Of a DNA stretch of 64,000 bases, positions 1-64,000 are shown in pieces. Numbering within the stretch: the stretch's first letter is position 1; every line of letters begins with the position of its first letter. Both the position numbers and the translations under genes were made by a program. The stretch comes from Diphasiastrum complanatum (Eukaryota; Streptophyta; Lycopodiopsida; Lycopodiales; Lycopodiaceae): assembly GCA_029204225.1 (NCBI GenBank), contig CM055100.1:9522481-9586480 (forward strand), written 5' to 3'. Below the pieces are notes generated by a model. That model saw only the letters and a list, made by a program, of their open reading frames with translations, had not been told where the DNA came from and searched no databases.

Positions 1-532
1 GGGTCGTCATGTCCATGCCTCCCACCACCACTGCGCACCTCAAATGCATTCCAGATCCAAGAGCCTTGAATTGATCACAAATTTGAAAGGCAAGCTCCCG
101 GGTAGGGGTGAGTACCAGCGCAAAAATGCCATAAGGAACCTCTGCAAGCTTGTGCAGGATGGGCAAAGCAAAGGCTGCAGTCTTGCCACTACCAGTTTCA
201 GCCATACCCAGAACGTTCTTGCCCTTAAGGATCTGAGGCACGCAAGCCTGCTGCACTGGTGTTGGCTTGCGCATGCCCAGCTCCTTGCAAGCTCCAACAA
301 GCCATTCCGCAACTCCTAGTTCTTCAAACCCCATGCTAGCACGTTCAGCTGTTCCATAAAAATGAGCTTGAGCTTGTGCTTGCGCAGAGGTTTTAGCAAC
401 AATTGAGGAATTGTTCTGTTTTTTCCTATTATTCTTCTTAGGAATCGATGAAGCTTTGGAAAAAATTTGCACTGCTTGCTCCGGATCTTCCTCCTCCTCC
501 TCCTGCTCCTGCGCCGGGGGCATGTCCATCAT
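1..532 (-). CDS. RH36: DEAD-box ATP-dependent RNA helicase, RH36/Dbp8/DDX49 type (N-terminal part)
   Basis: Partial gene running off the left edge; 177 residues are visible without a break or intron. Residues 9-16 are acidic (mostly E) and 31-39 are basic (PKKNNRKKQ, possible nuclear signal). The Q motif is at 86-94 (GMRKPTPVQ), motif I at 111-118 (AETGSGKT), motif Ia at 143-148 (PTRELA) and the GG motif near 171. DEAD and SAT lie outside the window. The stretch with VVVGGMDM is characteristic of the Dbp8/DDX49/RH36 subfamily, nucleolar helicases acting in 18S rRNA maturation (family knowledge). The start is the first ATG after an in-frame stop in the 5' region; a second ATG follows at once. 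The subfamily could be confirmed only with the missing C-terminus. Confidence 0.9.
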   Translation of the reverse strand, partial: MMDMPPAQEQEEEEEDPEQAVQIFSKASSIPKKNNRKKQNNSSIVAKTSAQAQAQAHFYGTAERASMGFEELGVAEWLVGACKELGMRKPTPVQQACVPQILKGKNVLGMAETGSGKTAAFALPILHKLAEVPYGIFALVLTPTRELAFQICDQFKALGSGMHLRCAVVVGGMDMTT

Positions 533-637
533 GTTTGATTTCTTTTGGGATAGAAATTGCGATCGGATCGCAATGCTGCTACACCTTAGGCAACGCTGCA
601 GCTCTCAGCATCACTGATCAACAACTGCAAATCTCAA

Positions 638-653
638 AAACCCTAACCCTAAA
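638..653 (-). promoter_or_regulatory. Double telo-box in the helicase promoter/5' UTR
   Basis: AAACCCTAACCCTAAA on the plus strand, about 105 bp upstream of the helicase ATG. Telo-boxes (AAACCCTA) are known plant promoter elements enriched at ribosome-biogenesis and translation genes, which suits an rRNA-processing helicase. It is too short to be a telomere relic, but chance cannot be excluded. Confidence 0.55.
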
Positions 654-663
654 CCAACATATA

Positions 664-1190
664 ATAAATTTGCACTCTTTTTTTTAAGGTTTCCAACCTC
701 AGCACAAAGCTAAAAGATAAACGTGTCACTTTAGGTGAGTTGAGTTTAAGTATAGGCCCCAAAGGAAGGCCCTGTGCCCTAAAAACTTAATGATTTTTTA
801 TTTTATTTTTAAAAATAGCCCACGATTCACTAAAAATAAATTTAATAATTTAATTTAATGATAATTACATGATCAATATTTTTTAATAATAGTAAGCATA
901 TTTTATAGAGTGTAATGTGTTGTTGTATGTGTCTAAAAATAATGATAATGTGTTACACATTTATACTCCTCCAATTCTTGGAGTAATAAATTCATGTGTG
1001 ATATTGTGGCTTTTAAGGTTTTACCAAAATACAGTGTGAAAAAAACATTCAAAATGTACTAGTTAATTCTTCTAGAATGTAAGTTTTATTTCTTTTATTT
1101 TTTAAAATTTTGAATGACACCAAAGCTTTTCCAAATACAGCAATCCTTATTTTTAATGATGCTTGTACCATTCAGAAAAGCAGACTTTCT
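664..1190. other. AT-rich intergenic sequence
   Basis: No open frame or family similarity was recognised. The stretch has many A/T runs and is probably the distal promoter of the helicase plus decayed sequence. Confidence 0.5.
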
Positions 1191-1194
1191 ATCC

Positions 1195-1505
1195 ATTTGA
1201 TGTAGATTCCATCCGAGTAACATCGCTAAAGCAATTACCATGTGAAGTGTGTTTCACTTGGCCACAGGAGCGAAGGTCTCTTCGTAGCCAATGCCCTTAC
1301 TTACGCATAGCCTTGCATTATGTTTTGCAATGGTTCCATCGACATTGTACTTTGTCATGTATTCCCATTTGTTGTCAATGGGTCTTCTGGAAGATCCACT
1401 ATCTCCCAAGTATCATGGTGTTTGATGGAATTAATTTCCTCTTGCATTGCTTTTTGTCATATCTCTTGATCCTTGGCCTCCTCAAAGCAAGAGGGTTTAG
1501 TAGAT
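1195..1505 (-). pseudogene. Ty1/copia reverse-transcriptase fragment
   Basis: Reading the minus strand gives a broken copia RT start: AMQEEINSIKHHDTWEIVDL, then the region that normally reads K-P-I-G-C-K-W-V-Y, followed by shifted remnants of the DGT-AKHNARL and GIDYEETFAPVAK blocks. Stops and frameshifts occur every 20-40 codons. Only the N-terminal third of RT is present and no LTR is nearby. It is an old fragment, unrelated to the plus-strand copia at 2.7-8.2 kb. Confidence 0.75.
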
Positions 1506-1800
1506 GATATAAGGTTGCTCATAAGCGCGCGAGATTTACTTGAAACCTATCAAGTTTCATCTTTTCTCTCGTGAAACATAGTAGCTCAGAATCAAAACAC
1601 AATGTTGTGATTGTTCATATGCATATGTCAAAGTCCTCAACCCTCACCTATAAGGGCCATAAGGAACTTAAGTCATTAAAAATGATGGGAAAACTCATGA
1701 TCAAACAAAAAGGTTAAAGTATTTAGAATTAAATACCGTAGAACGGCAAAAATGAAATAAGCTACCTAAAAGCTAAGTAAAACTTAGAATAGAAAACTAA
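1506..1800. other. Unassigned AT-rich stretch
   Basis: No coding signal or repeat family was recognised between the copia RT scrap and the LINE 3' end. Confidence 0.4.
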
Positions 1801-1895
1801 TTACTTAAAACCAACTGCCCGATTTAAGTCAAAAATTAAATATTAAACTAATTACTCAAAATCAACTGCCTGATGTAAATCACTAACTAAAATAG
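1801..1895. repeat. Tandem duplication at the LINE 3' end
   Basis: The segment beginning ttacttaaaaccaactgccc at 1801 recurs diverged at 1852 (ttactcaaaatcaactgcct), so the last coding codons plus the adjacent sequence are duplicated with a period of about 51 bp. Confidence 0.5.
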
Positions 1896-2750
1896 ATCCA
1901 ATAATAGGTAATGCAGGAAGCTTTGAAGTAGCCGCTCCTGCAAACTGTGCTCGTCGAAGAATTGAAATCGCCTGTGAACGTTGTAATGCTATAGAAATAC
2001 GCTGACGGTAGAAAGAAATAATGACAGAAGGTAAAGTAATGCTTTGTCCTTGGCGTTTCACCATAAGCTCCGCACATAAAAATAAAAAATCATTAAATTT
2101 CTTGTGGAGACAACCATAAGTTTCCAAGGCAAAGGGGATGAAATCTTCACCGAGTGCACGATCATTATAATCTCTTTCTTTTTCTTGGGCTGCTTGAGAT
2201 GCAGTGGCCCCTTGCGTGGTGGAAGAACGACGAAGAAGGTCTTGACGAGAGGGATCAGCAATTACAACATCTCCCAGAGTACGAATTCCATCACGCTAGA
2301 GAACAAGGTCAACTCGTCGTCGGATAGATTGCGATGAAGGCCCTGGTAAACTGTGTGTCTGTTCTCGAACAACATGAAAGCCACTATCATGAGCAATAGC
2401 AGCCAGGGCATCACGAATGGAATCATGTGAAACAATACGTTCTCCACTTGATGGACAACGCATAAGATGAGTACCCAAGGAATCCAATACATGCCCACAT
2501 GAACACTTATAGATATCAATTAACATTGGATGTGGAAGTCCCAACCTGGTTCGAAGGGCAGTTATAAACAAGTCATTATTGAGTCTCAATAGTGGAAGAA
2601 CTGGACGTGCAACCAACCAAGCCCCTGCACCTGGACCAGCACAAGATAGAAGACGAGTTCGAACTACATCAGAAGGTGAATCTTTGATAAGCTGACCGAA
2701 AGAATAAGAGTGAAGATGCTCCATAATAGTCTTCTGAAAAACTCGTTGTT
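1801..2750 (-). mobile_element. LINE, C-terminal part: CCHC knuckle plus restriction-like endonuclease
   Basis: Minus-strand continuation of the RT at 8178-10060, separated from it by an inserted copia. An open frame (2724 to 2296) carries GAGAWLVARP, then a C-x-C-x9-H-x3-C knuckle near 2505-2455 (CSCGHVLDSLGTHLMRC). Next come SHDSIRDAL, where R2-like proteins usually have RH, and RRRVDLVL. After one TAG it resumes with GDVVIADPSRQDLL, YNDRALGEDFIPFALETYG and a C-terminal tail ending in TAA at 1852. This order matches the knuckle plus restriction-like endonuclease (RLE) at the C-terminus of single-ORF LINEs of the R2/NeSL/Hero/Utopia groups (family knowledge). One stop is visible in the endonuclease. 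The exact clade is not determinable by eye. Confidence 0.75.
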
Positions 2751-2756
2751 GATTTA

Positions 2757-2989
2757 GTTAGAAAGTTAGAATCATTGTGTGACTGTAAGTGGGTCCTATC
2801 AGTGGATAAGGATCAGTTGGCCTCGCCACGAGGCAAGTCGACGGGACACGCGTCCCGCCAACGGCAACCTGGGTCATGCATGGGTTGCTTGAGTGAACAA
2901 CTATATGTACAGTGTAATTTCATTTTGAGAAATACAGTTGCTATGTGAGCTTGTTGAGGAGAGTGATTTTCTGTCTGTGTTACTGTGTA
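2757..2989 (+). repeat. 5' LTR of the nested copia element
   Basis: Matches the 3' LTR at 7963-8177 along its whole length. Six substitutions are seen, plus about 23 extra bases in this copy (near 2828-2850). Both copies end at GTTACTGTGTA. The start is only approximate (AGTTAGAA), and the usual TG...CA ends are not obvious. No clear target-site duplication was found next to the LINE sequence. Confidence 0.8.
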
Positions 2990-3014
2990 CGGGGAGTGTA
3001 CACAGTACAGTGTC

Positions 3015-3310
3015 GCCGTTGAAGAGAGCTTCGGAATGGCTTATTCCTCATTTCTTCTATTTCTTCAAAGTCTTTAGGCGCCATATCAGAACTCAACTCG
3101 TGCCCTTTCTCTATTGGAGTACTCATGACTTTTGAATCAGTCATTTGATAACGAATGAGCATCTCGTGGATGCACCTAGACTGACTCATGATGGTAACAT
3201 CTGCAGCAATATTTCTTTCTATCTCAATTCGCAAGCAATAAGCCAATTCCTCCAAATCTTTTAGAAAGGCTAGAAATAGATTAATCCCATAAGTTAGTGG
3301 ATACTTATGG
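3015..3310 (-). pseudogene. Copia RT fragment inserted in the leader of the nested element
   Basis: The minus strand reads LEELAYCLRIEIERN, SQSRCIHEMLIRYQM, STPIEKGHEL and EEMRNKPFRSS, the RT segment just after the YVDD box. Its sequence differs from the RT of the surrounding plus-strand copia, so it comes from another family. It lies between the 5' LTR and gag, in opposite orientation. Confidence 0.75.
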
Positions 3311-3766
3311 AAGACCCTCCTTGCCATAAAAGAAGAGTTCGGGGTTTTATGACAGGTTGAAGACGGAAAGAGAAGCATTGGTGCACGGTTTCTAATTTAT
3401 AGAGGCTTGCTAAGCTCAGCAGAGGGATTATTAGCCTGTGCATAGCATCAGACAGAGAAAAATTTGGTGAAAATTTGACAATTTCTAAGCCAGCTGAAAA
3501 TCGAAACCAGACTTGGGGTTACGGTTTTTATACATAACTGGTGATTTCTTCGCTGTTTGTGCACCGTTTTGGATGCCGTAAGGACAGGAAGGAAGCTAAT
3601 CACACTGTTAATCAGCCATGGAGAGATTCTGAGGTTTATGTCAGAGATTTGTCTCCAGACAGTTAACCTAGCATATTTGCGGTAAAAAGGTGAAAAAGCC
3701 ACTTTGTCAAGTTGAGCTAAAATAACCATTTCTCCACAGAATTTCCTGACTGAACATTCTAAAGTC
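3311..3766 (+). other. Probable untranslated leader of the nested copia
   Basis: Non-coding sequence between the foreign RT scrap and the gag ATG at 3767. No primer binding site of the TGGTATCAGAGC type was found after the 5' LTR. Confidence 0.4.
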
Positions 3767-4640
3767 ATGGATTCAGTAGGGCGACCCTGCTCCAGGCCTC
3801 AGATCGTTGAGTGAAAGTAGCAAATTGGATGGGATTTCCAACTATGCAGTGTGGAAATTCAAAATAAAAAACATACTGATGGAGAAAGATGTGTGGGAAG
3901 TCGTCACAGGTGATGAGAGAAGGCCGCCAAATGAAGCAGACATCAAAGTGTTCGACGAAAAGATGAGAAAAGCTTTGACCTTCATTAACTTGTCAGTGAA
4001 GGATCACATCATTACCCACATTTGTGATGCTATTACACCCAGACAGGCATGGGATGTGCTAAAGGAGCAATTCAAGACGTCAAATCCATCAAGAATCATG
4101 TTTCTGAAGTCAAAGTTGAATAGTGCCCGCATGGAGCAAGGAGAGCACATTCAGACGTACATGACCAGAATCAAGACAATGAGAGATGAACTGCATTCTA
4201 TTGGAGAACGCATACGTGATGTGGAGCTGGTGCATAATGCATTATGCGACATTGCAGAACCCTATCAGATGTTTGTGAGCGGAATAGCATCAAGAGAAAG
4301 ATTGCCAACCTTTGACGAGCTCACATGAATCTTGATGCAGGAAGAGCAACGACGAGAAATGGTGAAAGCTAGACGTCAAAATACTGATGATCAGGCACTT
4401 GCGACACGCCAAAAACAAGGCAAGGGCAAGGGCAAGAAGAAGACTAAACAGCAATTTGCCAAGTCTCAGGAGGATGAGGGATCTTCCAGCAAAACTAAGA
4501 AAAAAGGCAAGTGTTTCGATTGCGGTAAAAAGGGCCACTAGAAGAGTGAATGTCGCAAATTCCTAGCGGAACAAGGCAAGGGAAAACCAAAACAAGCAGA
4601 TAACCTTGTCGATGAAGGTGAGCTTGAAGACTCTAGCATC
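3767..4640 (+). pseudogene. Copia gag (UBN2 type with zinc knuckle)
   Basis: ATG at 3767 starts MDSV and soon shifts frame. From 3807 the gag reads LDGISNYAVWKFKIKNILME, followed by the UBN2 helices (AWDVLKEQF, ARMEQGEHIQTYMTRIKTM). A TGA interrupts at 4326. A lysine-rich linker precedes the knuckle CFDCGKKGHxKSEC, where a TAG at 4539-4541 falls just after the histidine. The frame then runs into the protease. Non-functional as it stands, but every gag part is present. Confidence 0.88.
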
Positions 4641-6150
4641 TTCATATCTGCATTGTCATCTAATCAAGATGATCAAGCATGGTATATTGACTCAGGAGCC
4701 ACAAGACACATGACAGGTAACAAGCACTGGTACAGTAGTTTGAAGGCATTGGATAATGGAACATCTGTTTCACAAGCAAATGGTGAGGTGTGCATGATCA
4801 AGGGGATAGGCACAGTTTCAATCCAATTGCTTGACAGCAAAAGCAGGATGATCAGGAAGGTACTTTACATACCAGGTTTGAAGAAAAATCTACTTTCTGT
4901 TGGAGTCATTACTGATCAAAAGTTGAAAGTAGAATTCGCCCATGATCATTGCTTTGTGAAGGATGCGAACCAAAAGTTCAAAGTTATTGCGAATGGAGTA
5001 AGAGAGCCCAATACAAAATTGTACAGGTTGAATGCCACAATCAAGGGACAACATGGACTTGTGTCATCCGTTCCTTCGCAAACTGAGTTGTGGCACAAGA
5101 AGCTTGGTCACTTGAACTTGGGAAGCCTCAGTTTGATGAGAAAATTGGAGATGGTAACATGATTGCCTACAATAGAAGATCACTTGAAATTGATGTGCGA
5201 ATCTTGTATATATGGGAAGCAGCATCGAGAGAAGTTCAATAAAGGGGGTGTTGCAAGAGCAAAGAACATCCTGGATTTAATCCACACAGATTTATGCGGG
5301 CCCATGAGGACCATGTCCTTAGAAAAAGCCTTCTATTTCATGACCTTTATTGATGATATGTCACGTAAGACGTGGATCTACTTCTTGAAGAAGAAATCAG
5401 ATGCTTTTGATAACTTCAAGAACTTCAAAAACTTGGTCGAAAATCAGACAGGTAAGAAGATCAAAGTCCTAAGATCAGATAGTGGAGGTGAGTATAAGTC
5501 TAATGACTTCAATGATCTTTGTGATCAATGTTGGATTAAAAGACAGTTTACGCAAGCTCATACTTGTGCTCTCAATGGTGTAGCTGAGCGCAAAAATCGT
5601 ACGATTGTGAAAAGTGCCAGATCTATGCTAGCTGATGAAATTACCAAAAGATTTTTGGTCAGAAGCATGTAGCACGGCAGTCTATCTTCAAAATAGAAGT
5701 CCTACCATTGCCATACCAAAAATTACACCTGAGGAAGCATTCACAAAGAAGAAGCCAAAGGTGAACCACTTGCGAATCTTTGGATGTAAGGCCTTTGTAC
5801 ATATTCCTAAGGAAGAAAGACGTAAACTTGATGTAAAAGCTATCAAGTGCATATTCCTAGGATATGATGATCGCGTGAAGGGCTATAGATGTTTTGATCC
5901 AGTCGAAAAGAAAATCCATATAAGCCGAGATGTTATCTTTGATGAATCCAAGATGTATGAAGACGAAGATGCTGAGAAGATAGACACATCCAGTAGAAGA
6001 AATGGCATAGTGAGGATACAACTTGATGATGATCCATTCATTGACCTTCCGAGTGATGAACATGAGGATACATCTCAAGATACTACGTCTCAACCTCAAG
6101 AAACAGGTTGGAGAGGTAGGGACAAACCTTTTGGTGCAAAGAAGGATTGA
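4641..6150 (+). pseudogene. Copia protease and integrase
   Basis: Protease active site WYIDSGATRHMT at about 4680-4715. The integrase HHCC finger is LWHKKLGHLN ... MCESCIYGK (5090-5215), interrupted by a TGA at 5161. The catalytic D, D and E occur in IHTDLCGPM (about 5283), RSDSGGEY (about 5475) and GVAERKNR (about 5580). A frameshift near 5635 moves translation to the next frame, where the C-terminal part (FWSEACSTAVYLQNRSPT, IFGCKAFVHIP, GYDDRVKGYRCFDP) continues to a stop near 6148. All three catalytic residues are retained, so breakage is recent relative to other copies in the window. Confidence 0.9.
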
Positions 6151-7867
6151 AATTGCAGGTGACAAACGCAAGGAGAAAGATGTACCGTGGGATACATTTT
6201 CACCAGGAAGCCGATCACCTGACAGAAAGCTCCCTAAGTGGTTTGAGAGATTGATGGAGAGCCGCGATATAGATGACTTTCCAGGATCATCTAACCAAGG
6301 AGAGCTAAGAAGATCAACAAGAGAGAAGGTACTACCTGAAAGGTATGAAGCAAATTATGCTCTGTTATCCAGAGGACCTTCGACTTATGGTGAAGCGAAG
6401 GATGATGACATTTGGATCAAAGCCATGGGAGAGGAGATGGAGTCAATTGCTAAGCATAGCACATGGGACTTAGTAGAACCACTAGTTGGCAAGAAACCCA
6501 TTGGTTGCAAATGGGTATATAGAACTAAGTACCATGCAGATGGAAGCATAGCAAAGCACAAAGAAAGATTGGTAATCAAAGGGTACACACAAAATAAAGG
6601 CATTGACTATGAAGAGACCTTTGCGTCGGTGTGTAAGTGGAATACTCTACGTCTACTTATTGCTTTAGCTTCACATTTTGGTTGGCCTTTGCATCAGATG
6701 GATGTGAAATCTACTTTTCTAAATGGTGAGTTAGAAGAAGAAGTGTTCATGGATCAACCTGAAGGCTTTGTAACGAAAGGACAGGAAAATAAAGTATGTC
6801 GCTTGAAGAAAGCGCTTTATGGTCTTAAATAAGCACCACCTGCGTGGTATAGCAGGATTGATGCCTAATCTCGTTCAAAGGGGATGGTGAGAACACATTC
6901 TGATCCAAATCTATATGTCTTATGCTTTGATGGTATGGTTGCTTTGATTGCTCTTTATGTTGATGACTTGATTATTACGGGAAATAATCAAGAGATGATA
7001 GACATAATCAAGAAAGACCTCATGAAACAATTTGAGATGACGGATCTCAGCCTGATGCATTACTGCCTTGGAGTAGAAGTGTGACAAAAAGGACATGAAG
7101 TGGGTTTAACACAGGTGGAATATGTCAAAGAGTTACTACACAGGTTTAGGTTGCAGGATTGCAAACCAGTAAACACTCCTATTGAACCAGGTAAAAAGCT
7201 TTCTAAGCTTGATGAATCACAATCATTTGATGCTACGCTACATAGACAGTTAGTAGGGAGCTTGATTTACCTTACCACAACTAGACCAGATATATGCTAT
7301 GTTGTTGGCATTGTAAGTCAGTTTATGGCAGCACCTACGGAAACGCATTGGAAAGCAGCTAAACGCATTTTGCGTTATGTGAAAGGCACATCAGAGTATG
7401 GCTTGATTTACAGGAAGCATGATGGTTTACCTGAGTTGTGTGGCCACGTGGATGCGGACTGGGGAGGTGACTATGATGATCGTAGATCCACCACAGGATA
7501 TATATTCCAGTTTTGTGGTAATTGTTTTTCCTGGTCTAGTAAGAAGCAAAGTACAATTGCTCTTTCTACCACAGAAGCAGAGTATAAGGCAATGTGTAGT
7601 GCTGCACAAGAAGCTATATGGTTGAGACAAATATTGGAAGAGATTGGCATGAAGCAGAAAAATCCCACAACTTTACATAGCGACAGTCAGAGTGGCATTC
7701 AGCTAGCAAAGAATCCAATGTTCCATGCGAGAACTAAACACATTGAGATTCAATATCACTTCATACGTGAAAGACTGCTAAGTCGTGAAATTCATGTTGT
7801 TCATTGTAGCACAGAAGAACAACTAGCTGATATTTTCACTAAGCCACTTACTGGAGAAAAGTTTTGA
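6151..7867 (+). pseudogene. Copia reverse transcriptase and RNase H
   Basis: RT begins near 6400 (WIKAMGEEMESI, GCKWVYRTKYHADGSIAKHK) and runs through HQMDVKSTFLNGELEEEVFM to LKKALYGLK, where a TAA replaces the expected Q codon (about 6830). A broken 60-bp stretch follows, then YVDDLIITG at about 6957-6983, a TGA at 7082, and an open frame 7100-7867. That frame carries the RNase H blocks VDADWGGDYDDRRSTTGY, STTEAEYKAM, LHSDSQSGIQLAKNP and EEQLADIFTKPL. The order IN-RT-RH identifies Ty1/copia. The final codons are shifted at about 7865. Confidence 0.9.
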
Positions 7868-7950
7868 TAAGTTTAGATCAAAACTTTCTGTATTTAAAAT
7901 TTGTTGACTTTAAAGCTATGTATATGACTGTATAAAAAGTGACTCTACTT

Positions 7951-7962
7951 AAAAGGAGAGAG
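7951..7962 (+). other. Polypurine tract of the nested copia
   Basis: AAAAGGAGAGAG directly abuts the 3' LTR, the expected site of plus-strand priming. Confidence 0.7.
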
Positions 7963-8177
7963 TTAGAATTAAAGTTAGAATTACTGTGTGACTGTAAGTG
8001 GGTCCTATCAGTGGATAAGGATCAGTTGGCCTCGCCCGCGTCTCGCCAACGGCAACCTGGGTCATGCATGGGTTGCCTGAGTGAACAACTATATGTACAG
8101 TGTAATTTCATTTTGAGAAATACAGTTGCTATGTGAGCTTGCTGAGGAGAGTGATTTTTTGTCTGTGTTACTGTGTA
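7963..8177 (+). repeat. 3' LTR of the nested copia element
   Basis: About 215 bp, colinear with 2757-2989. All six substitutions between the LTRs are C/T differences on the plus strand. The LINE reading frame resumes on the minus strand immediately to its right. Confidence 0.8.
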
Positions 8178-10060
8178 GCATGATCTATGTTCTTGTGCAA
8201 AGCAAATTCTAAGTGATTTGTCACCAAAGATTCAAAGGGAGGCACAAAGTAAATCTCGAGCAGTGCGTAGAGCTTGTTGAAAAGCAAAATTGCTAGTTTC
8301 CACATGAGTTACCGCATCAAGAAGAAGAGGCTGGTTACCCTGCTGAAACCTGGAGACTAGTGCAAAGGCAACAAGAGTCCAACTTCCAAGAAAAGCACCT
8401 GGTGCAATGCAAGCAGTAGATACAAGGCCAACACCGCCAGAGGAAGCAAGAAGAGAAATTTGCCGCTTAGAAAACTGACCTTCACAGGTGTCAAAGGTTC
8501 CTGGCCCCAAAAGACGACCAAATACACCCAATAAAGCATCATCAAAATCTCGAAGTAAGGATATTATATCAGGTGAAGGAGATACGCAACGTAGAAGATA
8601 GCTAGGACGTTGAGCAAAGCACTGAGTGAGAATTCTAAATGCAACCTGAGAATTTCCATGCTTTGGCAACAAATCAGAATGTCGAGCAAAACCATCCAGA
8701 GCTTCCCGCATAAATGAATTAACATATCTAGAAGAACCAATCGGAACACCCAAAGCCTTAATCCCAAGCTGAGGAGTAATGAAACCTTTAGGCAATGAGA
8801 TATTTGCTGGAAGGCCTTTTGGGCACCAAGCAACGCACTTATCCTTGTTCACTGTAAGCCCAATAAAAGAAAGTTGAGCTAAGAAATGCAAAAAGGCAGG
8901 GACAACTTCACTTGCAGGCCCCACAATATGAGTATCATCCACAATAGAGGGGAAAAGACAGGACTGAAAAGCTGAAGTTGTAGCACGCAATGCTTTATAA
9001 TGTGCCAAAGCAAAGAGAGGACCACCCAAAGGATCCCCTTGTTGAGTTTCTTCAGCAGAAGAAATGACGGTAACATCACCAGCACGAGAAGCATGACTAA
9101 AGTATAAAGGAGAACTTTTTGAATAGAAGCTCCGCACAAAAGGAATAAGCATAGCAAGTGTATCTTGAGCACCACGAAGTTCTTGAAAGATAGCCACTAG
9201 AGAAACTGAGTTAAAAGCATTAACAACATCAATTTGCAATACTACCTAGTCAGGATGAATATCCAAAATAGCGCGTAAAGTATGAACGACTGTCTCACAA
9301 CTGCCAGGAGTAGCACACCCAAATTGAAATGGAAAAAGATGAGCATGAAAGGGTTCTCGAGACTGGAAACAGAGTGCCCTTGCCACCAACCTGTATAAAC
9401 ATTCCCCCACTGCAATTGGACGCACACCACCAGAAGCTTTATCCAATGCTAAAAGATGAGTAGCACCTAAAAAATGAGCAACTGAAGGTGGGATTTGCCC
9501 AGATGCAATGAAAGAGCACACCTTGAAGAGAAGATCAAAGCCACTAGCAGAATCTTCTGGTGAAAAACAATCACGTAGATGTTCAAAAACCATTCCTGAA
9601 GGTCCACCGGCTGAGAGATGAGGACTACACAGAAAAGCTTTCATAAAATGAGCTTTTGCAAGTTGAAGATCGGAGTCAGGTTGAAAGTCTTTCACAAATA
9701 AAGGAAAAATATCACTTGCATGGGGATGGAGTTGTTTCAATGCCTGAATAGTTGTAGAAGAAGGTGCTGCCGAAATTGATGGAGCAAGAGCATGTGCAGC
9801 CCGAGAAAATTCACCAGCTTGTCCAAGCAAAACACAATGACGTAGACGACTATGAATATGAATGGAACCCAAGTCGGAGTCTGAATTAAACTCCCATTTT
9901 GCTGCAAGTGCATTGCAACGAAAAAAAAGTTCCTCTTGCAAATTTTCCCAATCACCTGACATGAAACAACGAATTCTGTTACGTGTTTCCCGATGACCTG
10001 CTTCAAACTATGTGCCTGAAACTGCTGGTAGTAAAGGTATGATTTAAATTTTTTGTTGAG
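8178..10060 (-). mobile_element. LINE, reverse-transcriptase part (RLE-type single-ORF element)
   Basis: From 9962 leftward, a frame (upstream residues reading FEAGHRETRNRIRCF) carries RT motifs LSAGGPSGM, DKASGGVRPIAVGECLYRLV and FQFGCATPGSCETVVH. After one TAG at 9246-9248 it continues with motif A (QIDVVNAFNSV), B (QQGDPLGGPLFAL, about 9040), C (SIVDDTHIVG, about 8940, V-DD rather than Y-DD), D (GLTVNKDKCVAW) and E (ALGVPIGS). A TGA ends the long frame at 8232, but in-frame residues run on to the copia boundary and would join the segment at 2750. All RT catalytic aspartates are present. No apurinic endonuclease or upstream ORF is seen. The 5' end beyond 10060 is truncated or frameshifted. 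Confidence 0.85.
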
Positions 10061-10950
10061 AACAGCTGCGAGCACCTCTGATGTACCAACGCTTCAATCT
10101 AAATTTTTTGCAACAAAAGACGTGTACTAGTGAACTCTGGATTTTAGAAACCCTTTGAAGATACATGTAACCGTTGGGCTATAAACTCCTGAAATTGACA
10201 ATTGCTCTTTCTGGAGTTCCTGAATCTGTGTGTGGAGACTTGAAGCAGGCACTTTCTTTTAAAGAAAAACATCCGAGACTTAGGTTCCAAGATGAACCAA
10301 ACTAAAGTGCTTCTGTTAGCAGCAATTGTTGATGCAGATGCGCCTTCTATACTTCGCTACTGGTCACTATTCTGCCCTGTGTAGCATGTATAACCGTTGA
10401 TCCAGAGTACTTGAATGTTCGGTTGATCTGTAGAGGTTAAAGATTCAATTGTCATGCATGCATGCAAAACTCCGTTCTGAACACTTTGTCCACCGCTGCT
10501 GCTGCTGCTGAAAAACCTAATAGCCGCTATAGCCCTCAACTAAAGATTATCCTCTTCCACACAGCTTCCATCGCTGACAGAAACCTCACTGCCTCACCAG
10601 GCTCGCCCTGCTGCTTGGGATTCAACACACGGCTGCTCTGGTTGGAACCGGTCGCTGCTAAAGCTGCACTCTTGCTTCACGCATCTCCTTCAAACATTTT
10701 TCCATGAACTGCCACGCACTCGTGGGAAAGGTAATGAGGCATGCATTGTCCTTTGCAAGGCTTCGATCTTCTACTCCTCCTCTTCAAGCTAGAGGTCTCT
10801 TGATATCAAAGGGTACCAAACTGCCTTGGGCCACACACACACACACACATGCATGGGGTTGGCTCAATCAGTCTATCCATCAATGTTGTATATGGGTGTC
10901 ATGATAGTAACAAGAAGAAACTTAGTAGGTGGTTATCTGTGAAACCATAA
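10061..10950. other. Unassigned sequence with short simple repeats
   Basis: Contains (GCT)5 at about 10496-10510 and a CA run at about 10831-10850. Some short open frames exist but none resembles a known family. The first few hundred bases may be the decayed 5' end of the LINE. Confidence 0.4.
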
Positions 10951-11241
10951 TCACATGGATTCAAGAAGCAATCATAAAGAAATTAATCACAATGAAATTG
11001 AGATAGATCAACATAAACACTATACTCAAACTCATGTAAGGCGAATTCAAATTAGTCTAAAACAAAACTTAGTTAACATAGTAAGACTAATCGTTATGCT
11101 CGACATAATAAGCCAACATGTGTCTCTTACAATGTCACACATTTCCAACTGTAACAAATATATAATGATACATATGACTTGACAACTCTTTAGCTTATCT
11201 TAACCAAGATAACATCAACTTAAGTAGTATTTTATTCTTAC
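10951..11241 (-). repeat. Probable 3' LTR of the copia remnant at 11-12.4 kb
   Basis: On the minus strand a purine run (AAGGGAGAGTG) is followed by TGTAAGAATAAAATAC, the usual PPT/LTR boundary, at about 11241. The left end and the partner LTR could not be located, so the extent is a guess. Confidence 0.4.
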
Positions 11242-11800
11242 ACTCTCCCTTAAAAACTAGTTACCTTTAACTATGGAGAGTTTTGACCTAAACTTCTCAA
11301 ACTTGGGTTTTGTGAAAATTCTTTGCTAGTTGTTCTTTAGTCTTGCAATGTTGTACATCAATTTCTTCACCTAGAAGTCTCTCATGAATGAAGTGATACT
11401 TCACTTCAATATATTATGTATGAGCATGGTAAATAGGATTTCTTGCCAATTGGATTTCACTTTGACTATCACTTTGAATGATAGTGTCATGTACACGTGG
11501 TATTTCGATTTCCATGAAGATTAGTCTAAGCCATATTGTCTCTTGTGTTGCGTTGGTAAGGGCTTTGTATTCTTCTTCCCTCGTGGATAAGGCTACAATG
11601 TTCTATTTCTTGTTGGACTAGAAGAAGCTTTCATTTTCAACTTGAAACACATAGCCAGTGGTGGATTTTTTGTCAACAACACAACAATATCAGCTGATTT
11701 TTCTTACTTAAATATAATAAACTCCTTAACATATCTCAATATCTATTTAGCAATTTTTCAATGCTCCTGTGCTCATAGAATTTGCAAAACATCTTTTTCT
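11242..11800 (-). pseudogene. Copia RNase H remnant
   Basis: The minus strand shows HWKIAKxILRYVK, DKKSTTGYVFQVE, STREEEYKALTNATQETIW, IIQSDSQSEIQLA, YHFIHERLLGEEIDVQHC and KEQLAKNF in order, with several stops. It joins gag directly at about 11800, so protease, integrase and most of RT are deleted. Confidence 0.78.
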
Positions 11801-12365
11801 TTGTTTATGGATTTGATGCTTGTTCTTGACTATGTGTCGGCTTTTGATTTGACTTGGGTTGTTTTGGATCTTTCTTCTTCTGTGTATTCGAGCTTCTATT
11901 TGCATGAAGGATGTGCAAGTCTATATTTGGAGAATTAGAAGCTCCATTCCTTCTCTTTTTGCAACAACATAGTGATAACTCTTGATATGGTTAAATCTGA
12001 GTGTGTCATGATAATCATCACCTAGTTTTTGTATGTGGATGGTAGGCTCGATAGTAGTGTCATTAATGCATCTTGATCGTCAATGATTGGTCTAACAATG
12101 ATCATCAGTTGTAGGAAGTTCTTGAATTAATTAATGTAATTTTGAACTGAATCACCATTTGACATCCTGAGGGAGAACAATCTTCTTCTAAGTCGTAACT
12201 TAGAAGTTATGTCTCTCATATCATATAGTGTATTGAGAATGTCCCAGACTTATTTCTATGTATGACCTTCACATACATGGCCAATTTGTCGGAACCCAAT
12301 GAATCATTATTTTGATTCCTATTCTGCCTAGATAGAGTCGAACTCTTAGCCACTAAGATCTATCC
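11801..12365 (-). pseudogene. Copia gag remnant
   Basis: The minus strand reads MRDITSKLRLRRRLFSLRM, SNGDSVQNYINQFKNF, DALMTLLSSLPSTYKN and TISRVITMLLQKEKE, the UBN2 gag fold, then a basic tail that runs into the RNase H remnant. The gag N-terminus is frayed. Confidence 0.78.
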
Positions 12366-13866
12366 TCTTCCAAGCTACAGACTGACACTGCAAATTTGTT
12401 TTAAGTTTATGAATAGTAGATAATCTTTAATAACAATGACTGTAAGCAAGCATCAAACCATTCATAGATTACACACCATAGACAGAATGTCACAACTCTA
12501 TTTGCAGAAATAAGTTTACGACAACATTTTTTAAGCGTTGTTTGTTTTCTAGATCAGCGTGTCGACACAAGAGAGGTATTCTCTCTTACGAGGAATTAGC
12601 TACTACTAATTCTATATCCATTTGTGTGACAATTATGTCTGCTACTGCATGACTAATACTGTCACATCAAAAATAGCCAACTCATATCTCTCGTTCATCT
12701 CATTTATATAGGATCAAACAAAAGGGAGTTTATGCTAATCATTTGATTACAAGAAACTGATTAAGCTCGTTCTAACAGCTTCCAGTTGGGCGTCATCATC
12801 GTCCGTGGAGTCCGTTCTCTATGCTGGTACTTCGTTGATTTTCCTGGTACTTGGGTCGAGAACATCCGTCGTTTTGCAGTCGTCTTTGTGACGGCAATCA
12901 TTTCTCTACGATGCCTTTCGATCATGAACAGTTGTGAGGAGAGAACTGTTGTGAACTGTAGTCATTGACCTTGCGGTGGCCTTCAGTAAGCTTTCTTCGT
13001 GGACTGCTTTGTGTTTGCATCGTAGGTGACAGCAAGCTCCAGCTTGGCGGTTGCCTTCAGTAGACTTCGCATTGGACCATAGGCTGGACTCTTACGGTTC
13101 AGCTTCGGTGTTGCCTTGGTCTTCATATGTGGACCACAAGTGTTGACTTGCAGTTTGGTTTCGGTTTGTTGCCTTGAACATTGAAACCGTTTGTAGGCCA
13201 TATGTGAGGCTCCTTCGGTAGCCTTCGGTCTTTGCTACTTGATCGCAAGTGGGTACTTGTGGTTTTCTTCGATTTTCCTTGGTTTTGTGGTTCCCTTTGG
13301 TGGCCTTTGTTGCCTTTATTGGAACCGTTGGAAAGACTTAGCAGTTGCTTGTGGTGGCTTTTGTTAAAGCTGTTTGCATTGCGGTTGTAGTTGTTTATGG
13401 TTTCTGCCTATGGGCAGTTCTCGTGTATTTCTGCAGGTAAGGCCTGTTGGCTCTTTATGTGTATTTCTGCAGGTTTTGGTTCATAAGCTAGCAATGCTTT
13501 GTGGGTAGAAACTTCATGTTTCTTCACAATTTGTGTACCTAAAATTTTGAGGATGATCATCGTGAAGGTTTTGCAATCCTTAGCTTCCATTTGGAGATTG
13601 CTACATTGTCTGCTTCGGGTCGACTTCGACACCTATGACAACATCATACAACTACCTTAGCCATTAGCACAATTTTCATCTTAATTTTCATAGGTGGTAG
13701 GTGGATCCATCGAGCTTGTCTATGATGAGACCAACCTTGCTTTGGAAATCCATGTGAAACTTAGTCCAAGTGATAGTGATTACTATCAATGAGTTAAGAA
13801 AAGAAAATCTAGCAATATTATCCAAACAAGAAAACAACTATTCTAACAGTCAATAGAATCAGATTT
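12366..13866. other. Unassigned stretch, G/T-rich on the plus strand at 12960-13640
   Basis: No domain was recognised. The 12960-13640 part repeats words such as ttgcctt and cttcggt and looks like low-complexity non-coding DNA, perhaps leader or LTR of a lost element. Confidence 0.35.
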
Positions 13867-14513
13867 TGTGAGAAGCTTTGTCAACTAGTTTGATATTTTG
13901 GTCATGTTTGTTTATTTGACAATTGAGGCCAATTTACAGCTTAGACTTGGAGATAGTCATTACAAAGTTATTTTAGTTTAAATGTTTTTGAATTAACACT
14001 TTTAAAAATTGAGGGAAATAGTACGAGAGGTCGAGTTTAGTAGATTCAAATTTGAATGTTGGAGACATTGAATCTATTCCACATTATTGGTAGGGTCTTT
14101 GATATGGAGGGAAACCAAGATCGTTAATGAGACATGTACTTGCTATATATGGCTGTACACACGTGGGAGCTTTATCTCTCTCTCATTTCATTTCATGCTT
14201 ATACATGAGTTCTCTTGGGTTCATCTATCCATTGGTGCACTATATTGGTGATATCTTGCAATCTTGTGTGTAGAATGCTCATATTATGTTATATTCGGAT
14301 CCACACATGTGAGATACAGTAGCTTACTATTTTTGTATGGACAACAACTTCATTTCATCTTATGTTTGATGTTTGATCAAGTTCTGATTAAGTTTGTATC
14401 TCTTTCATTAAGTAGATGCTAATTTTTCTATGATGCAAATGTGTAGATTGTGTTGATTTTCATACCAAAGATCAAGAGGATGAATTTGGATCTTACTAAT
14501 TTATTTTTTCACA
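13867..14513 (+). repeat. Copia LTR, plus orientation (left arm of an inverted LTR pair)
   Basis: Starts TGTGAGAAGCTTTGTC and ends CACA immediately before a primer binding site. Colinear, but diverged, with the inverted LTR at 15677-16319 (similar length, shared landmarks such as the cattggtgcactat stretch). It includes a short CT run (tatctctctctca, about 14168), the kind of seed seen expanded elsewhere in the window. Confidence 0.75.
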
Positions 14514-14525
14514 TGGTATTAGAGC
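14514..14525 (+). other. Primer binding site, initiator tRNA-Met type
   Basis: TGGTATTAGAGC directly after the LTR end, one base from the common plant copia PBS TGGTATCAGAGC. It fixes the plus orientation of this LTR. Confidence 0.8.
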
Positions 14526-14916
14526 TTGTGTTGTAGGTTATGAAAGGATCAATCACATTTATCAAAGATTTAGAAGAGTTTATATCTCTAGAGCATGCTG
14601 GAAGAGTTTCTACTCAAAAATCAAGAATTTTGCACATGTAGAATTGATCTTTTTCTGATCAAAACTCAATTTAGGTTTATATAAACTTGATGAATTTTGA
14701 TTTCACACTTGGCTTACTAGAATTGGCTGATTCTTTATGCATTAGGAAGGCTTCATTGGAGGCTACAAGATTCTATATCAAGTTTTAGACAATTGCATGT
14801 AGAATTTGAAGTATTCAATTTTTTGTGATTTTGTCAAAACCCTAATTTTGATTGGATCTCTATTTTGTGAGGTTGCTGGACTTCAACAGAATGTGTTTCA
14901 ATCTTAGGAAGTGGAT
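14526..14916 (+). other. Copia leader, plus orientation
   Basis: Sequence from 14690 to 14916 is the reverse complement, with divergence, of the leader at 19920-20150. It stops abruptly at about 14916, where minus-strand gag begins, instead of continuing to its own gag. Confidence 0.7.
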
Positions 14917-15483
14917 TCTTGATAGAAGCCTATACTCTTCATTCACCAATATCTCTTGCAAATCCACAATACTTGGCAAAGTCTTTTGAATAGCAAAACT
15001 TTGAACAAGATTAGCATGATCATCCAACAAGCCATTAAGTATAACTTGAGCAAGTTCTACCTCCTTAATTCTCTCATCAATACATGCTAATTCATCATTG
15101 AATGCTTTAACCCTCAGAACAAAAGCATGAGCACTTTCATCCTTCTTTTGCAAACATTGAAAGATTTGTCTCCTAAGGGTTAGTACCCTTGATGTAGACT
15201 TGGATTCATAAAGCTTATTCAAAGCTTCCCAAGCCTCACTTGATGAAGTGCTTCTTGATAAGTTATTGGCAACATTAATCTTTATCAAATGTAGAGCTTT
15301 CTTTGCCCTTTTGTCATACCTCCCTTGATCTTGTTGTGCCATGAGTATTTCCTCCACACCTACAACAATGTCCATCAAATCAATCATCTCAAAAAGAGAC
15401 TACATTCTCACCTTCCAAGTAGAATAATTTGTAGAGGTAAGCCTACCATTGCCTTCAAACATGAATCCACTTGATGTAGCCAT
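14917..15483 (-). pseudogene. Copia gag (copy C), truncated
   Basis: ATG at 15483 reads MATSSGFMFEG, then NYSTWKVRM with a TAG. The UBN2 gag follows (YDKRAKKALHLIKINV, SSSEAWEALNKLYES, ILNGLLDDHANLVQSFA). It breaks off at the head-to-head junction with the plus-strand leader, before the zinc knuckle. Very similar to gag copy D at 18840-19721. Confidence 0.85.
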
Positions 15484-15676
15484 ATTACAATGACCTGATC
15501 CTTTATTTCAACATGTTCCAATGCACAAAGCACTCTCTTGAATGTCAACAAATGAACTCAAGAAAAAATCACAAAGATATGGAAACTCTCAAATCTCTTT
15601 CTTGCACCAAACCTAACAAATCCCACATGATAAACCTACAATCTCATCAAATTTTACACTTCCTAAACTTGAAACA

Positions 15677-16319
15677 TGTGAAGGATTTCAGATCATTCAA
15701 GATCCAATCCATGTCCCTGATCTTTGGTTACAATAAGGAGCAAATCAACAATCCTGCCAATGTAGAAAAATCAGCATCTACATACAAAATGAGATGCAAA
15801 CTCTAATAGATATTGATCAAACATGAACCAAAACATAAAATATGTTTGCTGTCCATACAATTACAGTACCCTACTGTATTTCACACGTGTGGAACCGAAA
15901 ATAGCAAAATATGAGCATTTTGCACACAAGATTGCAAGATATCTTCAAGATAGTGCACCAATGAGTAGTAGAACCCAAAGAAAACCATGTATAATGATGA
16001 AATGAGAGAGATAAGAGAGAAGATGTGTCTCTCCACGAGTTACATCCTTTTATAGAGTGTCCAAACCCTATCTGGCCACTTGGCTTTCCCTCCAAAATGT
16101 AAACCCTACTATTTTTGGGTCTAGATTCAATGTACCCAAAGTTCAAATTTGAATCTTCTCAAACTCACCTACCAACTTTCCCAGATTTTCAAAAAGTGTT
16201 TATTGAATGTATGTTAAACTAATATAACTTCAACAAGTTTATCTCTAAGTCTAAAATGAGTTTTGGCCTCTTATTGACGATTTACCAAAATATGACTAAA
16301 CTAGTTGAAATCTCTCACA
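15677..16319 (-). repeat. Copia LTR, minus orientation (right arm of the inverted pair)
   Basis: On the minus strand it starts TGTGAGAG right after the purine tract at 16320-16330 and ends CACA at 15677. It serves as 3' LTR of the element to its right and, by position, as 5' LTR of gag copy C to its left. Most of the leader between LTR and gag C has been lost, including the PBS. Confidence 0.78.
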
Positions 16320-18185
16320 CTCCCTCTTCAACTAGTTTTGGCATAGTTTTGACAATAGAACTTTGATCCAACTTTAGAATGATCTCCATCCTAAGTATAG
16401 ATCTCCTTTCTAAGGTTCTAAAGTATCTTTCATAATTGATATAAAGAATAGTGTCCAAATTGGATGCTTCACTATCTCTTACATCAATTTTACACATCAA
16501 GATATAACTAGAACATGAAGAACCACATAGAATGTGAATGAAATGATTCTTCCATGTTTCAAACTTTGAACTCTCTGAAAAATTACAGAAAACAAACAAT
16601 AAATGTGAGTGATGACCATTTGCTTGCTTGTCTCCTCCAACTTTGTCCTTTCTTGATATGTCTCCACCATAAAACTCCACGAATGAGCCTCTATCTCCAT
16701 CTTGCCAAAATATATCATCAATACTTGATGACTTGGCCATGAATGAGTGACATAATGAACCTCCAATAGCTTCATTTCCATCAGCAAAACCAGCCAAGAA
16801 TGCTAGTACAACTCCAACAGTAAGATATTGCAAGACAATGTAGCTAGTTTATCCATATCTTGACAATTTGCACACATCCATATGAAATAGCTCAAACATG
16901 AGATAGAACAAGTAAAGTAAACTTGAACAACACTTTCTTGCTGTTCCTTTGACCTTACTTGAGTCTTCAATAACCTATAAAAACAGATCCATAACATATT
17001 TGCCAAATAACCTTCCTTTGATGCTCTTGACTAGTTCCAAATTGCCACCTTTCCTTTTGTGTTGTTGAAGTCCTTTGAGACCAACCTCTTGATCTTCCTC
17101 TTGACCATCAAAGTCATTGAACAAATTTTTTTTTCCAGATCCATTACTTGCTTTTCCTATATGAAAACCATGAGAACCAATATCCACTTGCATAGCATCT
17201 ACACAAGAAAATTCTCCAAAACATGTGAGTAAAGCAAAGTGAGTCACTTCCACTTGCTTACCTTTCTCTTGATCATCAAAGATATCAAAGATATGAATAT
17301 CTTTAGATCTAAACCTCTGGAAATACTCCCTCTCAAACATATGATCTAGATCCAACCAGATCTCATCAATGCTTGATCTGGAATTTCCACAAAGGTTAGT
17401 GAAAAAAATGTCACCAATGTCACCATCATAAATCAAAAGATAGATTCCAAACTTTCCATCCAACATGAAGTAGAGTAGGTGAAGATGAGTATCAAACCTA
17501 ATAAATCCAGCCCTCTTGAGTCCATAACAAACCTCAATAAGCTCACCAATGAGATCTCCCTTGCCTTGAAAAAATTGCCTCTCGATTTGTTCCATGTAGT
17601 CTTTTCCAACCAACCTTTTGCCATCTCAATCATGAGTGATCAATTCACAATCATAGAATCCTTTGAGTTGATGAAGAGATGTGAGATCCATGCCTTGGAT
17701 CTTCCCAAGAACCAATCTTCCATTGCTCTTTCTTTCATAAGACTCCCTTTTAATGATTGCATCATAAGAAGTAGAAACCTCAAAAACATTAGAAGCCATG
17801 AAAAAAATGATTAGTACCTTCAACATAAGGATGATTGAATTACTCTTTTTTTTCAAAAAAGAACTTCTACTCAATGTTTTAGGTAGTTACTCATATGTTA
17901 ATAATTCTTCCTCACTATCATTCACAATGACATCATTCAAAGTACATCCTACTTTGAACTCTTCACATACTTCTCTTCTTCTTGACTTGTGACTATCTCC
18001 TTCACCAAGTCTCTTGATAGAACCATTTGATCTACTCTCTTTATGAAGACATGTGACTCCACTTGCTGGAAAAATGTCTTTCTTGGAATCATAACAAAAG
18101 AATGTGGAAGATCCACCTCCTTCATGCATGCACCTAGCAACATCTTTTTCCATATGATCAAAGAAATCATTAACAACAAGCTTTT
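16320..18185 (-). pseudogene. Unrecognised open frames where copia pol should be
   Basis: Several long minus-strand frames follow one another: 18189-17887 (100 aa), 17613-16975 (212 aa) and 16833-16315 (172 aa). They lie between the protease of copy D and the polypurine tract. None clearly matches integrase or RNase H. In the 212-aa frame, EVCYGLKRAG and IYLLIYDGDI faintly resemble the copia RT blocks LYGLKQA and the Y-V-D-D box, with the catalytic pair altered. This could be a heavily decayed RT, or foreign sequence captured by a non-autonomous element. The last codons run into the purine tract, as in normal copia pol ends. Confidence 0.45.
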
Positions 18186-19721
18186 TCAAGGAAGAACCTT
18201 AACCTCCATTGATGAAGTTAGCTCTTTCCTTACCTTTTGCATGCTTGCACTTGCCATGAAGAACCATTGAAACACCATCATTATCCTCAAGACTAGCCAA
18301 GTTAGCACAAAGATGAACATCTCCAAGAAGCATATTAGATCTTGACCTAGATCTAGCATAAGGAAGCTTTTTAGACTTTGCATAAGATCCACCAATCTTA
18401 TTGATGCTAAAAGGGAATTTTGGAAAGTTGAGACCAATCTCCTTTTCCATTCCATCCTTTTTGTTAGCCATAACAAAAGCATCAAGCTTGAAAAGTCTAC
18501 CTTGTCTATTGCCCCTAGCAACCAAGATTCTTCCTTTGTAATGAAGCAAGCATCACCACCAAACTTTACCATATATCCTTTCTCTATCATTTGACCAAAA
18601 CTTAACAAATTCTTTGAAAGTGAAGGAATGTATATAACACCATCAAGTCTTGCTTTCCTATCAGTAGAAATACAAATAGGAATTAAACCAATACCTTCAA
18701 TCACACACTCACCACCATTGGCCATGTGAATTGCTTTCTTGGCTCCATCATAAGTGACCAAAGAAGTAAAGAACTCTTTGTGACTGGTCATGTGTGTGAA
18801 CTAGCTCCACTATCAATCCACCATGAATCTTTGTCACCTTCACTTGATATTGGACTTGAAGAACACATCAAAAGAGAATCACCACCACCTAGATTCTCAT
18901 CATTAGTAGTAAAGTTGATTTGCTTGCTACCTTCATCTCTTTTCTTCTTCAAACATTCATTTGCAAAATGTCCTTTGATTTCACAATAAAAGCATTTCAA
19001 CTTAGACTCATATTTCTTTTTGCCAAAAGAAGAAGTCTCACCTTGATCTTGCCCTTTAGACCATTTGCCTTTGTCTTTGCCCTTGAACTTGCCTTTGATG
19101 CACATAGCCTCCTCTTCAAATTGAGATGTCGATGTAGATCCACCTCCTCTTGATTGAAGCCTACACTCCTCATTCACCAAGGTCTCTTGCAAATCCACAA
19201 TACTTGGCAAAGTATTTTGAATAGCAAAACTTTGAACAAGATTAGCATGATCATCCAACAAGCCATTAAGTATAACTTGAACAAGTTCTACCTCCTTAAT
19301 GCTTTCATCAATATATGATAACTCATCATTGAATGCTTTAACTCTCAAAACAAAAGCATGAGTACTCTCTTCCTTCTTTTGCAAACTTTGAAAGATTTGT
19401 CTCCTAAGAGTAAGCACTCTTGATGTAGACTTGGATTCATAAAGCTTCTTCAAAGCTTGCCAAGCCTCCAAAGATGATATGCGCTTACCAACTTCGAAGT
19501 TCATTGGTAGCATTCATCTTAATCATGTGTAGAGCTTTCTTCGCTCTCTTGTCATACCTCACTTGATCTTGTCGGGTTGCTGGTCTCTCCTCCAAACCTA
19601 CAACAATATCCATCAACTCATTCATCTCCAATAAGGACTGCATCCTCACCTTCCACGTAGAATAGTTGATTGAGATAAGTCTATCATTGCCTTCCAACAT
19701 GAATCCACCACTTGTAGCCAT
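18186..19721 (-). pseudogene. Copia gag and protease (copy D)
   Basis: ATG at 19721 reads MATSGGFMLEGNDRL. The UBN2 gag follows with a frameshift near 19500. The basic linker leads to a knuckle CFYCEIKGHFANEC, and the protease site is WWIDSGASSHMT at about 18810-18775, with a frame change in the middle. Downstream protease sequence (CVIEGIGLIPI, VIYIPSLSKNLLSFGQM, SWLLGAID) is followed by frames that do not look like integrase. Same family as copy C. Confidence 0.85.
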
Positions 19722-20155
19722 GTTGCAATGACCTGATCTTCTTCTTTCAACTTGTTCCAATGCACAAAGCACTCTCTTGAATGTCAACAAATGAACTCAA
19801 GAAGAAATCACAAAGATATGGAACCTCTCAAATCTCTTCTAGCACTTCTAACTAGAAAATCAACACATAGAATAGTGAAATTTTGATCAACCTATGATCT
19901 ATCCTCAATCTAATGATTCTTGCCACTTCCTAAGATTGAAATACACTCAAATTCAGTAACCTCACAAACTAGAGATCCAATCAAAATTAGGGTTTTGACA
20001 AAATCACATAAAATTGAATATCTCAAATTCTACATGCAATTTCTAGAAACTTGATATATCTTCTTGTAGACTCCAATGAGACCTTCCTAATGCACCAAAA
20101 ATCGTCTAATTTCAGTAAACCAAGTGTGAAATCGGAATTGATCAAGTATATAACC
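19722..20155 (-). other. Leader of copia copy D
   Basis: Non-coding; matches the leader at 14690-14916 in reverse complement. Similarity stops at about 20155, and no LTR of this family follows, so the 5' end of copy D is missing. Confidence 0.65.
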
Positions 20156-21499
20156 CTATATTCATTTTGTGATTGCTCCTTATTCTTGATTGATTCCTCT
20201 TGGATAATAGCAATAAGTTTGAACTTATCCAAAGTTCCAAGCAAACTACTCTCCAAGGACATGAAGTAAATCCAAGTTACTTTTATAAAGGTGACATCTA
20301 CCTTTGCATCTTGAACCAAACAATGCACTTCGAAAAATTTCAAAAGTTTTGACATGTGTTGTGATGGACTCTTGAAGACAATTCTTGCAAGTCCTTGTGA
20401 GACTCCAAGCCTCATTCACCTTTCCACAAAGGAAACACCTTTTCTTGGATTTGTCCTTCTTGTATTTGCATTTCGAACTTGAAGCTCCATCCTTCACCTC
20501 GGCCCCCTTGCTTTGGTTGTCCTTGGATGGATTGGTCTTCTTTTTGTAGCATCTTGAGGAAAAATATCCTCCTTTTTTTGTGACTCTCAAGAGACTAGAT
20601 TTGAATATATTCAATAATCTAGAAGGATCTACAAAAGATCTAGCTAACAAACCTAAGAATTAATCTTCACACTAATGACTAGTCACTTGGAAACTTTGCT
20701 TTGATCGCTAAGACAAAAGCACACAATCTTTGAATCAAATCACAAAAGAAATCAGATCCAAACCTTCCTATTGAATTCAACAAATACCAATGACTCTTTT
20801 TTTTTGAGAGTTGAAATGGATATGAAAAGATTCGGCACCTAGATTTTCCTTTTCACTTGACTAGTTCTCTCAACAGTTGAGATTCTTGAACAAAAGATGG
20901 GTTTTGTTTCAAACACATGAAAATCAAACTTAATCACTTCTTTTGGACTCACTCTTGACCCAAATAATCTCACTCTTGAGATTTAGAATGAATTTGATCT
21001 GATTTGACAACATACTATACCAGCAATTTTACAAAACATAGGATCTACACTAGATCACTCAAAGTTGACATGTACATTTGATTCAAACACATAAAATTAA
21101 GATCCAATCACCCCTTTTGGAATCCCCAAATAATCTCGCTCTTGAGATTTGGAATGGATTTGTAATAGTTTGATAACAACCTATGCGAAGAATTTTTTAC
21201 CAAGCTTTAAAAATCAGACACATAGAGATTCACAAAGATCCCAACCATGCATGAACACTCAAATATGGACTCCTCCTTGTTCCAGAAATCCAATGGGATC
21301 ACAACTTGACCCTCACACTCTCACAAAGAAAGTTGAATAGAACTAATTTGAGTTTCATGCATACTATGTCAATTTTTGCTCAATAAATTGAATTCATTCA
21401 CCCCTATTGGATTCCACCAACGACTCTACCTCTTAAGAGTTGGAATGAAATTCAAAATCAAAATTTGTGATTCTTCTCACTAAGATATTGTGCTTCAAA
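20156..21499 (-). other. Leader or gag-like sequence with diverged tandem repeats
   Basis: A minus-strand frame (20650-20246) is lysine-rich and contains KKRCFLCGK, a possible broken zinc knuckle. Between 20760 and 21450 a block of the form 'cacccctattggattccacc ... ctcttgagagttggaatgga' recurs four times (about 20763, 20940, 21105, 21395), strongly diverged. The stretch lies downstream (minus strand) of the PBS at 21500, so it is probably the long leader of another copia. Confidence 0.4.
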
Positions 21500-21511
21500 G
21501 AGCTAATACCA
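21500..21511 (-). other. Copia-type primer binding site, minus strand
   Basis: The reverse complement reads TGGTATTAGCTC, close to TGGTATTAGAGC at 14514 and 39012. The adjacent LTR end to the right is not clean. Confidence 0.5.
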
Positions 21512-22250
21512 CTTAGAAAGATTTGATCACCCAGGAGAAGACAAACTCTCCACCAATATTGCACATCGATTTGAGCTCTTTGGACTTCGCTAAAACTGAT
21601 CAAACATTTTCAGTCGTAGGAACTTGGCTCCAGTTGGATTTTGGTCACACTGGCGCCGGGAGCAGCAGGGGCGCTGCTGGCGCTGGGGACAATGCTAGCA
21701 CCGATGGCGTCGAAAGTAAAGCTTGTAAAGGTAACTTTACAACATCCACCCCACCTTTATAAAATCTGATGTCCTCATCAGATGTCAGATTAAAGTAAAG
21801 GTGCACCATTGACAAATTCTTTGGTTGAAAACAAGTAGATTCTACAATCTCTACTTGAAGAGCAAAACACTACCATTATTCCTATCATTGAAATAGGATA
21901 ATCTTTGGTCCTTACATTGGAATGATCATGCACAAGGCATGTGGACACAAAGATTTCCAAAGCGTACTCAATTTCTTGTCATCATCCATCACGTGAAGAA
22001 GTGAGCAAGCAAGAATGAATTGAACAAGCCGATTATGCAGGCTCCCTCACTGATCCAGATCAGAACGCATGTGCAATAACGTGTGAAGAAGGAGTAATAG
22101 GGCGCGTGAAGAAGGCTTGTTGGTTGAACGAGAGAGACGGACCGGTGGAAATTTCAGGTGCCCAAGAGAAAAGCAATTGAAAGGCAAATGTAAAATTTTT
22201 GATGGTTTTCTTAAGTTTTTTGTTGACATTTTCTAAAACCTAAAGGTAAA
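21512..22250 (-). repeat. Possible LTR belonging to the PBS at 21500
   Basis: Placed only by its position next to the PBS. It contains a GC-rich patch (about 21650-21710) unlike its surroundings. No partner LTR was found. Confidence 0.3.
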
Positions 22251-22793
22251 ATATGGAGATAATGCAAAACAGAGTGTTAATTCTGCATACTAGCTCCATT
22301 TCTGTCAGAACAAAAGGCATACAAAACTATTGTACGCTGATTAGCTCCATTTTGCACTAAAAATCTTCTGATTCGACTTTGGCAAAAAAACTTATCAAGT
22401 TTTTAGTTCAGAGACCTCAATTTGCATTAAGGACGGCTAATACCTTTCTATTAGAAATGTCGATTTTAAGAGCTCTAAATGACTTGCAACTATCATAAAT
22501 TTAGAACTGAAGTTTCATCATTTCAAAACTTGCAATTTGAAGTGTAGTTGCTACTTAATTATTGAAGTTTTGCAATGAAGGAGTGATATATATAAGGTCT
22601 AAATTTCCTACTGAAGTTGATATTAGGAAAATTCCATTGTGAAATTAAAGCTTCTTTACTCAATTTTTCTCGACAATTTTCTAAATAACTAGTATTCCTA
22701 GTCGAGGTGACGTCTTATGCCCTCTCCCCTGGTTACGTATAAATACTAATTATTTAGCTAAGTAAAATGGTTGATCATATGCTAAGAGATACA
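22251..22793. other. AT-rich stretch, nothing recognised
   Basis: No open frames of note and no repeat partner seen in the window. Confidence 0.4.
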
Positions 22794-22838
22794 ATGTCCT
22801 TCGAAAAATTGAATGGAGAGAATTTGTTGCCGTGGAAG
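22794..22838 (+). pseudogene. Start of a copia gag, interrupted
   Basis: ATG at 22794 opens MSFEKLNGENLLPWK, the typical start of a UBN2 gag. It is cut off after about 15 codons by unrelated sequence that also occurs at 49343. Confidence 0.5.
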
Positions 22839-22908
22839 CAAAAACACACTGTTCAGTGTCGCGAAAGCGAAACTGTTTCTTTTTTGTTTTCGTCTTCGTA
22901 TTCGCGAA
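22835..22908 (+). repeat. Short dispersed repeat, copy 1
   Basis: About 74 bp including tcagtgtcgcgaaagcgaaa and ending ttcgtattcgcgaa. Nearly the same segment lies at 49343-49416, in both cases joined directly to copia coding sequence. It may be the start of an LTR or a small insertion. Confidence 0.65.
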
Positions 22909-24339
22909 CAATTTTATGTCTTTGAATTTTCTTTTGCACGGAAGCTTCACATAATCCTAGACACACGACTGCACATCACAGAATACATTTTATTCTAGCA
23001 ATCAAGACACGCAGCACAAGACAAGGAGATGCACGAAAATAGAGTGACTGTATTATCAGTTCAATTTTAGAGCAAGATTGTTAGTGTATCGCTCGTTGGC
23101 GGAATGACACTCTACTCTTTCGCTGTGTTCTGCTCGTTGGTAGACTTTCATGCACAGCTCTATTGTTTCTAGCAATTTTCTTTCTGCTCTACTCTCTCTC
23201 TCTCTCTCTCTCTATCTCTTACATGAACTCTGTCTATTCAGATCTATCTTTATAATCCAAAGAGGATAGTTTATACCTCTCACACTGTGGAGTTTATAAG
23301 ATGGCTAAATGTAGAAATCACAAGACTAGTTAATGCTAATCAACTAATTAGTTAGTCTCCGTCGTTGCCACTCATTTCACCTGGGCGTGAAGTCTACGAC
23401 TCCAAGCCCGTTGAGCTACCAGTTGGCAGCACGAAAGGTTTCTCTTTCGTTTGTTTCGTTTCCTTCTTTTGCTTTCGTTCTTTTCATTTCTTTCGTAACT
23501 TTTCGTTTTGCGTCTGTTTGCAGTTTGCGGTCCTAAAAGTATGCTTACAATTCGCGAATAATTCGTGAATCATTCGTGCTTTGAGTGAAGGGATGTTGAC
23601 TTTCGTGAATTGTTCTCGTTTGACCTTCGCTTCGTGTTTGTGTTGCGACAAAGTTGCAGGAGTTCACCATTTTTGATACTCCCTCTTTGTTGACATCTTC
23701 CTCTGTCTGTCTACTAGTTTTGCTTGTTTGTTTCTTGTTACAGCTTATGCTACCTCCATTCTGGTTGTTAGTTGGGCATGTCTTGATCATTTCTATGCCC
23801 AGATCAAGTAGCAGATTCTTGGGGTTGTAGTATGGTTCAACCTGTCACGGATACTCAGATTTCGAATACTCATGAACTCTTGAAATCACTTGCAATCATT
23901 CTACCATGCAAGCACACCAAGAATGCCCAAAAACAGCTCTTCTTGAAACACGGTTGGGCATTACTATGGCACTTAAAAAACAGAATGCTAAAATGGATCA
24001 TTGCAAAATGAACTAAAATCAGATCCTACACTACTTTACATAAATTGACAAAACAAGAAACAAAAACTAATCTACAACATGTTAGAAGTCCAAGAATCAA
24101 GAAACTAACCAGCCTTTTGATTCTTGGACATCCCAAGAATATCAAGAACTAGAATGTTAGAGAATATGCAAGATTTATGCCACATTTCTAGCCTATTTAG
24201 TTTACTTAAATGCTGGCTCCTACATTGATCCACAAGAAAACAAGAAACCTAATCCACAACTAGGAAAGCAAGAAAACTAATCCACTCTAAATCCACAACC
24301 ACACACAATATGAATGGAAGGGCATGATCATAGGGGCAT
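22909..24339. other. LTR-like and unassigned sequence
   Basis: Includes a (CT)11 run at about 23192-23213 and a pyrimidine-rich stretch (23430-23600) with repeated ttcgt words and ttcgcgaat, reminiscent of the dispersed repeat at 22835. No coding sequence was recognised. Confidence 0.35.
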
Positions 24340-24600
24340 CACTCAATAAAACCATCATGAGCCCAAACTGCATTTGTGTAGCCTTTAAAAACATTTACTT
24401 CACTGTCTTATTTTCGTAGTAGATACACATGTCCTTCATGGTATGTAGATACCTAAGAACTCTAAGTCAAGCCTTCCATTGTACAATCCCTAGATGTGAC
24501 ACTAACTAGCTTAAGGTAATTACTGCATAGTCTATGTTAGGTTAGGTACAAACCACCATGTACATCAAGGATCCAATAACTGAGTGATAAGGATATTTCC
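24340..24600 (-). pseudogene. Copia RT/RNase H linker fragment
   Basis: The minus strand reads YHSVIGSLMYMVVCT, then PNIDYAVITLS, and LRVLRYLHTMKDMC. This is the copia block that normally reads SLMYAMVCTRPDIAYAV followed by W-x-L-R-Y-L. Several stops. Confidence 0.75.
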
Positions 24601-25124
24601 AATGCAAAAAGCTCCTCTTCACAAAGAGGGAGTCTCTTAAATAAGCAAGAGAGCTCCTTAGGTGGAATCCTAGTGGAATTTCCACAAATTACAAGTGGAA
24701 TATTGCTCTCCACTAGAGGTCACCATCAAAAGGTGGCTCACTCTACTTTGTTTAAGAGGGAACTACTTGCATTTATTACATTTGCTTAGAAATACTAGTT
24801 CCTACATGGTCATTCCATCTTCCGAGATTCACCATGAGGCTTACACAGTTATTGCTTGTTATTACTAACCAGCATTTCTCGGCTCTCATACTTGGCTCTC
24901 AGTCTTCATTAGTCTCGTCTTCTAAGAGACCTCCTCGGTCTAAGGTGAGAAGTGCTCTTGAGTTGCTTTGTCCGAGTATCTTGGGGATTCGACAAAATCA
25001 GCCAACATCATCCCACCCCTAATGTGTTGCAGGACCCATTGCAATTCATATTGGATAATGTTGCCTCGCTTTGCATTGGCATCTTCGATCGTCACTAGGA
25101 AAAGCGTAGATCCTCGATGGCTAA
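24601..25124. other. Unassigned sequence with short inverted repeats
   Basis: Contains agtggaatttccac-like palindromes (24660-24720). No coding similarity. Confidence 0.35.
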
Positions 25125-26201
25125 TCTGCCCTTCAAAACAGATCAACAACGACAACACTGGAAAGTGAAACGTCGTACGAAATGTGGACATGTAGAAAGC
25201 ATGATCTGTCATACATACGTGTGTTTGGATGTGCAGCATATAAGAACATTCCAAAAGAAAAAAAAAGCAAGCTCGATGACAAATCAGAGCAAACAATTAT
25301 GGTCAGCTACTCGAATAGAACACAAGTGTACAGGCTCTATGATCCAACCACGAAGAAGGTTGTTTCGAACAGAGATGTGAAGTTTGATGAGTCCACATTC
25401 CCTGGACTAAAAGACAAAAGAGGCCATGAGATCTTCACACTGCGGCCTATTCAAGAGGGAGATCGAGGATAGACATCAAATCAAAATGCAGAGCCGCAGA
25501 CTCCAGAGCAGCAGAAAGCAGAGGATCAACCCCACAAACAAGAAACGTTCGAGCAGCGACGGAATGAGCCTAGAAGGTCAACAAGACAAAGAAGATCTCT
25601 AGACCGCTACTCTGACAATCTTCAATGGAGCGAAGACATGCAGTTCGAGTACTGCAGCTTCACTGAAGAGACAACAACATACCAACAAGCTATCCAGAGT
25701 CCAGAGGGAGAATTTTGAAAGCAAGCAATGTCAGAGGAGATCGAGTCGATGAGACGAAACAAGGCATGGACATTAGAGCCACTACCAGATTACAAAAAAA
25801 TAGTCGACTGCAAGTGGGTATACAAGAAAAAGATGAAATCGGATGGCCGCTACAAAGCAAGGCTTGTCGCAAAGGGCTACATGCACAGATATGGTGTTGA
25901 TTATTTTGACACATATTCGTCCATGATCAAGATGGCGAGCATAAGGCTACTCCTTGCATACGCCACATAGCACAATCTGGAAATTCACCAGATTGACGTG
26001 AAACAGCCTTTCTCCACAAAGATCTAAAGGAGAAAATCTTCATGAAACAACTTGAAGGTTTTGAAGACCCCGACAATCGACAATATGTCTATCGGTTGCA
26101 GAGATGCATCTATGGTCTAAAACAAGCATCACAAGCCTGGTACAAGAAGCTTGATGGTCTTTTGAACTCTCTAGACTTCAATCCTACTCAACCAGAATGC
26201 T
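25125..26201 (+). pseudogene. Copia integrase-RT, first copy of a tandem duplication
   Basis: Integrase C-terminus (VFGCAAYKNIPKEKKSKLDD, NRDVKFDESTFPG), acidic linker, RT start (SEEIESMRRNKAWTLEPLPD, DCKWVYKKKMK, ARLVAKGYMHRYGVDYFDT), then RT to the LDFNPTQPE block at about 26200. There it switches abruptly back to integrase sequence. Several stops and shifts. Confidence 0.82.
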
Positions 26202-28005
26202 AGTCGAAGGAGCCAAATACATGATGGCACAAGATCAGTTGCCAAGTCAATTCTGGACTGAGGCAATAGCTGCAGCTCTACACCTACAGAATAGATCAAC
26301 AATGACAACATTGGAAAACAAAATTTCATACGAAATGTGGACAAGTAGAAAGCCTAATCTGTCATACGTACGTGTGTTTGGATGTGCAACATATAAGCAC
26401 ATTCCAAAAGAAAAAAGAAGCAAGCTCGATGACAAATTAGAGCAAACAATCATGGTCGGCTACTCGAATGGAACATAAGTGTACAGGCTATATGATCCAA
26501 CCACGAAGAAGGTTGTTTTGAACAGAGATGTGAAGTTCGACGAGTCCATATTCCTTAGACTAAAAGACGAAAGAGGCCATAAGATCTTCACATTGCTGCC
26601 TATTCAAGAGGGAGATCGAGGACAGACATCAAATCAGAATGCAGAGCCGTAGACTCCAGAGCGGCAGGAAGCAGAGGATCAACCCCACAAAAAAGAAACG
26701 TCCGAACAGCAACAAAACGATCCTAGAAGGTCAACAAGACAAAGAAGACCTTTAGACCGCCACTCTGACAATCTTCAATGGAGAGAAGACATGCAGTTCG
26801 AGTACTGCAGCTTCACTGAAGGGCCAGCAACATACCAAGAAGCTATCCAGAGTCCAGAGGGAAAACACATATTCGTCCATGGTCAAGATGACAAGCATAA
26901 GGCTACTCCTTGCATATTCCACATAGCACAATCTAGAAATTCACCAGATTGACGTGAAAACAGCCTTTCTCCATGGAGATCTAGACGAGAAAATCTTCAT
27001 GAAGCAGTCTGAAGGTTTTGAAGACCCTGATAATCGACAATATGTCTGTCGGTTGCAGAGATGCATCTACGGTCTAAAACAAGCATTACGAGCTTGGTAC
27101 AAGAAGTTCGATGGTCTTCTGAAGTCTCTAGACTTCAATCCTACTCAACCAGACTGCAATGTGTACATTAAAAGAGTAGGAAAAGATTTTTTGATATTGA
27201 CCATTTTCGTGGATGATTCGCTAATGATAGAAAATTCCTTGATGCTGAGAAAAGACACAAAAAATCAAATTTCTGAAAGCTACGAAATCACAGATCTTGA
27301 AGAAGCAACAAAATGCCTTGGCTGGAAATCAGAAGAGATTGAACAAAGAGCGAAATGCACTTGAGTCAATCAGAATATGCCAGAAAAGTGCTAAAGTAGT
27401 ACCACATGATGGCTACAAAGAGAAGGTACACCAATGATAGCTGGAGCCAAGCTCACGAAGCAGGATTGCCTAAAAATGGAAGAGGAAGAACAGAAGATGA
27501 CAAGTATACCCTACCAGAATTTAATCGGTAGTCTCATGTATCTGACAATTTGTACCAGACCCGATCTGGCTTTCTTTGTTTATGCATTGAGCCAATTCTC
27601 TTCAAATCCTGGCATAGCACATTGGCAAATGGCCAAATGAATCCTACAGTATCTGAAGGGTACCCAGACTAGAAAATTAACCTACAGAACTGAAAACAAA
27701 GAAAAAGGATTTGAGCTGCACCACTGGGCGAGCTACAAAGATGACAGCAAGTCCATTACTGGATGATGTACCATGGCGTGCGGAGCTGCAATCAGCTGGA
27801 TATGCAAAAAGCAAACCTTGGTGGCTCAATCCTCTTGCGAAGCTGAATATGTCGTAGCTTTGAAGGTGGTGAATGAGGTAGTGTGGCTGCAGATTATGCT
27901 AGAGGCAATCGGGATACCACAAGAAGGGCCAAGCATGATGATGATGGACTCTCAGAGTGCCATCTCTCTGTCACAGGATTCGACTCATGGACAAGAGCAC
28001 ATGGT
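26202..28005 (+). pseudogene. Copia integrase-RT-RNase H, second copy
   Basis: Restarts upstream in integrase (FWTEAIAAALHLQNRSTM). It repeats the first copy but lacks about 200 bp covering the RT N-terminus (junction at about 26860). RT continues with VKTAFLHGDLDEKIFM, RCIYGLKQALRAWYKK and LTIFVDDSLM, then SLMYLTICTRPDLAFFVYAL and RNase H (ISWICKKQTLVAQSSCEAEY, MMDSQSAISLS). It ends abruptly near 28005 without an LTR. Confidence 0.85.
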
Positions 28006-28178
28006 GCTTGTCTTTCCCTGGATTCGTCAACATCTGATCCTTCATCTTCTTCCTTGATGGCATCATACATAGCTAACTTTAGACTCGTCTATTCATCATT
28101 GGATTTAAGCTCGCATCTAATCCATCTTGGAAGGCCAACTAAAAACCAGATGATGAGAATCTGTTCGGAGGGTTGTTC

Positions 28179-28463
28179 CTATACTTGACTTTTGAGGCAT
28201 TTGAAACGCTCGATATAGTCTCGTACACATTCATCCTTTGCCATCTTGATGTTACTCAATTTGACAAAAGGACTCTTGATCAAGCGAAAGGGCTTAAAAC
28301 GCTTGATAAAGGACTCTTTCAAGATTGACCAGTCTGTCTTATCTTCATGATCAAGGTTGAAAAACCAATCACGTGCTTTAGTGATCATGGTCATCGAAAA
28401 CAGTTGGACCACACTCGAGATTAGCTTTGAAAATCCCAGTTGGAGTTGCTTAATATACAACAT
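28179..28463 (-). pseudogene. Ty3/gypsy gag core, inverted relative to its partner
   Basis: An open minus-strand frame of 94 aa: ITKARDWFFNLDHEDKTDWS, LKESFIKRF, IKSPFVKLSNIKMAKDE, VRDYIERFKCL. This matches the retrotransposon gag core (PF03732 type: W-F, F-x-x-F, D-Y-I-x-R-F). It meets plus-strand gag sequence head-to-head at about 28465. Confidence 0.8.
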
Positions 28464-28469
28464 CAGCTA

Positions 28470-28950
28470 CAGATGGAGAAACTCACCAATGAGTTTCAAA
28501 CTACCTTGAAATCTATCCAAAGCAGTATGCCTGGTCAATCAAACCCTGCACAAGTACCTTATAGATGAAAAGCAATATGGTGCCCACACTGCCGGGCTAC
28601 GCATCCTGTTGATGCTTGTCCTTCATATCGACCTATCCAAGCACATACAGTTCAACAATATGAAGTACATCCATCACAGTCTGGAAATGCCTTGCCTTAT
28701 CATGAATATCCACCATCAAGTCCAGAACCACTAGCCATACAAAATGGCTACGCCGCTATACAAGGGCCACTGCACACCAGATGTTTCATCTGTGGTGAAA
28801 CCGGCCACTTCATGGTTGATTGTCCAGTTAAGACCCAGTACCATGCTGAGTGTCCCGACTATATCCGAAAACACAGTTTCAAAGACTGTCCAAAGCAACC
28901 AACTAAGATCCTACCTACCCGTCACGTCAGTTATGAATCACAATAGGACC
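28470..28950 (+). pseudogene. Gypsy gag C-terminal part with zinc knuckles
   Basis: Plus-strand sequence: CPHCRATHPVDACPS, then RCFICGETGHFMVDCPVK (a perfect C-x2-C-x4-H-x4-C) and a further cysteine-rich segment to KDCPKQP. It would follow the gag core at 28179-28463 if that core were turned round, so the two are probably one gag with an internal inversion. Confidence 0.75.
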
Positions 28951-31020
28951 CTCACGACAACCACACGAGCACCATAACAACCAACAGTTAAACCTGCTGC
29001 TCAATCGAGAAGTTTCTTGTAAACTTCTACATCACTGTCCAATACACCAGCTCCATAATGAAGAAAAGACAATATGAAATGAGTCCTTGTCAAAAGAAAG
29101 TGAAACCAATATTCTGTCATCTGCTACAATGTCCAACCAAGAGCAACCTCCACAGGGAATTGACAGTTTTTCTCCCCTTCTACAACCTCAAATCTATTTG
29201 TCTTTTCACATGCTGATAAGATTTCCAATGTGCCAATCCACAATAAATCTAGGATTTGGAAATCCAGATAGAAATTCAGTTCTGAATCTCTTGTTCACAG
29301 AGGCCCTCAGGACATAGTGCCTCAATAATACCTGCATTTCAAGCTATATCTTCCAACATTTGCTATCAATGATGGTATACCTTGCCTTGTTTTGACAAGG
29401 GCATATGAGAGTAAGTCACATTACTCTACAACACAAATGAAATATTACAACTATCAAGGTACATTATCAATGTTGATGAATGCAAGTTTTGTTCGACAAG
29501 TGCTATACAGTTCTCACTCTCTGTAACGTTTGTTTATTTCCTTGTTTCTCTTCACCTATTTTGTGTGATTGATTTTTACATGAGGAATAGCTACTGCACG
29601 AGAGTCTTCTATAGAGCATCTCCAAAATAATTTTTATTCATCTATCCATCTTCAGATTCCCTTATACAGCAGTTTAGGATTTTTTAGGCATATGAAAAAT
29701 CCATGTCAACTTAGAGTTGATTCCTGCATCTCATTGCCATATTATTCTTTGAGTCAACTACAGCAAGATCGAAACAAATTTAGTTAAAATTTGTTCAATC
29801 CTTAGTCCAGTCACATGTTCAACGAGTTTCAACTACGTGTTCCACACGGCGATCCAATCTTGAGCATGAACAGTCACCAGCAACAACATCCTCACCAACA
29901 GATTTTGGGAAGAAGAGAGGGGGGGGGGGGTGGAGTGGATTTGCTTGGATCCACTGGAGCAGTTACGCTACCTGCAACAACACCAGCAAGATCGACAACC
30001 ATGGTCACAAACCCAAAGTCGACAACGACAAGGCTAAGAAGATAGATGGGCAATCCAAAGCGACTCAATCAGAAGAAGTATCTCAGTCACGAAGAAGATC
30101 CTTAAGAAAAGAGAAACACAAGCATTGGAAAATCAGTCTCCTTTTTCAACCAACCTCTTGCCATACTTCTGCGCCCATTCTCATGTCTATCGCCCACACC
30201 ATCTACCGTTGTAACCACCACCCTTCCTTCCATCTGTTTGTTTATCATCAGTTTACTGTTCTTCCAAGAAATTCCCAGGTTTTGATAGTCTTACCGAAGC
30301 AGCTGATAGATCATTGCAAGTGTCTTGCGGAGACCAACTACCACCTATATTGGTTGTTCAGCCATCCAAGAAGCTGAGGAGGAAAGGACAAAACTTAAGC
30401 AACAGATGAGTCAGATCAACCTTGATCAGAAGAAACTCTCTAGAGCAATGATAGTTGAATCCCCTCGTATGAAGCCCAAAGAGATCCAAAAGTAATGGGT
30501 CAAAAGAAAGAGCTGCAGAAAAAGAAAGATGAAGACAACCGTGAACCTGCAAATAAAGCAAACTCCTCACCTAGCAAGTGGTGGTCAAAGCTCGACATTG
30601 CAAGGGTCCAAGGCTGCAACTGTAGAACTATCAGTTCCTTCATCCTTTTACCAAGCCTTCATCATGTTTCCTTTCTGTTATCAAACCGTCCATCCAAAAC
30701 TGTTCCTACCACCAATTTTTGATGACTCCATCCCCGTGAGACTGGTAATCAAAGTTTGTGCAACCTGCAGATCAAAGGTTTTCCTTGAGACTGGAACTGA
30801 GAGAATAACCACAGAAACACCCAGAGGCAAATGGAGGATACAGACCTCCCAGAAGATAGAGTCTGCCAAGAAACCAAAGATGAAACCGTCAATGGCAGAT
30901 ACAAGTGACAAAACAAAGAGACACATGAAAAGCACTCAAGCATACAAGTTGTGGAGTTGCTGAGAGCTCTCCAATTTTGAGAATGTCAACCAATTGCAGA
31001 CATTCTAATTAAACTCCGGC
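28951..31020 (+). other. Probable decayed gypsy body, unresolved
   Basis: Short plus-strand frames (30529-30963, 144 aa; 29815-30045) have lysine/glutamine-rich composition and follow the gag knuckles. No protease, RT or integrase block could be recognised. A G-run lies at about 29920. Confidence 0.35.
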
Positions 31021-31095
31021 AATTCGTAAAAAACAATTTTTGTGATAAACACTGGCGACAATAAGCACTTGGTTTTATGTAATGAGTTGAAGGCT

Positions 31096-31116
31096 GCCTG
31101 CTACAGGGTAGCAGGC
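31096..31116. other. Hairpin-forming inverted repeat
   Basis: Perfect 9-bp arms GCCTGCTAC and GTAGCAGGC around a 3-base loop. First of two strong hairpins within 125 bp, upstream of the GDSL gene. Confidence 0.6.
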
Positions 31117-31194
31117 CTGCCCACGCCTGCTAACGGGCATAATTTGCCATTTGGGCCCTTCAACTGCCCTTCAATTGATAGGTTGTTACACTAT

Positions 31195-31220
31195 GGCTCT
31201 GAACGTCTATGTTCAGAGCC
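31195..31220. other. Hairpin-forming inverted repeat
   Basis: Perfect 10-bp arms GGCTCTGAAC and GTTCAGAGCC around a 6-base loop. Confidence 0.6.
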
Positions 31221-31433
31221 AATGAAAATGTGCCAGCTGTCCACTATCATCCCAAATGCAAATTATGGTTTAATGTTATGGCATCTAAGCTAAGCACCAT
31301 AAAGAACCCATGTGCTAGGGAGGGTCCATGACTCAAAAGGAAAGAAAAAGGAAGACTCTCTTAAAGGTAAAGTTTCGAAATTCAAAAATTTGAATTCGAG
31401 CATCTCTACTATTTCAAAAATGTGAAGGAATTT

Positions 31434-31437
<4 letters not shown>

Positions 31438-31526
<89 letters not shown>
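31438..31526. repeat. (CT)44 microsatellite in the GDSL upstream region
   Basis: Uninterrupted dinucleotide tract ending 181 bp before the GDSL ATG. GA/CT tracts near plant promoters can bind BBR/BPC proteins, but length polymorphism without function is equally likely. Confidence 0.9.
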
Positions 31527-31530
<4 letters not shown>

Positions 31531-31707
31531 CCATGCTATCCCTCGAATTTCTGTCAGGCTTAATTCCTGCGTTTTTCTGAAGTATCTCCTTTACTGCTCC
31601 CATTCTGTGATACAACAAAGATAAAGCGTTCATGAAGGAAGTGGTAACTGTGATAAGTTCTTTGTTATTTATAACAGCTTTGATTTGTTGTATCACAGTA
31701 CATAAAG

Positions 31708-33717
31708 ATGGCTTCAAACAGAAGGTGCAGGACTATGAAATTGGTTCTTTTTCTGAAGGTTAGCATGTGCACTTTGTTTGTACATTTTGGGTACTCGTGC
31801 GCTGGATCCATTGAAGCTGACAGCGATGGCAGGTGTTTTCCACTCCTTTTTGCTTTTGGGGATTCTCTGTCCGATACTGGAAATGCACAACACATTTTTC
31901 CTTTGGAGCAAAAGCGCGCTGCAATGCTTCCCTATGGCCAGACCTTCTTCAATCGTCCTAACGACAGATTCTCTGATGGCCGCCTCTTGATCGATTTCAT
32001 TGGTGAGACAGACTAATTCTGTTAGCATTTGTGAATCACATGCCTACAATGTGTCAATCAGCATGGTCTCATATAATTTAGTATATCTACAGCAGCAATA
32101 TGAACACGAACCATAACAGTCTACGTATATATGCTGTCAATCAATCAGGTGTTCAATACTTAAACCCTTTCCTATTGCGATTTATAAGAAATCCGGAATG
32201 AAATAGGATAATGAAGTTTTAGCTTGTCGCTTTATTTCGTGCTAATAAGAAGATCACCTTGCTGCTGCAGCGCAAGCTCTGAGGCTCCCCCTTTTAAATC
32301 CCTACGTAAAGAGTGCCGGGACTAGCTTTCAGCAAGGAGTTAATTTAGCAACATCGGGAGCCACAGCAACTGATATCGCCTTCTTGGTTCCATACACGCT
32401 GAGAGTGCAGCTATACTGGCTTAGAAAATTCAAGGCCAATATTCTTGAAAGACTAGGTTCAAACGGTACAACATACAACTACAACTGCAAATCATAGTAT
32501 CTCATAAGAAAAAGCAATTGATGTGGCTATAGCTCGAGGGAATTGTTATATTTGCCTGGATGATAAAATTGATCAATCAGTTTCTGCATGCAGACACCTT
32601 ACAGTCATCATTGCCTCCTCTCGACTCTATTAGTAAAGCTTTATACGTTGTTTGGATTGGTGGTAATGACTACAACGCTCGGCTTTTCGTGTATAACATG
32701 ACAATGGACCAGTTGACGAAATCTGTGGATGAAGTCATGAATGCAATGTCCTCTAATCTAGAGGTATACAATTATATAATGCATATAAAACTGATGGACA
32801 GTGCATCACTGAAGGCTAATCTCCGATGATCTACTATACATCTAGTACTGCTTGCCAACCAGAATCACTCGTCCCTTAACAGAGAAAGCTCAAGCGTGCT
32901 AAAATATTGTATGCTGTAGAGATCATCTACTCATCTTTTCAGTACTACCAAGTCGTCATCTTTCAGCTCGCTCATCTTTTATTTACAAAAGTATCTCCAC
33001 ATAAATGCAAATATAGAACCAAGAATCAATGATTCAACGATTGGCTGATCCTCATTCATTTGTCAACAGGATCTGTACACTGAAGGAGCAAGGGCAATAT
33101 TGATTGTAAATCTTCCACCAGTTGGATGCACTCCAGAAGTGCTGACTTTCGTACGAGGACATCCGCATGAATATGACTCCGTCGGCTGCTTCCGGCCATA
33201 TAATGAAGTATTTCGAGCTCATAATAAGGTTCTGAAGGAGTTGTGGCACAATCTGACCCGATTGCATCCTGACGCAACTTTTGTACACGCGGATTACTAC
33301 GCCATCTCCTACGACATACTACGGCACCCCCTGAAATATGGTAAGCAAAACAGCTTATTTTCTATGTACCAAATCAAAAATTGCTTTTTCCTTTGGGATG
33401 ATCATTCAATCTTCGAGCATAGTATTTCAATGATTTCTTGCTTTTCAGGGATGGCTAATGTGATGCAAGCATGCTGCGGATTGGGTGGGAGCTACAACTT
33501 TGACTTCTCACTGCAATGTGGCATGATTCTAGATATCATTGGTGCGCTTTACAGCCCGCCAGCTTGTAAAAATCCAGCAATATATTCCAATTGGGATGGT
33601 ATTCATCCAACAGAAGCTTTCTCCCAGATTGTTGCAGCAGCTTTCCTAACTGGGCAGTACATTGAGCCTGCAGATGCATTCCAGAATTGCACCTTTGACT
33701 TTAGCATGTTTTTGTGA
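31708..33717 (+). CDS. GDSL esterase/lipase, complete, five exons
   Basis: Exons 31708-32002, 32271-32456, 32594-32763, 33070-33340 and 33449-33717 join in frame to 396 aa. All introns are GT-AG. Residues 9-33 form a hydrophobic signal peptide, so the product is probably secreted; a second in-frame Met at 10 could also start it. SGNH hydrolase blocks: I GDSLSDTGN (51-59, nucleophile S53), II NLATSGA (G128), III IGGND (N185), V DGIHP (D357, H360). The length and exon number are typical of plant GDSL lipases, which hydrolyse acyl esters in the cell wall or apoplast; the substrate is unknown. Upstream are a TATA-like TATTTATA near 31667 and a CT microsatellite. No lesion found, so the gene is probably functional. 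Confidence 0.93.
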
Positions 33718-33804
33718 CAGCTCTTCTGAATGTGATTTTGCTTGATCTTGTTTGTCCGTATTTAAGAACCGGCCACTGACGTGCTGATGATATTTTGAGC
33801 CCAA

Positions 33805-33810
33805 AATAAA
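33805..33810 (+). promoter_or_regulatory. Polyadenylation signal of the GDSL gene
   Basis: AATAAA, 88 bp after the stop codon. Confidence 0.55.
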
Positions 33811-34939
33811 GACTTTCAAGTGGGTTGTTTCCTTTAAACTGCACAGAAATCACTGAAAAAATAGGGTTCCATGGCACTAAGCTCTTCATCACATCTGATT
33901 TCTTCGAGTAGCAGCTTCATAGACAAGAATATCGTGATACAAGTCAAGCTTGAGCTTTCCTTTCTATGTTGAAGTTGTAGCAATGAGTGACAAATCTGAA
34001 TGGCTATACCGGAATTCTTTCAGAAATCACCACGAACCTACAAAGATCTATAATGGCCAGGAAAAAACGTAATCTTTCCCTTCGAAACTTTCATTTGTTC
34101 TCATGACTAAGATTTTGAATGTGGATCATAACAAAGAAAAGTAACATTCGTATGCGTTCATGGCCTAATTTTGAAGACCATGTTGATCTTTTTACACGCA
34201 TGTGATGACATACTATAATTTGATTACAAATGTTATGTTTAACCATAAGTTGTGTAGCAAAACCTTGGTTAATTTGTCACTTATGACATTAGAGATGTCA
34301 AAACATATATATGGTCCTTTGCGGTTTTCATACATTGATATTCTCTTACTCAAAGTGATAGGACTGCCAACTAGGCTTAAATCTATAAATCACATGATGT
34401 TGCATCTACTTTCTCAGATTTTGGAGTTTTCCATAATAATTAATTATAATGAGTTTTTGTAACTGACAAATGTAAAAAAAGTTTTGGTTGAGATTTCTTT
34501 GATATTCCAAATTTCTTTGAAATTTCAGCTCAAAAAATGATACGTTTATCATAGCGTTAATTTAACAACAAGGAATCACATTTTTAGAGATCACCTTAAG
34601 ATCTGTTAACTACAACCATTTTTAGGCTCTTGAATCATCATTTCATAATAAATCACAACCACAAAATAAAATTGTTCTGTGGTTGTGACTCATAGCTATT
34701 ACAGATCGTAGTTAGCTTTGTGAACACGCGGTTTTGCCCGCTATTGATTTGTGCTCACCAACATCATCTGACTTGCATTTCTATACATTCAATCTGAATA
34801 AATTATTGTCTGGTTTTAAATTTTGTCAGTGTTGCATGCTTTCCGCTTTCTATCTGACTCTCTAACTGTTTTGTCTGACTGTCTGCTCTTCTACTTCCGC
34901 AATCAAACTATGTTTTGTGTTCGCCTACTGTTGTAGTAG
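33811..34939. other. Intergenic, AT-rich
   Basis: No coding or repeat family recognised before the copia gag that begins near 34940. Confidence 0.45.
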
Positions 34940-35575
34940 TGCACACACCGAGGGAATCAGTCAACCACATGGCAAGGCATTTGCCATGGTCACTCTCAAT
35001 ATCAAAGACTCCACATTCGTGCTGCTCAGAAAGCTAAGGATGCATGGGACATCCTAGCAACTCTCTACGACATCAAAGATGTCACTTCCAAACTCCATCT
35101 GAGGAAGAAATTCTTCACTCTCAGAATGTCTGAAGCAGATAGTGTTTCGAGCCATCTCAACACTTTCAAAAACTTTATGGAGCAGATGACTGCAAGTGGA
35201 TTAGTCATTGAAGATTCAGATGTAGTAATGACTCTATTATCAAGTCTCCCTGATGCCTATGAAACTTGGGTTATGGCAATTTCAATCCAACAACATCTCA
35301 CTCTATCAAGAGTAATCTCGATGTTACTATAAGAGGAGATCAGAAGAAATATTTCCTCCTCCGGCGGATCCACAAGCTCTATACACAAAGAAAAATCAAA
35401 AGTTTAGATCCAAGAGGTCTACAAAGTCAGACTACACTGGCAAGAGGAGCAATATGTAGCAGCCTGCATCAAACACACCATCAACTTCAGGATCTTCATC
35501 ATTCCAGCTAATGCAAAAACTATTCTGCAAATACTATAAGAGGACTGGCCATCTCATCATGGACTGCAGCCGATG
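34940..35575 (+). pseudogene. Copia gag (element G)
   Basis: UBN2 gag: AWDILATLYDIKDVTSKLHL, KKFFTLRMSEADSV, VVMTLLSSLPDAYETWVM and LTLSRVISMLL, then a basic tail and a broken knuckle (FCKYYKRTGHLIMDC). One stop after MLL and several shifts. The N-terminus is missing. Confidence 0.82.
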
Positions 35576-36050
35576 AAGATCGACTTTTTGCTGGTGTCGT
35601 CCAACTTCTTTCTTAAATCTTCAAGGATCTGAACGTAGGCATTGCATCCAAACACTCGAATATGCTTAAGTGATGGCTTCAATCCTGTCCAGACCTCATA
35701 AGGTGTTTTGCGATTCAGGGCCTTAGTGATTGATCGATTTTGCAGATAGGTAGTTGTAGTAACAACTTCTGCCCAAAATTTCTTTGGAAGAGAGGCATGG
35801 GCCAGTATGCTCTTGGCACTTTCGATGAGTTTCTGATTCTTCCTCTCAGCTACACCATTGGACTGAGGTGAGTAGCTGGTTGTGTATTGATGATGTATTC
35901 CATGCAGAAATCCTTGAATTCAGTGGAGATGTATTCTCCCCCTCCATCAGTATGTAGAACCTTGATCTTTCTCTGGGTTTGATTTCCAACTGATGCCTTG
36001 AATTGTTTAAAGGTCATGAAGGCTGCTTCATCTTCCTCTTGTTCCTAGAT
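35576..36050 (-). pseudogene. Copia integrase segment, inverted inside element G
   Basis: The minus strand reads AAFMTFKQFKASVGNQTQ, KIKVLHTDGGGEYISTEF, then after a shift AERKNQKLIESAKSILAH, the TTYLQNRSITKALNRKTPYE block and HIRVFGCNAY, ending KKLDDTSKK at 35576. The plus-strand integrase tail resumes at about 36095 with YSLDHNAYKLYNLD, exactly the next block expected. This segment is therefore a piece of the same element turned round. Protease and the integrase HHCC finger are absent. Confidence 0.82.
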
Positions 36051-36059
36051 TGAGTGACT

Positions 36060-37762
36060 GGTTGTAGCAGCATTGGCTTGCTGTTGGAACTTCTTCTTCT
36101 TTTCTATTCCCTAGATCACAATGCGTACAAGCTCTACAACCTAGACACTCAGAAATCGTTCACTAATGGAGACATATTTTTTGTGGAATTAAAGACCGAT
36201 TCTTCAACCACAAGGGAAAAGTTCCATCGACTTTCAATCCCAGAGTCGACAACTTTGAACTCAAGACTGATCACAAGCTTGACACCGACTCCTCTGACAA
36301 TGAATCACGACAAGTCGAATCGCATCAGAGGACCGAAGTTCACAACCCAGAAGATTGAACTGGTCCAGACAGCCTCCATTTTGATTTATGGATGATCCAG
36401 TCTGCTACTTTGTATAGGAACCAACCACTATTTCTGAGACAATGTCGACACCTGATGCTAACCAATGGAAAGTTGCAATGGGCACTAAATTCGATTCTCT
36501 TATCGAGAATCAAACATCGACTATTACTGAGCTGCCAAAGGATCAAAATTTGATTCCATGCAAATGGATATTCAAAGCGAAGTATGATGTTGAAGGAAGA
36601 TTAAATTGATACAAGGCCATGCTGGTAGCCAAAGGCTTCTCCCAGATTATACGGAGACCTTCAGCCCTGTCGTTGAGCATGTTTTGATTCATCTATTGAT
36701 CTCCTTTGTAGCTGCAGCCAATCTTGAAGTCCACCAAATGAATGTCGAGACTGCCTTCCCCAACTGGACTATCGAAGAGGAAATCTATATGTCACAGCCA
36801 GAGGGATACGAGCTGAAGGGTAAGAAGCACCTTGTGTGCAAAATTTACAAGGCTCTTTATGGTCTGAAACAATCACCAAGAGCCTGGTTTCAAAAGATCA
36901 ATGCATTTTTCTACTTTCTTCATTTTTATCACTCTTTATGTCGACGATATGTTACAATATAGTAACATTCTGAATTTACTAAAGGATACAAAATGCATGC
37001 TAGAATATGAGTACAAGACGACTGATATGGATCCAGCCCATTACTGTCTCAGAATCCAGACCTATCGAGATCGACCCAACAGACAGATCTTCATCAGTCA
37101 ACAACGATATCTCATCAACGTGCTGGAAAAATATGGAATGACCAACTACAAATCGAGTTACTTTCCACTCGACCTTGGTCTAAAACTTTCAAAGGAACAA
37201 TTCCCTCAAACCAAGGCAGAAAAAGAGGAAATGAAGTAGTAGTATCCATTTCACTCCATTATCGGCTTACTAATGTATGCAATGCTCTGCACTCGACCTG
37301 ACCTTGCATACTCGATCAGTTCACTTAGTTAGTTCCTATCGATAACCCATTGGGAAGCGCTCATGAAGGTCATGAAGTACATCCAAGTGACAAAATATCT
37401 CAGCATCTACTATGGAGGCAGCTAATCTGCCAATATTCTCGAAGGATATACAGATGCAGATTGGGCATGAGATATCAACACCAGAAGATTGACTTCTAGA
37501 TCTATATTTTTGTACAATCAAGGCCCAATCTCATGGAACAGCCAAAAGCACACCTCAGTAGCATTATCTTCGATCGAATCAAAATACATAGTTGCCACGA
37601 ATGCTACCAAGGAGGCAATTTGGCTAAGGAACCTGCTTGCAGATATTGACCTTGCTCAAGAACATCCAATTACAACTTATTATGATAATCAAAGCACAAT
37701 AGCACTCTCTCTAAACCCGAGATTTCACTCTCAAAGCCAACACATCGATATCAGGTATCACT
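36060..37762 (+). pseudogene. Copia integrase tail, RT and RNase H (element G)
   Basis: YKLYNLDTQKSFTNGDIFF, then RT: NQWKVAMGTKFDSL, PCKWIFKAKYDVEGRL, YTETFSPVVE, HQMNVETAFPNWTIEEEIYM, KIYKALYGLKQSPRAWF. The YVDD box is FITLYVDDML at about 36930. RNase H follows with LLMYAMLCTRPDLAYSI, EGYTDADWA, ISWNSQKHTSVALSSIESKY and YYDNQSTIALSLNPRFHSQS. It is cut at RYHL and joined straight to an LTR start, so the pol end and the polypurine tract are lost. Numerous stops. Confidence 0.85.
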
Positions 37763-38300
37763 TGTTGGAATTCGATGCTCAGCCTCAAATCCTTTTTATT
37801 AATGAGCATCTTGAAAGAGCATCCTGAAAAATCAACTGAAGTCGACTCTATCGACTTCGAAGTCATCATAGTCCAAAGTCCGACTTATTGACTTCGACGT
37901 CACCATGTATATATGTATATAATAATGCTAACCTCCATCAAAGTGCTCGACACATCGAGTCAACTGACACATTGAAGTGCCCGAAGTACTTGACACATCA
38001 AAGTGTCCGACACATCGAGGTACCAGACACATCAAAGTGCCCCACACATCGAGGTACCCGACTTATCGGCTTTCTCATCAGGAGAATAATCCATCCATGA
38101 ACTATCAGACAATATCAAGTACATCACTAACAGTTCACCTAACTTGTACATATATTGATAGTCAGAAAGGATGGCCATCTAATGCATAACGACCACAGTA
38201 AATTAAGTAGATGGATTTGATGCTTCCAATGCACTTCTACCAGAGCTACTCTAATTCCATATCAGTCAATCAGTTCTCTGATCTACACTAAATTCCAACA
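37763..38300 (+). repeat. LTR start of the G/H copia family
   Basis: Begins TGTTGGAATTCGATG. The same start is found at 50094, after a clean polypurine tract there. Contains the minisatellite at 37939-38070. Interrupted by a gag scrap at about 38300. Confidence 0.65.
37939..38070. repeat. Minisatellite inside the LTR
   Basis: About seven diverged units of 17-18 bp, alternating GACACATCGAGGTACC and GACACATCAAAGTGCC, so the higher-order period is near 36 bp. A related but diverged series lies at about 48835-48990 in the opposite orientation. Confidence 0.65.
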
Positions 38301-38437
38301 CAAGAAAGTCTAGGACATCTTGAGCACCTTGTATGAAGTGCATGACGTAGCTTCCAAACTACATCTCAAGAGAAAATTCTTCTCCCTCAAGATGACAAAT
38401 GGTGATTCATAACATAGTCACATTAACCAAATCCTAT
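38301..38437 (+). pseudogene. Copia gag scrap between two LTR segments
   Basis: Plus strand: DILSTLYEVHDVASKLHLKR, FFSLKMTNGDS, HSHINQI; a 45-codon piece of UBN2 gag with two stops. Confidence 0.7.
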
Positions 38438-39011
38438 TTGTAAAGTACAGATTAGCCATTCTTTTAATTAGTTAGCCACATGTATATATACATTGACTTA
38501 TCAGTTGCTTCGGTTAGGCTCCATGAACAACGCTAAGCTCCATTGATAGCTGGACATTGAATTAGCTCAAAACTCGATCAAGTGGAGCTTTCAGAGCGCA
38601 AATGCTTTTATCTTTCTCTCTATTATCATAGAGTATTGTTTCAGGAAGATCGCAACTCTGTATGCATTCAGACTGTATTTTCTTCACAACTAAATAATTT
38701 CTATTCCAATAATCTAGGTCATGCATGTCATCTTGAATGCTCATTTTATTCATGTTCTGATTGTTCATTGTCAGCAGATAAACTTATTTGTAGATTAAAC
38801 TGTTCATGTGACTGATAACATATGTTGATTTGTCATTCCAATCACCTCACCTAAAATGCTTCAACAAGGCTAAATCTAAAACCTAGATAATTCATGCATG
38901 GCTATGGAATCGATCTTTTTGATAGATGTAGTTGCATGCACCAAGGATTGTGCTCGCTTCACTCTAATGCGTTCGCTCTGATGTGACGGGCGTAGACATC
39001 GAATCCCAACA
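38438..39011 (+). repeat. LTR body and end of the G/H copia family
   Basis: Matches the reverse complement of 48172-48737 and, more weakly, part of 56030-56560. Ends CATCGAATCCCAACA immediately before the primer binding site. That end is the near-perfect inverse of the LTR start TGTTGGAATTCGATG. Confidence 0.8.
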
Positions 39012-39023
39012 TGGTATTAGAGC
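39012..39023 (+). other. Primer binding site of copia element H
   Basis: TGGTATTAGAGC directly after the LTR end, identical to the PBS at 14514. Confidence 0.85.
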
Positions 39024-39189
39024 AGTAATCACTGCTCTCTGATTCTTGGAGGTGGAACTAGAGCTGACATTATCAGGACGATTGTTCGGATATAGTGTAG
39101 ACATTTGCTATAATTGTTTCCAGTCATATAATCTACTATCTGCATACACTCATCTTGAAATTCCAAATGGATTCATAACCATAGTCTAC

Positions 39190-39985
39190 TCTAATGGTAG
39201 ACAAACTCGATGGTCTGAACTACCACTTATGGAAATTCAAGATGAAGGTTGTACTGATGGCCAAGGAGCTTTGGAAAATAGTCGTTGGAACCGAACTACT
39301 TTCTAGTGTCGACGAGCAAGCCATTTTCAAGTGGAATCTCAAGGATGGCAAGGCTTTCGGCCATTAGAGGAGTTCTAAATCCAAAAAAGACCCTTTGTAA
39401 AGATTCTTTTTATATTTTTTCTCAATTTTTTCCTACACATGGACCAATCAAAACACTCAAATTTGAAATCTACGTAACGTAACTTTTTGAGTCCACATTT
39501 TCATTTTGCACTAAAACTGGCATAACTTCTTAGTGGTAAGTCCAAATTTAGCAGAGTTTGGTGCATTGGAAAGCGCTCAACAAGGGCTTTCCAATGATAT
39601 GTTAGATGACATACTTCTGAGCTACGATTAAAAAGTTATGGCAAGTCAAAAGTATTAGTGTTATAATATTTTAATAATATAAACTACATCTTGCACGGAT
39701 TCTTAAAGGGTCTTTTTGGAGCTCAAAACTCCTCTAATGTTAATCACCCTTAATATCTCCACCACACAGATTGGCCACATCAGACAAGCCCAATCTTCGA
39801 AAGAGGCTTGGGATATATTGAGTATACTATATGAAGTGAGAGATGTCACTTTGAAGCTGCATCTAAGGAGAAACTTCTTCTCACTCAAAATGTTAGATAG
39901 TGATTTTCTTTAGAATCACATTAATCAATTTAAGACTCGATTAGAGTAGATGGTGGCAATAGGTTCATCCTTAAGTCATTTGAGA
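39190..39985 (+). pseudogene. Copia gag N-terminal part (element H), split by a MITE
   Basis: Before the insertion: KFKMKVVLMAKELWKIV and SSVDEQAIFKWNLKDGKA. After it (from 39740): LITLNISTTQIGHIRQAQ, SSKEAWDILSILYEVRD, LKLHLRRNFFSLKM, NHINQFKTRLE, MVAIGSS. The frame breaks off at about 39985, where the inverted segment begins. Confidence 0.82.
39362..39739. mobile_element. MITE with long terminal inverted repeats, inserted in gag
   Basis: 378 bp, no coding capacity. Terminal inverted repeats of about 36 bp begin CATTAGAGGAGTT on both strands and share a second block CCAAAAA-GACCCTTT. Flanking bases fit a 2-bp target duplication (AT or TA), and removing the element reconnects the gag reading of both sides. 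The superfamily is undecided. An internal palindrome (ttggaaagc ... gctttccaa, about 39568-39594) is present. Confidence 0.8.
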
Positions 39986-41215
39986 TGTACGCGCCGCCAT
40001 TGTCGCTTCTAAGAGTTTTGATCTTCTTGCATGTCTGCAACTCGGCATTTACTTTGTATTTCTTGAAAAATTGGAAGGCTTTAGATTTGTGCTTTAGAAA
40101 ATATACAACAGTTCTTTTTTACTAGTCATCTATAAATGTAATAAAGAATTTAGCACCAAGCAGTGATGGTGTTTGCATTGGGCCACATATATCAGTATGT
40201 ACAATGTCTAGCAAATCTTTAGATATGTGTTCTTGATTTGACTTAAATGGTCTTCTTGTCTGCTTTCCTATTATACAGCTTTGGGAGACAAGAGGGTCGA
40301 CAATTCTATAGTATAAATCATGAACTGAAGAATGTCTAGACATGTAGCCTATTGATGTATGATTAAGGTGACCAAGTCTATAATGCCAAATCAGTCCTTT
40401 ATTAATAGAAGCTGAACTGCTTAAAGCATGATCAGTTACAGAGTTACAATGACTAAGCCTATAGAGATATCCTTGTCTCTTTTTGAGTAAAAGAACTCTC
40501 CTGCTCTTATCAAGAATGCGTCAGAAATCTACTTGAAACTCTAGCTTATGTCCCAACTCTATAATTCGACTAACCACAACAGATTTGTCAACGGGTTTGA
40601 GACATGCAATACATTTGGTATGAGCTTAAATAATCCATTCTGAAAATTCAGTTTTATAGTACATTCACCTTCAATTCTCTGAGAGCTACTGTCTCCAAGG
40701 TGAACAAATTTTTTGATGTTGTAGGCCAAATAATCGATAAACCATTCTTGGTGGCTTGTCATATGTTGTGTTGCTCCAAAATCGAGGAACCACTCCAATT
40801 GTGACATGGTGATGGTTCACCATGAAGACTTCTTGCTCTCATCGTCTTCTTTTTTTATCTTCTACTTTGTTTTAGCTGCATGGGCTTGTTGATCCAGCTG
40901 CTTCTTCCTGTCATTGTTGAACTTCAAGATTCGACAGTCATGGATTTCATGGTTTGCCCTTTTGTACTACCTACAGAAGAGTCTTTTCGTGTTCTGAGTA
41001 GGTGGCTGATTCTGGGTCTTCTGTGACTGCTTCTGATTGTTGTTGGTCTATTGGACAACTTTCTTCTTCTGTTGCTTCCTTGTGTTCTTCTTCATGATTA
41101 ATGCTTGTGAGTCGTTGATGGAGGACAAGGATTCTCCATTCCTTCTTGTTTCCTCTTGCAGCAACATGATTAAGACTCTGGACCATGTTATATCTGACAA
41201 GGCATCGAGCAACAG
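39986..41215 (-). pseudogene. Copia gag C-terminus, protease and integrase start, inverted inside element H
   Basis: Minus strand from 41215: SRVLIMLLQEETRRN, a knuckle remnant (CRxYKRANHEIHDC, about 40975), protease WFLDFGATQHMTSHQEWF (DFGA instead of DSGA, about 40780), and integrase IVDPLVSQSCIIGKQTRRPF, DLLDIVHTDICGPMQTPS, TLRSDNGGAYIS at about 39990. Reversing this block would restore gag-protease-integrase order with the plus-strand pieces on each side, so it is an inverted internal segment. Several stops. Confidence 0.83.
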
Positions 41216-42440
41216 TTTGTTGCTTCCTATTCTCCACAGTCAGAATGGACTGGCAGAAAGGAAGAATAAGACCTTAGTCGAGTTTGCCAAATGCGTGATA
41301 GCTCATTCTTTGTTGTCCAAATCATTCTGGCAACATGCTATATCAATAGCAACTAAAGACTTACCTGACAACAAAACTCCTCATGAAGTTTGGACAGATT
41401 TCAAACCTTTATTAAAACATTTGAGAGTATTATTATGCTCATGTCCCAAAGAACAACAGAAAGAAATTGGATGAGCATTCTTTCAAGACTATTTTTGTTG
41501 GCTATTGTACTTCTGATGGAATGTATAGACTATACAATATAGAAATCTATAAAGTTTTTACTAACAGGGATGTGACTTTTATCAAAGATTAGTTTATTGA
41601 TCTGAAGGGCAAGGACCAAATGCCGTCTACAATTTCTGCTTCGACAACTGATTCTTTTCATAAGGTAATTTCTGTTCCTTCTAGTAGTCACTCCGTACAG
41701 TCGGACCCAGACGAAGAAGAAGGCAACTCAGGAGTAGTTAGCACAAAGTCGAATTTCAAAAACTTCGACCAGAAGATCAACAAGAACTCAAACTCAGCTT
41801 GTCCGACACACTGATGAGTATGCTCCCTATTTTATTCAGGAGCCAGGCGCAGTTGAGGAAGCTATGTCACAGGCCAATTCAGATCTCTGAAAGGAAGCAA
41901 TGGACAAGGAGTACAACTCACTATAGAGGAACTACACATGGACTGTCACCAAGCTTCCAGCAAAAAAAAAAAAGTAATCGACTGCAAATGGATCTTTAAG
42001 ATCAAATACAAAGCAGACGACAATATCGACAGAAGGAAAGCTCGACTCGTGGCAAGGGGATTTTTACAAATTCCCAATATTGACTACTTCGAAACTTTCA
42101 ATCCAGTTGTCAGCATACTTCTATTCGACTGCTACTTTCATATGTTGCTGCAGTAGATCTTGAGGTACATCAGATGGATGTACAAATAGCATTCCTCAAT
42201 GGAGTTATCGAGGAGGACATCTACACCAGAAGGCTACATCCTCAATGGTCAAGAAGACTAGGTATGCAAACTCCATAAAGCTTTGTATAGTCTGAAGCAA
42301 TCATCCATAGCATGATTTCATTGAATCAACACGTTCTTGATTGATCATGGATTCCAACCTAGCTCTGCAAGCTGTAATGTATATTTCAAAGTTGTTAATC
42401 AATTATTTGTCATCATCACACTCCATGTGGATGATACATT
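41216..42440 (+). pseudogene. Copia integrase tail and RT (element H)
   Basis: Starts HSQNGLAERKNKTLVEFAKC, the block just after the inverted integrase piece. It continues through LDEHSFKTIFVGY and YRLYNIEIYKVFTNRDVTF. RT reads KKKKVIDCKWIFKIKYKADD, ARLVARGFLQIPNIDYFETF, KLHKALYSLKQSS and ITLHVDDTL (about 42435), where the element ends. Many stops; RNase H and 3' LTR are absent. Confidence 0.82.
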
Positions 42441-44831
42441 GTTTAACGAATGGTTCCTAAGCAGGTATCCGGTTTGGAAAAAATTGTTTTGATTTAATTT
42501 CGAAGTAAGAGTACTCCCTAGAAATAGAGTTAAATTGTGTTTGAGGATTTTATATATACATAATCCATATCTATTTTCCCTTTTTGATTTTAACTGGTCA
42601 ATGGTTTTTTTTATTGCATTCTCAATTATTTCGGTCATTAAGATAGGCAACCAAAAGCTTTCAGTAAGATACTTGTTAAAGGTGAAATTTAGTTGAATTA
42701 ATTAAACAAGTGTTGTTAATAAATGGAGGTAATTCTTTATTCAACACAGGGTTTTTGTCGAATACAAAGAAGTATTGGAATCCAAATTTTGTAGATTTTT
42801 CATTTTTATATACTTTCATTAGTTGTACTAAAATTAGTCGACTTTAACGAAGTAATGCTAAAGTCGATAAAATGAAAAGAAAAAATGGCTTATCATTTGC
42901 TATGTGTCAAAGGAAATTTCTAGGACCTTAGTTGATGAAATTTTTCAAGGGACCGAAAAATCTAATGGAGTTAATAGTGCATTTGTGCTATGTAATCTGG
43001 ATTTCTTTGTAATCTTTGAACATCTGCATATTACCATGTATGAAGTAATTCCATAATAAATTTGTTTAATGGAATTCATATGATGTATCATATATGAGCA
43101 TGAGAATTATTGTAAATTTTGATATAATTTGGATGAATTAGGAGTGTGTAAATGCATGGATCACGTTTGAGTTGTTAGTACAGGAAAAGACTTTGTAAAG
43201 CTTATTACTAACCAGAAAAAAGTTGACAATGTGACAATAACCCATGTGTCGAGCCTTATTCCTGAATCATTTCACAAATGGATTATTGATATCCATCGGA
43301 AATAAAAGTTATGAATTCTCCGGTGTTTTGTTTATGTGCCTATGCATGTTATAGGAAATCCAGATGAATTAATTGAATTTTAAAATATCAGATGAGGCGA
43401 TTAAGGGTTTTCTTGAAGGAAGAGCTGGTGGTATGGGACATCAGTAGATTCGAAAAGGGAATTCTAGGACTATAAAGATCTGATTATCAATGATAAATTT
43501 GAGTACCTATTCACGATATGGAAAAAAGTAGAGTATTGGTTAATTGATGGGTATTTTGTGAAGTTTGAGGTCTAGTCTAGATCCCAATGAGAGTATCTCA
43601 GAATTTACAAAATCAGAAAACCCTTTAAGTTGTTTCTCACTTTTTAACAAGTTTAAAATTTCTCAGATACTTGATATCAGACTAAATTTCATGTGATCTT
43701 TCTGAAGTGATATCATGTAAATTACTACTTATAGGTACAAGGTTTGGAATTTTTTGGATAGATTCTTGAGTCTTTTGTATTTTTAATTTTTTGAAACCTA
43801 GATTATCTCTTATGCACAAATAGATCTCAGATGGACGATGTTTATTGTCACTCATATTGAGATTATTTAAAGGAGAAGTCCTGAAATTGTTTTTTGGAAA
43901 GACACTTATTATTGACTTTTCAAATATTTTCATGTTATCATCTCTCTAGGTAACTTTTGTAAGAAATTGGTGAATTTCTTTAAAAAAGAAGGGTGAAGGG
44001 ATGGGTAAGATTATATCAGAGGACCTGCCAGTTGCACAACTATTGGGAAAAGGCCAGTTGATGTATAGAAAGGGGATAATCTGAAAGCATTTTCGGTTAG
44101 TTCCAGAGTATGCACTGAAAATTTTCAAATAAGAAAAATTCTCTTAGAATTGTGTGGAACAATCTGGAAGTCGAGGTGGTTTGAAATTTGAAATCATTAT
44201 AAATAGTACTTAGTAAGATCGGAAGTTACTAATCCTAGTTTGTCAAGGATAGAAGTGATTTTGATCCCGGAATGTATTTATTGAATCAACCTAATCTTAA
44301 GTGGAGTTCTAGGATCGGGGAGGGGTTGGTTCAGAAGAAGAAATTTTGTGGTAAAATGTAAGTTGGGTTGGAAACTCATGAGTGGATGTGTTCCCAGTCT
44401 CAAAGATTTTCCAAATATGTTATTTACTCATGAGAAATAGAATTCTTCTGTAGCTGAGTTACAAGATTCTCAATGAGATATGAGAGTAACATATGTGAAT
44501 TTTGCAGGAATCTGTCAGATTAGAACATATGTGTATGTATTGGGTCATAGATTATGTACATGATTAATCTTATATGAATCTACTATGTATTCTTGGTTAC
44601 TATGGTTATTGATGCACTTAACCTAGTCGGTGATTAACTTAAAAGTGATTTGGTTAAGGATCTAAATGTGGTATTGTATTGTACAATTAAAATCTGCCCT
44701 AAACATTTGATATTTTTGAATTAACTTGAGCGATTGGATTACTCCTATGGAAAGTTGATTGATGTGATGAACATTGTGAAGAGAATTAACTAGAAACTAT
44801 TTCTTTATATATGTTGCTTATAACATGCATG
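42441..44831. other. Unassigned AT-rich DNA
   Basis: No long frames, no LTR pairing within the window. It resembles in style the 47269-48171 stretch on the far side of the non-autonomous element, so both may be one older sequence that the element entered. Confidence 0.35.
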
Positions 44832-45590
44832 TGTAGTGGGTTTCTTTCCTTGCCTAACCTGAATTCAAGATCTAGTCAATCTAGCATCAAAGTGACGGAG
44901 TAAGTTGTCACGCATAGGTTCATTCCCATGAGAGCGATAATATAGTTCTGATTTCAACATGAATGGAGGATCTAACACTAACATCCATTAACACTAAGCA
45001 TTAACACTACATCCATTAACCCTACTTCCATTAACCCTAAATCCACAACAATGATAGAAACTTACTTTTCTCTCTCTCCCTTTCTCTCTCACAAAAAGCA
45101 TAAGAAATAGCAATCCCAATAATGATCAAATCCAACAATTAGCAAAATCCAAAGAAAGCATGAGAAATGGAGGACAAGAGAGGAAGAGCAAGGACATTCA
45201 TCAATCCATTTCTAAAGAGAACCAATCTGCTTCATTGAAATGAGGAAATGAACATGAGGAGAAACTCGAGTTGGTCCCTTTTTATAGTAGAGAAGAGGAC
45301 CCTGGCCTTTGAATCCTATTGGTCCAGTCTTGCCTCTCTTTTTATTCAAATTTTAAAAAGTGTGGGAACCATCAAAATTGGAGGGAAACCAACTTTATTC
45401 ACTAACTTGACATTTAGGCCCTGTGACATTATAAGTCCCGCAAAAAGGCCTAAAGTCCTTTATTGACTTTTAACTAATCAATCAAATAACTATATGGTCA
45501 TTGGGTTGGACTTACACATGTAGGGTGCCAAAGCGCTCTCACTTATTAACTAGGGTTAGGGTTGCCTTGGGATCCGCAAACCCTCCAACA
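44832..45590 (-). repeat. 3' LTR of the non-autonomous element
   Basis: 759 bp; TG...CA termini. Holds a CT-rich patch (cttttctctctctccctttctctctc, described by position 45067-45092), which in the related LTR at 55258 has grown into a long microsatellite. Differs from the 5' LTR by scattered substitutions and a few small indels. Confidence 0.85.
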
Positions 45591-45639
45591 GTATCCCCCA
45601 CCAAAACTGGTGGCTTCCGACGACACCTGCAATATGCAA

Positions 45640-46287
45640 TTATTGGGGACTTTTATCGGCTTCACGCCGAATCTTAATTAAATGATACTGCACCTTCTCC
45701 ATAAATTCAAGGTGTGCAGTATTGAAATCCAAATTATGCGACAGGAAACAATGGTGAGCTCCGACAATCCACTTGAAAGTTGTCCATGAGGTGAAGCGGG
45801 ATTCCCAAGAGCCTCCCATCATGGCCGCACAGAAATATAGTCGAGCAATCGGCAGCTGATCTTTGATTTGCTCTGAGGCCATCGACTTATTTGGATTAAA
45901 TGCCAGGGTAGGAAGACAATTGTCCCATTTGGTTGCCACTGATGCCAACAGAGTTAGATCTTTTGAAAACATTGCCGATTGTCGCACCGTTGGATCCGGA
46001 GAGTGGACATACTCTCTCTGATATGCTTGTAAGGCCCGGTGGAAATCCACTGAAATATTCCAGTTATAAGACTGGTGGATGATTGGCCAATTGGGCGTAT
46101 GGATGGTGATTTTATCCATAGCCAATCCCAAATCTTTCCATTTTTGTCTTCGCGGCATTGGCACGTAATAAGGGTCTACCCGCAACTGGCGAGGGCTGGC
46201 GACGTAACTCCTAATTGATTTTGAAGTTTTCTCAAAAATCGTGATTCTCCATGCCGCTTGCTCTCCCAGTGCAAGTATTTTGTCCAA
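45640..46287 (-). CDS. Single ORF of the non-autonomous LTR element, function unknown
   Basis: 215 codons open from 46287 (TTG in frame; the coding stretch extends upstream, reading WWVLKFKTFEIKADKEL before an in-frame TGA) to 45640. A second frame further upstream (LAVQAGPSSSRTSHLFRRP, TFLKQHPHESSRGG) suggests one frameshift in an original protein near 280 aa. It is rich in W, Y and H, with segments such as YYVPMPRRQKWKDLGLAMDK, FHRALQAYQREYVHSPDPTV, SWESRFTSWTTFKWIVGAHH and a basic C-terminus (KVQYHLIKIRREADKSPQ). No zinc knuckle, protease site or RT block. I do not recognise it. A divergent gag-like protein or a captured host gene are both possible. Confidence 0.6.
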   Translation of the reverse strand: MDKILALGEQAAWRITIFEKTSKSIRSYVASPRQLRVDPYYVPMPRRQKWKDLGLAMDKITIHTPNWPIIHQSYNWNISVDFHRALQAYQREYVHSPDPTVRQSAMFSKDLTLLASVATKWDNCLPTLAFNPNKSMASEQIKDQLPIARLYFCAAMMGGSWESRFTSWTTFKWIVGAHHCFLSHNLDFNTAHLEFMEKVQYHLIKIRREADKSPQ

Positions 46288-46506
46288 TTCTTTGTCGGCC
46301 TTGATCTCGAAGGTCTTAAATTTGAGAACCCATCCACCACGCGAGGACTCATGTGGATGCTGCTTTAAGAAGGTCTGGATCTGGTCCTTGATGCTGATGG
46401 GCCTTCTGAATAAATGGCTTGTCCTTGATGAGGATGGACCCGCTTGTACTGCTAATGCAAGCTAACCATCAGCCAAACATGCTGCAAACTGAAAAATTGG
46501 TGTAGC

Positions 46507-46524
46507 TCCCCGGCAACGGCGACA
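46507..46524 (-). other. Primer binding site complementary to tRNA-Asp
   Basis: The minus strand reads TGTCGCCGTTGCCGGGGA, one base from the plant Ty3/gypsy (Athila/Tat) PBS TGGCGCCGTTGCCGGGGA, which pairs with the 3' end of tRNA-Asp. It is separated from the LTR by four bases. Confidence 0.85.
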
Positions 46525-46528
46525 AAAT

Positions 46529-47268
46529 TGTAGTGGGTTTCTTTCCTTGCCTAACCTGAATCCAAGATCTAGTCAATCTAGCATCAAAGAGATGGAGTTA
46601 GTTGTCACGCGTAGGTTCGTTCCCATGAGAGCGATAGTATAGTTCAGATTTCAACATGAATGGAGGATCTAACACTAACATCCATTAACACTAAGCATTA
46701 ACACTACATCCATAAATCCTAAATCCACAACGATGATAGAAACTTACTTTTCTCTCTCTCCCTTTCTCTCTCACAAAAAGCATAAGAAATAGCAATTCCA
46801 ATAATGATCAAATCCAACAATTAGCAAAATCCAAAGAAAGCATGAGAAATGGAGGACAAGAGAGGAAGAGCAAGGACATTCATCAATCCATTTCTAAAGA
46901 GAACCAATCTGCTTTATTGAAACGAGGAAATGAACATGAAAATCAACTCGAGTTGTTCCCTTTTTATAGTAGAGAAGAGTACCTTGGCCTTTGAATCCTA
47001 TTGGTCCAGTCTTGTCTCTCTTTTATTCAAATTTAAAAAAGTGCGGGAACCATCAAAATTGGAGGGAAACCCAACTTTACTAACTTGACATTTAGGCCCT
47101 ACGACATTAAAAGTCCCGCAAAAAGGCCTAAAGTCCTTTATTAACTTTTAACTAATCAATCAAATAACTATGTGGTCATTGGGTTGGACTTACACATGTA
47201 GGGTGCCAAATCCCTCTCACTTATTAACTGGGGTTAGGGTTGCCTTGGGATCCGCAAACCCTCCAACA
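46529..47268 (-). repeat. 5' LTR of the non-autonomous element
   Basis: 740 bp, direct repeat of 44832-45590. Confidence 0.85.
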
Positions 47269-48171
47269 ACATGATTTATGAATCATCGAGATTCATCAGA
47301 ATAGCTATGTGCATAGAATATACAAAAATTCTTGGTAGAGTATTTTTCAGATGAGAATAGACTTAGTCCATTAGTGATTGTATCCCAGAGGGCTCAATTG
47401 GATGGCGAATCATAACGGTTCCAAGAATGATAACCGAATTTTCAGGAGATTTAACAAAATTTTGGATATCTAGAATTCAGCTCTGGACAGTAATCTAAAG
47501 TTTTTTACTAGATGGAGACAGTTATTAGTACCATTTTGGTATGCTTTCTGGCTTTGGAATTTGGATAGCTCACATTGTAGTTAAGAATCCAATTTGAGAC
47601 ATATTATTAAAATATGGTACCTCCAAAGTGGAGAAGATTTGAAAATGATTCTTATATATTTCTCGAGTTGTGTATTAAATATAAATTCTAGTATCCTTTA
47701 GGAATTAAGTATAGTTTGAAATTCTAGAGAAATTATGATTGAAAAATCATAAAACTAACTATTTGCGATTGATGAATAATAAATGAAACTTAATGGTGGA
47801 CTAGCCTCCGATGTACTGGATTGTTGGTTATGCCTCAATTCTATTCTATGTTAAGGCTTGTTTGTAACTAATCACCTTGAGGGGGCCCAAAAACTCTTAT
47901 TGAGACATATGGAGTAGTGCATGTACATGTGATTGTCGTATGCATGTGGAGCACACAGGAGCTATGACCTATTCATAGTTGGATTGCACGGGGATTGCAT
48001 GAGTTCATGCACAAGATTCTACTCTCTATATATTGGGGTAGAGATTCTCTTGTCGACAACTTTTGGTTCAAATTACCAGTTGTTCTCTTCTCCTCAAGCA
48101 TTCACATGGCATGGCGATCCATGACTGATCTAGTTTTGGACGGGTGGTTTTGCTCCTTCATGTCTCCTATG
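47269..48171. other. Unassigned AT-rich DNA
   Basis: No coding sequence recognised. Confidence 0.35.
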
Positions 48172-49012
48172 TTGGGATTCGATGTTTGTGTACCTCGCAT
48201 CAGAGCGAAGTGAGCAGAATCCTTGGTGCATGCAACTACGTCTATCAAAAAGATCGATTCCATAGCCATGCACGAATTATCTAGGATTTAGATTTAGCTT
48301 TGCGGAAGCATTTTAGGTGAGGTGATTGGAACGACAAATTAACATATGCTATCAGTCACATGAACGGTTTAATCTACGAATAAGTTTATCTGTTGACAAT
48401 GAACAATCAGAACATGAATAAGATGAGCATTCAAGATGACATGCACGACCGAGATTATTGGAACAAAAATTATTTAGTCTTGAAGAAAATACAGTCTGAA
48501 TGCATACAAAGTCACGATCTTCTTGAAACCATACTCTGTGATAACAGAGAGGAAGATCAAAGCAATTGCGCTCTGAAAGCTTGACTTGATCGACTTTTGA
48601 GCTAATTCAATGTTCAACTATCAACGGAGCTTAACGTTGTTCATGGAGCTTAATCGAAGCAACTGATAAGTCGACATATATATATACATGGCTAGCGAAT
48701 TAAAAGAATGGTTAATATGTACTTTATAGATAGGATTAAGGAACTATGTGCTATTGGCAGGTGCCCTCAAACAATATTTAGAGATTCTGTCCAGTTGTGA
48801 TGAAAGTAATGTTGAGACGCCGATTAATTGATATCGACTTTTGGAGTTGATTTGTCAATAAATCGGACAAGTCGGGTAAGCCGATATGTCAGACAAGTCC
48901 CATAAGTCAGAACCAGTCGGACTCCCCGATATGTTGGCCAAGTCGGGCTTCCCCAATATGTTAGCTGAGTTGGTTGAGTCGTTAGGACACTGTAAACGGC
49001 TGCACAATACTT
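48172..49012 (-). repeat. Copia LTR of the G/H family, minus orientation
   Basis: 48172-48737 is the diverged reverse complement of 38438-39011, ending (plus coordinates) at TGTTGGGATTCGATG. The continuation to about 49012 includes degenerate repeats of the 'gacaagtcgggtaagccgat' kind, counterpart of the minisatellite at 37939. It is joined to plus-strand integrase at about 49015, so the LTR start is lost. No PBS on the other side. Confidence 0.75.
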
Positions 49013-49014
49013 GA

Positions 49015-49340
49015 CAAATCCCAGAAAATTCTAGCTTTTGGGAAAAGGAGTGACAATCTTTACAAACTCAGCCGCTGCTACTCCAACAATCGAGCTCTTC
49101 ACACTTCCACTTCTAAATCATCTGATATGCTTTGGCATTTTAGATTAGGCCATTAAAATTTCAATAGTATTCAACAAATGTCAACTCAAGGACTAGTACA
49201 AGATTTGTCTACTATCAGCAAGCCAACTTCTCCATGTGAAGGCTGTATAATCAGCAAGCATTCGAGAAGTCCTTTTATTTTTTAATCAATTCATACTTTC
49301 AAAGGCTTGCTAGAACATGTGCATAGTGACATTTGTGTCG
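49015..49340 (+). pseudogene. Copia integrase N-terminus (element I)
   Basis: Plus strand: LWHFRLGHxNFNSIQQMSTQ, LVQDLSTISKPTSPCEGCII, SKHSRSPF and LEHVHSDIC, the HHCC finger and the first catalytic block. Cut off by the 74-bp dispersed repeat. Confidence 0.78.
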
Positions 49341-49342
49341 CA

Positions 49343-49416
49343 GAAGCGAAAACACACTATTCAGTGTCGCAAAAGTGAAACTATTTCTTTTTCATTTTTG
49401 TCTTGGTATTCGCGAA
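49343..49416 (+). repeat. Short dispersed repeat, copy 2
   Basis: About 74 bp, close to 90% like 22835-22908 by eye, sitting between integrase and RNase H pieces of copia element I. Confidence 0.65.
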
Positions 49417-50093
<677 letters not shown>

Positions 50094-50480
50094 TGTTGAA
50101 ATTCGATGCTCGGCCTCAAATCCATTTATTAATGAGCATCTTGAAAACTTTACAGATCCTAGAAAAATAGAAGGCTCAATTTTTTTCCCAAAAGATCGAA
50201 AAATCCGGTATCGGATTTTTCCGACCTTATGTTACTCTTGTCAAAAAAAACAATTTTTTGACCCTGGATCGGATCGGATCAAGGCAAAAATTATCCAGGC
50301 GTCTTCGACCCTGGATCAAATCAAATCGGATATGATTTGTCCGATCCTGAAAAATCCGATCCTATACATATTTTTTGACCCAGTGTATATTTCTTGACCC
50401 TTTGTATAGTATCCAATCCTATGTAATTTTTTGATACTATCGGTTATCTGTCCCCAACGGCTTTACATTGATGTCCGCCA
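50094..50480 (+). repeat. 3' LTR start of copia element I
   Basis: TGTTGAAATTCGATG directly after the purine tract, shared with 37763 for about 55 bp before diverging. The following sequence has repeats of ggatcggatc and 'tttttgaccctggatc'. The right end is not defined. Confidence 0.6.
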
Positions 50481-51274
50481 ACTTTGTACATGCATTTATG
50501 GCATAAAGACGGCTGTAATAACTATAGGAAATTCAGTTGTAGATACTTTTTCTAATATCTCAAGTCTGGTAATGTGTTAATTAGTATCAGCATTATCATG
50601 CTCAACAAACAACCTCATCAATAATAGGAGCCTCAATAGTGATAGTAGTACTGCAGGCTAGCAGAGCAATCATGCATGTAGTAGAAGATCTTGTCTTGTC
50701 AGAAATTAGAGCAGATATGTAGAAAACAAAGGCCATGCCTTCTTGAACAAACCTACAATATGGTTGTGCTCTTCACAGAATATGACTCACTTGAATACAT
50801 CAATAAGCTTCATGAACTTACGATCATGCCTTTGCTTGGCGTTGGACTGAGCATGAGTTAATTCAGTGAAATGTGCAAATCGTAGCCCATCCATTAGTAG
50901 CATGGTCTATTGGAGGCCCTCATAAAACTCTCCATAAAGTTTTAAAAAATATATTCTATGCTCAACAATGAACATATCTATGTCAAACTTCATGTGAAAG
51001 TAAAAGGGAATAAGAAGTCGACATGTCTGGTCAAGAATGAGACACGTGTGTCCACACATGTTAATTTTTGAGAAAATTTCAATCTTAGAGTGTGGATTGC
51101 TTGATCAAGATATTTTTTTCAAATTTAGATTTCGATTATCATCAAGTGATTAAGTTTTATAGATATATTTTATCGATTTCTCATTTTTTTTGAAGTTATT
51201 ATTAAAAGCAAAATTAGATTCAAAACTTGAATTCTAGGGATCTCAACCTCATCCTATCATCAGACAAACTCCTC
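50481..51274. other. Unassigned sequence
   Basis: Nothing recognised. Confidence 0.35.
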
Positions 51275-51780
51275 GTTCAGAGTTGCCTAAGTATAATGGA
51301 TTATTAGATCCAGTTAGATTTCTCAAAATTTTACTAAATCTTGTGAAGTCTATGGTAAAGTTAATCTAGAAGACAAACTTAAACTCTTCCCTATGTACTT
51401 GATTGGTACTGCTCAAGATTGGTTTTACAATCAAGACTTGACAGAACATTCTGATTTGGAAGTAGTTAAAGCTGGACAACCCAGAAAATTCTTGGAAGAT
51501 CCTTTCCTATTATTAAGTAAAACTAAAATGAGGAAGAAAGAGATGATGTATGATTACATTGAACATACCAAGCATCTCCGATCAGGATGTAAACTTGATC
51601 TTTTAAATGACGAGGCTCTGATTATGTGGTTTTTGGTGGGATTGCCAAAACGTATTTGACATGGGGGGCTAACAGTCTATCGCTTTTGCAATTATACTTT
51701 ATGTGACTTCAAGGTCAAAACCAAGTAGAATCAGTTGAGTCATTTGACTTAGCACTCTAATTTGATTTGATAGGCATAGC
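51275..51780 (+). pseudogene. Ty3/gypsy gag core
   Basis: RSELPKYNGLLDPVRFLK, then after shifts LFPMYLIGTAQDWFYNQDLT, EVVKAGQPRKFLEDPFLLL, DYIEHTKHLRSGCKL and FLVGLPKRI: the retrotransposon gag core (PF03732 type). One open frame of 88 aa; no knuckle or pol follows. Confidence 0.78.
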
Positions 51781-52449
51781 ACATGCACCAAGGAGTCCAT
51801 CCACCCACTTGAATTTCTCCAACACAGTTGACAATCATCTACGTTTGAAATTTGCTAATCCAACTGGTTATATGCATCTTTATATGAACCTTGGTCTTCT
51901 TTATCTTGGTTGGGACTTTTGGTATCTGTAAATGCTTTTTGATTTGAGTTCTAATTTTCGCCATTTGTCAATGCTTCTTGATCTAAATCTTGATTTTTGC
52001 CATCTGTCATAGCATCGTGATCTAAATCCTATTTTTTCCCATCACTTCGCTCATCAGTTTCACTGTTCAAATCATCTTATCTTCAATATTGTCCTCACTG
52101 TCATGTTCCTTTTTATGTTGTCAATCCCAAAATACATTTTTTTTACTAGTCAAATTTTGCACATGCATTATCATTTCTTCGAACCATTTAGATTATTCCT
52201 TTTTTTCTTTTGGCTTATATTTTCAGCCTTTGTCCTTGTTGCTTATATGCATGCTAATGCATATTCCATTGTTTCTGAAATCAAAAACCAGATTGTACAG
52301 AAGTGGGTTGTAGGTAAATCTCTACAACACTCCGATATTGAAATTGCAAACCATATATATAACATTGTAGAAGATATACCTCTCCATAGTCAAACACTAG
52401 AAGCATTTGTTATAATTTTTTACTGTACTCTATGACTACATATGTTTGG
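51781..52449. other. Unassigned T-rich sequence
   Basis: Open frames at 52089-52435 are hydrophobic from T-richness; no family recognised. Confidence 0.35.
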
Positions 52450-53170
52450 ATCGATTGAAAACTTGTCTACAAACTACTTTTGAAGTATTTCAATTCACGT
52501 AAGAAAGCCTTGAATGATGTTCCACCATGACTGAACACATCTCTAAAAATATGATGAAGCAAAGAAATCATGTCACTATCACGAATTCTCCCACTATAGT
52601 AGTAGAAGTTATATTCCATGCCTCCTAACCAAATATCCACATCAATGGAGTAAATGCCTCCATCAAATGTAGGACTAATGTATTTAGATAGCCTTTGATT
52701 GTAATAATAAGGGCTTCATTGAGTCGTGACTTTCCACCATTCATTATCATGGTCTATAAATAAGTGCTCCATAGCAAGTGCATGATCCATCATATTATGT
52801 AACTCCATAAAATTTGTTATATAAATGAATTTGGAAAGAGCTGGTTGAAGAACATAATCAGTTTCAAAAATTGTTGAAAAGATCCAATTTGTTGAAGAGA
52901 ATCAATTGATTTCATGTAAAATCTTGTAACACTATCAATACTTGCAATCTTGAAGTCACTCCAACCCTTTGTGACTAAAAGTGCTCGAGTGTCCCACCAT
53001 GCTTGAATTCGTCCTTGAAAGTGCAATGTCACAAAATATATTTTGTCTTCCTCAAAATAATGGTGATGATGAAAGTAAGTCTCCAATCTAATCACCCAAT
53101 CTTTCACTCGTCCTTGAAAGTGCAATGCATTAGAGACGTTCCCGACGTTAGAGGGGCCTTTTGTCAAGAT
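52450..53170 (-). pseudogene. Gypsy gag remnant, minus strand, partly duplicated
   Basis: The minus strand shows VIRLETYFHHHHYFEEDKIY, FVTLHFQGRIQAWWDTRALL and GWSDFKIASIDSVTRFYMKS (gag core: W-x-x-x-x-E-x-Y-F and F-x-G-x-A-x-x-W-W). Nearer 52680-52450 lies PTFDGGIYSIDVDIWLGGME and a further variant of the first block, so the gag start occurs twice. The phrase LHFQGR also occurs twice in the 116-codon frame. Confidence 0.65.
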
Positions 53171-55236
53171 TTTTCCTTTTTCTTATGCTTTTTATGTCCA
53201 TGTAGCCTAATCATTTCTTGTCATAGTGGCTTCTATGTAACGTAACTCGCCTGACTTGAAAAACACAATTCATATTTAGGATGATTTGAATTTCCGGTTC
53301 GGTAGATTGAAAGCATATTATTGGCTGGCATGTGCGGCCCGTGGTTGTACTAGAATGCTTGGGTTAATCTCAAGTTCAAGTTATCTTGGGACTTGGAAAT
53401 AACAGTTACTACAACAAAATATAAGACTGTAATGCTTTAGCACCTATTATGCCCTCGACTCTCGTATTGGCAGATTTGAATGTGAGAGTCTTCAAGCTAT
53501 GTCGATGAGGAGAAGACCAAGATCCTGGATTTACTCTGCAATTTTTTATAATGAGAAGAAAGACAATGGCACATGGATTTTTCAGAATATCATAAAGCTT
53601 GGGTACTGATGCATCCATTAGCGAGAGCAGCCTTTCACAAAAAAAAAAAAAAAAGGCCAAGTATACATATAGATCTTATTGGAAAGGTCATATTATTAAT
53701 TTCAAAGTATCTCCAGGTGGACAAACCATTTTAGAGGTGCTTGTTCAACATGTTTATATGCATTCAGAACTAAATGTGGATGCTATAAATCCATGTGATT
53801 TTTGAAATTGCAAATTGTAAGTATTTTAATCTTTGGCAATAAGGAACGATGGAAAATTTTGTCTCTGAAGTTGTATGGAGAAGAAACTTGGTGCCTGAGT
53901 GGAGTTATCAATTTTGCATCTATTTACAAAATACATCAGACTGGTTTCGTTAACTGGGTCTGATAAATTTGATGTCTTCTCTTTCAAGACATTGCAGAAG
54001 TCAGTATTTATATGATTTACGTGATTAATGGAATTTATACATAAATAAAATTGGCAGTATCAAATCAACTAGGATATTATTACAAATTCGATAATAGCTA
54101 GATCAAGTATATTAGAACTCATAAATGGTATTGGTGAGATTCCTTAGGCAAAGGTTAACTCTGCAAGAGTCCTCCATTACTAATTTGAGTAAAAAAATCA
54201 GTTAACAGGTTGTTTTTGACAAATCTGAAAAAACCATCTTTTGCCCATCTAAAAGGGGTCGATCTGGCAGAGATACAACTATGGAAGAACTGGCGAAGGT
54301 TCTTTTGGCGAAGTTTGAGATTTTTGCAGCTTGGCGAGGGCTAAAATGGATTTTTTGAATAATATAGATGGAACTAATTTTTGCCAAACTCAAAATTGAT
54401 GAATTACTTTATTTGAAGACCTTAGAAAAATTGGCAAAGACTGAAGAGAGATATTGTTATTTTTGCAAAAATTGATAGCTTTTTGACAAAAATAGGTGAA
54501 AATCACAAATAACCTTGACTTACTAACTCACCAATCACCAGAAATAATATGACGGACTGACTGATGACACTAGCAAAGGTTCAAGTGAAGGTTCCTCTTA
54601 GAGAATTGATATTGTTGTAGAAAGGTGTAAAACTTTTAACAAAAGGTTACCATAAACTAGTCGAATGTTCACTTGGCTTTCTATTTTTGAAATTAACCTT
54701 TGTCAATCTAATTATAAATAGATCTGAGTCAGTTCTATATACAGCTAAATAGATGAATAATTGCTTTTAGTATTTTTTTTATTTTAGAGTCTTTTCACTA
54801 TTTTTGGCTATTTTTTTTCAATTTCTAAAAAATGGCTGGGAAGTAACCTTTGTCCTTCAAGTTGCAACTTCACTGCATCAAGACAGTCTTGCCTACAAGT
54901 GGGCAAAAGTTGGTTGCAAAGAAAAAAAATTTTTATCAGTGTCTAATGAAAATTTTGTCTTTTTTGTCACCAAATTGGAGAAAATGAATGATTTTTGTGA
55001 TTTCTCTTATTTTTTTAGATCCAAATAGATCTCAGGAATGGTGGTCTGTCTGAACTTTTTTGCTCATTAATCAAAATAGATTACAAGAAAGAAATCCACA
55101 CAAATCAAGTAGAATTCTCTCCGAAACAAATCCTAAATGTACTTTAACACTACGATGACAAAACCGAGATGTCTGAATGCAAGCTAACATTCGTCCATGA
55201 ATCAGAAATATGCTAAAAATGAAAAATTGGCATAGC
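53171..55236. other. Unassigned, mostly AT-rich
   Basis: No coding similarity. An A15-18 run lies at about 53640. The stretch 54180-54530 repeats ggcaaa/ttttgcc words. Confidence 0.35.
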
Positions 55237-55253
55237 TCCTCGGAATAATGTCA
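55237..55253 (-). other. Degenerate tRNA-Asp primer site
   Basis: The minus strand reads TGACATTATTCCGAGGA, alignable with TGTCGCCGTTGCCGGGGA at 46507, at the same distance from the LTR. Marks the LTR at 55258 as a 5' LTR of the same family. Confidence 0.55.
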
Positions 55254-55257
55254 AAAT

Positions 55258-56016
<759 letters not shown>

Positions 56017-56029
56017 TGTATGAATCTAC

Positions 56030-56780
56030 ATCTATTAGATTCAAGCTATAAATTGATGATAGCTCTACTTTATCCAAGTTTCAAAGTTGCAAGGATCTAT
56101 ACAATTGATTCCATAGACACACACAAAATCATTAAAGATGCAAAAATGTAAATAGAGCATTGAAATCAACATTAACTGTCAATCGCAAGAACATGTCAAC
56201 CTACGAATTATGTTATCTGCATATAGTGAATAAAACAAAATAGACAATAAAGCAATCAACATGACATAGACATGACTCTATTTATCCGAAACGATTTGAT
56301 TAAGTCGAAAGTGTGTGTATAGTCTGAATGCATTTAGATGCACAATCTTTTTGAAACAATACTCTATATACAAAGAGAAAGATTGAATAATTGTGCTCTG
56401 ATTGAATGTCCAATCGATTCACGGATTATCTTATTCACAAAATTTTATCAATCTTTAAACTAATGTGCTATTGAATATAAATACATGGTAGCAGTAAAAA
56501 AAAATGCATAATGGATAGATTTACAATTTGGATTAAGGCACTACATGTTGTTAGTAGTAGCTACTGGAAAAAATCTATTATGTTGGAGATTTTGCGAAAA
56601 TCACGGGGACGTGAACATAGGTGGTTGAATTGACAATCAACAGTCAATAGTCAAATTGATAGTTGATAGTCGACTCAATAGCACCTTCAACAATTGTCAA
56701 GTCAAGTGTCTTCAATGGGTTCGACAAATGTCGACAATCAGAGTAGATTAGATGATTGTCGAGCTAATACTTGTTTGCTA
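56030..56780 (-). repeat. Third, most diverged LTR of the G/H copia family
   Basis: Shares ordered landmarks with 48172-48800: gattccatag, the 'gtctgaatgcat ... cttgaaacaatactct' block, 'ggattaaggcactac' and later rows of short repeats. Boundaries uncertain. Confidence 0.6.
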
Positions 56781-57699
56781 TTTCCATGTATATTTGTAGA
56801 CTATACGAAAACATATATATTTTTGTAGAGTATGCGATTGTATAAGTATTTACAGCAAATGAATGGACCTAGATTAGTTGAGACATTAGGGATGGAGATG
56901 GTAGGAATCCAACATGGACCCCATGGATTGCATCTCTCATCATGATTGGTGGTGGTGGACATAAATCCAACCCCATGATGACAATTGTTAAGTAGAATAC
57001 TAGTCTACTTTTATCAACTTTCACATACTAAAGTCTTGTCATATTAAGATTAGCTCTCAGAAGTATCTACAAAAGGTTAGTTTACAAAATTCAGGTCATA
57101 TAAGGGTTCTTTCTAATGTTGATTTTTTTATTGAAGGAAATAAACCTCTTTCAAGAAAAACATCTGTATCTTTCTATTAAGCTTCACATAATTTTTGTTA
57201 GTACTCCTAAAGACTCATCATACATATCTAGAGCTCTTGTGAAGTCTGTGAAGGTTAGTTTTCAAATAATTGGGCTTGCAAGAGTTAATTCTCTATAATT
57301 TTTCATTTCGTATTGATAGAACCCTCGCCAAGTTCAAAAAACTAGAACTATTATTATATAGTAACCCTAATTGAATCTACTAGAGCTCTATTACATTGTT
57401 TTCAGTCTTAAGTTAGTCTTATGAATATTAGTTTGATCAGAAGCATTACAGTGAAGTATTTTAGTAATTTTTAGAATTTTCAAAATAATCTTCAACAGAA
57501 GTAATAATCGTCAGATTAGTGAACCTTTGCACAAGCAACATTTCCAAAGCATACAAGTGAGTTCTGAATTAATCCAAAGCTACAGTGTAAGGTGCAAGGG
57601 TTCTTGAGCCCTAAACAGTTGAATATAATTGGATTTTCGAGTATAGATTGAGATGATCCCATCATGAATTCAAAAATGTTCTTGATGTATCCATATCAA
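56781..57699. other. Unassigned sequence
   Basis: No recognised coding or repeat family. Confidence 0.35.
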
Positions 57700-58110
57700 A
57701 TTGACAATAGACGATGGATGATACTTAGATCAAGTAGAAGACTAGGTCTCCATTATAGCAAATTTTTTATAAATTTCAAAGAATTTTAATGTGAAAGGTT
57801 AAGCTATTTTTAATGGCACTAATGGGAGCAACATTAGATTGGTATTTCAATCAAACTGCTCAAGAATGCAATGATTGAAAAGTTGTAAAAATTGTCTTAC
57901 TCATTTCAAGCCAAGAAAGTTTCTAGAATATTCATTCTTTTTGCTGAGTAACATCAAGATGGAAAAGTGGGAGATGGACAGGGATTACATTAAACACATC
58001 AAATATCTTTGATTAGAAATTTAATTTAGTAATTTGTAACATGCAAAGCTAATGTGGTTCAAGGGATGATGAATCACTCATTCAATAGGAATTGAGCTTG
58101 GGCCACCTCG
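57700..58110 (+). pseudogene. Gypsy gag core remnant
   Basis: In shifting frames: ALMGATLDWYFNQTAQECND, then the residues corresponding to the W-x-x-L and F-x-x-D-Y-I blocks (DYIKHIKYL type near 57985). Weaker than the copy at 51275, to which it is related. Confidence 0.55.
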
Positions 58111-58159
58111 AGGTCATAAATAAGGGGTCCAATAGGAATTGAGCTTGGGCCACCTCGAG
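58083..58159. repeat. 47-bp tandem duplication
   Basis: A 30-bp unit starting caataggaattgagcttggg occurs at 58083-58112 and 58130-58159 without a mismatch. Confidence 0.85.
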
Positions 58160-58240
58160 TTACTACATGTACTTTCATTTGTCACATAATCTATATTGAG
58201 TTTTTGAGTCATATTTGAGATCAATCAATTTTGTGTGTAA

Positions 58241-58336
<96 letters not shown>

Positions 58337-58574
58337 CCGAGGCTTGATTGGCAGTTTCTCTCTCTACTCGAGAGCAAGCAATTTTCTTACTTAGGAGTGC
58401 CTTCCACACGTGAAACTACTTTGGTGATGAACGTATGCATGTAGATTTGCCTCTTTGCCTTAGAATTTGACATAGATCTTGGATTTCAATCTAGAGTTGA
58501 TCTAAAGTGCAAAAGAAAGGCTTAGGAGATCTTAATCGCACATTCGGGCATTCCCACAGGTGTGAATTTTCACA
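58160..58574 (+). repeat. Probable copia LTR with CT tract, upstream of a gag
   Basis: Placed by the degenerate PBS at 58575 and the following gag. The (CT)46 tract at 58243-58334 occupies a similar place relative to the PBS as the short CT run in the LTR at 13867. The left end is not defined. Confidence 0.45.
58243..58334. repeat. (CT)46 microsatellite
   Basis: Uninterrupted 92-bp tract within the presumed LTR. Confidence 0.92.
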
Positions 58575-58586
58575 TGGTATGTCTCA
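58575..58586 (+). other. Degenerate copia primer site
   Basis: TGGTATGTCTCA after TTTTCACA, comparable with CACA-TGGTATTAGAGC at 14510; four changes in the 3' half. Confidence 0.4.
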
Positions 58587-58615
58587 TTACATTGTCAAGG
58601 AGTCTTCACTATTTC

Positions 58616-58960
58616 ATGGCATCTATGGGTTCCTTCCTATTGGAATCTAGTGAAAGGCTATCTACCTCCAACTATTCTATTTGGAAGGTTAGAATGGAGT
58701 CAATCTTGATACTCCAAGATGTGATGGACATTGTACTTGGGATTGAAAAGGAGCCTCAAGTCCTTCAAGAAGTATAAAGATATAAGAAGAGAGCTAGGAT
58801 GGCTCTACATTATATCAAGATGAATGTCTATAATGAGATTTTGAGAGAGATTGGTGCTTGTACCTCATCCAAGGAAGCTTGGGATGCACTCAAAGCTATC
58901 TATGAGGCCAAGAATACCTCTAGGATCCTCAATCTTAGATATCGAATATTCCAAAGTTGT
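58616..58960 (+). pseudogene. Copia gag N-terminal fragment
   Basis: MASMGSFLLESSERLSTSNY, SIWKVRMESILILQDVMDIV, a TAA, then KKRARMALHYIKMNVYNEIL, SSKEAWDALKAIYEAKNTSR and ILNLRYRIFQS. Same lineage as gag copies C and D but clearly diverged. Breaks off at about 58960. Confidence 0.83.
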
Positions 58961-59380
58961 ATATTATTAATGGGTTTTTCTATTATCCATTCATATCAAT
59001 TTTTATAATTATAGAAAGTGCTCGAAGCATGTATTGAACAACAATTAGATTGTTTATGATAGTCTATTACAATGTTATATATGGATGTAAAATAGTTTTC
59101 TTTATGGATTTTAGATTTGCAAACTAAGGTTAAAAGTAACTTGTTTTGCAGGATTACTTTATAGTGTTGGTCTCTAATATAATTAACAAATGAAATACTT
59201 TGTCGTTTTGTTTCTTATTGTTAATGCAATATATAATAAGGGATATGATACACACACCTACACATACACATACACACGTGCACACACACACACCATGCAC
59301 GCACAACGCACACGCATACATATACATATACACATGCACCCAGGAATTGGTCGGATTCAATAAAAAATGGTCAGAACTTC
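58961..59380. other. Unassigned sequence with a CA-rich patch
   Basis: An imperfect CA/TA repeat lies at about 59250-59340; nothing else recognised. Confidence 0.4.
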
Positions 59381-59690
59381 CGACGGGAGGTGTCCACAGG
59401 TTCATGGGCTCGACACGAGTCCACAGGACCATTTGCAGCTCAATTTTGACGTCGTTTGTCTGGAAACGCCCTTTCTGCGGCCCGAGGGGGACCGGGGGGA
59501 AGGGGGGGGGGTGTCCGAAAATGCCCTTTCTGTCGGGGAAGGGGGGGGGGGGGGGGGGTTTGCAAAACAATTAGTTCCTCGGACGGGAAGTGTCCATAGG
59601 TTTGTGGGCCTCGATACGAAGCCACAGGACCAGTTGTAGCTCAATTCCGACGCTGTTTGTCCGGAAACACCCTTTTTGTCGGGGGGAATG
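59381..59690. repeat. G-rich tandem duplication (about 200-bp period)
   Basis: About 100 bp starting gacgggaggtgtccacaggt at 59381 recurs from 59582 as gacgggaagtgtccatagg, each followed by 'gcccttt'- or 'cccttttt'-type sequence and G runs. Between them lie G-runs including 18 consecutive G at 59541-59558. Not convincingly coding. Confidence 0.7.
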
Positions 59691-61393
59691 CCACTACATG
59701 ACTACTTTCCAGCATTAGGACCGCAAAGGAAGCAGTTGTGGTTCGTTTGCGGCCAATTGAGGCCATTTCACCACATTTTTTGACCACAATGGACCGCAAG
59801 GCAACCATTTTTTTATCAATCAAAGCAACCTAGAAATTCTTGTGAAAACATTTATGACATGGCTTACTTCCTTTTTATGAACTCAATGGTTTTTGTAGAA
59901 TTTATGTCTCTTAAGAAATACACTATATCAGATATAGGGTAATCCTAATCCTTTACTGTTTACCTTTTGATTTATATTCAATTCTGATAAAGGTGAGCAA
60001 CCCTTTATAAAAGTCTGATAAAAGTGAGCACCTTTGACAACCGTGGGGGAGAAGCTATTGTAGCTTTCGCAACTCCATACCTTCATCATTGCTTTTATGA
60101 TCTTCGTTTGTCCATTATTTTTCTGAATAATTTGAAGCTGCAAGTTTGATGAATCATGTCTGAATCTGGATTCTGAATTTTCTCATCAGAAGTCTCGAGA
60201 AGTGAGAAGGACACCAAGCTAGTTTCATCTTCATTACCCACGTTTTCTTCTCAAATCATATGAAGGAATGGCTGTTTTGCTAGTGGTACAATATATCATG
60301 AGTCCAACTGCAAATGCAATCTAGCGTTGGAGTTCCTTCATTGGTGCAGATATTTGAAAATTTACCCAAATTGTCGTGGGCTGTAGCTGGTTTAATATCA
60401 TCTTTTCTTACCAAAAGTATACTCCTGTTTGCGTTATTGTTGGTTTCAACGTCCTTTTACCGCAGGCTCGCTGTAGAATTATCATCCTGGAGGTGGGCTG
60501 GTTATGAACGTTCAACGTTGCAGCTTGATATTTGATTCCTTGAGATCTGATTGACGGTATGGTGACTCTATTCTTTGATGATGTGATTTTTCCTGTCAGT
60601 AAAGCAGTTGGAAATGGTAGTTAACCAGATGGCTATTGAAAACATTTTGAGGTGAAGAGGGAGAAACTAGCGGGAGGCATATGTATTATCACTATCAGTG
60701 TGGGATAATTCACATATTTTTTGATCTTAGCGAGCCCTCGATCAGTTTTCTGTTGACATTTACACAATCTGAGATAAAGAAATTATATCAATGATAGTCG
60801 TTATGGATCAACCAAATACTAATGCTCGAGATCATGGAGGTCTATAAGAAAAGTTGACTTATAAGTAGCATTACCATACTGACAATGATGTTGCTTAAGT
60901 AGACGATGCCACTTGTTAAAGATCAAACATCCTTCCTTTGAATCAAGTTCTTCTACGTTTTGCTCTACTGTTTCTACTAAAAAACTGGAAGCTGCTCTGG
61001 AATTCTTCATTGATGCCTCTGATTGTTGTAAGTTAAGTGACAAATGTAACCTCCTAGAGGTGGTTGACGTTGCCAATCAGCACCTACTTCGGATATTGTT
61101 GATTTATAAGTAGATAAATTTTTGGAAACTTTTTGACATTATGCAAGTCTCACTTGGCAATTGATGTTGATTTTGAGGAGCTTTGACACCGGGAAAGTTC
61201 TCTGGGTGCACGATGATGCGTGAATTTTATTTATACTTTCTTGATTCTCCAAGTTCCGGATTCAGCATTGAAAACTACCTCGTATTTAATTTCAATTTTG
61301 GATTGGTTACTTGATTTGTACCTGCAATGGGATCTCTAGCATTTTGGGTGTAATATCCAAGCTTATTTGCATTCGTTAAATTTGTGGTTACAG
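59691..61393. other. Upstream region and probable 5' UTR intron of the LRAT/NC gene
   Basis: A splice acceptor (GTGGTTACAG) ends at 61393, 30 bp before the LRAT ATG, so at least one non-coding upstream exon is expected. Its donor and the promoter were not located. A 73-codon frame at 60314-60535 contains a hydrophobic helix (GLISSFLTKSILLFALLLV) but has no recognised relatives. Confidence 0.45.
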
Positions 61394-61423
61394 GAAAATA
61401 TCGCATATTTTGAAGAAAAATTC

Positions 61424-62164
61424 ATGGACCTTTTTTCTCATAGCGTTCAGAGGGAGGCATTGCAGCCAGGTGATCATATATACTCTTGGCGAAATGCATA
61501 CATCTTCGCACACCATGGAATATACGTTGGTGATGGAAAAGTGATCCACTTCACAGGTGGTCGGAATATTGAAGAATTGGCCGGATGTCGCTCGTTTTCG
61601 AGTGCATTAACCTCAAGTTCAATACCTGGCTCCACTACATTTCCTTGTGAAATATGTGGCACTGACGCAGAAAGCCGGGGAGTGTTGAAGTCCTGCCTTG
61701 ACTGTTTTCTGTCTGGTTTTCCATTGTCCCGTTTTGAATATGGCACGAGCAGCGCAACATTTATTGCCAAGCTTCGGGGCGGAACATGTACAACTGCCAA
61801 ATCTGATCCTTCAGAGCTTGTCCTGCACAGAGCCAACTACCTGCTTAGCATCAATGGCTTCGGTTGTTATCACGTCTTTCGAAATAATTGTGAAGATTTT
61901 GCTATTTATTGCAAGACTGGACTACTTGCGATTGACAGAAATGCGATCGGAAGTAGTGGACAGGCCACGTCTTTTCTAGGTATAATATTGGCTGTTGCTG
62001 GCTCCATTTCTTCGTGTTTCAGTAGGTCAAACTTCTGGGGCTTGGTTGCTTCATTTGGAGCATACAGCATGAATAGGTATATGAGCGATATAGGTGTTCG
62101 AAGTGATGTTGAGAAAGTTGATGTTGAGGATCTAGCAGTGAATCGTAGTCGGCAACACGCATAA
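61424..62164 (+). CDS. LRAT/NC-domain protein (plant NC-domain family), complete
   Basis: 246 aa in one exon from ATG 61424. An in-frame ATG at 61367 would lie in presumed intron sequence before the acceptor at 61393, so it was not used. LRAT fold: LQPGDHIYSWR (13-23), HHGIYVGDGKVIHFT (30-44; H31 and H42 are candidates for the catalytic histidines), NNCEDFAIYCKTGLL (154-168, nucleophile C156). Two CxxC pairs (C75/C78 and C91/C94) resemble a small zinc site typical of the plant members. The C-terminus (about 184-216) is hydrophobic, possibly membrane-associated. LRAT/NlpC-P60 relatives are acyltransferases or thioesterases; the plant substrate is unknown to me. Length is normal and no lesion is seen. 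Confidence 0.92.
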   Translation: MDLFSHSVQREALQPGDHIYSWRNAYIFAHHGIYVGDGKVIHFTGGRNIEELAGCRSFSSALTSSSIPGSTTFPCEICGTDAESRGVLKSCLDCFLSGFPLSRFEYGTSSATFIAKLRGGTCTTAKSDPSELVLHRANYLLSINGFGCYHVFRNNCEDFAIYCKTGLLAIDRNAIGSSGQATSFLGIILAVAGSISSCFSRSNFWGLVASFGAYSMNRYMSDIGVRSDVEKVDVEDLAVNRSRQHA

Positions 62165-62334
62165 CTCGCTTGGCAAAGCCTTATTCGAATACAAGGCTTT
62201 AGATGAATTGCAGTATCACAATTGTGTTGGTTGATTCAAAAAGTAGTAGTATACAAAACTGTGAGTGTAGTAGTGAGCAGCAATGGCTTTGAGAAAAAGC
62301 GAAAACTGATTTTAGATTCCATAAATTTTAGTTC

Positions 62335-62340
62335 AATAAA
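62335..62340 (+). promoter_or_regulatory. Polyadenylation signal of the LRAT/NC gene
   Basis: AATAAA, 171 bp after the stop codon. Confidence 0.55.
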
Positions 62341-62576
62341 GAAGAGCCTTTTCTTAGAAGATTTCCGCCACCCTGAGTTAAACTAAGAAGAAGAGAATGC
62401 AGGTTGATGTTTGCAGCTCTAGCCTCCTACAAAACTACAATGCAATTTAGATAATCAAAACTACTTTCCTTTCAGTGCAATGTAGTAACATCCAGTAATT
62501 AGATACTTTGTTTTTTATGCAATCTAGCTGAAAAACTATTATCTTTGTAGTACAGTCTAGAAAAAACACTTTTCCT

Positions 62577-62730
62577 TCTTTTACAAAGACTTAATTTCCA
62601 AGACATAGAGATAGTGACTATTGGAAATTGCATTGCTTTCTTTTCAATAAAAACTTATAGCTGATTTTCTTTTGCAAAGACTTATTTCCAAGACATAGAG
62701 ATACTGACAGCTAGTGGAAACCAGGAATGC
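62577..62730. repeat. Diverged tandem duplication downstream of the LRAT/NC gene
   Basis: About 60 bp including ttccaagacatagagata occurs at 62577-62637 and again at 62668-62730, about 91 bp apart. Confidence 0.7.
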
Positions 62731-63978
62731 TTGCAAGTATGCAGTTTGTAGACTCACAAATTTGATACCAAATGTCATACACAACATCTATAAATTAGTA
62801 GGATTCGGTGTGGTAATGGCCATCCACCTAGTTTCGGACCATCTATAGCTCTTTATTTCAGACCTGCACCAAAGACTGGCATACAAAGACGTCCATCCTA
62901 TTACACTACTCATTTCCCTTGTCAACACAGAAAGCTCAGAGCATGCCACCATGTCCCCCACGGTCACCTATGGACCTTGCATGCACCCACCTCCAAGTGT
63001 GGTGCGTTTGAACGTTTGAACCCAATGCATCTCAAAATCAACAAAAAAAAATAAAAATGATTTTTGGCCTTGCCTTGCAAAGACAATAATACTATGTGTT
63101 GAGGTTGGTCAATGGAGTTTGAAAAAACAGTCAACCTTAAAGGATACTCCAAGGTGGCATCCTAAACTATAAAGTCCTTGAACCTTGGTCATAATGCATG
63201 AAAGGAAGTATACATTCCATTTTACATACCGTGTAAAAACCAGGAAAACCTCTTCTATTAATTATGACATATCCATAATGATGTCCTAAATACCATGGTT
63301 TGAATCTGTAGTTCTGATAAACGCGGATTTGCTCAGAATTACAATATTCAATTACGGTTGTAGTTAATGTTACCCAATTGGTTGTCTTATGAGATTTATG
63401 TTGAGATACGACTTGAAAGCATGGATATGCTCAGAAGTATGGACAATAGTGCATGAGTTGTTTCTTGAAACATGGGTTAGAATGGAATGGATATGCCCTA
63501 ACACCATCACACATGTCGACACCATGTCTTTTAGCTAGTTAAAATACATACTGTACTATTGTTCAAAATAATATAAACTGATACGGACCAATTTTCCATA
63601 AACTGCTCAGCATGGCACAAGCCCTGATACGATAATGTTAGGGCTTGGCCTATCGCTAAAAAATATTCTACTGTTTGGAAAGACAGGACTATGATTTAAA
63701 ATACTATTTATGTTGTTAAGTCGTATAGTTAAGTAATATAGCTTTTTTTTTAAATGGATACCAACTAACGCTATGACACCTGCCTTCCCCACTATACTAA
63801 CTCGTGCGATTTTGTGTTGTGGGATGGTGGCAAAACATTTTGAAAGTGGTTATGCTTTATGGTGCTTTTCAATACTGTATTTTACTTTTCAGCTTTACTG
63901 TACCTTGTTGGAATATGAATAAAGGCTTCAAAGGGTCTAGTCTTGCTTTGTCAAGAAGAACTATGTGAAACTGTGTAA
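62731..63978. other. Intergenic sequence, nothing recognised
   Basis: Short random frames only; composition is ordinary for this window. Confidence 0.45.
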
Positions 63979-64000
63979 CTCTCTCTCTCTCTCTCTCTCT
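63979..64000. repeat. CT microsatellite running off the window
   Basis: At least (CT)11 at the right edge; full length unknown. Confidence 0.85.

Follow-up and report, generated by a model that had tools for sequence, protein, structure and literature searches.

In this work, a 64,000-nt stretch of Diphasiastrum complanatum contig CM055100.1 (hereafter the window) was found to carry a copy, dead and shortened at its 5' end, of a multicopy non-LTR retrotransposon (LINE) of the restriction-like endonuclease (RLE) type, which at full length encodes a single zinc finger–RT–CCHC–PD-(D/E)XK protein and is most likely not site-specific; we put the probability of this reading at about 0.93. The domain content (two sibling copies combined), the RLE homology, the 5' truncation, the uniform 3' ends and the unrelated flanks were all directly observed. 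LINEs with an RLE are known from animals, protists and oomycetes, with the R2-type enzyme mainly in animals and protists, and plants are usually credited with L1 and RTE LINEs. RLE LINEs are described as an older, mostly site-specific kind (PMC4640811; this and the other papers are cited from excerpts).

Structure of the window copy

Judged by how far similarity to sibling loci extends (29 for the RT, 29 for the RLE), the whole copy spans 1675..10007 on the minus strand, on which all of its parts lie. The first-pass annotation was right about the presence of an element here and quoted RT and RLE motif strings that were all recovered on the minus strand; its limit at 1801 was wrong, as the copy ends at 1675. 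The pre-RT region and the N-terminal part of the RT (MSGDWENL..., GGVRPIAVG) form a stop-free frame at 9249..10007, which is 69% identical to residues 45–295 of the sibling L069, and RVT_1 reached only E 0.3 on window 9246–9962. Past a TAG stop within the RT (9246..9248), the catalytic part and thumb follow at 8235..9245, as located by RVT_1 and by comparison with L069 (66% identity in the catalytic part), with QIDVVNAFN at 9210–9236, QQGDPLGGPLF at 9012–9044 and IVDDTH at 8928–8945. The RVT_1 match on window 8232–9239 has an E-value of 5.4e-6 and 26.7 bits, under the Pfam cut-off of 29.6, and a phmmer search of the PDB with the window RT fragment alone gave no RT match. Comparison with the sibling alignment rows located a frameshift region at 8232..8260, with a TGA at its end (8232–8234), past which FVPPFESLVTN goes on in another frame, as it does in the siblings. 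In the other half of the copy, ALRTRLGLPHP (2527..2559) is in our own reading a putative counterpart of the R2 linker motif KXRINALP (PMC5678591, in part). It is followed by the CCHC zinc knuckle CSCGHVLDSLGTHLMRC (CX1CX9HX3C, 2455..2505) and by the RLE domain at 1858..2430, placed by hhalign with R2 RLEs, which holds SHDSIRDAL (2404–2430), RRRVDLVL (2299–2322), GDVVIADP (2251–2274), KERDY (2167–2181) and DFIPFALETYG (2113–2145), and also a second TAG stop (2296..2298). The copy has a 3'-terminal stem-loop, ATGAGTTTTCCCAT, at 1685..1698, and the hairpin ATGGG-TTTT-CCCAT occurs in 11 of the 18 sibling ends listed, with both subfamilies represented; the final ~15–20 nt common to siblings are missing from the window copy. 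In siblings reaching far enough, the match begins at window 10003–10009 and several extend further upstream, so the window copy is 5'-truncated and has lost the zinc-finger N-terminus. With two TAG stops, a frameshift, a nested insertion and both ends clipped, it is dead, and the few lesions first ascribed to it hold for the coding parts only.

The nested LTR element and the unity of the two halves

The LINE is split at 2756..8213 by an LTR element on the plus strand, with frames at 3807–7867, terminal direct repeats at 2762–2989 and 7971–8177 (89%) and a flanking duplication of 5–6 nt (AAATCA). Its motifs suggest a copia-type element. Of 29 sibling RT loci (L010–L038, which include duplicates of single insertions), 20 have the halves of the LINE uninterrupted, with window 8214–8216 running into 2755–2756, and one stop-free frame of 968 aa in L069 spans both window halves. 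These sequence comparisons support the first proposal that the two halves are one LINE and not unrelated elements.

Architecture of the sibling copies

The single-ORF plan of zinc finger, RT, CCHC knuckle and RLE was pieced together from two siblings. The 1,007-aa ORF of L070 has an N-terminal CAGC...HHNAC finger (CAGCGRLYVQGAGLSRHHNAC), recognised by eye, and its frame ends inside the RLE; the frame of L069 is complete there and is without the N-terminus. The 5' end of the element is defined in two copies within L070, ~75 nt ahead of the ORF, and the query is matched from this base onward in 40 of 40 copies scored. RVT_1 (E 3.2e-16 in L069) was the sole Pfam domain found in the L070 protein, which had no endonuclease domain upstream of the RT and no APE match up to E 10; in L069, too, Pfam gave no APE domain. 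Matches of the element were found on many chromosome-size contigs of the genome. It is a multicopy RLE-type LINE family, of which some members have kept long open frames. Open frames as long as 7,233 aa had looked like LINE arrays; in C3692, such frames come from a long N run beside the LINE. Dualen/RandI of green algae is likewise an RLE LINE of the green lineage and is the RLE-bearing LINE on record there (PMC8226300, PMC4640811, in the excerpts used), so the family could in principle be an element of this type, with APE and RLE, that has lost its APE part. Such a derivation is very improbable, since Dualen has an APE too (excerpt of PMC4640811), whereas the ~410 aa ahead of the RVT_1 match in L070 include the zinc finger (by eye) and no Pfam APE to E 10, and the 5' end lies ~75 nt before the ORF.

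Assignment of the C-terminal endonuclease

Sequence comparison identifies the C-terminal domain as a restriction-like endonuclease of the PD-(D/E)XK type. By hhalign, the RLE profile of the window element scored 37.5 against R2 RLEs (shuffle maximum, 22.5; reversed, 23.8), a score that none of 200 shuffles reached in either direction, and E-values of 3.3e-5 and 2.7e-4 with probabilities of 41% and 72% were obtained with the three R2 references. The RLE-type LINE of the first-pass annotation is borne out, and the lack of RLE similarity that would have spoken against it did not occur. In the catalytic columns, the aspartates of RVD and GDVV and the lysine of KERDY align with R2 KPD, VDV and EK, respectively. 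With hmmsearch alone, the domain scores of the RLE stretch were non-significant (−1.0 to 1.9 bits), and the AlphaFold models were of unusable quality (pLDDT 40 for the RLE half and 44 for the L069 protein). The element resembles R2 (9nl3, 9dou, 9nl2; Bombyx 8gh6) in that one protein combines an RT, a CCHC knuckle and an RLE at the C-terminus, which align collinearly, and an N-terminal zinc finger is also present in R2 (PMC5678591, in part). It differs from R2 in an RLE identity of about 26%, in R-V-D in place of K-P-D, in the absence of a common target, in its plant host, and in the knuckle spacing of the window copy, which departs from the R2-group consensus CX2-3CX7-8HX4C before the RLE (PMC5678591, in part). 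By description, Utopia and NeSL have the same domain plan, and the RLE clade HERO includes numerous families without target specificity (PMC4640811, in part).

Relationships of the reverse transcriptase

The best PDB matches of the element RT profile were R2 structures (9nl3, 1.8e-6; 9dou, 2.7e-6; 9nl2, 5.9e-5), with neither L1 ORF2p nor R2Bm (8gh6) among the matches at E≤1. The control L073, an L1-type LINE of the same genome, found L1 ORF2p first (2.7e-34) and, though L1-type, also matched R2 better than the element RT did (5.5e-17 vs 1.8e-6). With L069 as a single query, R2 appeared at 2.6e-4 and group II/retron-type RTs close behind at 8.2e-4; the R2 match of the element RT is weak. In an unrooted tree of 8 taxa and ~142 residues, without an RTE reference, L1Hs and L073 were grouped at 98.6/97 with the element outside, beside R2Tg on a very long branch of 2.3, and the R2-internal splits had 46 and 52 UFBoot. 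A position of the RT outside L1 is supported by these sequences, and the placement inside L1 that would have refuted the first-pass annotation was not seen. An RTE identity is disfavoured by the predicted architecture, because Pfam detects no APE in the proteins of the siblings. Plant L1 and RTE LINEs resemble the element in their multicopy state in a plant and, by inference, in a target-primed life cycle, and differ from it in the type and position of the endonuclease. An L1 or RTE identity, with a C-terminus that resembles an RLE in appearance only, would agree with the presence of an L1-type LINE in the same genome and with the CCHC knuckle that also terminates APE-type LINEs (PMC5678591, in part). 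It is extremely unlikely in view of the tree, in which the element is outside L1, the PDB matches and the missing APE, together with an RLE similarity above 200 of 200 shuffles.

Insertion sites and proposed transposition

Most RLE elements are site-specific, and the first-pass annotation had suggested that the same might apply here. The window's subfamily was sampled at 41 three-prime ends, whose flanks form 25 unrelated groups, so this subfamily is not site-specific; in the second subfamily, the flanks differ at the two 3' ends examined. A target in a repeated gene or microsatellite, in the style of R2, NeSL or Utopia, would agree with four of five RLE clades being mostly target-specific (PMC4640811, in part) and with the 3' tails, which are short ATT-like repeats. 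Nevertheless, it is very improbable, as the 25 flank groups of the window's subfamily are unrelated, no ATT array was seen in the 5' flanks listed, and no Rfam match was obtained in L069 and L070 at gathering score; microsatellite or gene targeting was rejected on the unrelated flanks. The 25 flank groups are at odds with fixed 28S rDNA insertion, the strict mark of R2, and no common flank was found to indicate the U2 snRNA genes that Utopia targets, the Rfam scan covering L069 and L070. Target duplications were scarce: scored at ten loci with both ends, equal to seven insertions, they were convincing only at L023 (10 nt) and L011 (8 nt). Weaker ones were found at L032/L034 (7 nt) and L019/L029/L030 (6 nt), none of 6 nt or more at L012/L021/L026, and none of 7 nt or more at L069 and L070. 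By analogy with R2, the protein of the non-specific RLE LINE would bind its own RNA at the 3' end, probably via the conserved terminal hairpin, the RLE would nick DNA with little choice of site, and from the nick the RT would copy the RNA by target-primed reverse transcription. Copies made in this way would often be truncated at the 5' end, carry short AT-rich tails and be bordered by irregular duplications.

Residence in the host and significance

A flowering-plant host, as implied at first, is not supported. The chromosome-size contigs of the genome encode stalk domains of dynein heavy chains, and therefore the host is not a flowering plant; dynein heavy chains fit a plant with swimming sperm. 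Ten comparisons between the two subfamilies, in RT and RLE, gave dN/dS of 0.14–0.24 at dS 1.0–1.3. Because dS is at least 1 at this dN/dS in both domains, both subfamilies were under selection, and their divergence, with matches on many contigs, indicates long residence in the genome. It is unlikely that the element was recently acquired by horizontal transfer, from an animal or an oomycete, with an incidental host: zinc finger–RT–RLE LINEs exist in animals and oomycetes (PMC4640811, PMC5348765, both in part), but two subfamilies so diverged in one genome argue against it, though two separate transfers are possible, as does the spread over many chromosome-size contigs. Close-relative searches of IMG/VR and GTDB contigs (viral and prokaryotic sets) gave no relative, as one would anticipate for an element of plants. 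No land-plant RLE LINE is mentioned in the excerpts of PMC4640811, PMC5348765, PMC5718144, PMC8226300, PMC5678591 and PMC11630846, nor was one found in the mainly open-access literature covered. We hypothesize, tentatively and with more doubt than confidence, that the family may represent a new RLE LINE lineage at clade level, resident in land plants from an early stage of their history, which lost its target specificity and became abundant and dispersed in a lycophyte. If so, plants would not be restricted to APE-type LINEs, and seed plants, which lack RLE elements, would have lost them secondarily. With its many copies in a spore-bearing plant, the RLE family makes inheritance in plants followed by later loss testable, and it offers a case from nature in which an R2-like enzyme operates without any fixed target.

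Structure and origin of the window copy

In this work, the RT and restriction-like endonuclease (RLE) motif strings quoted by the first-pass annotation were located on the minus strand of the window, where a single non-LTR element, interrupted by a nested copia-type LTR element (2756-8213), extends from about 10007 to 1675. The annotation had already joined the two halves across this insertion. They are indeed parts of one element, because, of the 29 siblings compared by their RT (L010-L038, all from this genome and including some duplicates of one insertion), 20 are uninterrupted, with 8214-8216 joined straight to 2755-2756. The short overlap at this junction agrees with AAATCA, the sequence duplicated on either side of the LTR insertion, and the remaining nine loci have a deletion or alignment gap there or end short of it. 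The window copy is 5'-truncated; the N-terminal region beyond 10005 was found in 11 of the 29 siblings (tblastn with the N-terminus of the longer sibling L070). The copy also lacks the final ~15-20 nt common to siblings and carries two TAG stops and one frameshift.

The terminal repeats of the copia element agree over 2762-2989 and 7971-8177 only, and an antisense frame at 2980-3378 resembles what we take to be another copia piece; this insertion may itself be rearranged. Just past the cut-off 3' end of the LINE, in the 1163-1507 region of the minus strand, lies what is presumably a copia RT fragment, judged by its motifs, and the LINE tail may have been lost in a rearrangement involving this sequence. 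Elsewhere in the window, the frames at 33100-33717 and 61367-62164, which from their motifs we take to be GDSL-lipase-like and LRAT/NC-domain-like, are likely exons of host genes.

Domain plan and relationships of the protein

The full domain plan was pieced together from the sibling regions L069 and L070, since each frame is incomplete alone. L069 holds a 968-aa open frame, 5'-truncated and complete through the RLE; L070 holds a 1,007-aa frame from a TTG that contains the N-terminus and ends inside the RLE. The two are 97% identical in DNA and represent a second subfamily, whose protein is 65-70% identical to the window pieces. The order is a zinc finger CAGCGRLYVQGAGLSRHHNAC (identified by eye), RT, CCHC knuckle and RLE. 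Pfam up to E 10 gave RVT_1 (3.2e-16 and 3.7e-16) and no other domain in either sibling, while NCBIfam gave weak group II intron RT matches for both and one chance match for L069. Within L070, two insertions that differ in their flanks both begin with ATTCTACTGAAAAGC, and 40 of 40 scored copies (of 397 candidates) matched the query from this starting base onward, in a search blind to the sequence upstream of it in those copies. L070 also contains a second copy of the LINE (5718-6501), some 1 kb further downstream, which is internally deleted, its 5' ~625 nt fused to RT sequence.

An RT profile of 33 rows, two of them from the window, matched R2 proteins in the PDB at 1.8e-6, 2.7e-6 (these two near-identical) and 5.9e-5, followed by bacterial group II-type RTs at 0.075-0.39; neither L1 ORF2p nor Bombyx R2 was found at E<=1. 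With L069 alone, R2 was only slightly ahead of a retron-type RT (2.6e-4 vs 8.2e-4). The control L073, an L1-type LINE of the same genome, found L1 ORF2p first (2.7e-34) and matched R2 at 5.5e-17, better than the element does, and the element RT is therefore divergent. In an unrooted tree of 8 taxa and ~142 core residues, without RTE or group II sequences, L1Hs and L073 group at 98.6 SH-aLRT / 97 UFBoot. The element lies outside them, next to R2Tg at the end of a branch of length 2.3, with weak order among the R2 sequences. The element is thus not an L1, and its nearest group may be R2, NeSL, HERO or Utopia.

The proposed RLE similarity of the C-terminal protein was borne out by hhalign. A profile of 12 rows, two from the window, aligned with a profile of three R2 RLEs at scores of 37.5 in one direction and 31.9 in the other (E 3.3e-5 and 2.7e-4; probability 72% and 41%; 26% identity over ~90 columns). 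The top scores of column shuffles, 200 per direction, were 22.5 and 19.4, and reversed R2 gave 23.8 and 18.9. The D residues of RRRVD and GDVV and the K of KERDY align under KPD, VDV and EK of R2, respectively. The signal is weak unless profiles stand on both sides (domain scores -1.0 to 1.9 bits), and AlphaFold models gave no help in judging the RLE.

The control L073 belongs to a 19.69-kb tandem unit (L073-L075; G000:C3692:16500-39500), 100% identical over 3.3 kb. Of the 18S rRNA it holds the first ~600 nt, along with GC-rich spacer repeats, plant U3 snoRNA, U6atac and a long run of N. Its L1-type LINE, in antisense, has a 1,577-aa frame with an RT near L1 ORF2p and, judging by motifs, presumably an apurinic endonuclease part, and its 3' side adjoins the broken 18S. 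This could be a plant L1 inserted in rDNA, or else a rearranged unit. Among the matches listed, zf-RVT matches with similar spacing occur on contigs C895 and C4778.

Selection and copy number

Between the subfamilies, dS was 1.0-1.3 and dN/dS 0.14-0.24 (ten comparisons), with 0.18 and 0.19 for the window's two RLE pieces. Within the window's subfamily dN/dS was 0.44-0.64 (six RT comparisons), a range that fits copies of which most are in decay; for the pair L069 and L070 it was 0.79 at dS 0.03. Genome searches gave, duplicates included, at least 121 RT match rows (best 120 of 3,309 candidates scored) and at least 150 RLE matches (best 150 of 2,842). Five of the RT matches listed, L070 included, are stop-free in frames of 1,008-1,119 aa.

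Integration

Possible site specificity, suggested by the first-pass annotation, did not hold in the copies examined. From 58 sibling loci, chosen as best matches to the window and not as random copies, 41 with a readable 3' end and >=100 nt of flank were kept and 17 dropped. Their flanks form 25 groups, one insertion per group (duplicates, or the same locus fetched twice), which share no common target and only a simple GA repeat. Most 3' ends read AAAATCAGGG(A/T)TAAT or close, then zero to few ATT/TAT units, with L057 and L030 as exceptions. No ATT array was found in the printed 5' flanks. Both ends were available at ten loci, representing seven insertions, whose two flanks share 10 nt (L023), 8 nt (L011), 7 nt (L032/L034) and 6 nt (L019/L029 and L030) as candidate duplications; no shared stretch of >=6 nt was found at L012, L021 and L026. 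At L069 and L070, none of >=7 nt was found. Among the copies examined, the family is non-site-specific.

Just before the end, ATGGG-TTTT-CCCAT occurs in 11 of 18 printed ends, in both subfamilies, and is taken for a putative hairpin by which the RT recognises its RNA; in L046 the stem is one pair longer, and in other ends, including that of the window copy, it is damaged. By analogy with R2, we infer enzyme steps in which this RNA 3' hairpin would be bound, the RLE would nick DNA and the nick would prime reverse transcription; incomplete copying would then leave 5' truncations. The traces seen in the copies are truncation, tails and dispersal.

Host and significance

A flowering-plant host, the group whose LINEs the annotation had cited as contrast, does not fit a genome that encodes the dynein heavy-chain stalk (PF12777; 37 candidates yielded 16 matches, several of them located on contigs of chromosome size); to our knowledge, dynein heavy-chain genes are absent from flowering plants and conifers. 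In the literature searched, with incomplete coverage, no RLE LINE was reported from a land plant. The element represents a genuine, once-active RLE LINE family of a spore-bearing plant. What is unexpected is its host and its dispersal; the kind itself is known.
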